The position numbers were made by a program, and so were the translations under genes. A DNA stretch of 32,619 bases. It comes from Verrucomicrobiota bacterium. Its GTDB lineage: Bacteria > Verrucomicrobiota > Verrucomicrobiia > Chthoniobacterales > UBA10450. The DNA lies in contig QHPX01000090.1 in NCBI GenBank assembly GCA_003219195.1, forward strand, positions 1 through 32,619, given 5' to 3'. The notes under the pieces are model-generated. The model saw only the letters and a program-made list of their open reading frames with translations, did not search any database and had not been told where the DNA came from. This document shows, in pieces, positions 1 to 32,619 of this stretch. Within the stretch, counting starts at the first letter, position 1, and the number at the start of each line of letters is the position of its first letter.

Positions 1-298
1 GTGCTTCTTCTTTTTTTTCTTCCTTTTTTTCTTCTTTCTTTTCTTCAGCTGGCCCTTCTTCACCTTCTCCGCCGATGAACGCGATCTTGTCGCCAACATT
101 TACCTTGCCGCCCTCTTCGACATAAATTTCGGTGAGCGTCCCATCTTCCGGCGATTCCCATTCCATCGTCGCCTTGTCCGTCTCGATTTCCGCGATGACG
201 TCACCGGCCGAAACTTTATCGCCCGTTTTTTTCTTCCACGAGACGAGCGTTCCTTCCGTCATTGTGTCGCTCAGCTTCGGCATTTGGATTTCAGGCAT
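1..298 (-). CDS. pdhC: Dihydrolipoamide acetyltransferase (E2 of pyruvate dehydrogenase), N-terminal part
   Basis: This is the first 99 codons of an E2 gene that runs off the left edge of the window. The start ATG is at 298-296 and reads MPEIQMPKLSDTMTEGTL. A complete lipoyl domain follows (residues about 1-78), with the lipoylated lysine in the EIETDKATMEWES motif near residue 43. The domain carries the acetyl group between E1 and the E2 core. After it comes a linker made almost only of Lys and Glu (KKEEKKEEKKEE), where E2 linkers are usually Ala/Pro-rich. It lies 88 bp downstream of pdhB on the same strand, so it is the third gene of the pdhA-pdhB-pdhC operon. The E3-binding and catalytic domains are outside the window. 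The neighbouring E1 genes make a pyruvate E2 most likely, though a branched-chain E2 is not fully excluded. Confidence 0.9.
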   Translation of the reverse strand, partial: MPEIQMPKLSDTMTEGTLVSWKKKTGDKVSAGDVIAEIETDKATMEWESPEDGTLTEIYVEEGGKVNVGDKIAFIGGEGEEGPAEEKKEEKKEEKKEEA

Positions 299-330
299 GG
301 CGCAAAAGCTAAAATGTTAAACGGGTTCAA

Positions 331-383
331 CGTTACAATGGACTGTCTTTTTAACCTTGTAACGCATGTAACTTTTGTAACGT
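331..383. repeat. Short GTTACAA/TTGTAAC repeats between pdhB and the E2 gene
   Basis: The 88-bp spacer between pdhB and the E2 gene holds three units of period 9 (TTGTAACGC, ATGTAACTT, TTGTAACG) at about 358-383 and one inverted copy (CGTTACAAT) at 331-339. Inverted units could pair as a weak hairpin in the operon mRNA. I see no terminator or recognised regulatory site. It resembles the other short-period tracts of the window (10980-11066, 13343-13384, 27385-27411) but has a different unit. Confidence 0.5.
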
Positions 384-386
384 CGA

Positions 387-1370
387 TCAGGCGTAACAGA
401 CCCTTTTCACTGTAGCGATTAATTTGCCGGCGTTGGGCAGCACCGCTTTCTCGAGGCGTTCGTTGTAAGGCATCGGCACGTCCTCTTGAGAAACGCGCAT
501 GACGGGTGCATCGAGCTCATCGAAAATATTTTTCTGGATGCGGTAGCAAACTTCCGCGCCCACGCCGCAGAACGGCCGGTCTTGTTCGACAATCACGACG
601 CGGTGCGTTTTCGCGACTGAATCGAAGATAGCTTTCTCGTCGAGCGGTTTGATGGAGCGAAGATCGACAATTTCCGCGGAAATATCTTCGTCTTCCAGTT
701 GCGCGGCCACGGCGAGCGCGAGCGGGACCGTTTGGGCGTAACAGATAATCGAGACATCGCTGCCTTCGCGTTTCACTTCCGCTTCGCCCAGCGGAATGAG
801 CAGCTCTTCATCCGGCGATTCGACCATTCCTTTCGAGCTGTAAAGAAGCTCCGCCTCGAGAACGAGCACCGGATTGTCGTCCCGCACGGCGGTTTTGAGC
901 AAACCTTTCGCATCGCGCGGCGTTGCCGGCGTGCAAACTTTTAATCCGGGCGCGTTTGCGTAAAGCGGTTCCGTCGCGTGCGAATGGGTCGCGCCGAGTT
1001 GATGAGCGGGGCCGTTTGGTCCGCGAAAGGTGATTGGAATATTAAATTGCCCACCAGACATCGTGAACATGTTCGGCGCGTTGTTTACGACCTGGTCGAA
1101 AGCGACGAGCGAGAAACTGAACGTCATGAACTCGATAATCGGCCGCAAGCCAACCATGGCTGCGCCCACTCCAAGCCCGGCAAAACCGTTTTCACTGATC
1201 GGCGTATCGATGATGCGTTTCGGGCCAAAGCGATCGAGCAAACCCTGACTGACTTTGTAAGCGCCGTTGTATTCGGCGACTTCTTCGCCCATCAGAAACA
1301 CGTTGGGATCGCGCTCCAATTCTTCGGCGAGCGCTTCGTTGAGCGCCTGACGATAAGTAATTTCTCTCAT
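387..1370 (-). CDS. pdhB: Pyruvate dehydrogenase E1 component, beta subunit
   Basis: This 327-residue protein matches the beta subunit of heterotetrameric alpha-ketoacid dehydrogenase E1 in full length. The start MREITYRQALNEAL, the motif LMGEEVAEYNGAYKVSQGL and the stretch DTPISENGFAGLGVGAAM are typical and form part of the thiamine diphosphate site. Together with PdhA it decarboxylates pyruvate and acetylates the lipoyl group of E2. Its ATG overlaps the pdhA stop codon (ATGA), which suggests translational coupling. A copy of the AAGATCGACA motif lies inside the gene (660-669) and encodes Val-Asp-Leu. A repeat element (1373-1436) ends three bases before its start codon. Substrate choice (pyruvate rather than branched-chain acids) is inferred from overall similarity. 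Confidence 0.93.
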   Translation of the reverse strand: MREITYRQALNEALAEELERDPNVFLMGEEVAEYNGAYKVSQGLLDRFGPKRIIDTPISENGFAGLGVGAAMVGLRPIIEFMTFSFSLVAFDQVVNNAPNMFTMSGGQFNIPITFRGPNGPAHQLGATHSHATEPLYANAPGLKVCTPATPRDAKGLLKTAVRDDNPVLVLEAELLYSSKGMVESPDEELLIPLGEAEVKREGSDVSIICYAQTVPLALAVAAQLEDEDISAEIVDLRSIKPLDEKAIFDSVAKTHRVVIVEQDRPFCGVGAEVCYRIQKNIFDELDAPVMRVSQEDVPMPYNERLEKAVLPNAGKLIATVKRVCYA

Positions 1371-2401
1371 CGTGTAGTGGCGGCCGTGTCGGCCGCAGAT
1401 TCTTTAGGTGTTGCAGGCGACACGCCTGCCACTACAGAATTCACGTAGGTGTAATCGTAAAGCCTCTCGAGCGGCAGCTCCGGACTTTTCTCGGCAAACT
1501 TCACGGCCGCGAGCACTGTTTCTTTCGCGTGCTTATCGATCTGATCGAACTTTTCGTTTGTAAGTTTGCCCTCGCGGGTGAGCTGCGCGCGCAAACGCGT
1601 GATCGGATCGTCCAGCCGATATTTTTCCAGCTCATCTTTCGTCCGATAACTTGCCGGATCGGACATGGAATGGCCGCGATAACGATAAGTGCGAATCTCG
1701 ACGAACGCCGGATGCGGATCTTTGCGAATGGAACACACGATCTCGGCGAGTTTGTCGCGCACTTCGCGAAAGTTCATCCCATCGACAATTTCGCCCGGAA
1801 TGTCGTAACCCTCGGCGCGATCAACGATTTGTTTCAACGATGTCGATCTTTTCACCGAAGTGCCCATCGCGAAGAGATTGTTTTCGCAGATGAGAACGAC
1901 TGGCAGTTTAAAAAGCGCGATCAGATTGAGCGCTTCGTGAAATGAGCCCTGATTGATCGCGCCGTCGCCAAAAAAGCAAAGAGTCACGCGGTCTTCGGTG
2001 CGGTACTTGGAGGCGAACGCCATCCCCGCCGCCAGCGGAACGTGCGCGCCAACAATGGCGTGCCCACCGTACATGTGGCGGCTCCGATCGAAAAAATGCA
2101 TGGAACCGCCCAAGCCGCGCGAGCAACCGGTTTCCTTGCCGAATAGCTCCGCCATGCACGCATCCGCGCTGGTGCCGCGCGCAAGGGCATGCGCGTGATC
2201 GCGATACGCGGTGATGACATAATCGTCTTCGCGCACGGCCGCGATTGCGCCCACGACAACCGCCTCCTGCCCAATGTACAGATGGCAGAAGCCGCCGATC
2301 TTCTGCGCTTGATATTGCTGGCTCGCGCGTTCTTCGAAACGGCGGATCAGCAGCATCAGCGCGAGCATCTCGACCTCGTCGCGTGGCTCGGGCCGATGCA
2401 T
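1367..2401 (-). CDS. pdhA: Pyruvate dehydrogenase E1 component, alpha subunit
   Basis: This 344-residue protein is the E1 alpha subunit. It carries the YIGQEAVVVG and YRDHAHALARG regions, the GLGGSMHFF motif, and the thiamine diphosphate motif GDGAINQGSFHEALN...ENN (around residues 165-200). The loop with YRYRGHSMSDPASYR is the usual phosphorylation-loop region. The gene starts 6 bp after the DUF6580 gene and overlaps pdhB by 4 bp, so all three are probably co-transcribed. The last 22 codons are unusual: from about residue 323 the protein is encoded by a palindromic repeat (1373-1436), so the natural C-terminus has been replaced or extended by repeat-derived sequence. A motif copy (1841-1850) encodes Arg-Ser-Thr within the gene. 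Confidence 0.93.
   Translation of the reverse strand: MHRPEPRDEVEMLALMLLIRRFEERASQQYQAQKIGGFCHLYIGQEAVVVGAIAAVREDDYVITAYRDHAHALARGTSADACMAELFGKETGCSRGLGGSMHFFDRSRHMYGGHAIVGAHVPLAAGMAFASKYRTEDRVTLCFFGDGAINQGSFHEALNLIALFKLPVVLICENNLFAMGTSVKRSTSLKQIVDRAEGYDIPGEIVDGMNFREVRDKLAEIVCSIRKDPHPAFVEIRTYRYRGHSMSDPASYRTKDELEKYRLDDPITRLRAQLTREGKLTNEKFDQIDKHAKETVLAAVKFAEKSPELPLERLYDYTYVNSVVAGVSPATPKESAADTAATTR
1373..1436. repeat. REP/BIME-like palindromic element inside the 3' end of pdhA
   Basis: This 64-bp element has two hairpins. Stem one is GCGGCCG-TGT-CGGCCGC and stem two is GCAGGCG-ACA-CGCCTGC, both perfect. The outer ends TGTAGTGGC and GCCACTACA are complementary, so the whole unit is an inverted repeat of two similar halves. 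It is read through as the C-terminal tail of PdhA and ends next to the pdhB start codon. It shares its architecture with the elements at 20157-20218 and 21089-21158. Confidence 0.8.
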
Positions 2402-2407
2402 TGAGAT

Positions 2408-2995
2408 TTACGCGACGCGAGGCAAGGCCGCTTCTGCACGCGAGCGAGCAGAGTTTCGGCCAAAGCTCATGCAGGCGATGAAAAGCAGGGTGAACAAAAG
2501 ATCGCTGAGGAGCGAGTTGCGGAAAAACATCCAACTCGGTGTCGAGCTGAACTGGGGCAACCCAACGGTGAGCGCTTGAATCAGGCCCGCAAAATTCTTT
2601 GCATAACCGGGATCGGTGAGCCAGGCGAACGTGTTGGTGATCGCGTAAAAAATTGTCGATCCAACAACCGAAGCCGGCAGAAGCGTTTTAGGCGAAACGC
2701 GATTGCGCAACAAAAAGCCGATGAAACCGACCAGAGCAAGGGCAAGATAGCGACAAAGAATCAGCGGATCGAGAATGGCCGCGCCGTAATGAAAGTTGAG
2801 CGCTGCGTCCGAGATAAAAAGCGCGATCAATGGCACGCTGAATTTGTATTTCGCTGGAAAATAAGCAGCGCTGCAGAGCGCGAGCGCGGCGAAGGGGGCG
2901 AAGTTGGAAAGCCAGGTCGCGCCGGAATCAATCAAGAGCCCCGTCGTAATGCGATAGGCGACGACGGAAAAAACAAGAAGAAGTGCGGGAATCAT
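2408..2995 (-). CDS. DUF6580-type integral membrane protein
   Basis: This 195-residue hydrophobic protein has about five predicted membrane segments (residues about 4-22, 30-48, 52-70, 83-96, 105-125, plus a C-terminal helix near 165-180). The stretch around FISDAALNFHYGA and the region ending in SLLSDLLFTLLFIACM fit the DUF6580 family of putative small-molecule transporters, which resembles the substrate-binding subunits of ECF transporters. No ATPase or coupling subunit is next to it. It lies 6 bp upstream of pdhA on the same strand, so it may be the first gene of that operon. The substrate is unknown; a link to pyruvate dehydrogenase, for example supply of a cofactor precursor, would be a guess from position only. 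Confidence 0.65.
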   Translation of the reverse strand: MIPALLLVFSVVAYRITTGLLIDSGATWLSNFAPFAALALCSAAYFPAKYKFSVPLIALFISDAALNFHYGAAILDPLILCRYLALALVGFIGFLLRNRVSPKTLLPASVVGSTIFYAITNTFAWLTDPGYAKNFAGLIQALTVGLPQFSSTPSWMFFRNSLLSDLLFTLLFIACMSFGRNSARSRAEAALPRVA

Positions 2996-3133
2996 CGCAG
3001 AAATTTATCCGTCCTGCGCGATATGCAAAGACCATTTGGCTAAACTAACCCGCGGCGTAATTGTCGCTCTTTTAGTTGTCGATCTTACTCGCGGCGCGCA
3101 AGGCGCACAGAGTCCGCTGCTGACGCGAGACAC

Positions 3134-3391
3134 TTACTTTTGCGCCGCGGGCGCGGCGGCCATTTTTTGCAGGCGCGCTTTCCGGCGATTCGCGGCGTTG
3201 CGGTGAATGATTCCGCGCTTGGCCGCTTTATCGATTGCCGAAATGAGTGCACGAAGTTCTTTCGCAGGCGGTGGGCCCGCAACGCGCACTTGCTTTTGGA
3301 GCGAACGCAGCCGCGTTCGTACACTCCGGTTGCGAAGCGAACGCGCCATCGATTGCCGGCCACGTTTGATTGCGGACTTTGTATTAGCCAT
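3134..3391 (-). CDS. rpsT: 30S ribosomal protein bS20
   Basis: This 85-residue basic protein begins MANTKSAIKRGRQSMARS and contains AIDKAAKRGIIHRNAANRRK, both diagnostic of bS20. It binds 16S rRNA during assembly of the small subunit. The length fits the family, and a short Ala/Pro-rich tail ends the protein. It stands alone, as is usual for rpsT. The 138 bp downstream contain a copy of the TGTCGATCTT motif (3077-3086) but no obvious T-tailed terminator. The 226 bp upstream (3392-3617) hold no gene that I can support; its promoter should lie there, but I could not identify convincing -35 and -10 boxes. Confidence 0.95.
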   Translation of the reverse strand: MANTKSAIKRGRQSMARSLRNRSVRTRLRSLQKQVRVAGPPPAKELRALISAIDKAAKRGIIHRNAANRRKARLQKMAAAPAAQK

Positions 3392-3617
3392 TCGTTAAGA
3401 GAAAAATGTTTGCCCGGGCTGGAGGCTCGCGGCGCGCGGCAAAGTTGTCAAGATCTCGCCGAACCCGCCGCGGCGGTCAGCTCCCACAATGGGAACGAGT
3501 CTATCAGCACAAGGTGACAAAGAGAAGGAGCTGGGCGACCCAGCTGATCGATTCAATCGGCTGCCTCTTGGCGCGAAGCGGGTCGATCTCGACCGGGATT
3601 CGCGATTTTGCGCCTGC

Positions 3618-4313
3618 TTAGGCGCCTCGCCCACTCGAAACCACCAGCGGCACCGGGGCACTTTTGCGTCCGGGCGTCGTCGCCGATTTCTCGGCGCCAG
3701 TGGACGAAATCACTGTCTCGGTCGCCGGTTGGCCGGGCTGGGATGCGGGACGCGCCGGCGCTGCGGCAACTTTCGGCAATCGGTTAGGAACGATTTGGAT
3801 AAGTGCGCCGAGTGGCAGCTGACTATAAAGAGCAGTCACATCGCTCGATTTCATCCGAATGCAACCGTAGCTTGCCGGTCGCCCGATTGTTTTTTCCTGC
3901 GGCGTGCCATGAATGTAAATGCACCGGTTAAAGGCATGCACATTCGAAGCCTCAAGACCACGCAGCCAGATGATGCGCGTGATGATGGGATCGCGACCAG
4001 GCGCGTTTGGAAGGAGAATTTCTCCGGTGAAACGACGATTATGAAAAACTGCACCGGTCGGCGCGTGGTCACCGATTTTTTGCGCGACTTGCAGGAACCC
4101 AAGCGGAGTTGTCATTCTGCCCCAACCATCGCCGAGCCCGAACTTTGAGGTGGAAACAGGATATGTGGCGACCTTGGCGCCGTTTTCCAAGAGCATCAGC
4201 TTCTGGTCGCGTACACTGATTATGACACGACTGGGAAGCGCCAGTTCGGCGCGCGCACCAAACGGATACGCGATTGAAACGAAGGCGAAAACGATGACAA
4301 GGGGGCGAAACAT
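3618..4313 (-). CDS. L,D-transpeptidase (YkuD domain), exported
   Basis: The protein of 231 residues starts with a signal-like segment (MFRPLVIVFAFVSIAYPFGARA), followed by a YkuD domain. The catalytic motif is visible as IHGT (His135) and SYGCIRM (Cys151). Such enzymes form 3-3 crosslinks in peptidoglycan or attach proteins to it, outside the cytoplasmic membrane. The C-terminal 60 residues are a low-complexity Ala/Pro/Thr tail. A longer reading frame begins at 4436, but it would overlap the upstream glycosyltransferase and bury the signal peptide, so I prefer the ATG at 4313, 31 bp after that gene. Co-orientation with the glycosyltransferase suggests a cell-envelope pair. Confidence 0.85.
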   Translation of the reverse strand: MFRPLVIVFAFVSIAYPFGARAELALPSRVIISVRDQKLMLLENGAKVATYPVSTSKFGLGDGWGRMTTPLGFLQVAQKIGDHAPTGAVFHNRRFTGEILLPNAPGRDPIITRIIWLRGLEASNVHAFNRCIYIHGTPQEKTIGRPASYGCIRMKSSDVTALYSQLPLGALIQIVPNRLPKVAAAPARPASQPGQPATETVISSTGAEKSATTPGRKSAPVPLVVSSGRGA

Positions 4314-4344
4314 GCGCGACTTCTTACTCAACTTTATTCGTTTG

Positions 4345-5844
4345 TCACGCGGGAACTGCGGCTGTCGCACGTGAGCCGCCGACACTGAATTTCGGCCACG
4401 GAGCCAGCGAGGAAAGCGAGACATAGAGAAACCCACTCTGAAACATGAGCAAGAATGGTACCGAAATGAACTGGTGGTGCACGATTGCGAACCAAACGAA
4501 GTAGCTGAAATAGATCGCGAAGGCCAATTCAGCGAGCGGCAGAGCTGATTTAAGCGGCCGGTATTTGCAGGCCCGCCAGGGCTGCGATTTGCGCTCGATA
4601 CCGTACTTCGGCGTTCGGGTAAAATCGGATTTGTGATTAAAGAGAGCTTCCAAGACGGCCCGCGCGTTGTTGAGTGAGAGGCCGATCCCGAGGGCGAGCA
4701 AGCAAGGGAGAAAAAGAATTTCTTTCATCCACGTGCGCGGATGCAGCTCGCGTTGTGCGCAAATGTAAAATACCGCCACCGATACCGACGCCGCGAGAAA
4801 AATGGGGATGTCGATCAAAAGAGTCCGCAGCCATCCGGCCTGCGGCCCACCGACGGAGGGATGCAGGAGCACGCATAAGCAAGCAAGAAGCAAGTAAGCG
4901 AAATTCGACATCAAGTGACCCGTGGCTTCGAGCTTAATCGGAAAGGGTAGTTTGCTGCGCCAGATGGTGGGCAGAAGTTTCTTGCATGTTTGGACGGATC
5001 CTTTGGTCCAGCGATGTTGCTGAGATTTGAAGCCGTTCATGTCCACCGGCAGTTCCGCCGGAGTCACCACATCGGGGAGGAAAATAAATTTCCAGCCCAC
5101 GAGCTGCGCGCGATAACTAAGATCGAGATCTTCGGTAAGCGTGTCGTGCTGCCAGCCGCCCGCTTCCTCGATGCAAGAACGGCGCCAGAGACCGGCCGTC
5201 CCATTAAAATTAAAAAAGCGTCCACTTCGGCTGCGCGCGGTTTGTTCCAGAAGCAGATGTCCATCCAGAAACATCGCCTGCGCGCGCGTGAGCAATGAAT
5301 AGCTGCGGTTCAAATGTCCCCAACGCGTCTGAATCATTCCGACTTTCGGATCGGTGAAAAAATCAATGGTGCGCCTGAGCAAGTCGGGCTGCGGGACAAA
5401 ATCGGCGTCGAGAATACAGACAAAATCGCCTTCGGCAAACTCGAGTCCTGCGGCGAGAGCACCCGCTTTGAAGCCAGTGCGATCAACGCGATGGATGAGT
5501 TGGACATTGAAACCGCGCCGGCGCAGTTCGTCCGCGCAGGAAGAAGTCAGTTCCCGAGTATCATCGGTCGAATCATCCAGCACCTGAATCTGGAGAAGTT
5601 GTCGCGGGTAGTCCAATTCGCTGACGGAGCGAAGCAAACGCTCGACCACGTAAACTTCGTTAAAGATCGGCAATTGCATCGTCACCTTCGGCAATTGTTC
5701 AAATCGCCGGGCCGGGATGGATTGGCGGTTCCTGTTTTTGAGAAACAAGTAGATAATGAAATAGCGATGGATGCCGTAGGCCGAAAGACCAATGAGCACG
5801 CTCAGGTAGCAGATCGTCCAGACAATGTAAGCGCTTCCTTGCAT
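4345..5844 (-). CDS. Cellulose-synthase-like family 2 glycosyltransferase, membrane-bound
   Basis: This 499-residue protein has an N-terminal membrane helix (IVWTICYLSVLIGLSAYGI), a GT2 catalytic domain and four or more C-terminal membrane helices. The processive-synthase motifs are present: LDDSTDD, ILDADF (DxD), LTEDLDLSYR (TED catalytic base) and QQHRWTKG (QxxRW). This combination fits enzymes that polymerise a beta-linked polysaccharide or glycosylate a lipid while exporting the product, of the CesA/glucomannan-synthase-like type. The sugar donor cannot be read from the sequence. The frame can be extended to a TTG at 5916, but the ATG at 5844 lies just before the first helix and is more credible. 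No PilZ domain is seen. The L,D-transpeptidase follows 31 bp downstream. Confidence 0.85.
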   Translation of the reverse strand: MQGSAYIVWTICYLSVLIGLSAYGIHRYFIIYLFLKNRNRQSIPARRFEQLPKVTMQLPIFNEVYVVERLLRSVSELDYPRQLLQIQVLDDSTDDTRELTSSCADELRRRGFNVQLIHRVDRTGFKAGALAAGLEFAEGDFVCILDADFVPQPDLLRRTIDFFTDPKVGMIQTRWGHLNRSYSLLTRAQAMFLDGHLLLEQTARSRSGRFFNFNGTAGLWRRSCIEEAGGWQHDTLTEDLDLSYRAQLVGWKFIFLPDVVTPAELPVDMNGFKSQQHRWTKGSVQTCKKLLPTIWRSKLPFPIKLEATGHLMSNFAYLLLACLCVLLHPSVGGPQAGWLRTLLIDIPIFLAASVSVAVFYICAQRELHPRTWMKEILFLPCLLALGIGLSLNNARAVLEALFNHKSDFTRTPKYGIERKSQPWRACKYRPLKSALPLAELAFAIYFSYFVWFAIVHHQFISVPFLLMFQSGFLYVSLSSLAPWPKFSVGGSRATAAVPA

Positions 5845-6079
5845 GTAGCTTTCAGGAGCTGCCCGTTGGTTGAGGCAGCAAGGGCGACATGATGCCGTTT
5901 CCGGCGCGTGCGTCAAATCAAAAATGCCGCTTTTGCCTCTGGAAAAGCGAGCTGACAGAGAAGACAGGGTAGCGTAGAAAAGATCTTAAAAACAAACGCC
6001 CTTCAGCGCTCTGCTTGACTTAAGGACGACCTTTCCCAAACGGCGAGCCAAAGCAAAAGTCCTGATCGTTGGAGGCTTC

Positions 6080-6484
6080 ATGCGGAAACGGCGAATCAAA
6101 TTTTCGCGCTTTGGCGAATGGAGCACAGCCCGGACATTCATCTTGCCTGAGGGGGCGAGCGGGTTAATTGGTGATAGAGGAATTTTTGCGGGCAAGCCGA
6201 TGCAATTGCGAGATAGATTCAAGAAGCAGAAACGGGATCGTTTCCAACGTTTTAACATTGTTTTTCCCATCCTTTTGGCGGGATGGGTGCCGTCGATTTT
6301 AACTCTCGTCGTTTCCTACACGATCCTGACGAAAACGCTGGAATCGAAAATCCTGCGCGATCGGCAGACCTTCATTCAATTAATCGCCCATCTGGTAGGC
6401 GACGACCTGAGCCGCACGCGCGGTGTCATTGAATATTATCGCGCATTGATGGGATGTTTATTGCCGCGCCCGACGGGACTCTGA
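6080..6484 (+). pseudogene. N-terminal fragment of the sensor kinase (membrane helix and start of sensor domain)
   Basis: This frame encodes a membrane helix (FNIVFPILLAGWVPSILTLVVSYTIL) and the first helix of an extracellular dCache-type sensor domain, ending in DDLSRTRGVIEYY. Then the frame leaves the homologous path and stops at 6484. The downstream frame, open from 6433, continues with a convincing sensor sequence (RIDGMFIAAPDGTLIASLP). The join at about 6436-6450 also lacks the 35-40 residues a dCache domain normally has here, so a deletion that is not a multiple of three fits better than one missing base. A GGAGG sequence 5 nt before the ATG at 6080 supports that start; an ATG at 6200 is the alternative. 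Confidence 0.6.
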
Positions 6485-8607
6485 TCGCGTCGCTACCCTC
6501 CATTCCGGGGATGGTCGGTAAGGATTTTGGCTCTGATGGTTGGCGGGAACAGGCCAAAGCAACCAACGGGACCTTTGTCTCGGCCGTGCATCCTCGTTTT
6601 CAGGACAAACGCAGGGCGACCGATATCGTCGGCGCAGTTCGGACGCCGGATGGAACCATTGTCGGCTACCTTGGAGTATCGGTGTTAATGGAAAGAATGG
6701 GGCGGCGTTTGTCCGCGATTGAATTTGCGGACGAGTCCGTTTGCCAGATCCTGGATCAAAACGGGACCGCGCTCTTCGGCACTGATTTTCGACCTAATTC
6801 AAGCATCGAGCTGGGAAAAGCCGGGACGTTGATGAACGACATTAGCAAGAACAAGACCGGGCATTTCGAGCGGCACGGCAATCTTTATTCTTTCAGCCCG
6901 GTGGAATCGACGGGCTGGGTGGCGGTAGTGGCGCAGCCTAAGGCCGTCGCCTATAAACCTGTGCATGATCTGTTGAACAAGATGAAAATCCTTGTCGGGT
7001 GGCTGCTGGTCGGCACAGCTGTTGGTGCGTTGGGCGCGAACAAGCTCTATCGGCGCGAGACCGAAGCCACCCGGCGCATCGAACGCGAAGTTGTTTTCAG
7101 CGAAAAAATTCTCGCCAACGTGCCGAGTGGGATTGCTCTTGTCGATCCGGTTTCGCGACGTTTTCTTCAGGCCAACGAGGCTTTTGCGCAGATGGCGCAA
7201 CGCTTTGGAGATATGTCCCCCGGGCGCGACATCACCGAAGCAACCTACGACGATGTAAAGATTGCTCCGCCGGAAGCGATCGAGAAAGTCCTCTCTTTTG
7301 GGACACCGTTTCAACTGGTCGAGCAACCGTTCAAGGACAAAACAGGTGTTACGCATTTTGTGAACATCAGCCTGCTCCGCTTGCAAAGCTCGCAACAAAC
7401 CGTTCAGGGCGTGCTTTATCTTCTCGAGGACAAGACCCGCGACGTCACACTGCGCCAGGAACTGATTGACGCAAATGCGGCCAAAGATCAATTCCTTGCG
7501 CTGCTTTCCCACGAGTTGCGCAATCCTCTCTCGCCTGTCATTGCCATGGTCGGGGAATTGGAAGCGAGCATTCCCGATTCCCCTTCGGCCCGGGAGGCGC
7601 TCGAGGTCATCCGACGCAATGTCGAGCTGGAAGCGCGGCTGATTGACGACTTACTTGATGTGACGCGGATCGCTAAAGGCAAGTTGCAGTTAAGTTTTGA
7701 GATTATTTGTGTGCCTGAAATCCTCCAACGGGCCTGCGAAATTTGCCGCGAAGATATCGCCCGGAAGCATCTCGAATTGAAATCTCACCTTCACGCCAAA
7801 AGCACGCACGTCCGGGGAGATCCGGCGCGTTTGCAGCAGGTCTTTTGGAACCTCATTAAGAACAGCGTTAAATTTACTCCGGCCCAAGGCCGCATCACGA
7901 TTGAAACGCTTAATCCGACTCCAGAAGAAATTGAAATCCGAATCTCGGACACCGGCATCGGGATCGAGCAGGAAAAAATCGACAAGATTTTTAATGCTTT
8001 CGAGCAGGGCCAAAGCTCGATCACTCGCCGTTTCGGCGGTCTCGGTCTGGGTCTCGCCATCTCGAAAGCCATGGTCGACGCGCACGGAGGAAGAATTCGC
8101 GTGGAAAGCCCGGGTAAAGATCGAGGTTCGACCTTCGCTCTAAAGTTGAAGACCGTTCCGGCTCCGATCTACACCGGCGACGGGGCGGAGAAGAAACGTC
8201 CCGCCGTCGCCGAAAAACAACGACGAGATACATTCGGGCAGCGGCGGGTTCTCGTGGTCGACGATCACCACGATACCTGTCTTGGGATGAAAATGATGCT
8301 TGAGCGCCGCGGTTATCAGATCACGCTCGCGCATTCGGCCGCGCAAGCCGTGGAAAAGGCGCGCGCACAAGATTTCGATCTGCTCATTAGCGACATTGGC
8401 CTGCCCGACCGCAGCGGCTACGAACTCATGCGCGAACTCGGAGCGAGCAAAGGCCTGCGCGGCATCGCGCTTAGCGGTTTCGGAATGGAACAAGATGTAA
8501 CCAAGGCGCAAGCGGCCGGATTCTCGGAACATCTGACCAAGCCGATCAATTTTGAGCGCCTGGAACGGGCAATTCAAAACTTACTCGAACCAGCTTCCGA
8601 ATCGTGA
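6454..8607 (+). CDS. Hybrid sensor histidine kinase/response regulator (dCache-TM-PAS-HisKA-HATPase-REC)
   Basis: The 717-residue frame contains, in order: the C-terminal part of a Cache sensor (1-175), a membrane helix (about 180-200), a PAS domain (about 220-330), HisKA with phospho-acceptor His353 in LLSHELRNPL, a HATPase domain (N box NLIKNS near 467, G boxes DTGIGI and GGLGLGLAIS), and a receiver domain from about residue 597 with phospho-Asp647 in LLISDIGLP and the conserved LTKPI. It would sense an external ligand and pass phosphate internally from His to Asp. It has lost its first membrane helix to a frameshift (see 6080-6484), so the sensor half is probably broken unless the two frames are joined. 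No output regulator lies beside it. Confidence 0.85.
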   Translation: MFIAAPDGTLIASLPSIPGMVGKDFGSDGWREQAKATNGTFVSAVHPRFQDKRRATDIVGAVRTPDGTIVGYLGVSVLMERMGRRLSAIEFADESVCQILDQNGTALFGTDFRPNSSIELGKAGTLMNDISKNKTGHFERHGNLYSFSPVESTGWVAVVAQPKAVAYKPVHDLLNKMKILVGWLLVGTAVGALGANKLYRRETEATRRIEREVVFSEKILANVPSGIALVDPVSRRFLQANEAFAQMAQRFGDMSPGRDITEATYDDVKIAPPEAIEKVLSFGTPFQLVEQPFKDKTGVTHFVNISLLRLQSSQQTVQGVLYLLEDKTRDVTLRQELIDANAAKDQFLALLSHELRNPLSPVIAMVGELEASIPDSPSAREALEVIRRNVELEARLIDDLLDVTRIAKGKLQLSFEIICVPEILQRACEICREDIARKHLELKSHLHAKSTHVRGDPARLQQVFWNLIKNSVKFTPAQGRITIETLNPTPEEIEIRISDTGIGIEQEKIDKIFNAFEQGQSSITRRFGGLGLGLAISKAMVDAHGGRIRVESPGKDRGSTFALKLKTVPAPIYTGDGAEKKRPAVAEKQRRDTFGQRRVLVVDDHHDTCLGMKMMLERRGYQITLAHSAAQAVEKARAQDFDLLISDIGLPDRSGYELMRELGASKGLRGIALSGFGMEQDVTKAQAAGFSEHLTKPINFERLERAIQNLLEPASES

Positions 8608-8636
8608 CGGCGGCCCCGTTCTGGGCGCTGGCTGAC

Positions 8637-8993
8637 CTATTGGCCGTTGTGGTTGCCAGAAGCTGCGTTTTGCTGGCGTTCGGAAGCTTCCTTTAATTCT
8701 CGCGAAAGTTTCTCGACTCGCTGGCGCATGATTTTGCCGGCCCTGAACTTCACAGTAGCTCGCGGTGGAATGACGAAACTGCTGCCTGGCTGGTTCGGGT
8801 TTCGTCCCACGCGTGGCTTGGTAAGCCGCGGTTGAAAAACCCCGAAGTTACGCAGCTCGACGGCCACATTATTGGCCAGACTGTCGGTAATCTTATCAAG
8901 CGTCCGCTGGACCACGTCGAAAACTTCGTGTTGAACCATTCCTGTTTGGTTGCTGATGGCGACAACGATGTCGCGCTTGGTGAGTTTTGCCAT
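8637..8993 (-). CDS. HU/IHF family DNA-binding protein
   Basis: The start MAKLTKRDIVVAIS and the core VELRNFGVFQPRLTKPRVGRNP are typical of HU/IHF proteins, which bend and compact DNA as dimers. The beta-arm Pro is seen in the GRNPNQPGSSFVIPP region. Length is 118 residues, longer than the usual 90-100, because of a charged C-terminal extension (RVEKLSRELKEASERQQ) that may form a helix. The frame extends upstream to 9044, but the ATG at 8993 matches the family start. Whether it is HU or IHF cannot be decided here. It converges with the kinase gene, 29 bp away. Confidence 0.9.
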   Translation of the reverse strand: MAKLTKRDIVVAISNQTGMVQHEVFDVVQRTLDKITDSLANNVAVELRNFGVFQPRLTKPRVGRNPNQPGSSFVIPPRATVKFRAGKIMRQRVEKLSRELKEASERQQNAASGNHNGQ

Positions 8994-9078
8994 ATCACAA
9001 GAGGAATCGCCTCTCATCGCCAAACTGGCGGCAAAATTAAACAAGAAAACGAAAATTTTATGCCGCTAAACTGTTGGG

Positions 9079-9504
9079 TTAGAAGGCGCAAGCCTCCTGG
9101 CCTGCATGAATTAGCGGGCCGTGGCCGGCCGTCGAAAAAGCCGTTTCAAATGATAAGCAAACACCGTTTGCCCGGCCAATTCCTTTCGTTGCGACTTTCA
9201 ACTGGCCCTGCACGACGCCCAGCTTGGTGAAAACTGCATTCCATTCGGTTTCGAGCCGGCGCACTTCGTCGGTCGACAGTTCACGCACACCGCGAATAGA
9301 AACGCCACGCTGCAATACATTCATCGATTTGCCCGAGAGCTCGCCCAGAATGTTTAGCTTCCCGAAAACATGTTCCGTTTCCTGCAAGAGATGGGCGCGA
9401 ATTTCGGTAAACTGGCGCTCCTGCTCGACCGACATGATTGGCTTCGCCTTATCGAGCCCGTAAGTGATGAAGTCATGCAGCTTCTTCCGGTTATCCAGCT
9501 GCAA
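9079..9504 (-). CDS. Hypothetical helical protein, poorly supported start
   Basis: I do not recognise this protein. The frame continues upstream of the TTG at 9504 without an ATG, through residues that look coding (FESIFGSDKGLENKLRLL). It is charged and helical, with heptad-like spacing in EQERQFTEIRAHLLQETEHVFGKLNILGEL, so a coiled coil is possible. The last 30 residues (after about VATKGIG) look non-conserved in style. It lies directly downstream of the receiver-like frame at 9557-9964. The two may once have been one gene or a coupled pair, now separated by frame changes. Confidence 0.45.
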   Translation of the reverse strand: MQLDNRKKLHDFITYGLDKAKPIMSVEQERQFTEIRAHLLQETEHVFGKLNILGELSGKSMNVLQRGVSIRGVRELSTDEVRRLETEWNAVFTKLGVVQGQLKVATKGIGRANGVCLSFETAFSTAGHGPLIHAGQEACAF

Positions 9505-9556
9505 GGTGAGGAGACGAAGCTTGTTTTCGAGCCCTTTATCGCTGCCGAAAATTGAT

Positions 9557-9964
9557 TCAAATTGCCAATGAGCGAATGGCAGGGATCGATCCCTCGGCCA
9601 GCGTTCCGGAGCGTTTCTCGAGCGAACGCACGAAACTCTTCAGCACGCGCGTCAGTCGGCGCTCGCTCTGCCTGCTCACAATGAGCGCGATGTTCTGCTG
9701 GCCCGCCGCCGCTCCTTCCGCTTTGGCCCACCTCCGGCACCAGGCACACGATGTTGAGCGAGGGGAATTCGTTGCCTGTTCCACCGCGAGCGTGGTTTCG
9801 CCTTCCACCACAAAAGCATCGAAGTTCTCCCCTAGAAGAATCGATACCGCTTCGGAAAGCGTCCGCGCAATGTGCGTTTCGACCTCGTCTATCTGATCGA
9901 AAATCGCGAGCGATTTATCCTGGAAGACAGGGTCTGCGTTAAGGATGAGAAGCCGAGTTTCCAC
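9557..9964 (-). CDS. Degenerate receiver-like protein with internal frame changes
   Basis: From a GTG at 9964 the frame reads VETRLLILNADPVFQDKSLA and later FDAFVVEGETTLAVEQA, which follows the beta-alpha plan of a CheY-like receiver. The acidic pair is reduced to NAD, and the usual phospho-Asp position reads Glu (VVEGET), so phosphorylation is doubtful. Between about 9772 and 9725 the good protein sequence (EFPSLNIVCLVPEV) is in another frame; the original frame then resumes with QQNIALIVSRQSERRLTRVLKSF. This looks like two compensating indels. The frame can extend to 10135, but that would overlap RNase HIII. Probably a decaying gene. Confidence 0.45.
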   Translation of the reverse strand: METRLLILNADPVFQDKSLAIFDQIDEVETHIARTLSEAVSILLGENFDAFVVEGETTLAVEQATNSPRSTSCAWCRRWAKAEGAAAGQQNIALIVSRQSERRLTRVLKSFVRSLEKRSGTLAEGSIPAIRSLAI

Positions 9965-10025
9965 AACTGTAAAGTGAGCGTGGAGCAGGAACCTCGCCGA
10001 AACCAGGGTAAGCGGCCGTCGGCCC

Positions 10026-10973
10026 TTACTTCTGCCAATCCTTTCGCGAAGGTGGCGCGGCATAGTCATTCGGCGCGATCTCGTGCGCCGTCCGGAAGTG
10101 CACTTTTGCCACCTCGCGCAGTATGTGCGGCCCATTCTTTTCCACGAGCTTTTTCGCGGTCTCCTTCACACTGGCCGACGCCCCGCGTTGCAAACGCAAA
10201 CCAAGAGTTTTTCCATGGCGCTCCAGCCAATTGATAAATCCCTCACGCGCCAGAATCGACGCCGCCGCCACCGCAATATCTGACTCCGCCTTCGTCCGCT
10301 GTTCGATGTCGATCTTGCGGCCGTGTCGCAACAGTGATTGCTCGACCACGCGCGCATCGGCAAACTGGTCCGACAACGCGCGCGGACAATTCGGTTTTTT
10401 TGCCAGGAGATTTTCAATGACTCGGGCGTGTCCCCAGCCGAGCAAACTGTTCAGATTACCAAACTTCTCATAAAGCTCGTTGTATTTTGCCGGCCCGATC
10501 AGCACCGTCTCGATCAAGCCGCCGGCAGTTTTCCGAATGGTCTGCCCCAGCGCACGAATGCGCGCATCCGAGCCGATCCGTTTGCTGTCCTGTACGCCCG
10601 CGTCCAGAAACTTGCGCGCAATCCCACGATCAACATACACGCCCGCGATCACGAGCGGTCCGAAAAAATCGCCCTTCCCGCTTTCATCCACGCCGAAGTG
10701 CGGCTCGAACATCTTCGGTAAATGCACTTCCTCGTAGCCGAGTTTGGCTTCGCCGAAAATTTTCGGTTCCAGCTCAAACTGCACGAACTCTTCCACTCCC
10801 TTGCCTTGCACGAGAACTTTTGGGCCCTTCTCGTAAACCGCGACGCTCAGCTTATTTTTCTGCGCGAAAAAAATCGTGTACTGCTTCGGCGAAAATTCGA
10901 AACCCAGCTCATCGAGCAATGCGCGAAGCTTCATCGCCTGTTCTGATGTCAACGGCTGTGTGTACGAGTTCAT
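10026..10973 (-). CDS. rnhC: Ribonuclease HIII
   Basis: This 315-residue protein has an N-terminal TBP-like substrate-binding domain (residues 1-90, with KQYTIFFAQKNKLSVAVYEKG) and a catalytic RNase H2-like domain. The motif GVDESGKGDFFGPLVIAGV holds the first acidic residues and is specific to RNase HIII; later acidic residues appear in QDSKRI and QRTKAESDIAVAAASILAR. It cleaves RNA in RNA-DNA hybrids in the cytoplasm. The ATG at 10973 borders a heptamer repeat tract that separates it from the divergent mutY. A copy of TGTCGATCTT (10307-10316) encodes Lys-Ile-Asp. The annotated C-terminus ends PPSRKDWQK. Confidence 0.93.
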   Translation of the reverse strand: MNSYTQPLTSEQAMKLRALLDELGFEFSPKQYTIFFAQKNKLSVAVYEKGPKVLVQGKGVEEFVQFELEPKIFGEAKLGYEEVHLPKMFEPHFGVDESGKGDFFGPLVIAGVYVDRGIARKFLDAGVQDSKRIGSDARIRALGQTIRKTAGGLIETVLIGPAKYNELYEKFGNLNSLLGWGHARVIENLLAKKPNCPRALSDQFADARVVEQSLLRHGRKIDIEQRTKAESDIAVAAASILAREGFINWLERHGKTLGLRLQRGASASVKETAKKLVEKNGPHILREVAKVHFRTAHEIAPNDYAAPPSRKDWQK

Positions 10974-10979
10974 CGAATA

Positions 10980-11066
10980 AAACGTTCAACGTTCAACTTC
11001 CAACGTTCAACGTTCAATGATCTTCTGCATTCGGCGTTGGACGTTGAGCGTTGAACGTTGAACGTT
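10980..11066. repeat. Inverted heptamer tandem tracts between rnhC and mutY
   Basis: The left part (10980-11017) is five tandem 7-mers of AACGTTC type (one reads AACTTCC). After about 17 bp of spacer the right part (11033-11066) has five 7-mers of ACGTTGA type, which is the inverted orientation. The two arms could fold into a long imperfect hairpin between the divergent genes. The mutY frame begins inside the right arm. A related tract is at 13343-13384. Confidence 0.75.
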
Positions 11067-12092
11067 TGCTTCAGCTTGACCTCGCCACAAGACGTCCGCA
11101 GCTTCCGTCGTTTTCTCATGCGCTGGTACCGCGCGAACGGGCGCGACCTTCCCTGGCGCCGCACCCGCAATCCCTACGCGATCCTCGTTTCCGAGTTCAT
11201 GCTTCAGCAAACCCAGGCCACCACTGTCCTCCCTTATTATAATGAGTGGCTGCGCCGCTTCCCCGATTTCTCCGCTCTCGCGCTTGCGCCGCGCTCCAGC
11301 GTTCTCCACGGCTGGCAGGGGCTGGGTTACTACACCCGGGCGCGCAATCTGCACGCTCTCGCAAAAATCGTGATCCGTAAACATGGCGGCGCGCTGCCGG
11401 GCAAGATCGACAATCTTCGCGCGCTTCCGGGCATCGGCCGCTACACCGCAAATGCCGTCGCCACATTCGCGTTCGATCAATCAGTTCCACTGGTCGAAGC
11501 AAATATCGCGCGCGTCATTGCCCGTTTGTTCGACGTGCGCGATCCCATCGATGCAACCAGAGGCCGAGAAAAAATTTGGTGTTGCGCCGCCGATCTTCTC
11601 CCCGCGCGCGGGTCCGCGTCGCATAATTCCGCGCTTATGGATCTCGGCGCGCTTGTCTGCACATCGCGCGCGCCGAAGTGTGGAATTTGTCCGGTAAACA
11701 AATTTTGCCGCGCGCGGAATCCGGAAGCTCTCCCCATCAAAAAACGTCGGCCGCCGCCGAAAGAGCTCACCGAAGGGCACGCTTTCGTCTTCCATCGCAA
11801 TCGAATTCTGCTCGAGCAATCGAGCGGACGCTGGCGCGGCATGTGGATTCTCCCAGTGGCAAGATCGACAAACAGCCGCCCGCCGCTTCACCTGTCGATT
11901 TTTCCTTTCACGAACCACCGCATCACCTTGAAAATTTTTGCGCAGCCGCCGCCTCGCCTGCGGACGAAAGCGCAACGCTGGTTCTCAACCGTTCAGCTCG
12001 CTTCGATTCCACTGCCCTCGCCGCATCGCCGCGCGATTGTCGATCTTCTCAACGCAACACGAGCAACACCATCACGCCGGCGGCGGTTGTGA
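11058..12092 (+). CDS. mutY: A/G-specific adenine glycosylase
   Basis: This protein removes adenine opposite 8-oxoguanine. It shows RDLPWRRTRNPY, the catalytic Glu46 in SEFMLQQTQ, the helix-hairpin-helix LPGIGRYTA, and a 4Fe-4S cluster ligand set Cys201-x6-Cys208-x2-Cys211-x5-Cys217. A C-terminal NUDIX-like domain follows (from about 235). The catalytic Asp of E. coli MutY (in LDGNVKRV) is replaced by Glu147 (LVEANIARV), a conservative but notable change. The start is uncertain: TTG at 11058 lies in the repeat tract, another TTG is at 11076, and the first ATG (11118) would remove part of the first helix. The 3' end overlaps the convergent transporter by 44 bp. Confidence 0.88.
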   Translation: MNVCFSLTSPQDVRSFRRFLMRWYRANGRDLPWRRTRNPYAILVSEFMLQQTQATTVLPYYNEWLRRFPDFSALALAPRSSVLHGWQGLGYYTRARNLHALAKIVIRKHGGALPGKIDNLRALPGIGRYTANAVATFAFDQSVPLVEANIARVIARLFDVRDPIDATRGREKIWCCAADLLPARGSASHNSALMDLGALVCTSRAPKCGICPVNKFCRARNPEALPIKKRRPPPKELTEGHAFVFHRNRILLEQSSGRWRGMWILPVARSTNSRPPLHLSIFPFTNHRITLKIFAQPPPRLRTKAQRWFSTVQLASIPLPSPHRRAIVDLLNATRATPSRRRRL

Positions 12093-12828
12093 GAATGGTG
12101 ATCGGTATGCCAAAGCGCGCGTAGTCCCAGAAACCGACTTCGAAATGTTCGCGCGCCGATTCGACCACGATCATGTTCGCGACCGAACCAATGATGGTGA
12201 GATTGCCGGCAAATGTCGTGGCCAGTGCCAGCACTTTCCACATCAACTCGGGCTCGGCAAAACGCGCAATCCATTTTCCCGCGACAAGAACAAACGGGAC
12301 ATTAGAGAAAATATTCGAACCAATCGCAGAGAACCAGGTGAGGTTCCACGCCTGCGCGGTCGCGCTTGATCCGAAGATCGGTTGCAGGCGCCGATAAACC
12401 GCATCGGGCAAGCCGGTATCGCTCAGTCCGTCGACAACGACAAAGAGCGCGGCAAAAAACACGAGCAGGTGCCAATCGACCAGTTTGAGCACGTCATGCG
12501 TGTCGCGGCGCGCCAGCACCATCACGAGCACCGCGCCCGCCAGCGCCGTCCAGGCGAGGTTTAATCCCGCGACGAAGCAGCCGAAAATCAGCACGAGCAC
12601 AACACAAACGATCGCGAACAAATTGCGGTCGAGCCTTGGAATAACGTGGGGCTCTCGTTCGATCTCGGCTTCGCGCAAAGTCTTCCGAAAACCGGCGCGC
12701 AAGATTATGAAGTTGATCGCGAGTCCTATGATCGCCGCTGGCGTCAGTGTTCGCGAGAATTGCGCAAACGGAATGTGAGAAAAATGCCCGATGATCATGT
12801 TTTGCGGATTGCCCACAAGCGTGGCCAC
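12049..12828 (-). pseudogene. SLC13/ArsB-type permease, C-terminal two thirds
   Basis: This frame gives the larger part of an ion-transporter (IT) superfamily permease. It starts within the signature TLVGNPQNMIIG, the loop that enters the membrane in CitM/ArsB/SLC13-type carriers. Some six to seven hydrophobic segments follow, and a second inner repeat shows NIFSNVPFVLV and TTFAGNLTIIGSVANMIV, the partner loop of the inverted-repeat fold. The substrate (citrate, other anion or arsenite) cannot be assigned. The true beginning of the gene is in another frame (12839-13291). A start at the GTG at 12828 would lack the first four helices and is unlikely to make a working carrier. The gene end overlaps the end of mutY. 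Confidence 0.75.
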
Positions 12829-12838
12829 GCTGCCGATG

Positions 12839-13291
12839 TTAGCGCTGGTCGCGAGCGCGATGAGATACGGGCAGCATCGGCAATCTCCCGCGCCTGATCA
12901 CCGCGATGACAAGCGGGGTCAGCATCAAGCAAATGGTGTCATTGACCAGCAGCGCCGAGAGAATTCCCGACGTCAGCGTGAGGTAAAGGAGCAGCCGCTG
13001 CGGCGTGCGCGAGAATTCCAACACCGCGTCGGCGGCCCATTCGAAAAAATGCGCGAGGTAAAGATAGGCGGAGATGATCATCATCGCGAGCAACAGCACG
13101 ATGGTGTCGTAGTTGACCGCGCGATCCGCGCGCTCGGGCGTCATCACGCCGGTAGAAATCATCAACACTGCGCCCAGCAAAGCCGCCGCGGGCCGGTTTA
13201 ACGGCAGGATTTTGAGCTGCCGGCCACTGATCAGGACGTAACTGATCCCAAAGATTACGGTCGCGACCAGCTCCTGTTCCCAGTGCTTCAC
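12839..13291 (-). pseudogene. SLC13/ArsB-type permease, N-terminal third, frameshifted
   Basis: The frame starts [21 protein letters not shown] and encodes about four membrane segments, including [27 protein letters not shown], a conserved part of IT-superfamily carriers. After RRGRLPMLP the homologous sequence moves to the next frame and continues as [24 protein letters not shown]. The break is at a run of three C (plus-strand GGG at 12869-12871); one added base there would restore a single protein of about 413 residues. That means either a genuine single-base deletion or a homopolymer sequencing error. Type pseudogene is chosen on the sequence as given. Confidence 0.75.
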
Positions 13292-13342
13292 AAGCGTGCA
13301 TAACGGATGGCACGCCGCTTTTCAACGGGCACAAATTCTTGT

Positions 13343-13384
13343 TCATTGAAAGTTGGACGTTGAGCGTAGGACGTTGAGCGTTCA
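13343..13384. repeat. Heptamer tandem tract upstream of yicC
   Basis: Six consecutive 7-bp units (ATTGAAA, GTTGGAC, GTTGAGC, GTAGGAC, GTTGAGC, GTTCATC) fill the spacer between the divergent transporter and yicC. The units match those of the right arm at 11033-11066. No promoter is evident within it. Confidence 0.65.
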
Positions 13385-13398
13385 TCTTCTTCTGTCGA

Positions 13399-14274
13399 AT
13401 GAGAAGCATGACCGGATACGGCCGCGGGGAGGTCGATCACAACGGCACCAAGTTCAGCGTCGAACTCAATTCCGTGAACCGGAAACAGAGCGATATCGTG
13501 GTCAATCTGCCGCGCGATCTGATCGAGCTCGAGCCGCGCATTCGCCAGGCGATTAATGAAAATATTTCGCGCGGGCGGACAAATGCTGTCGTCACCTTTC
13601 ACGACGGTCAAAACGGTGCGCGCAAACTCGCTCTCGATACCGGGCTGGCCCGCTCCTACCACGAAGCAATGCGCGCATTGCAACAGGAATTGGATGCGCC
13701 GGGCGAGATCACTATTGGCGCCATCTTGCAGGCGCCGGGTGTCATGCGTTTTCCGGAACAGGCAGTGAGCGCGCAGGAGGTATGGCCCGCCATTGAGAGA
13801 GCGCTTCACGCCGCCCTTGCGGATTTGATCAAGATGCGCGAACGCGAAGGCCGACATCTCGCGAGAGACCTGATCCATCGGCTCAAAGCGATGCGGAAAC
13901 AACTCAAGGAAATCCGCGCCCTTCACCCCGAGGTGGTGAAAAGATATCGCGCCGCGCTCCTCGAGCGCATTCAAAAAGCCGGACTACCAATCGCGTCCGA
14001 CGACGAACGTCTCATGAAGGAAATTTCCTTTTTCGCCGACCGCGCCGACATCTCGGAGGAATTGACGCGGCTGGAAAGTCATCTCGCGCAGTTCGCGCAT
14101 CATCTGCGCAAAAACGAGCCGGTCGGCCGGACGCTTGAATTCATCATCCAAGAAATTTTTCGGGAACTCAATACCCTCGGCGCCAAGGCCAACGATGCCG
14201 CTATTTCGCAGCGCGTTGTCGCCGGCAAGGCGGAGTTGGAGAAAATTCGCGAGCAAGTCCAGAATCTTGAATAA
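13399..14274 (+). CDS. yicC: YicC family endoribonuclease
   Basis: The 291-residue protein starts MRSMTGYGRGEVDHNG, the family hallmark, and ends with the DUF1732 region (ERLMKEISFFADRADISEELTRLESH...GRTLEFIIQEIFRELNTLGAKAND). YicC proteins are RNases acting on small RNAs in E. coli; the exact role here is unknown. Length fits the family. It is the first gene of a plus-strand cluster: its stop overlaps the gmk start by 8 bp, as yicC-gmk pairs often do. Confidence 0.93.
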   Translation: MRSMTGYGRGEVDHNGTKFSVELNSVNRKQSDIVVNLPRDLIELEPRIRQAINENISRGRTNAVVTFHDGQNGARKLALDTGLARSYHEAMRALQQELDAPGEITIGAILQAPGVMRFPEQAVSAQEVWPAIERALHAALADLIKMREREGRHLARDLIHRLKAMRKQLKEIRALHPEVVKRYRAALLERIQKAGLPIASDDERLMKEISFFADRADISEELTRLESHLAQFAHHLRKNEPVGRTLEFIIQEIFRELNTLGAKANDAAISQRVVAGKAELEKIREQVQNLE

Positions 14275-14878
14275 ACAGTTCAGCCGTTACGGAATTCTCT
14301 TCGTTATTTCCGCGCCCTCAGGCGCGGGCAAAACGACGCTCTGCGACGCCCTGCGGCAAACACCGGACTTCGTTTATTCCGTTTCCTGCACAACTCGTCC
14401 CGCGCGCGCCGGCGAAATTGAAGGTGAAGATTATCAATTTGTATCCAAAATCGATTTTCTCGCGCGTGTAAAAGCGGGCGAATTTTTGGAACATGCAAAG
14501 GTGCACGGTCATTATTACGGCACGCTGCTTAAGCCGATCATCAGCAACTTGAAAAATGGCGTTGATGTTTTGATCGACATCGACACGCAAGGCGCGGCCA
14601 CGATTCGAAATTGCAAAGATGAGTTCGTCCGACAGGCGCTCACCGACGTTTTCATCATGCCGCCCGACCTCGAAGAACTCCGCCGCCGCCTGACCAAGCG
14701 CGGAACAGAAACCAAAACGCAAATTGAAGTGCGTCTCGTTACCGCGGCGCGCGAAATGGAATTATGGCGCGACTATCGCTACACCATCATCAGTCGATCG
14801 GTCGAAGAAGATTTGCTAAAATTTCGCCACATTATGGGCGCGGAGCGTTATTTGAGCCGGCGTCTCGTCCAAAAGTAA
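14267..14878 (+). CDS. gmk: Guanylate kinase
   Basis: This 203-residue protein phosphorylates GMP to GDP. The P-loop SAPSGAGKTT is at residues 15-24, followed by SVSCTTRPARAGEIEGEDYQFV, the GMP-binding region with Arg and Tyr, and VLIDIDTQGA. The TTG at 14267 is chosen because no ATG lies near the expected start and the length then fits; it overlaps the yicC stop codon by 8 bp, implying coupled translation. The lid region RRRLTKRGTET is intact. An rpoZ gene often follows gmk in bacteria, but here a short palindrome and coaC follow. Confidence 0.93.
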   Translation: MNKQFSRYGILFVISAPSGAGKTTLCDALRQTPDFVYSVSCTTRPARAGEIEGEDYQFVSKIDFLARVKAGEFLEHAKVHGHYYGTLLKPIISNLKNGVDVLIDIDTQGAATIRNCKDEFVRQALTDVFIMPPDLEELRRRLTKRGTETKTQIEVRLVTAAREMELWRDYRYTIISRSVEEDLLKFRHIMGAERYLSRRLVQK

Positions 14879-14890
14879 CTCCGAATCCAA

Positions 14891-14918
14891 CTGGGGAAGC
14901 TAACAGCTTCCCCTACAG
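14891..14918. repeat. Short palindrome after gmk
   Basis: GGGGAAGCT (14893-14901) and AGCTTCCCC (14905-14913) form a perfect 9-bp stem with an AAC loop, and a TACAG end follows. It looks like half of the two-hairpin elements seen elsewhere. There is no T-run, so it is not a classical terminator. A copy of TGTCGATCTT is 18 bp downstream (14936-14945). Confidence 0.65.
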
Positions 14919-14947
14919 CACATTCGCGAGTAAGCTGTCGATCTTTC

Positions 14948-15571
14948 ATGGAAACAGATTCCAAACGCAGAAGCGATAAAATGAGCGCGCGAAAAGTCGT
15001 GCGCATTCGGCCCGGCATGAAATCAATTGTGCTCGGAGTTACCGGATCGATCGCCGCCTACAAATCCGCGGAGCTGGCGAGTCTCCTGGTCAGGCAAGGC
15101 CATCAAGTTTTTGTCGTGCTGACGCAGGACGCGACCGAATTTATTACGCCGCTCACCCTGCAGACGCTTTCCAAAAATCCGGTTACGACCAGCTTCTATG
15201 ACGAAAAGGAAAATTGGCGCCCCGGTCACATCGAGCTCGCCGATCGCGCAAACCTCCTTCTCATCGCGCCGGCCACCGCGCAAATCATCGCCGAGCTCGC
15301 GCACGGTCTCGCCAGTCATCCGCTCGCGGCCATCGCGCTCGCCACGCGCGCGCCGATCTTGCTCGCGCCCGCTATGAATGGAAAAATGTGGTCGCATCCC
15401 GCGACCGTCGAGAACGTGGAAAAATTAAAATCGCGCGGCGTCGAGTTTATCGGACCGGAAGAGGGAATGCTCGCCTGCGGCTACGAAGGTCTGGGCCGGC
15501 TTTGGAAAGTCGACGACATCGCCTTCCGTGCTGAATTTCTTCTCGCGTGCCAGGAAAATTTGATCGCGTGA
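14948..15571 (+). CDS. coaC: Phosphopantothenoylcysteine decarboxylase
   Basis: This flavoprotein decarboxylates phosphopantothenoylcysteine in coenzyme A synthesis. The Rossmann-like start MKSIVLGVTGSIAAYKSAEL, the active-site His in GHIELAD, the PAMNGKMW motif and the substrate clamp GMLACGYEGLGRL are all present. It is the equivalent of the N-terminal half of CoaBC, here a separate protein. Three ATGs are possible (14948, 14981, 15017); 15017 gives the classic family start and 184 residues, whereas the longest frame adds 23 basic residues. I give the longest frame and regard 15017 as equally likely. It overlaps coaB by 4 bp. Confidence 0.92.
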   Translation: METDSKRRSDKMSARKVVRIRPGMKSIVLGVTGSIAAYKSAELASLLVRQGHQVFVVLTQDATEFITPLTLQTLSKNPVTTSFYDEKENWRPGHIELADRANLLLIAPATAQIIAELAHGLASHPLAAIALATRAPILLAPAMNGKMWSHPATVENVEKLKSRGVEFIGPEEGMLACGYEGLGRLWKVDDIAFRAEFLLACQENLIA

Positions 15572-16221
15572 GATTTCTCATCACGGCCGGCCCAACGCGT
15601 GAGCCAATCGATCCCATTCGCTACCTCAGCAATCGTTCATCCGGAAAAATGGGCTACGCCATCGCTGAAGCGGCGCTCCAAGCCGGACACGACGTCACTT
15701 TGATTTCCGGTCCTGTGAATCTCGATCCACCTCACGGCGGGCGCTTCATTTCCATTTCAACAGGCGATGAAATGTTCGATGCGATAGATCGACATCTAGG
15801 CGATTGCGACGTTCTCGTGATGTGCGCGGCCGTGGCCGATTACAAACCGAAAAATATTTCACCTGGCAAAATCAAAAAGCGCGACGCGAATTTTTCGCTC
15901 GAACTGGTTCCGACCCGCGACATTCTCGGCTCCCTCTCAAAACAAGATCGACGATTCCTCGTCGTCGGTTTTGCCGCAGAAACAAATGACATTGAAGAAA
16001 ACGCGCAAAAAAAACTTCGCGATAAGAATTGCGACATCATCGTGGCGAACGACGTCGGTCGTGCGAATTCCGGAATGGAAAGCGATGAAAATGAAGTGAC
16101 GATTCTCTTTCGAAACGGCGAAAAGGAGAAAATTTCGAGCGCGCCGAAAAAAAATATCGCGCGCGCGCTCGTAAAAATAATTGCAAACATGTGCGAAAAA
16201 TGTTTGACAAAAAAAATGTGA
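15568..16221 (+). CDS. coaB: Phosphopantothenate--cysteine ligase
   Basis: The 217-residue protein corresponds to the C-terminal half of CoaBC and joins cysteine to 4'-phosphopantothenate using CTP. Visible motifs are RFLITAGPTREPIDPIRYLSN with the SSGKMG nucleotide loop, the AAVADYKP motif, and the Lys-rich KIKKRD strand that binds the intermediate. The GTG at 15568 overlaps the coaC stop (GTGA), a sign of translational coupling, and puts RFLITAG at the N-terminus as expected; the frame is open upstream to 15547. The fused coaBC is the common arrangement, so the split is worth noting. A TAGATCGACA motif (15785-15794) lies in the gene. Confidence 0.92.
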   Translation: MRFLITAGPTREPIDPIRYLSNRSSGKMGYAIAEAALQAGHDVTLISGPVNLDPPHGGRFISISTGDEMFDAIDRHLGDCDVLVMCAAVADYKPKNISPGKIKKRDANFSLELVPTRDILGSLSKQDRRFLVVGFAAETNDIEENAQKKLRDKNCDIIVANDVGRANSGMESDENEVTILFRNGEKEKISSAPKKNIARALVKIIANMCEKCLTKKM

Positions 16222-16231
16222 CGATTAACTG
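16204..16231 (+). promoter_or_regulatory. Candidate promoter for the micro-ORF
   Basis: A perfect -35 box TTGACA (16204-16209) lies in the last codons of coaB. About 15-16 bp on is TTAACT/TAACTG (16225-16231) as a weak -10. It is followed by the ribosome binding site and micro-ORF at 16311 and then two hairpins, so a short independent transcript is plausible. Confidence 0.35.
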
Positions 16232-16310
16232 ACTCGTGTAAGTGAAGTTGAATTCATCTCGAAATCTTCACAACCCTCCGCCTCTGCGGATTGAAAGGGG
16301 GGAATAGTCG

Positions 16311-16370
16311 ATGGCCAAAAAACGCAAAAAAGCCGCGAAGAAAAAATCAGCAAAAAGAAAGAGGCATTAA
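16311..16370 (+). CDS. 19-residue Lys/Arg-rich micro-ORF
   Basis: The frame reads MAKKRKKAAKKKSAKRKRH and stops. Fourteen of 19 residues are Lys, Arg or His. A strong Shine-Dalgarno sequence (GAAAGGGGGG, ending 8 nt before the ATG) precedes it, which is rare in this window. Two hairpins, one of them a clear terminator, follow within 90 bp. The composition resembles the tails of bacterial histone-H1-like and small ribosomal or nucleoid proteins, so binding to nucleic acid is a reasonable guess. I do not recognise a family. The alternative is a leader peptide or a small RNA whose apparent ORF is accidental. Confidence 0.5.
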   Translation: MAKKRKKAAKKKSAKRKRH

Positions 16371-16385
16371 CGCCTCATGCTTAAC

Positions 16386-16407
16386 GACCCCGAACGCTTT
16401 CGGGGTC
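16386..16407 (+). terminator. GC-rich hairpin after the micro-ORF
   Basis: GACCCCGAA and TTCGGGGTC form a perfect 9-bp stem with a 4-nt loop, 15 bp after the micro-ORF stop. No T-run follows, so it may be a structural element of the transcript rather than a terminator by itself. Confidence 0.5.
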
Positions 16408-16424
16408 ACGATCCTAACCTTAAC

Positions 16425-16459
16425 CCGGGAGGAGAATTTATTTTCCTCCCGGTTTTTTT
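16425..16459 (+). terminator. Rho-independent terminator
   Basis: CCGGGAGGA (16425-16433) pairs with TCCTCCCGG (16444-16452), and seven T follow directly. This is the clearest intrinsic terminator in the window. It ends transcription of the coa cluster and micro-ORF before the inositol phosphatase gene. Confidence 0.88.
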
Positions 16460-16567
16460 GCGCCGATTGAATTCGTACAATGTCGACGAAGGTCGCAACT
16501 GCTTATGGATTGCGGTCCTTGTTTCCGTTGTGCACTTTGTGGCCTTTGTGCGAGATAATATTTCGTG

Positions 16568-17314
16568 ATGAAGCACTATCTCGACGCGGCGGAGAAAGCT
16601 GCGCGCGCCGCCGGCGATTTGCTTCGGCAAAATTTTCAGCGGCCCCTCCGCGTCAATTCGGCCGAAGCGCACGACATCAAACTCGAAATCGATGTCCGCA
16701 CGCAGGACCTGATCACACATTCTCTCCTCGAACAATTCCCGCAGCACGCGCTTTACGGCGAAGAGGGAATCGTTGGCGACCAATCGAGCGAGCACCAATG
16801 GGTGGTCGATCCACTCGATGGCACCGTGAATTATTTCTATGGCATTCCACATTTTTGCGTTTCGATCGCGTTGCGTTTCAAGGGTGAAATCATCGTCGGT
16901 GTAATTTACGATCCCATGCGCGACGAAATGTGGAGCGGACAAAAAGGCGAAAGCCCAAGATTGAACGGCCGCCACTTTCGCGTCAGCGAGCGGGCCGATC
17001 TCGCCGAAGCCGTCATCTCCGTCGGACTTTCTAAGACAGGCGAGATGATCGATTCGAATCTTCCGTTGCTGCAAGAAATGATTCATCGCGTGCGTAAATG
17101 TCGCGTGCTCGGCAGCGCCTCGCTCGACATGGCATATGTGGCTTGCGGAAGGTTCGACGCTTACATCGAGCGCGGAATCAGTTTGTGGGACATCGCCGCC
17201 GGATGGATTTTGGTGGAGACGGCCGGCGGGACGGTTGATCTGCGGCCACGCACCGACATAAAAGACAAGTACAGCATCGTCGCCTCCAACGGTGTGATCG
17301 ATTTGAAATTGTGA
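16568..17314 (+). CDS. suhB: Inositol-1-monophosphatase family protein
   Basis: The 248-residue protein has the metal-binding motifs of the family: GEEG near residue 73, WVVDPLDGTVNYFYGIP (about 80-97) and WDIAAGWILVETAGG (about 207-222). Such enzymes remove phosphate from inositol 1-phosphate or related sugar or nucleotide phosphates in the cytoplasm, with Mg2+; the substrate is not decided by sequence. A GTG at 16565 precedes the ATG at 16568; the ATG is preferred. Its stop codon overlaps the ispF start by 4 bp. It begins a new unit after the terminator at 16425-16459. Confidence 0.9.
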   Translation: MKHYLDAAEKAARAAGDLLRQNFQRPLRVNSAEAHDIKLEIDVRTQDLITHSLLEQFPQHALYGEEGIVGDQSSEHQWVVDPLDGTVNYFYGIPHFCVSIALRFKGEIIVGVIYDPMRDEMWSGQKGESPRLNGRHFRVSERADLAEAVISVGLSKTGEMIDSNLPLLQEMIHRVRKCRVLGSASLDMAYVACGRFDAYIERGISLWDIAAGWILVETAGGTVDLRPRTDIKDKYSIVASNGVIDLKL

Positions 17315-17793
17315 GCACCATCCGTTGCGGAATTGGTTACGACGCACATCGCCTCGCCGAAGATCGACAATTGATTCTTGGCGGAGTCGCGATCGCGCAC
17401 CCGCGCGGCCTCGAAGGACATTCCGATGCCGATGTCCTCGCGCATGCGATCGCCGACGCGATGTTGGGCGCGATCTGCGCTGGCGATATCGGCCAGCATT
17501 TTCCAAATACGGACGAATCGATTCGCGGCATCAGCAGCATCGACATCTTAAAACGCGTGACCGCGCTTCTCGGCGGGAAGAAAGCGCGCGTCGTGAATGT
17601 CGATGCAACGATCATTGCGGAAGCACCGAAGATCGCGCCGCACATTTCCGCAATGCGAAAAAAAATTGCGGCCGCAATCGGCACGGCTGAATCGAGCGTG
17701 AGCATCAAGGCGACGACAAATGAAAAACTCGGCGCGCTTGGCCGCGGCGAAGGCATCGGCGCAATGGCAATTGCGACTGTGGAGCAAGGATAA
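17311..17793 (+). CDS. ispF: 2-C-methyl-D-erythritol 2,4-cyclodiphosphate synthase
   Basis: This 160-residue enzyme makes the cyclodiphosphate intermediate of the MEP isoprenoid pathway. The zinc-binding motif GYDAHRL and the GHSDADVLAHAIADAMLGA region are present, as are the DIGQHFPNTD and the C-terminal KATTNEKLGALGRGEGIGAMA motifs. It starts with GTG, overlapping the suhB stop (GTGA). The dxs gene at 25459 belongs to the same pathway but is not in the same operon. The sequence AAGATCGACA (17360-17369) encodes Glu-Asp-Arg-Gln within it. A 109-bp repeat follows the gene. Confidence 0.95.
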   Translation: MSTIRCGIGYDAHRLAEDRQLILGGVAIAHPRGLEGHSDADVLAHAIADAMLGAICAGDIGQHFPNTDESIRGISSIDILKRVTALLGGKKARVVNVDATIIAEAPKIAPHISAMRKKIAAAIGTAESSVSIKATTNEKLGALGRGEGIGAMAIATVEQG

Positions 17794-17799
17794 ATCTTT

Positions 17800-17908
17800 T
17801 GTCATGTCGAGCGAAAGTCTTGCCCGGAGCGAAGTCGAATGGGTCGAGACATCGCTTATTGTTAATCAGAAAACAGCAAGAGGTTCCTCGACTTCGCTCG
17901 GAATGACA
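17800..17908. repeat. 109-bp intergenic inverted-repeat element between ispF and cysS
   Basis: The ends are imperfect inverted repeats: TGTCATGTCGAGCGAAAGTC at the left, and on the other strand TGTCATTCCGAGCGAAGTCG at the right. A second GAGCGAAGTCGAA unit lies inside at about 17828-17840. Sequences with GTCATTCCGAGCGAAGTCGA are, from memory, a widespread dispersed repeat in soil and groundwater bacteria. It has no coding capacity and may be a non-autonomous element. Confidence 0.7.
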
Positions 17909-17917
17909 GAATAAAAA

Positions 17918-19333
17918 ATGGCGCTGCGTTTTTTTAACACTTACTCGCGCGACCTTGAACAATTCCATCCGCGCGATCCGAACGGCCGCAAGATCGACAT
18001 CTACACCTGCGGGCCGACTGTTTATAGCCGCGCGCACATCGGAAATTTTCGCGCCTACATTTTCGAGGACCTGTTGCAGCGCCACCTCGAATTGCGCGGT
18101 TACAATGTGCATCGCGTCATGAATATCACAGATGTGGACGACAAAACGATCCGCGGCGCGCGCGAAGCTAAAATTCCGCTCCAGGAATTCACCGCACCGT
18201 TCAAGCAGGCATTCTTTCAAGACATCGAAAGATTGCGGATCAAACGAGCGGACGATTTTCCGGCCGCCACCGATCAGATTTACATCGACAAGATGATTGC
18301 GATGATCAGCACGCTTATCGCGCGCGACCTTGCTTATCAAGCCGAGGACAAATCGGTCTATTTTCGCATCAACAGATTTCCAGATTACGGCAAGCTCGCC
18401 CATTTCGATCTTACGCAATTGCAATCGACCGGCCGGGTGAAGCACGACGAATACGACAAGGAACACATCGGCGACTTCGCGCTTTGGAAAGCGTGGGACG
18501 AAGAGGACGGCGACATTGGCTGGGAAAGTCCGTGGGGCCGTGGCCGGCCCGGCTGGCACATCGAGTGCAGCGCGATGGCAACCGCGTTGCTCGGCGATCA
18601 GATCGACATTCACTGCGGCGGCGTGGACAATATTTTCCCGCATCACGAAGCGGAGATTGCGCAAAGCGAAGGCTGCACCGGAAAAAAATTTGTGCGCTAC
18701 TGGCTGCATTGCGCCCATCTGCTGGTCGATGGACAGAAGATGTCGAAATCGCTCGGCAATTTTTACACGCTCGCCGACGTTCTCGAAAAAGGTTACACCG
18801 GCCGCGAGATCCGTTACGCGCTCATGCGTGTTCACTACCGCGCGCCGCTCAATTTCACCTGGGACGGAATGGAGGAAGCGCGACAGTCGTTAGGTCGCAT
18901 CGATGATTGGCTGACGCGATTGCGCGAAACTGCCGGAAACAAGATCGACGTGGCAGGGACGACGCAGCGCACCGACGCTGCCAACAACTTTGAGGAAACG
19001 CTCGACGATGACCTGAACATTTCCGCGGCGCTCGGTTTTTTGTTCGAAACAATTCGCGAGACAAATCGTGCGATGGATCGAGGCGAACTCGATCCTGCCT
19101 CGGCCAATGCGTGGCTAAATTGGTGGGAACGCGTCGATTCCGTGCTCGCGATTTCCGACGGCGAGAACGAAATTCCGGCGGAAGTTTCGAAACTGGCCAG
19201 AGAGCGCGAACAAGCAAGGCTTGCAAAAGACTGGCGAAAAAGTGATGAATTGCGCAACGAACTAAACGCCCGCGGCTGGGAAACGCGTGACACAAAGGAC
19301 GGGCAGAAAATCACGCGACGCGCCGGCGCTTAG
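17918..19333 (+). CDS. cysS: Cysteinyl-tRNA synthetase
   Basis: The 471-residue protein is a complete class I synthetase. It shows the zinc Cys in YTCGPTVYSR, the HIGH-type motif RAHIGNFRAY, the further zinc ligands in WHIECSAMA and FPHHEAEIAQSE, and KMSKS at residues 274-278. It charges tRNA-Cys in the cytoplasm. The C-terminal anticodon-binding part is typical. The ATG at 17918 follows the repeat by 9 bp, so its promoter must lie within or before the element. Three motif copies or near copies (17990, 18599, 18941) are in the gene and encode Lys-Ile-Asp or Gln-Ile-Asp. Confidence 0.96.
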   Translation: MALRFFNTYSRDLEQFHPRDPNGRKIDIYTCGPTVYSRAHIGNFRAYIFEDLLQRHLELRGYNVHRVMNITDVDDKTIRGAREAKIPLQEFTAPFKQAFFQDIERLRIKRADDFPAATDQIYIDKMIAMISTLIARDLAYQAEDKSVYFRINRFPDYGKLAHFDLTQLQSTGRVKHDEYDKEHIGDFALWKAWDEEDGDIGWESPWGRGRPGWHIECSAMATALLGDQIDIHCGGVDNIFPHHEAEIAQSEGCTGKKFVRYWLHCAHLLVDGQKMSKSLGNFYTLADVLEKGYTGREIRYALMRVHYRAPLNFTWDGMEEARQSLGRIDDWLTRLRETAGNKIDVAGTTQRTDAANNFEETLDDDLNISAALGFLFETIRETNRAMDRGELDPASANAWLNWWERVDSVLAISDGENEIPAEVSKLAREREQARLAKDWRKSDELRNELNARGWETRDTKDGQKITRRAGA

Positions 19334-19343
19334 TCCGCAAGAG

Positions 19344-20033
19344 ATGTTTGCGCCTGCTGAATTTCTTAGTCTCAAACATACGGCCCATCCGAAGCTGTTT
19401 GAGAACCAGAATTACGTTTGGGACGCGCTCAAGCAAATCGCCAGTTATCTGCAATTCCGTCTGAAGCCGGGCGTATTGGGCGAGCTCGTGGGGAAACCGT
19501 TCATCAGTAACGCGGTCTTCATCGGTCGTGGAACGATCGTCGAGCAAGGCGCGGTCGTGAAAGGGCCGGCCTGGGTCGGCGAAAACTGCGAGATCCGCAG
19601 CGGTTGTTACGTGCGCGAGAACGTCATTGTGGGCGATGGCGTGGTCATGGGAAACTCGTGCGAATTCAAAAATTGCATTCTCTTCGACGAGGCGCAGGCG
19701 CCGCATTTCAACTACGTGGGCGATTCGATCCTTGGTTATCGCGCGCATCTCGGCGCTGGGGTAATTCTCTCAAACGTCAAACTCGATCATCGTGAAATTG
19801 CCGTCGCGACTCCGGAGGGAAGCATTACGACCGGTCTCCCGAAATTTGGAGCTATCGTCGGAGACCGGACGGAAATTGGTTGCAATGCAGTGATCAATCC
19901 CGGTTCGATTTTAGGATGCGATTGCATCATTTACCCGGGAGTAAATTTCCGCGGCGTCCTGCCCCAGGCCAGCGTGGTCAAGTTACGCCAGGAACTGCAA
20001 ATCTTGGAACGGCGCGATCAAAAAGAGAGCTAG
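19344..20033 (+). CDS. Left-handed beta-helix acyltransferase/nucleotidyltransferase-like protein
   Basis: From the ATG at 19344, 10 bp after the cysS stop, the protein has 229 residues. The central part is a series of hexapeptide repeats ([LIV]-G-x4 type: VFIGRGTIVEQGAVVKGPAWVG, YVRENVIVGDGVVMGN, then AIVGDRTEIGCNAVINPGSILG) that form a left-handed beta helix. This resembles the acetyltransferase half of GlmU-like proteins and sugar-nucleotide acyltransferases, but no N-terminal nucleotidyltransferase domain is present. It probably acetylates a sugar phosphate or a nucleotide sugar; the substrate is unknown. An earlier start at 19287 would overlap cysS and adds unlikely sequence. Confidence 0.8.
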   Translation: MFAPAEFLSLKHTAHPKLFENQNYVWDALKQIASYLQFRLKPGVLGELVGKPFISNAVFIGRGTIVEQGAVVKGPAWVGENCEIRSGCYVRENVIVGDGVVMGNSCEFKNCILFDEAQAPHFNYVGDSILGYRAHLGAGVILSNVKLDHREIAVATPEGSITTGLPKFGAIVGDRTEIGCNAVINPGSILGCDCIIYPGVNFRGVLPQASVVKLRQELQILERRDQKES

Positions 20034-20061
20034 CTTTTCAAAAGCTGGTAAAAATTTCGCG

Positions 20062-20149
20062 TGGCGGATGGGCGGGGATTCGAACCCCGGGTGCCTTTCG
20101 GCACACACGCTTTCCAGGCGTGCACAATAGACCGCTCTGTCACCCATCC
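20062..20149 (-). tRNA. tRNA-Ser (anticodon GGA)
   Basis: On the minus strand an acceptor stem GGATGGG/CCCATCC, an anticodon stem CACGC/GCGTG with loop CTGGAAA (anticodon GGA, reading UCC/UCU), a variable arm (TGTGCCGAAAGGCACC) typical of tRNA-Ser, and a T arm CGGGG-TTCGAAT-CCCCG can be drawn. The 3' CCA is encoded (TGG at 20062-20064 on the plus strand), with G as discriminator base as for serine. It lies between two converging genes' ends. Confidence 0.95.
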
Positions 20150-20156
20150 GGTTTTG

Positions 20157-20218
20157 CTGTAGCGGCGGTCCATGACCGTCGCATTCTAAACCCCGGCGCT
20201 CACAGAGCGCCGCTACAG
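20157..20218. repeat. REP/BIME-like two-hairpin element
   Basis: The outer ends CTGTAGCGGCG and CGCCGCTACAG are perfect 11-bp inverted repeats. Inside are stem one (GCGGCGGTC-CAT-GACCGTCGC, one mismatch) and stem two (GGCGCTC-ACA-GAGCGCC, perfect). It fills the gap between tRNA-Ser and the 3' end of hemQ. Same plan as 1373-1436. Confidence 0.82.
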
Positions 20219-20221
20219 TTG

Positions 20222-21043
20222 TCAAAGTTGCAGCCGCTGGAACAATTCGTCGAGCCGCAGTTGGATGCCGATGAAAAATTCGCCGAAATCCGCGTACTCC
20301 GCGCTCACCCGATCGAAGCGCATTTTGTAAACGATCGCCTTGATCTGAAAAGTATCGCGCGCAAACAGCGTCACGCCCCATTCCGCGTCGTCAAGGCCGG
20401 TCGAACCGGTGATGAGTTGTTTGACTTTGCCGGCAAATTCGCGCCCAACCGCAGCATGTCCTTTCATCAACTTGCGCCGTTCTTCATAGGGCAGCGCGTA
20501 CCAGTTTCGCTGCTCGCCACGACGCTTGCTCATATTATAAAAGCAGACGACCGGCCAATCGGGCAGCGTCGGGTAAACGCGCTCCTGCCGATATTTTTTT
20601 GTTCGTTCCCGAAACGAATTCATTGCTTCGGTAAATTTCGCCGAACTTGGTTCCAGTTTTTGTTCCTTCTCCAATGTCTGCGCGTATTCTTCTTCGGTTG
20701 TGATGTATTCGCTTTCCTCGGTCAGCGAGAGATAACTGTAAACCGGGCTAAGAACATCCGGGCCGAGCGAAAGCGAAAGTTGCTTGTCGATCTTGTTGGC
20801 GGCCTGCAAGTCCGGCGTGATCAACATGAAACCGAGGTCGGCCTTCGGTGTCACGACGCTAAGCGTTAGCAACTGCGTCGAGTCCATCGCGCGGATTTCC
20901 TGGACGAGCGACACCAGATTTGTCTTCGCGGCGTTCTGTTCTTCGCGGCTGAGCAATTGCCATTGCCCATACTCAATCCGGTAGAACAAATGCAGGCAAT
21001 GCCAGCCCTCTTCTGGGACAAGCGCCGCGTTTTTGCCGGTCAT
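20222..21043 (-). CDS. hemQ: Chlorite dismutase family protein, probable coproheme decarboxylase (HemQ)
   Basis: The 273-residue protein belongs to the chlorite-dismutase-like family. The C-terminal half carries FYNMSKRRGEQRNWYALPYEER with the candidate catalytic Tyr169, then the proximal haem ligand His196 in LMKGHAAVGR, and ITGSTGLDDAEWGVTLFARD. In Gram-positive and many other bacteria such proteins decarboxylate coproheme to haem b. The chlorite-degrading Arg environment is absent, so HemQ is the likelier role. The start ATG (21043) is clear. No other haem gene is in the window. A motif copy (20785-20794) encodes Lys-Ile-Asp. Confidence 0.85.
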   Translation of the reverse strand: MTGKNAALVPEEGWHCLHLFYRIEYGQWQLLSREEQNAAKTNLVSLVQEIRAMDSTQLLTLSVVTPKADLGFMLITPDLQAANKIDKQLSLSLGPDVLSPVYSYLSLTEESEYITTEEEYAQTLEKEQKLEPSSAKFTEAMNSFRERTKKYRQERVYPTLPDWPVVCFYNMSKRRGEQRNWYALPYEERRKLMKGHAAVGREFAGKVKQLITGSTGLDDAEWGVTLFARDTFQIKAIVYKMRFDRVSAEYADFGEFFIGIQLRLDELFQRLQL

Positions 21044-21088
21044 CGCGCAAGTTTCATCCGTCGTGTCCGCTGGTCAAGCTGACGCGGG

Positions 21089-21158
21089 TTGTAGCTGCCG
21101 CTGTCCTCAGCGGCAGTTTTTGAAAGTTTCTGCCGCCAGAGACGGCGGTAGCCACAAC
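21089..21158. repeat. REP/BIME-like two-hairpin element upstream of hemQ
   Basis: Stem one is CTGCCGCTG-TCCT-CAGCGGCAG (21095-21116, perfect 9 bp); stem two is GCCGCC/GGCGGT near 21132-21149. The outer ends GTTGTAGCTGCC and, on the other strand, GTTGTGGCTACC agree in 10 of 12 positions. It lies in the spacer between hemQ and the rhomboid-like gene, directly before a TGTCGATCTT motif (21161-21170). Confidence 0.75.
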
Positions 21159-21168
21159 AATGTCGATC

Positions 21169-21954
21169 TTATAAGCGCGCGGCGCTCTCCGTTTTCGGCA
21201 AGTGTGCCACGCAATATTCCTCTCCGTCCCGCGCGACGCGGAAATCGAGGTTCGGATCGCTTAATTCGGTAGCGCCGCAAACTGCGCATTGGTGCAGCGG
21301 CTCGGTTTCGCTGCGCGCATGCGACTCGAAACGTCTCCGCCGTGTCGAGACTTCGTGGCGATGGCGCGCTTCGTAAACAATTTCCGGCCCGAAAAAGATC
21401 AGATAATTGCTCAACGCTGCCACTGTCGCCATGCGATACGAGTTCGAGTTAAAAAAAAATCCGAGCAATAAGAACGCGGCTGACACCCATGCCACCCATT
21501 TGATTTTGACCGGCAAAATAAAGAGCACATAGATAACTTGATCGGGATAGAATCGCGCGAAGGCGTAAAACAACGACGCGATCAGCATCGTGTTGGAAAA
21601 GTAACTGCCGAAGAAAAGCGCGGCGGCTGTCGTGCCAATCATCCCAACCAGGAAATAAAGAGTCAGTCGAAACGCTCCCCATGCACGCTCGAGTCCCTCG
21701 CCGACGAACCAAAGAAACCATAGGACAAAAATGATCCACAAAAAGCTGAACGTTTGCGGAATGAAAATGTAAGTGACAAGCCGCCAGATTTCGCCGTGGC
21801 GGAGGCGCTCCGGGTTGAGGTCGAGCGCAGATATAAAATCCGGATTCAAGCGCACAAGGAGGAAGACGAGCGCGCTGAATGCAACGACGATACGGATCAG
21901 TCCGGGGATTCCAAGAAATCCAAAACGGCGCTCGAGTGTATCCAACCAACGCAT
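21169..21954 (-). CDS. Rhomboid-like membrane protein without protease motif, with C-terminal zinc-ribbon-like tail
   Basis: The 261-residue protein has about six membrane segments (residues 18-36, 60-86, 92-112, 118-137, 141-165, 170-190) and the RLRHGEIWRLVTYIFIP motif (WR motif) of rhomboid and derlin proteins. The catalytic GxSG is absent: the matching helix reads FGSYFSNTMLIASLFYAFA, and no second-helix His is evident. It is therefore probably an inactive rhomboid fold. The soluble tail has CAVCGATE and EEYCVAHL, which could bind zinc. Function is unknown; recognition or chaperoning of membrane proteins would fit the fold. Its stop codon overlaps the motif copy at 21161-21170 by two bases. 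Confidence 0.75.
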   Translation of the reverse strand: MRWLDTLERRFGFLGIPGLIRIVVAFSALVFLLVRLNPDFISALDLNPERLRHGEIWRLVTYIFIPQTFSFLWIIFVLWFLWFVGEGLERAWGAFRLTLYFLVGMIGTTAAALFFGSYFSNTMLIASLFYAFARFYPDQVIYVLFILPVKIKWVAWVSAAFLLLGFFFNSNSYRMATVAALSNYLIFFGPEIVYEARHRHEVSTRRRRFESHARSETEPLHQCAVCGATELSDPNLDFRVARDGEEYCVAHLPKTESAARL

Positions 21955-22142
21955 TTCCAGACACGGTAAGAGGAGCCGCTACGATCTTCAAGCAACCGGC
22001 GCGGTTCTCTCCATCGCGCGCGCTCCGTTGAAAATCCTCGCGACGACGACCTTGCTATACGTGATTCGCGTACAGCATTGGTTGGATCCGCGTTTGATGG
22101 GCGAATGTTGCGGCCCGCCCGGGGCACTGATAGCCTCCTCGC

Positions 22143-23243
22143 GTGAGCGAGAGCGCGCAAAAACGAACCCCGCTCTACGATGAGCATGTGCGTCGCGGCG
22201 GGAAGATGATTCCGTTTGGCGGCTGGCTCATGCCCGTGCAGTACAACAGCATCGTCGAGGAACTTCGAGTGGTGCGGAACAATGTCGGCATGTTCGATAT
22301 TTCGCACATGGGGCAATTGATTGTCGACGGAAGGAGCGCGCGTGAGTGGCTGAACAAGATGTTGACAAACAACATTGACAAGCCGGACGTCGGCTCCGGC
22401 CAATACACTTTTCTGCTTAATGAACACGCTGGAATTATCGACGACTTGATCGGTTATCGAATCGGCGAAGAAAAATTTCTGCTCGTGGTGAACGCATCGC
22501 GCACGGATGAAGATTTCGCGTGGTTAGATCGACATCGTTCGCACGATGTCGATCTAAGGAATCGCAGCGCGGAATTTGGCGGCGTCGCCATTCAAGGTCC
22601 GCGCGTGGTCGATCTTTTTCACCGGCTGCTCGGCGACGATGTCGATCTTCCGGCGCGAAATCAGATTGTCGATTTTAAGTTGGAAAGAATGAGCCTCACA
22701 ATCGCGCGCACGGGTTACACCGGCGAGGATGGGGTCGAGGTTTTCTTTTCCGCAAGCGACGCGCCAAAATTTTGGAATCTCGTTCTGGAAAAAGGAGAAC
22801 GATTCGGAATCAAGCCATGCGGACTCGGCGCGCGCGACACGTTGCGATTGGAGATGTGTTATCCGCTCAACGGCTCCGATCTGTCGCCGGAGCGCAATCC
22901 GATCGAGGCAGGTCTCGGCTCTTTTGTCGATCTAACGAAGCCGGATTTCATCGGTCGCGAAGTTCTACTGCGAACGAAAAAAGATGGCCCGCGAGAAAAA
23001 CTCGTGCCGTTTCGAATGAAAGATAAAGGGCCGCCACCGCGTCCGCATTATTTGGTCTTCGACAACGGCGAACGCGTTGGTGAAGTGACCAGCGGCACGC
23101 TTTCGCCGAGCTTGAACTGGGGCGTCGGAATGGCGTATGTCTCAACGCCGCACGCGAAGATCGGATCGAAGATCGACATCGAAATTCGCGGGCAGAAATT
23201 CCCGGCGACGATCGAGAAGAAACCGCTCTACAAAAAATCATGA
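22143..23243 (+). CDS. gcvT: Aminomethyltransferase (T protein of the glycine cleavage system)
   Basis: This 366-residue protein transfers the aminomethyl-derived one-carbon unit to tetrahydrofolate. Visible are KRTPLYDEHVRRGGKMIPFGGWLMPVQY, FDISHMGQL, the ARTGYTGEDGVEVF motif, and GARDTLRLEMCYPLNG with the catalytic Asp. Length is normal. It starts with GTG at 22143 and overlaps gcvH by 4 bp. The gene is the richest motif site in the window: five exact AGATCGACA copies and one near copy, including a perfect 15-bp inverted pair at 22524-22557 that encodes residues 128-138. The region aligns in length with E. coli GcvT, so the pair has arisen by substitution, not insertion. Confidence 0.95.
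   Translation: MSESAQKRTPLYDEHVRRGGKMIPFGGWLMPVQYNSIVEELRVVRNNVGMFDISHMGQLIVDGRSAREWLNKMLTNNIDKPDVGSGQYTFLLNEHAGIIDDLIGYRIGEEKFLLVVNASRTDEDFAWLDRHRSHDVDLRNRSAEFGGVAIQGPRVVDLFHRLLGDDVDLPARNQIVDFKLERMSLTIARTGYTGEDGVEVFFSASDAPKFWNLVLEKGERFGIKPCGLGARDTLRLEMCYPLNGSDLSPERNPIEAGLGSFVDLTKPDFIGREVLLRTKKDGPREKLVPFRMKDKGPPPRPHYLVFDNGERVGEVTSGTLSPSLNWGVGMAYVSTPHAKIGSKIDIEIRGQKFPATIEKKPLYKKS
22524..22557. repeat. Perfect inverted pair of the AGATCGACA motif inside gcvT
   Basis: TTAGATCGACATCGT (22524-22538), loop TCGC, and ACGATGTCGATCTAA (22543-22557) form a perfect 15-bp stem. Each arm carries one motif copy. Paired uptake sequences with hairpin potential are well known in Haemophilus and Neisseria, though usually after genes; here the pair is within a coding region. 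Confidence 0.9.
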
Positions 23244-23617
23244 ACGTTCCCGACGATTTGCTTTACGCCGAGACGCACGAATGGATTAAACGCGAACGCG
23301 AGAATGTACGCGTCGGAATTACCGACCACGCCCAGTCCGAATTGACCGATGTCGTTTACGTCGAGCTGCCAAAGAAAGATCGACAAGCCAACGCGAAGGA
23401 AGCAATCGCGGTGGTCGAATCGGTCAAAGCCGCCAGCGACATTTACGCGCCGGTGAAAGGCACAGTGGTTGAGGCAAACAAAGCGCTCGAATCAAATCCA
23501 GCCCTCCTCAACACCGATCCATTCGGCGAAGGCTGGATCTTTGTCCTCAAGATCGACAACGCGGACGATCTCAAACAATTGAAAGACGCGGCGGCGTATC
23601 GTAAACAAATCGGTTAA
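23240..23617 (+). CDS. gcvH: Glycine cleavage system H protein
   Basis: The 125-residue lipoyl carrier begins MNVPDDLLYAETHEWIKRE and has the lipoylated lysine in VVESVKAASDIYAPV (about residue 63). It shuttles the aminomethyl group between the P, T and L proteins. Its ATG overlaps the gcvT stop. gcvP is not in the window: the next gene is unrelated, so the P protein must be encoded elsewhere. Two motif copies lie in it (23376 and 23549), encoding Lys-Asp-Arg-Gln and Lys-Ile-Asp. Confidence 0.96.
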   Translation: MNVPDDLLYAETHEWIKRERENVRVGITDHAQSELTDVVYVELPKKDRQANAKEAIAVVESVKAASDIYAPVKGTVVEANKALESNPALLNTDPFGEGWIFVLKIDNADDLKQLKDAAAYRKQIG

Positions 23618-23634
23618 GTTCAATTCAAATTGCG

Positions 23635-24099
23635 ATGGACCGACTATTACTAATGGGATTCATGGCGACGACGTTAATCGCGCCAATCAATGCAAACGCG
23701 TCTTCCGACGAGAATGCAAAGACAGTGGCGGCATTGGACATGCAATACCAAGCAGCGGTGAAGGCGAACGATGCGGCCACGATGGACCGGATTTTGGCCG
23801 ATGATTTTGTTCTCGTAACGGGACGCGGTCGTGTTTCCAACAAAGCCGATCTGCTGAAGGAAGCGCAGGCCAAAGAGACAATATACGAGCAGCAAGACGA
23901 GGAAGCTGGTTCGCAAAAGGTACGGGTGTGGGGCGACACTGCGGTAATGACGGCGCTGTTGTGGATCAAGGGCGTGGCAGCAGGAAAATCGCTCGATTAC
24001 AAGCTGTGGTTTAGCGACACGTATGTCCGCACGCCGGCAGGCTGGCGATATATTTTTGGACAGGCGTCGCTGCCGTTGCCGAAAGCAGACGTGAAGTAA
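23635..24099 (+). CDS. Exported SnoaL-like/DUF4440 protein (NTF2 fold)
   Basis: The 154-residue protein has a short hydrophobic signal-like start (LLLMGFMATTLIAPINANA), then an NTF2-like domain: AALDMQYQAAVKANDAATMDRILADDFVLVTGRGRV, with the usual switch to DTAVMTALLWIKG and the late motif WFSDTYVRTPAGWRYIFGQAS. Members of DUF4440 bind or convert small molecules, but many have no known role. It follows gcvH by 17 bp on the same strand and may be co-transcribed, though there is no evident functional link. It contains no motif copy, unlike gcvT and gcvH. Confidence 0.8.
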   Translation: MDRLLLMGFMATTLIAPINANASSDENAKTVAALDMQYQAAVKANDAATMDRILADDFVLVTGRGRVSNKADLLKEAQAKETIYEQQDEEAGSQKVRVWGDTAVMTALLWIKGVAAGKSLDYKLWFSDTYVRTPAGWRYIFGQASLPLPKADVK

Positions 24100-24199
24100 T
24101 TTTCGAAAGAAGCAAAAGCCAAACACTCAATCCCAAATTCGGCAGAATCAATCTTTGTCGAAGAGCAACTGTTCGACCCAAAAGGTTCGTGAACTAGGA

Positions 24200-24268
24200 A
24201 TGAAGGTTTCCTTCTTTCGAACGCCATCGGAATTGCGGAAGTGGCTTGAGAAAAATCACGCGACGGCG
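24200..24268 (+). pseudogene. 5' stub of a YdeI/OmpD-associated family gene
   Basis: Starting at an ATG (24200) the frame reads MKVSFFRTPSELRKWLEKN and then HATA, which matches the beginning of YdeI-family proteins (FFxTPxEfRxWLexxHxxxxELWVGF). The homology stops abruptly at a GC-rich palindrome (24261-24276), and nothing of the remaining 150 or so residues follows. It is a remnant of a gene cut by a deletion or by entry of the palindromic element. Confidence 0.6.
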
Positions 24269-24290
24269 CGCCGTCGCTGCCAATTGGCGA
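24261..24290. repeat. Double palindrome at the end of the YdeI stub
   Basis: CGACGGCGCGCCGTCG (24261-24276) is a perfect 16-bp palindrome and GCCAATTGGC (24279-24288) a second one; CGTCGC and GCGACG also pair around the second. The arrangement is similar to the two-hairpin elements elsewhere. It separates the stub from the receiver-domain gene on the other strand. Confidence 0.55.
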
Positions 24291-24293
24291 CGA

Positions 24294-24680
24294 TCAAGCT
24301 TTGCCGAAAAGAAGATCTTCGATTCCACGCAATACTTCTTCGATGCGAATCGGCCCAGCGAAAAAACTATAGCCGCTGAGAATGCCGCCGGCGACGATTT
24401 GGCTCTCCGACTTGAGGCTGCTCAACCGAAGTAATGGCGTGTCGCGCAGTAGGGTGTCTGTTTGAAGTTGCCGTTCGAGAATTTGGCCGTCGAGGCTGGT
24501 CGCAGGCGTGTCCAGCAAGATCAAATCCGGCTGAAACGAGCGCGCAGCTTGCAATGCCAATCGGTCATCATGTTCTTCCTGCACCAGATATTTGCCAGCT
24601 TTTTCTAAAGCTTGCCTAACGAGTCGCGTGACTCCCGGCTCGTGATCGATCAAAAGGATCTTTTTGGGAAACGTGAGCAG
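24294..24680 (-). CDS. Stand-alone receiver domain protein, start unclear, degenerate
   Basis: About 125 residues form a CheY-like receiver: KKILLIDHEPGVTRLVRQALEKAGKYLV, phospho-Asp in PDLILLDTPATSLDG, then SSLKSESQIVAGGILSGYSFFAGPIRIEEVL. The first acidic pair is reduced to DH, and the conserved Lys-Pro near the end reads Gly-Pro, so signalling may be impaired. No ATG, GTG or TTG lies at the natural start; the nearest possible start is a CTG at 24680, and the upstream part of the frame (to 24899) runs antisense through a repeat and into the DUF1345 remnant. The 5' end was probably lost in a rearrangement. End coordinate is an estimate. Confidence 0.5.
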   Translation of the reverse strand: MLTFPKKILLIDHEPGVTRLVRQALEKAGKYLVQEEHDDRLALQAARSFQPDLILLDTPATSLDGQILERQLQTDTLLRDTPLLRLSSLKSESQIVAGGILSGYSFFAGPIRIEEVLRGIEDLLFGKA

Positions 24681-24727
24681 AGGGGTTTGATTGTTTCCGA
24701 GATAACGAGCATCCGATGTGCCAACTC

Positions 24728-24778
24728 TGCCGCGGCGCAAGTTTCCAACTTGCGTCTGCAACTTAGAAAGTTGCCGCA
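24728..24778. repeat. REP-like two-hairpin element in the graveyard region
   Basis: Stem one is CGCAAGTT-TCC-AACTTGCG (24736-24754) and stem two GCAACTT-AGA-AAGTTGC (24758-24774), both perfect. Compared with the elements at 1373 and 20157, every stem base differs but pairing is kept. The outer ends (TGCCGC and TTGCCGCA) are weaker. Confidence 0.7.
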
Positions 24779-24780
24779 CG

Positions 24781-25014
24781 TCAAAGCAGGCTCGAGACGG
24801 TGTTGATGAGCAGCGCGAGGATGACGGTGTTGAAGCCAAAGGAACGGACGCTGTGCAGCAGCGTGAGGCGCCGCATTTTTCGGGAAATAATTTGCACATC
24901 CGAGACCTGACAGGTCATGCCGACGACGAACGAGAATAGGCGAAATCGAAATAGTCGGGCGTGCGCCCGCCCGGAAATAAGAGAACGCGAAATCAAAGAG
25001 AGAACGCGCGCCAT
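24781..25014 (-). pseudogene. C-terminal fragment of a DUF1345 membrane protein
   Basis: The frame contains FVVGMTCQVSDVQI, SRKMRRLTLLHS and FGFNTVILALLINTVSSLL, in the order and spacing of the C-terminus of DUF1345 proteins. Just upstream, at about 24940, the matching sequence FPGGRTPDYFDFAY is in another frame, so the fragment is frameshifted as well as truncated. An intact member has about 210 residues; only some 75 can be traced. It ends two bases after the REP-like element at 24728-24778. The stretch 25015-25160 upstream holds no gene I can support; a divergent promoter for xseB should lie there. Confidence 0.6.
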
Positions 25015-25160
25015 ACGTTAGCCAGTTAAATAACATCCGCTGAGCGAGGCAAGCCGCATTCGCGCCGCGCCGAAGGTCGATAATCACCACCGGACGAGCG
25101 AGTGACGGCAGAACTCCCGCTTTCCCTTCGGCGACGCTGTGCTTAGTTTTGAGTTTCCCC

Positions 25161-25478
25161 ATGAGCAGCAAACCGAAACAGCCCAGCGCCACGTTGAACT
25201 TCGAAAACGCGATGGATCGGCTGGAGGCGATCGTGGAGCAGATGGAGTCCGGCAAATTGCCACTGGAAGATTTGATTGTTCGTTACGAAGAGGGAATGAA
25301 TCTGGTAAAAATTTGTCAGGAACGACTGGCCAGCGCCGAGCAAAAGATCGAAATCATCGCCCACAACAGCGCCGGCAAACCAATCGTGAAAGATTTTGAA
25401 CCGGCCGCGGAGGCAGAGATCGACAACAAAGCGGCCGATGAAAGAGGAGAACAAACCAATGAAGTCAGACTTTTCTGA
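25161..25478 (+). CDS. xseB: Exodeoxyribonuclease VII small subunit
   Basis: From the ATG at 25161 the protein has 105 residues. NFENAMDRLEAIVEQMESGKLPLEDLIVRYEEGMNLVKICQERLASAEQKIE is the complete XseB core, a helical hairpin that binds the large subunit XseA. Exonuclease VII degrades single-stranded DNA. xseA is not in the window. The frame extends to a TTG at 25149, which is less likely. The C-terminal tail is acidic and contains a motif copy (25416-25425, Glu-Ile-Asp). The 3' end overlaps the dxs start by 20 bp, and the dxs ribosome binding site lies within it; xseB-dxs linkage is common. Confidence 0.93.
   Translation: MSSKPKQPSATLNFENAMDRLEAIVEQMESGKLPLEDLIVRYEEGMNLVKICQERLASAEQKIEIIAHNSAGKPIVKDFEPAAEAEIDNKAADERGEQTNEVRLF
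25444..25450 (+). promoter_or_regulatory. Ribosome binding site that decides the dxs start
   Basis: AGAGGAG (25444-25450) lies 8 nt before the ATG at 25459, while the in-frame ATG at 25438 and the upstream open frame to 25396 have no such site. The start at 25459 is therefore chosen for dxs. Confidence 0.7.
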
Positions 25479-27381
25479 AGGAGCGGCGCCAGCGCGGCTG
25501 CTCGAAGGGATCCATTCGCCCGCTGATGTAAAAGCGCTGCGCGAACAAGATCTGCCGCAGCTGGCGCAGGAGGTGCGCGACGAACTGATCAAAGTCCTTT
25601 CCCAAACCGGCGGGCATCTCGGGCCGAATTTGGGCGTCGTCGAGTTGACCATCGCGCTGCACCGCGTTTTCAACACGCCGCGCGATCGGTTTGTCATGGA
25701 CGTGAGTCATCAGGGTTACGTGCACAAAATGCTCACTGGCCGTCTCGATCGCTTTCCAACGATGCGACAGTACGGCGGATTGAATGGCTTTCTTTTGCGC
25801 ACGGAAAGCGAGCACGATTGCTATGGCGCCGGCCACGCGGGGACAGCGCTCTCCGCTGCCCTCGGGATGGCGGTCGGCCGCGATTTGAAGGGCGACGACG
25901 AACACATCGTGGTCGTGGCGGGCGACGCCGCGTTCACAAACGGGATCAGTTACGAAGCGTTGAACAATGTGAAAGCGAACACGAAGCGCTTCATCGTGGT
26001 GCTGAACGACAACGAGTGGTCGATCGCGAAAAACGTGGGCGCGATCGCCAGCTACTTAAACAGCATCGCGACCAGCCCGACGTTCACGCATCTGCACGAA
26101 AAAGCACGCCAGTTCGTGCAAGCCATCGCCGGCAAAACGGCGGTGGAGTTCGCGCATAAAGTCGAAGAGAGCGTCAAAGGCCTAATTGTGCCAAGCGTCA
26201 TTTTCGAGGAGCTCGGCTTGCGTTACTACGGACCGATCGACGGGCACGACATCCCGTTGCTGATCCGGACATTTGAATTTTTGAAAACGCAGGAGGAACC
26301 GGTTCTCCTGCACATTCTCACCAAAAAAGGCAAAGGTTACGAGCCGGCCATCAAACAGCCGGACAAATTTCACGGACTCGGCAAATACAAGCTCGAAACC
26401 GGCGAGACCGCGCCGACGCCGACTCCGACTTATTCAGAAATCATCGGAAAGACGCTCGCGAAATTTGCGCAGACCAATCAGAAGATCGTTGCCATCACGG
26501 CGGCGATGCCGAGCGGGACCGGTCTGGCGCATTTTGCCAAGGCGCACCCGACTCGTTACTTCGATGTCGGCATCGCGGAAGAGCACGCGGCGCTTTTTGC
26601 CTGCGGTCTCGCGACGCAGGGATTGAAACCCTTTCTCACGATTTATTCCACCTTCATGCAACGCGCCTACGACATGACGATCCACGACATCGCGATCCAG
26701 AAACTAAACGTCGCGCTGTGCATGGACCGGGCCGGGTTGAGCGGCGACGATGGCCCGACCCATCACGGCTTGTTCGACATCGGCTATCTGCGTCACATCC
26801 CGAATTGGCTGCATATGCAGCCAAAAAACGAAGATGACTTTGTCGACATGCTCTGGACCATGGCAAACTACAACTCCGGGCCGATCGCCATTCGTTACCC
26901 GCGAGGTTCCGGTCCCGGCGCTCAAATCAAACCGGAACCGAAACTTCTCGAGATCGGGAAGGCCGAAGTGGTGCAGCACGGTCGTAACGTTGCGATTTTC
27001 GGTTTGGGGAATATGTTTGAAGTTGCCGAAGAAGCGGCACGCAAACTGGAAGAAAGAGGGATTTCTGTCGCGCTCATTAATCCGCGCTGGATCAAGCCGC
27101 TCGACACTGGCACGCTCGAATTTTTCGCGCGGGGCGTGGAAGTCGTCTGCACGATCGAGGACCACGTTTTGTTCAACGGCTTCGGCTGCTCCGTGATGGA
27201 GCATTTGCATTCCAAGCGGATCAATACGCCGGTCGTGCGCATCGGTTGGCCGGACGAATTCATCGAGCACGGAACAATTCCGATTCTGCGCAAAAAACAC
27301 GGAATCACCGCCGATGCGCTGGTCGAGAAAGTGCTGCCGCTTTTGCAAAAAAAATCATCGCCGCGCTCGACCGCAGCCTAA
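25459..27381 (+). CDS. dxs: 1-deoxy-D-xylulose-5-phosphate synthase
   Basis: This 640-residue thiamine diphosphate enzyme makes DXP from pyruvate and glyceraldehyde 3-phosphate, the first step of the MEP pathway. It shows GGHLGPNLGVVELTIALH, DVSHQGYVHKMLTGR, GAGHAGTALSAALGMA, the cofactor motif GDAAFTNGISYEALNN...LNDNEWSI, the catalytic Glu in DVGIAEEHAALFACGLA, and MDRAGLSGDDGPTHHGLFD. Several positions differ from the E. coli type (GDAAFTNG for GDGAxTGG, HAGTALS for HSSTSIS), marking a divergent subgroup but with the key residues kept. It overlaps xseB by 20 bp. No AGATCGACA copy occurs in its 1.9 kb. Confidence 0.95.
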   Translation: MKSDFSEGAAPARLLEGIHSPADVKALREQDLPQLAQEVRDELIKVLSQTGGHLGPNLGVVELTIALHRVFNTPRDRFVMDVSHQGYVHKMLTGRLDRFPTMRQYGGLNGFLLRTESEHDCYGAGHAGTALSAALGMAVGRDLKGDDEHIVVVAGDAAFTNGISYEALNNVKANTKRFIVVLNDNEWSIAKNVGAIASYLNSIATSPTFTHLHEKARQFVQAIAGKTAVEFAHKVEESVKGLIVPSVIFEELGLRYYGPIDGHDIPLLIRTFEFLKTQEEPVLLHILTKKGKGYEPAIKQPDKFHGLGKYKLETGETAPTPTPTYSEIIGKTLAKFAQTNQKIVAITAAMPSGTGLAHFAKAHPTRYFDVGIAEEHAALFACGLATQGLKPFLTIYSTFMQRAYDMTIHDIAIQKLNVALCMDRAGLSGDDGPTHHGLFDIGYLRHIPNWLHMQPKNEDDFVDMLWTMANYNSGPIAIRYPRGSGPGAQIKPEPKLLEIGKAEVVQHGRNVAIFGLGNMFEVAEEAARKLEERGISVALINPRWIKPLDTGTLEFFARGVEVVCTIEDHVLFNGFGCSVMEHLHSKRINTPVVRIGWPDEFIEHGTIPILRKKHGITADALVEKVLPLLQKKSSPRSTAA

Positions 27382-27384
27382 GCA

Positions 27385-27411
27385 AAGGATGAAGGATGAG
27401 GGATGAGCGAT
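27385..27411. repeat. Left heptamer tract (AGGATGA type) of the four-helix-bundle cassette
   Basis: Four tandem 7-bp units (AGGATGA, AGGATGA, GGGATGA, GCGATGA) lie directly after the dxs stop. The start codon of the four-helix-bundle gene is inside the third unit. The inverse of this tract follows the gene at 27766-27793. Confidence 0.8.
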
Positions 27412-27762
27412 GAAAGGAATGACTTGCAAAAACGCACGAAACGCTTCGCCCTCCGCGTTATCAAACTCGACGAGACATTGCCCCGGAGCGGATTTGTTCG
27501 AGTTTTAGGCCATCAACTCCTTCGATCAGGGACATCGGTCGGGGCTAACTTTCGGGAAGCTCATCGATCGCGATCAAATGCCGAATTTGTCTCAAAAGTG
27601 GGCGATTCATCAAAAGAACTCGAAGAAACAGCCTATTGGCTCGAATTGCTGATTGAGTCAGGAGCGTTTGCCGAGCAAAAACTTGCGGCATTGTGCGACG
27701 AAACTTCGCAATTGACCACAATCCTAACAGCGATTGCAAAGAAGGTTCGATCACGTTTGTAA
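27403..27762 (+). CDS. Four-helix-bundle protein (S23/TIGR02436 type)
   Basis: The 119-residue protein has the family motifs KRFALRVIKL at the start, LLRSGTSVGANFREAHRSRSNAEFVSKV in the middle and SSKELEETAYWLELL in the third helix. These proteins form pentameric barrels, are related to the Avd subunit of diversity-generating retroelements, and were first seen in insertions of 23S rRNA genes; the role of free-standing copies is unknown. No reverse transcriptase or variable repeat is near. The gene is framed on both sides by the same heptamer in inverted orientation, with the start codon in the left tract, so gene and repeats look like one cassette set between dxs and the ABC gene. Confidence 0.9.
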   Translation: MSDERNDLQKRTKRFALRVIKLDETLPRSGFVRVLGHQLLRSGTSVGANFREAHRSRSNAEFVSKVGDSSKELEETAYWLELLIESGAFAEQKLAALCDETSQLTTILTAIAKKVRSRL

Positions 27763-27765
27763 GTT

Positions 27766-27793
27766 TTTCATCCCTCATCCCTCCTCCTTCATC
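27766..27793. repeat. Right heptamer tract (TTCATCC type) of the cassette
   Basis: Four tandem 7-bp units (TTCATCC, CTCATCC, CTCCTCC, TTCATCC) begin 4 bp after the stop codon of the four-helix-bundle gene. They are the reverse complement type of the left tract, so the gene sits inside an inverted repeat of about 28 bp. Confidence 0.8.
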
Positions 27794-27799
27794 CTGTTT

Positions 27800-28819
27800 A
27801 TGAGCGCGATTGAAGCCCGCGAGCTGACAAAAATCTACCGCACTTATCGAAAAGAAGGCGGGCTTCGAGGTGCGATTAAGGGACTCGTCAGGCGGCGTTA
27901 CGATGAAACGCACGCGGCGGAGCGCGTCTCATTTCAAATCGACGAGGGCGAATTTGTCGGGTTCCTGGGTCCGAACGGCGCGGGCAAGACCACCGTTCTC
28001 AAGATGCTCTCCGGCTTGCTCAACCCTACTTCCGGTGATGCGCGTGTTCTCGGTTTTGTCCCGTGGGAACGCCGCAATGAAATGAAACGTCAATTCAGTT
28101 TGCTCATGGGTCAGAAAAATGCGCTCTGGTGGGACCTGCCCGCGCAGGAATCGCTGGAGCTGAACCGCGCGATCTACGGAATCGATCGCGGACGTTTTAC
28201 GCAAGTTGTCGGCGGATTGTCCGAACTTCTCGAGGTTCAGGACAAAATGAATGTGATGGTGCGCGAGCTGTCGCTGGGCGAGCGGATGAAGATGGAGCTG
28301 ATCTCCGCGTTGATTCATGAGCCGCGCGTCCTCTTTCTCGACGAACCAACCATCGGTCTGGACGTGGTTAGTCAAAAGCGCGTCCGTGAATTTCTGCGTA
28401 TCTACAACGAGGAACACCGCATCGTGACGCTCCTGACCAGTCATTACATGCAGGATATTGAAGAGCTTTGCCATCGCGTTCTCATCATCGACCATGGCAA
28501 GATTTTTTTTGACGGGCCGCTCGCCGAGATCATCGACCGTTTTTCCGGCCACAAAATCATCAGCCTGACTTTTGAGAAAGAGGAGACGCGCGACTTATCG
28601 GCATTCGGCGAAGTGATTGAGCAAACGCCAGTTTCGATTCAACTGAAGGTTCCGCGCGCAAAAGTCACGGAAACGTGCCGGCAACTGCTTACAGCTTGTC
28701 GTGTCAGCGACATCAATGTACAGGAAGTGCCGGTCGAAGAGGTGATTCGCCAGCTTTTCGGCGAGCGGCATGAGGCCGACCGTATCGCCAGAGCGACAGC
28801 GAACGCTAACGTGAGCTAG
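27800..28819 (+). CDS. ABC transporter ATP-binding protein (ABC-2 exporter type)
   Basis: The 339-residue protein is a complete ATPase subunit: Walker A GPNGAGKTT, Q loop LLMGQKNALWWDLP, a variant signature LSLGERMKMEL in place of LSGGQ, Walker B VLFLDEPTIGLD, and switch His in LTSHYMQDIE. The C-terminal 100 residues are the extra domain seen in ABC-2 type exporters of the DrrA/NatA class. The ATG at 27800 is preferred; the frame extends to 27734 through the repeat tract. The membrane partners normally follow such a gene, but here the next gene is convergent and overlaps by 4 bp, so the permease genes must be elsewhere or have been lost. Confidence 0.9.
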   Translation: MSAIEARELTKIYRTYRKEGGLRGAIKGLVRRRYDETHAAERVSFQIDEGEFVGFLGPNGAGKTTVLKMLSGLLNPTSGDARVLGFVPWERRNEMKRQFSLLMGQKNALWWDLPAQESLELNRAIYGIDRGRFTQVVGGLSELLEVQDKMNVMVRELSLGERMKMELISALIHEPRVLFLDEPTIGLDVVSQKRVREFLRIYNEEHRIVTLLTSHYMQDIEELCHRVLIIDHGKIFFDGPLAEIIDRFSGHKIISLTFEKEETRDLSAFGEVIEQTPVSIQLKVPRAKVTETCRQLLTACRVSDINVQEVPVEEVIRQLFGERHEADRIARATANANVS

Positions 28820-29082
28820 CGCCGGCTCAGCGCCTGTTTCAATTCGTGCACGTAAGCCGGGTTCAACTCGAAGGCAGTTACTGGCATTTCCGCGAGTTGG
28901 ACCTCTTCGTAGTAAGGAATGCTCTCGATGAAGCCGCCCGCCATCAGGCTGTTCAGCGTATCGGTCACATCTTCCCCTTCCATGCGCGCGAAGTCCTGGA
29001 TCTCGGCTCCGAGCATTGATTCGGTGAACCCGATCGCCCGCACCACGGTCGCCTCGCGACCGGTGAGCTTGATCTGACGCAT
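28816..29082 (-). CDS. Small winged-helix-like protein
   Basis: The 88-residue protein begins MRQIKLTGREATVVRAIGFTESMLGAEIQDFA and continues VTDTLNSLMAGGFIESIPYYEEV. The helix pattern followed by a beta hairpin with G-F-I-E-S resembles a winged helix-turn-helix fold, so DNA binding or a role in a complex is possible. I do not recognise a named family. The frame is open to a GTG at 29145, one base into the stop codon of the epimerase gene, so a coupled longer form (109 residues) is an alternative start. Its 3' end overlaps the convergent ABC gene by 4 bp. Confidence 0.6.
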   Translation of the reverse strand: MRQIKLTGREATVVRAIGFTESMLGAEIQDFARMEGEDVTDTLNSLMAGGFIESIPYYEEVQLAEMPVTAFELNPAYVHELKQALSRR

Positions 29083-29144
29083 GCTTCGAAAAAAGCAGCT
29101 TTTATACCGGTGTTTCCAGAATTCGAAACTAGCTGTCGTTTTCA

Positions 29145-30017
29145 CTAATCACGCGCCATCTGCCTGAAACTTGGCAGGATGCTCTTTTCCATCGCCTCCG
29201 CGAAATTTCGGTATTCAGGCGCCCAGCCGAGACTGCGCAGTTTAGCGTTGCTGACGCGCTTATTGCTGGAGCTGCGCTTGCGTTTCGATGTCGATCTTCC
29301 GATTGCCGGAGGCGCGCGATTTAATTTCTTCGCGAGCCAGTGATAGCATTCGCTTTGTAAAATGGGTTGATCGTCCACGACGTTGTAAATTTGTTGCTCC
29401 ACGGCGCTCGCACTCGCTCGATTTGAAAGCAAGAAGAGCGCGGCCGCGACGTCGTCTCGATGCACTTGATTGATAAAGCGATCGTTTCCCGGATCGACAA
29501 TCGCTTCGCCGGCCAAAAATTTCGCGAGCAAAGCCGAGCGTCCCGGCCCGTAGATTCCCGCCAGCCGCGCGACGATTCCGCCGCGACAGAGCACTAACAT
29601 CTCCGCTTCGAGCAGGACCCGTCCGGTCCCGCGCGCCGGTTCGGTCGCGGTTTCTTCCGTGACCCACGCCCCGTCGCTTTGCCCGTACACGCTCGTGCTG
29701 CTCGTAAATACGATGGTCGATCCAACGAATCGATCGAGGAGATTGCGAGCGCCATTCAAGTAAACCAGGCGATAGAGATCGGCATCGCCGCCGCGCGTGC
29801 TCGCGCAATGCACTACCGCGTCAAATTCACTTTTGGAATCAGCGACTTGAACTTTATCCGAAATGTCGACCGCCCGAACCGGGTAAGCTTTACCGCAAAG
29901 CTTTTGCGCAGATTCCGGTGAGCAAGTCCAGCCCTCTACTCCCCAGTCGCGCTCAAAAAACAAATCCGCTGTCGCTTCCCCAACATAACCGCAACCGGCA
30001 ATTAAAACCCGCGGCAT
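29145..30017 (-). CDS. NAD(P)-dependent epimerase/dehydratase-like protein (YeeZ type)
   Basis: The 290-residue protein is an extended short-chain dehydrogenase. The cofactor motif GCGYVGEATADLF is at residues 8-20, the Asp/VVHCAS segment follows, and the catalytic region TSSTSVYGQSDG has the usual Ser and Tyr, though the Tyr-x3-Lys motif lacks its lysine (YGQSD). This is typical of the YeeZ subgroup, whose function is not known. RLAGIYGPGRS and VHRDDVAAAL are also present. It lies 12 bp after scpA on the same strand. A motif copy (29289-29298) encodes Arg-Ser-Thr in a basic stretch (STSKRKRSS) that looks like a lineage-specific insert. Confidence 0.82.
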   Translation of the reverse strand: MPRVLIAGCGYVGEATADLFFERDWGVEGWTCSPESAQKLCGKAYPVRAVDISDKVQVADSKSEFDAVVHCASTRGGDADLYRLVYLNGARNLLDRFVGSTIVFTSSTSVYGQSDGAWVTEETATEPARGTGRVLLEAEMLVLCRGGIVARLAGIYGPGRSALLAKFLAGEAIVDPGNDRFINQVHRDDVAAALFLLSNRASASAVEQQIYNVVDDQPILQSECYHWLAKKLNRAPPAIGRSTSKRKRSSSNKRVSNAKLRSLGWAPEYRNFAEAMEKSILPSFRQMARD

Positions 30018-30029
30018 GATAGTCGATCT

Positions 30030-30755
30030 TCACCCGATCGCCGACGCGATTTCAATTTCCTCAAAGACATTTTTCTGAATCGCGCGGACTTGCTTCAAAC
30101 GAACCAGTTCGAGAAGGGCGAGGAACGTCACCACGATTTCGAGGCGCGATGTGATCTCGCCAAACAAATCTGAAAAACGCAGCGGCGCGCCGTGGCCAAG
30201 GCGTCGCAGGATCATGTCGATCTTATCCGAGACGCTAAATCGCTCACCCAAAATTTCGCCGACATCCTGCCGCGCTTCGACCCGTCTAATGACGTTTTGG
30301 AAGGCGTTAATGAGTTGGAAGATTCCAACTTCGCCCAGCCGAAGCGGACCATCAGCAGGCGACGCCGGACCTCCATCCCGGGCGAAAATGCGCTCCTGCT
30401 CGACCTCGCGCAGTTGCAACTGCGCGCCCGCTTCCTTGAATTTTTTGTATTCGATCAGTTGCCGGATCAAGTCCCAGCGCGGGTCGTCTTCCTCCGAATC
30501 TTCTTCGGGTGGCTGTTGCTCGGCCGGGAGCAGACTGCGGCTTTTCAGGTAAATGAGGTTCGCTGCCATCACGATGAACTCGCCGGCGATGTCGATGTTC
30601 AATTCCTTAAAGGCCTGAATGTATTCGAGGTATTGGCCGGTGATGCGTTCAATCGAGATGTCATAAATGTCGATCTCGTCGCGCTTGATCAGGTAAAGCA
30701 GGAGATCGAGCGGCCCTTCGAAAATCTCCAGCTTTACTTTGTAATCGCTGTCCAT
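30030..30755 (-). CDS. scpA: Segregation and condensation protein A
   Basis: The 241-residue kleisin begins DYKVKLEIFEGPLDLLLYLIKRDEIDIYDI, the family hallmark, with ANLIYLKSRSLLP as the second conserved block and a C-terminal winged helix (TFLALLELVRLKQVRAIQ). It bridges SMC heads and partners with ScpB to organise the chromosome. scpB is not in the window. Two motif copies (30215-30224, 30669-30678) encode Lys-Ile-Asp and Glu-Ile-Asp. Confidence 0.94.
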   Translation of the reverse strand: MDSDYKVKLEIFEGPLDLLLYLIKRDEIDIYDISIERITGQYLEYIQAFKELNIDIAGEFIVMAANLIYLKSRSLLPAEQQPPEEDSEEDDPRWDLIRQLIEYKKFKEAGAQLQLREVEQERIFARDGGPASPADGPLRLGEVGIFQLINAFQNVIRRVEARQDVGEILGERFSVSDKIDMILRRLGHGAPLRFSDLFGEITSRLEIVVTFLALLELVRLKQVRAIQKNVFEEIEIASAIG

Positions 30756-30845
30756 GCGCCGGCCCGAGTTTAGGCAACCGAATGAGCAAAGTAAACTGAC
30801 CGCCTGGCTGCCAAGATGTGTATCTTGCAGAAAGATTCGCGAAAT

Positions 30846-31958
30846 TTAGCGGTCAAATTTGCGATGAACCCAAACGCTGTTCACGATTCCGAGCCCGAAC
30901 ATAATCATGAGCACAAATGAGCCGCTGTAACTGATGAGGGGCAATGGAACACCGGTGATGGGCAACATCGAGATCGTCATGCCGACGTTCTGGAAGATGT
31001 GCGTGAAGATGAGCGTGGTGACGCCGATAACAAGCAGTAAACCGAATTGATCGCCCGCGAAAAACGCAACGAAGAGACAGGTGAGAAGAAGCAAGGCGAA
31101 CGCACCAATGAGCAAGACGCCACCGACAAAGCCCCACTGCTCACCGATAGCGGAAAAAATATAGTCGTTATGTACGGCGGTGGCCGGCAAAAAGCCGAGT
31201 TCGATCTGGGTGTTCGGCGCTTTGAATCCTTTGCCAGACCACCCGCCCGAGCCGATGGCGATGAGCGATTGGTTGATCGCCCAGGACGCGCCTTGTTTAT
31301 CAATCTCCGGATTGATGAAGGCGGTGATCCGTTGCTGCTGATACGGTTTTAAGCCGAGATTGATGGCGATTGGGATGAAAGCGAGCCCGATTAGAATGAT
31401 GCAGATCAGATAGCGCAATGGAAGACCGGCGACGAACAAAAGCGCCAGGAGTACCGGTATCCAGATAATGCATTCACCGAGATCGGGCTGCATTAGAATT
31501 AAAAGCGTGGGCGCTCCCACAATGGCGCCGCACAAGAGGAGCCGAAGCATCGGATGCATTTGGCGAAACTGACTCAAGAACAAGGCGAGGACCATGATGC
31601 CTGCGACCACAGCGAGCTGCGCGGGCTGAAAGTTGAGTGGCCCAAGATGCAGCCAGCTGCGCGCGCCGTAAACCTTTGAGCCGATAAACTTCGTGAGAAC
31701 GAGAAAGAAAAGGCCGGCCAGATACATCGGTAATGCGCCCCAGCGAATCCAGCGATAATCGATCAGGCTGGTGATCATGAAAGCGCAGAAACCAACCGCG
31801 ACCCAGTTTGCCTGTTTGCGCCAAAACTCCGCTGCGACGGAATCTTCGCGCATATAGGTCGCGCTGTAGATTGCCACCACACCGAAGATCGCGAGCGCGA
31901 GCATGTTCGCGAGAAGAAGCCAGTTAAGGCCGAGTAATTTTCGAAGAAATGGCGTCAT
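30846..31958 (-). CDS. rodA: Rod-shape-determining peptidoglycan glycosyltransferase (SEDS family)
   Basis: The 370-residue membrane protein has ten hydrophobic segments and SEDS signatures: GARSWLHLGPLNFQPAQLAVVAGIM, LMQPDLGECIIWIP with the essential Asp, GFKAPNTQIELGFLPATAVHNDYIFSAIGEQWGF, and NVGMTISMLPITGVPLPLISYSGS near the C-terminus. It polymerises lipid II for elongation and works with a class B PBP2 and MreB. The ATG at 31958 gives a normal N-terminus; the frame extends to a GTG at 31985. No mre or pbp2 gene is visible; mrdB/rodA usually follows mrdA upstream, but upstream here is a 355-bp non-coding stretch. Confidence 0.95.
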   Translation of the reverse strand: MTPFLRKLLGLNWLLLANMLALAIFGVVAIYSATYMREDSVAAEFWRKQANWVAVGFCAFMITSLIDYRWIRWGALPMYLAGLFFLVLTKFIGSKVYGARSWLHLGPLNFQPAQLAVVAGIMVLALFLSQFRQMHPMLRLLLCGAIVGAPTLLILMQPDLGECIIWIPVLLALLFVAGLPLRYLICIILIGLAFIPIAINLGLKPYQQQRITAFINPEIDKQGASWAINQSLIAIGSGGWSGKGFKAPNTQIELGFLPATAVHNDYIFSAIGEQWGFVGGVLLIGAFALLLLTCLFVAFFAGDQFGLLLVIGVTTLIFTHIFQNVGMTISMLPITGVPLPLISYSGSFVLMIMFGLGIVNSVWVHRKFDR

Positions 31959-32247
31959 GATTTGATCTCGCTTGATTGCCGGCACATTGGCCGGGAAACG
32001 AGAAAGATTATACGCATGTTCCGTTCCTCGTAAATCGCCGCCATGTGGTGGAAAAGTTAGCTGGGAAGCCCGACTGAACCCCTGGCTTTGGCAGCGAAGT
32101 CACAAGGGATAAAAGATCGACAATATTATTATAAAAGCCGGGGAGAGACCACATTAGCCAGATTGTAGTTCTTGGGAGCCTCTGTATTTTTAAATGGTTT
32201 ATGGTAAGTGAGTTATAGATTAAAAAACAAATAATCAACGCCTTCTC
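31959..32247. other. AT-rich intergenic region between rodA and the SprT-like gene
   Basis: This divergent spacer has a marked AT-rich part (about 32110-32245). It carries one AAGATCGACA motif (32113-32122). A minus-strand frame (32008-32238) exists but shows no family resemblance and biased composition, so I do not call it. A rodA promoter on the minus strand should lie here; I could not identify it with confidence. Confidence 0.5.
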
Positions 32248-32275
32248 TTGTCAGCTTGTCAAAGGCCACTAAAAT
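32248..32275 (+). promoter_or_regulatory. Candidate sigma-70-type promoter for the SprT-like gene
   Basis: A -35 TTGTCA (32248-32253), 16-bp spacer and -10 TAAAAT (32270-32275) lie about 40 bp upstream of the ATG at 32314, followed by an AGGGGAT ribosome binding site. Spacing and position fit. Confidence 0.5.
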
Positions 32276-32313
32276 GCTTTCCTCCTCGTTCGTTGCAGTT
32301 AGGGGATCGAGAA

Positions 32314-32619
32314 ATGGCCAAGAAAACAAAACGGAAGCTCGCCCATCCAAAACTGCCGATGCAACGTCAGTTGAATCTGCGGCATGAGGGAAAGTATTTC
32401 GATCTACACCCGATTTTTGATCAATTAAACGAACGCTATTTCCGCGGACGTCTTCGAGGTTACAAGGTGATGTGGGGCCGCCGACGGAAACATCGGCCGA
32501 GGGAATATTTTATCTTTGGAACCATTCAGGAAGAAGACCAGGTGATTCGAATCAATCCATTACTCGACCAGCCGTTCGTGCCCCTTTGGTTTCTGCGTTA
32601 CGTGCTTTATCACGAGATG
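32314..32619 (+). CDS. SprT-like metallopeptidase, N-terminal part
   Basis: The first 102 codons are in the window; the gene runs off the right edge. It starts MAKKTKRKLAHPKLPMQRQ. The core FDQLNERYFRGRLRGYKVMWGRR, then FIFGTIQEEDQVIRINPLLDQPFVPLWFLRYVLYHEM, matches SprT/wss-type proteins, in which YHExLH is the zinc-binding HExxH; the window ends within it (HEM). Family members cleave proteins crosslinked to DNA in eukaryotes (Spartan); bacterial roles are little known. An AGGGGAT sequence precedes the ATG by about 10 nt. Confidence 0.8.
   Translation, partial: MAKKTKRKLAHPKLPMQRQLNLRHEGKYFDLHPIFDQLNERYFRGRLRGYKVMWGRRRKHRPREYFIFGTIQEEDQVIRINPLLDQPFVPLWFLRYVLYHEM

Follow-up and report, generated by a model that had tools for sequence, protein, structure and literature searches.

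Four-helix-bundle genes of the S23 family are annotated in very many bacterial genomes without a function and are among the commonest such genes. Several known systems resemble the locus described here. The intervening sequence (IVS) of the Coxiella burnetii 23S rRNA is a selfish-type element of about 430 nt, in which S23 is the single ORF; its ends are complementary and it is excised by RNase III (PMC4990558). In the RAYT/REP/REPIN system a gene is flanked by its own inverted repeats (PMC3116915). Cyanobacterial STRR are tandem 7-bp repeats. The TAACTGA repeats of Beggiatoaceae are direct repeats without a partner gene, and their description mentions neither four-helix-bundle genes nor intervening sequences (PMC4679880). 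Finally, PF05635, the Pfam family of S23, resembles Avd, the accessory protein of diversity-generating retroelements (PMC10053308). A link between S23 and heptamer repeats was not found in the open-access literature that we searched, without preprints or subscription papers, which is not proof of its absence.

Here we report that cassettes of about 400 bp, in which an S23 gene lies between mirrored 7-base arrays, are found across Bacteria. The reading we favour, with a probability of roughly 0.75, is that the gene and its two inverted arrays make up one minimal mobile element of about 400 bp, with the reservation that no transposition has been observed and no enzyme identified.

The S23 cassette between dxs and an ABC transporter gene

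The stretch analysed, referred to below as the window, comprises 32,619 nucleotides from a Verrucomicrobiota bacterium. On its forward strand, dxs (1-deoxy-D-xylulose-5-phosphate synthase; 25396..27381, TIGR00204 754 bits) is followed, 4 bp after its stop codon, by the left arm of the cassette (27386..27413). The original prediction had described four AGGATGA units ahead of the gene, four TTCATCC units beginning 4 bp after its stop and a start codon within the left tract, and all three claims hold with refinement. The left arm, read as a tandem repeat, consists of two exact units (AGGATGA at 27386-27392 and 27393-27399) and two variants (GGGATGA at 27400-27406 and GCGATGA at 27407-27413), and the S23 ATG (27403-27405) falls in the third. 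The S23 gene (27403..27762) encodes 119 amino acids. Exactly 4 bp after its stop comes the right arm (27767..27794), a TTCATCC-type array that is the reverse complement of the left arm and is made up of TTCATCC (27767-27773), CTCATCC (27774-27780), CTCCTCC (27781-27787) and TTCATCC (27788-27794). TRF detects both arrays with period 7, in 4.3 and 3.9 copies. The downstream host gene, an ABC transporter ATP-binding gene that adjoins dxs in relatives (27800..28819, PF00005 85 bits), starts at the ATG at 27800, the frame of which was checked.

The enclosed ORF scores 86.2 bits against TIGR02436, for which the curated cut-off is 24, and 71.4 bits against PF05635, with a cut-off of 33.8; the closest solved structure to its product is 2rld (E 4e-19), and no family other than S23 is matched. 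Comparison with the orthologue in a related genome (G001) gives dN 0.058 and dS 0.059 over few changes, and purifying selection is not evident here.

When the 441 nt cassette is folded as RNA, the two tracts are predicted to form one long, very stable stem, with the ORF in the loop and the S23 start codon buried in the stem (z = -4.7); folding as single-stranded DNA gives z -5.7. An Rfam scan of the whole window returned zero matches. To quantify arm pairing, we took as arm score the best local score of the left flank against the reverse complement of the right flank, with thresholds of >=14 and >=17. The window locus scores 30, and >=17 was reached by 1% of 388 background ORFs, simple ORF calls in 433 kb made up of 400 kb of sampled stretches and the window. 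Among these ORFs the window's own S23 is the only one with a heptamer pair.

Matched inverted arms around S23 genes in many phyla

The arrangement is not peculiar to this locus. S23 genes are present in 32 of 39 relatives, at 1-19 per genome, and in 104 of 145 sampled genomes of the phylum. Our comparison covers 201 S23 loci, some of them orthologous to one another: 121 from the phylum (91 from relatives and 30 from its other families and classes) and 80 from Bacteroidota, Firmicutes, Cyanobacteria, Proteobacteria, Planctomycetes, Acidobacteria, Chloroflexi and candidate phyla. Matched inverted arms (>=14) occur in 81-89% of these loci, as against 13-14% for swapped flanks and 5% for ordinary genes. 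The relatives' loci have a median arm score of 18 (81% >=14, 59% >=17), those of the wider phylum a median of 19 (83% >=14) and those of the many-phyla set a median of 21 (89% >=14). By comparison, left flanks paired with the right flanks of other loci have a median of 10 (13.6% >=14, 4.9% >=17), with the same outcome within one genome; the median is likewise 10 for flanks compared in direct orientation and for the background ORFs. About 11-19% of S23 loci have no clear arms. The architecture of arm, S23 gene and inverted arm is thus general for S23 genes in many phyla.

The arms are dominated by period 7, followed by period 8. Arrays with lag 7 stand to the left of 59 and to the right of 44 of the 121 loci, and, apart from 8 and 14, no other lag is seen more than five times. 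Of 448 control stretches lying 500-900 bp away, only 10 have a lag-7 array, compared with the 59/121 on the left. The median array has 4.3 units on either side. Cassettes usually lie between co-directional genes, and in 136 of the 150 cases in which both neighbours are on one strand S23 is in the sense orientation, a bias that fits expression of S23 from the host operon. A phage search yielded almost no S23 relatives, with one weak match.

The heptamer itself is cassette-specific and of identical type in both arms. The 5-mer cosine between arms of the same locus is 0.58 (91% above 0.2), compared with 0.055 after flipping and 0.042 between different loci. A single heptamer serving all S23 genes was considered and rejected, each cassette having its own word. 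As to whether S23 genes elsewhere bear the tracts seen in the window, the outcome favours the original prediction: they have inverted heptamer tracts, but not the same heptamer. The more alike two S23 proteins are, the more alike their arms tend to be, at sites whose neighbouring genes are unrelated (Mantel r 0.33; maximum of 1000 permutations 0.063), and an arm word is common to 50% of protein pairs above 140 bits and to about 1% of those below 110 bits. The match of arms within a cassette, together with this dependence on the protein, indicates that gene and arms travel or evolve together. Between cysD and cysN, six genomes have S23 genes of 47-71% identity with matched arms in two different words, and it is possible either that the arms change in concert or that the cassette has been replaced. 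At these loci (L027, L032, L037, L045, L077 and L080) the arms are paired although species differ in the heptamer, and the right arm of L037 and L045 is seemingly read as part of the CysN N-terminus.

Heptamer hairpins also occur without an S23 gene. They were found in the window, in a related genome (G008, L098), in genus g29 and in cyanobacterial plasmids. The window example is an 86 nt inverted hairpin at 10981..11066 (no strand assigned); its arms are of the AACGTTC type, an arm class common to some S23 cassettes of relatives, and its link to the cassettes is inferred from this arm type. In g29 the word of the gene-less hairpins is identical to that of S23 arms, and in two cyanobacterial plasmids TCAGAAT arms surround a conserved structured insert of about 110 nt (L270:1500-1685 and L271:1500-1682). 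The gene-less elements gave zero matches in an Rfam scan. Across whole genomes the exact words are strongly over-represented relative to the reversed pattern, and S23 is missing from the majority of these places. Arms thus accompany nearly all S23 genes, whereas most tracts stand without one. Since tracts outnumber S23 genes, they may lead an independent existence. The combination of a gene's own inverted repeats with dispersed gene-less hairpins is seen for relatives and plasmids, but not for the word of the window's own cassette.

Presence and absence of gene and arms as a unit

At orthologous places, gene and arms either occur together or are both missing. Our genome collections hold one genome per species, so that most empty sites outside plasmids are between-species comparisons; the empty dxs sites, too, lie in other species and not in strains. 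Throughout the family dxs adjoins the ABC gene. The junction holds the cassette in the window's genome (G000) and an orthologous copy in G001 (L034). In G016 the cassette is inverted, with the same heptamer and 62% protein identity, and in G003 it has decayed to a C-terminal stump and the right tract. In seven relatives (G002, G014, G015, G008, G013, G017 and G011) only 24-77 bp separate dxs from the ABC gene, without a tract. The proposal that gene and tracts form a discrete cassette between these two genes is supported by this joint presence and absence, and where the cassette is missing the two host genes do adjoin. At the same junction, other small genes that look toxin-antitoxin-like by eye stand in three further genomes (L152 in G018, L154 in G005 and L155 in G012), those of G005 being HicBA-like and those of G018 VapBC-like by the same judgement. 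The junction could be an insertion hot spot, a suggestion that rests on small genes identified by eye.

A site in genus g29 shows more than one state: eight species have a type A S23 gene between TTAACAG arms and four an S23 gene whose arms are of the ACTAAAT type, while one has a gene-less CACAGATT hairpin and two lack any tract. S23 is under purifying selection at this site in four intact orthologues (dN/dS about 0.1), and the gene is broken in four other species. In G180, a gene-less heptamer-type hairpin stands at an S23 site.

Cyanobacterial plasmids provide sharp comparisons. At plasmid site 1 the empty form reads AAAAAGTAATTAAC (longer reading AAAAAGTAATTAACAAATAA), and the filled form reads AAAAAGTAAT, then arm, S23 and arm, then GTAATTAAC (longer reading GTAATTAACAAATAA). 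The flanks are about 97% identical between the two, and TAAT or GTAAT (4-5 bp) is duplicated. This is the only site with a clear target duplication; at others the likeness between arm and target makes the junction ambiguous. In a Nostoc operon, the same cassette family occupies junction A in three plasmids, after the stop codon of one gene and before the start codon of the next, and gene and arms are both missing there in three others; a plasmid without the cassette at A has junction B occupied, and vice versa. Further presence/absence pairs are Calothrix/Tolypothrix and Nostoc pNe_5/C057. The S23 site of pNe_5 is taken up in a related plasmid by another element of about 200 bp, which has heptamer arms of a different kind and no S23 (L264:971-1290). 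In Picosynechococcus PCC 7003 an S23 cassette (L273:1471-1827) lies between cas10/cmr2 and cmr3 of a type III-B CRISPR operon, and it is absent in PCC 7002. One cassette family is found at three unrelated plasmid sites (L258, L268 and L269).

Two outcomes would have spoken against the original prediction: tracts equally frequent around random genes, and tracts left behind where the cassette is absent. The former failed to materialise in the background ORFs, and the latter is not so at the clean empty sites, which lack any tract (L260, L261, L276, L278, L279 and the seven dxs sites). Both statements need qualification, as tracts and gene-less heptamer hairpins do occur away from S23, and at two S23 sites a relative has a heptamer-type hairpin without a gene (L264, G180). 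That gene and tracts appear and disappear together, at first only hinted at from the sequence, is now shown by presence and absence; the mechanism is not settled.

A putative mechanism and its relation to known systems

If the cassette is a mobile element, S23 is likely to be its cargo or helper. We infer that the arms may pair into a hairpin whose loop holds the S23 ORF, either in the RNA of the host operon or in single-stranded DNA. S23, as a four-helix-bundle protein related to Avd, would recognise its own heptamer arms; there are no binding data, but the link between PF05635 and Avd makes nucleic-acid binding by S23 plausible. As S23 has no known catalytic domain, the catalysis of insertion would be supplied in trans, by an activity that has not been identified. 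Hairpins that share these arms but lack the gene would then be non-autonomous derivatives, and the arrangement as a whole would work like RAYT-REPIN, with the S23 protein in place of the transposase. A bolder reading, which we hold to be possible but less likely than not, is that S23 genes are a mobile-element class of their own in most bacterial phyla. In it, a non-catalytic multimeric protein would recognise cassette-specific arrays at both ends, and the arms would evolve in concert even with a heptamer that is free to change. The scattered heptamer repeats of cyanobacteria and others would then largely be gene-less derivatives, and the 23S rRNA intervening sequences a branch that landed in rRNA.

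A resident reverse transcriptase was rejected as partner for the window's genome and for G016. RVT_1 was not found in the former, an 87% complete assembly, nor was a reverse transcriptase found in the latter, which has 19 S23 genes; an RNA-intermediate route would therefore have to run without a resident enzyme in these two genomes. An alternative that disputes the catalyst and not the unit is that tyrosine transposases of the Y1 (RAYT) type act in trans to mobilise the heptamer hairpins, S23 being a passenger or accessory of a RAYT-REP-like system. In its favour, Y1_Tnp is present in 36 of the 39 relatives and its count tracks that of S23 (Spearman 0.68, p 2e-6), whereas across the 39 genomes S23 count correlates with neither genome size nor reverse transcriptase count. 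However, the correlation is uncorrected for phylogeny, Y1 was not detected in one genome with an S23 cassette (G034), and the Y1 genes of the same genomes, which served as a positive control, have strong palindromes of their own, in line with what is known of such genes (PMC3116915), that are not heptamer arrays (median arm score 25.5). With lag-7 arrays at 0 of 38 Y1 genes, ownership of the heptamer tracts by Y1 was rejected, and we regard action in trans as unlikely.

Other explanations dispense with mobility, or with the unit. The arms could be an RNA processing or insulating device, in which the stem lets RNase III release the S23 message from that of the host operon, and selection acting on the RNA preserves the complementarity. 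The very stable predicted stem around the ORF with its buried start codon, the sense orientation in operons, the complementary ends and RNase III excision of the Coxiella IVS (PMC4990558), and the cysD-cysN arms, which differ between species yet stay paired in each cassette, all favour this view. It leaves unexplained the presence and absence of gene and arms in near-identical plasmids, the gene-less hairpins elsewhere with the same arms, and the tandem-heptamer form of the arms; we consider it improbable as a full account, though compatible with mobility as a second role. It could also be that the tracts are independent STRR-like repeats and that S23 inserts into existing heptamer hairpins, as IVSs do into rRNA hairpin loops, so that the arms are the target. 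Tracts are indeed far commoner than S23 and often alone, and gene-less heptamer-type hairpins stand at S23 sites in L264 and G180. Against this are the clean empty sites entirely without a tract and the retention of the same arms by one S23 family at unrelated sites, which leave the idea very little room. Chance low-complexity sequence or an assembly artefact has nothing to recommend it beyond the short unit length, and is practically ruled out by the swapped-flank, background-ORF, period and word controls, by the G001 orthologue (L034) and by independent complete plasmid records.

The link between S23 and its arms gives a family without a function a testable role in arm recognition and mobility, and the arms provide a simple rule for delimiting such elements in any genome. 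It also offers a possible origin for the heptamer tandem repeats of cyanobacteria and sulfur bacteria, for which no partner protein had been known, and connects the old puzzle of the rRNA intervening sequences with elements that are far more numerous and lie in ordinary operons.

The cassette has partial likenesses to several known systems. As in MITEs and terminal-inverted-repeat transposons, it has inverted ends, a short interior, presence/absence variation and, at one site, a possible 4-5 bp duplication; unlike them, its ends are heptamer arrays of a freely varying word, no transposase is recognised, and the ORF inside is of an unrelated family. S23 and Avd belong to a homologous fold family, but the reverse transcriptase of a diversity-generating retroelement was not found in the window's genome, as far as the 87% complete assembly shows. 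With STRR and the TAACTGA repeats it has in common intergenic tandem 7-bp units that often lie just upstream of start codons, although, unlike the TAACTGA repeats, S23 arrays are paired, inverted and enclose S23. As in the 23S rRNA IVS, S23 is encoded between complementary ends predicted to form a stem; however, the cassette lies between protein genes (dxs and the ABC gene) and not in rRNA, there is no Rfam match in the window, its arms are tandem heptamers that differ from cassette to cassette, and there are several copies per genome. We file it under neither IVS nor RAYT-REPIN, because a location in rRNA and a Y1 domain were tested for and neither was met. Its ORF lacks the Y1 (HUH) domain of RAYT-REPIN and its arms are heptamer arrays instead of single palindromes, but the two systems are alike in having a small gene within its own inverted repeats, scattered gene-less hairpins, and a repeat type that goes with the protein.
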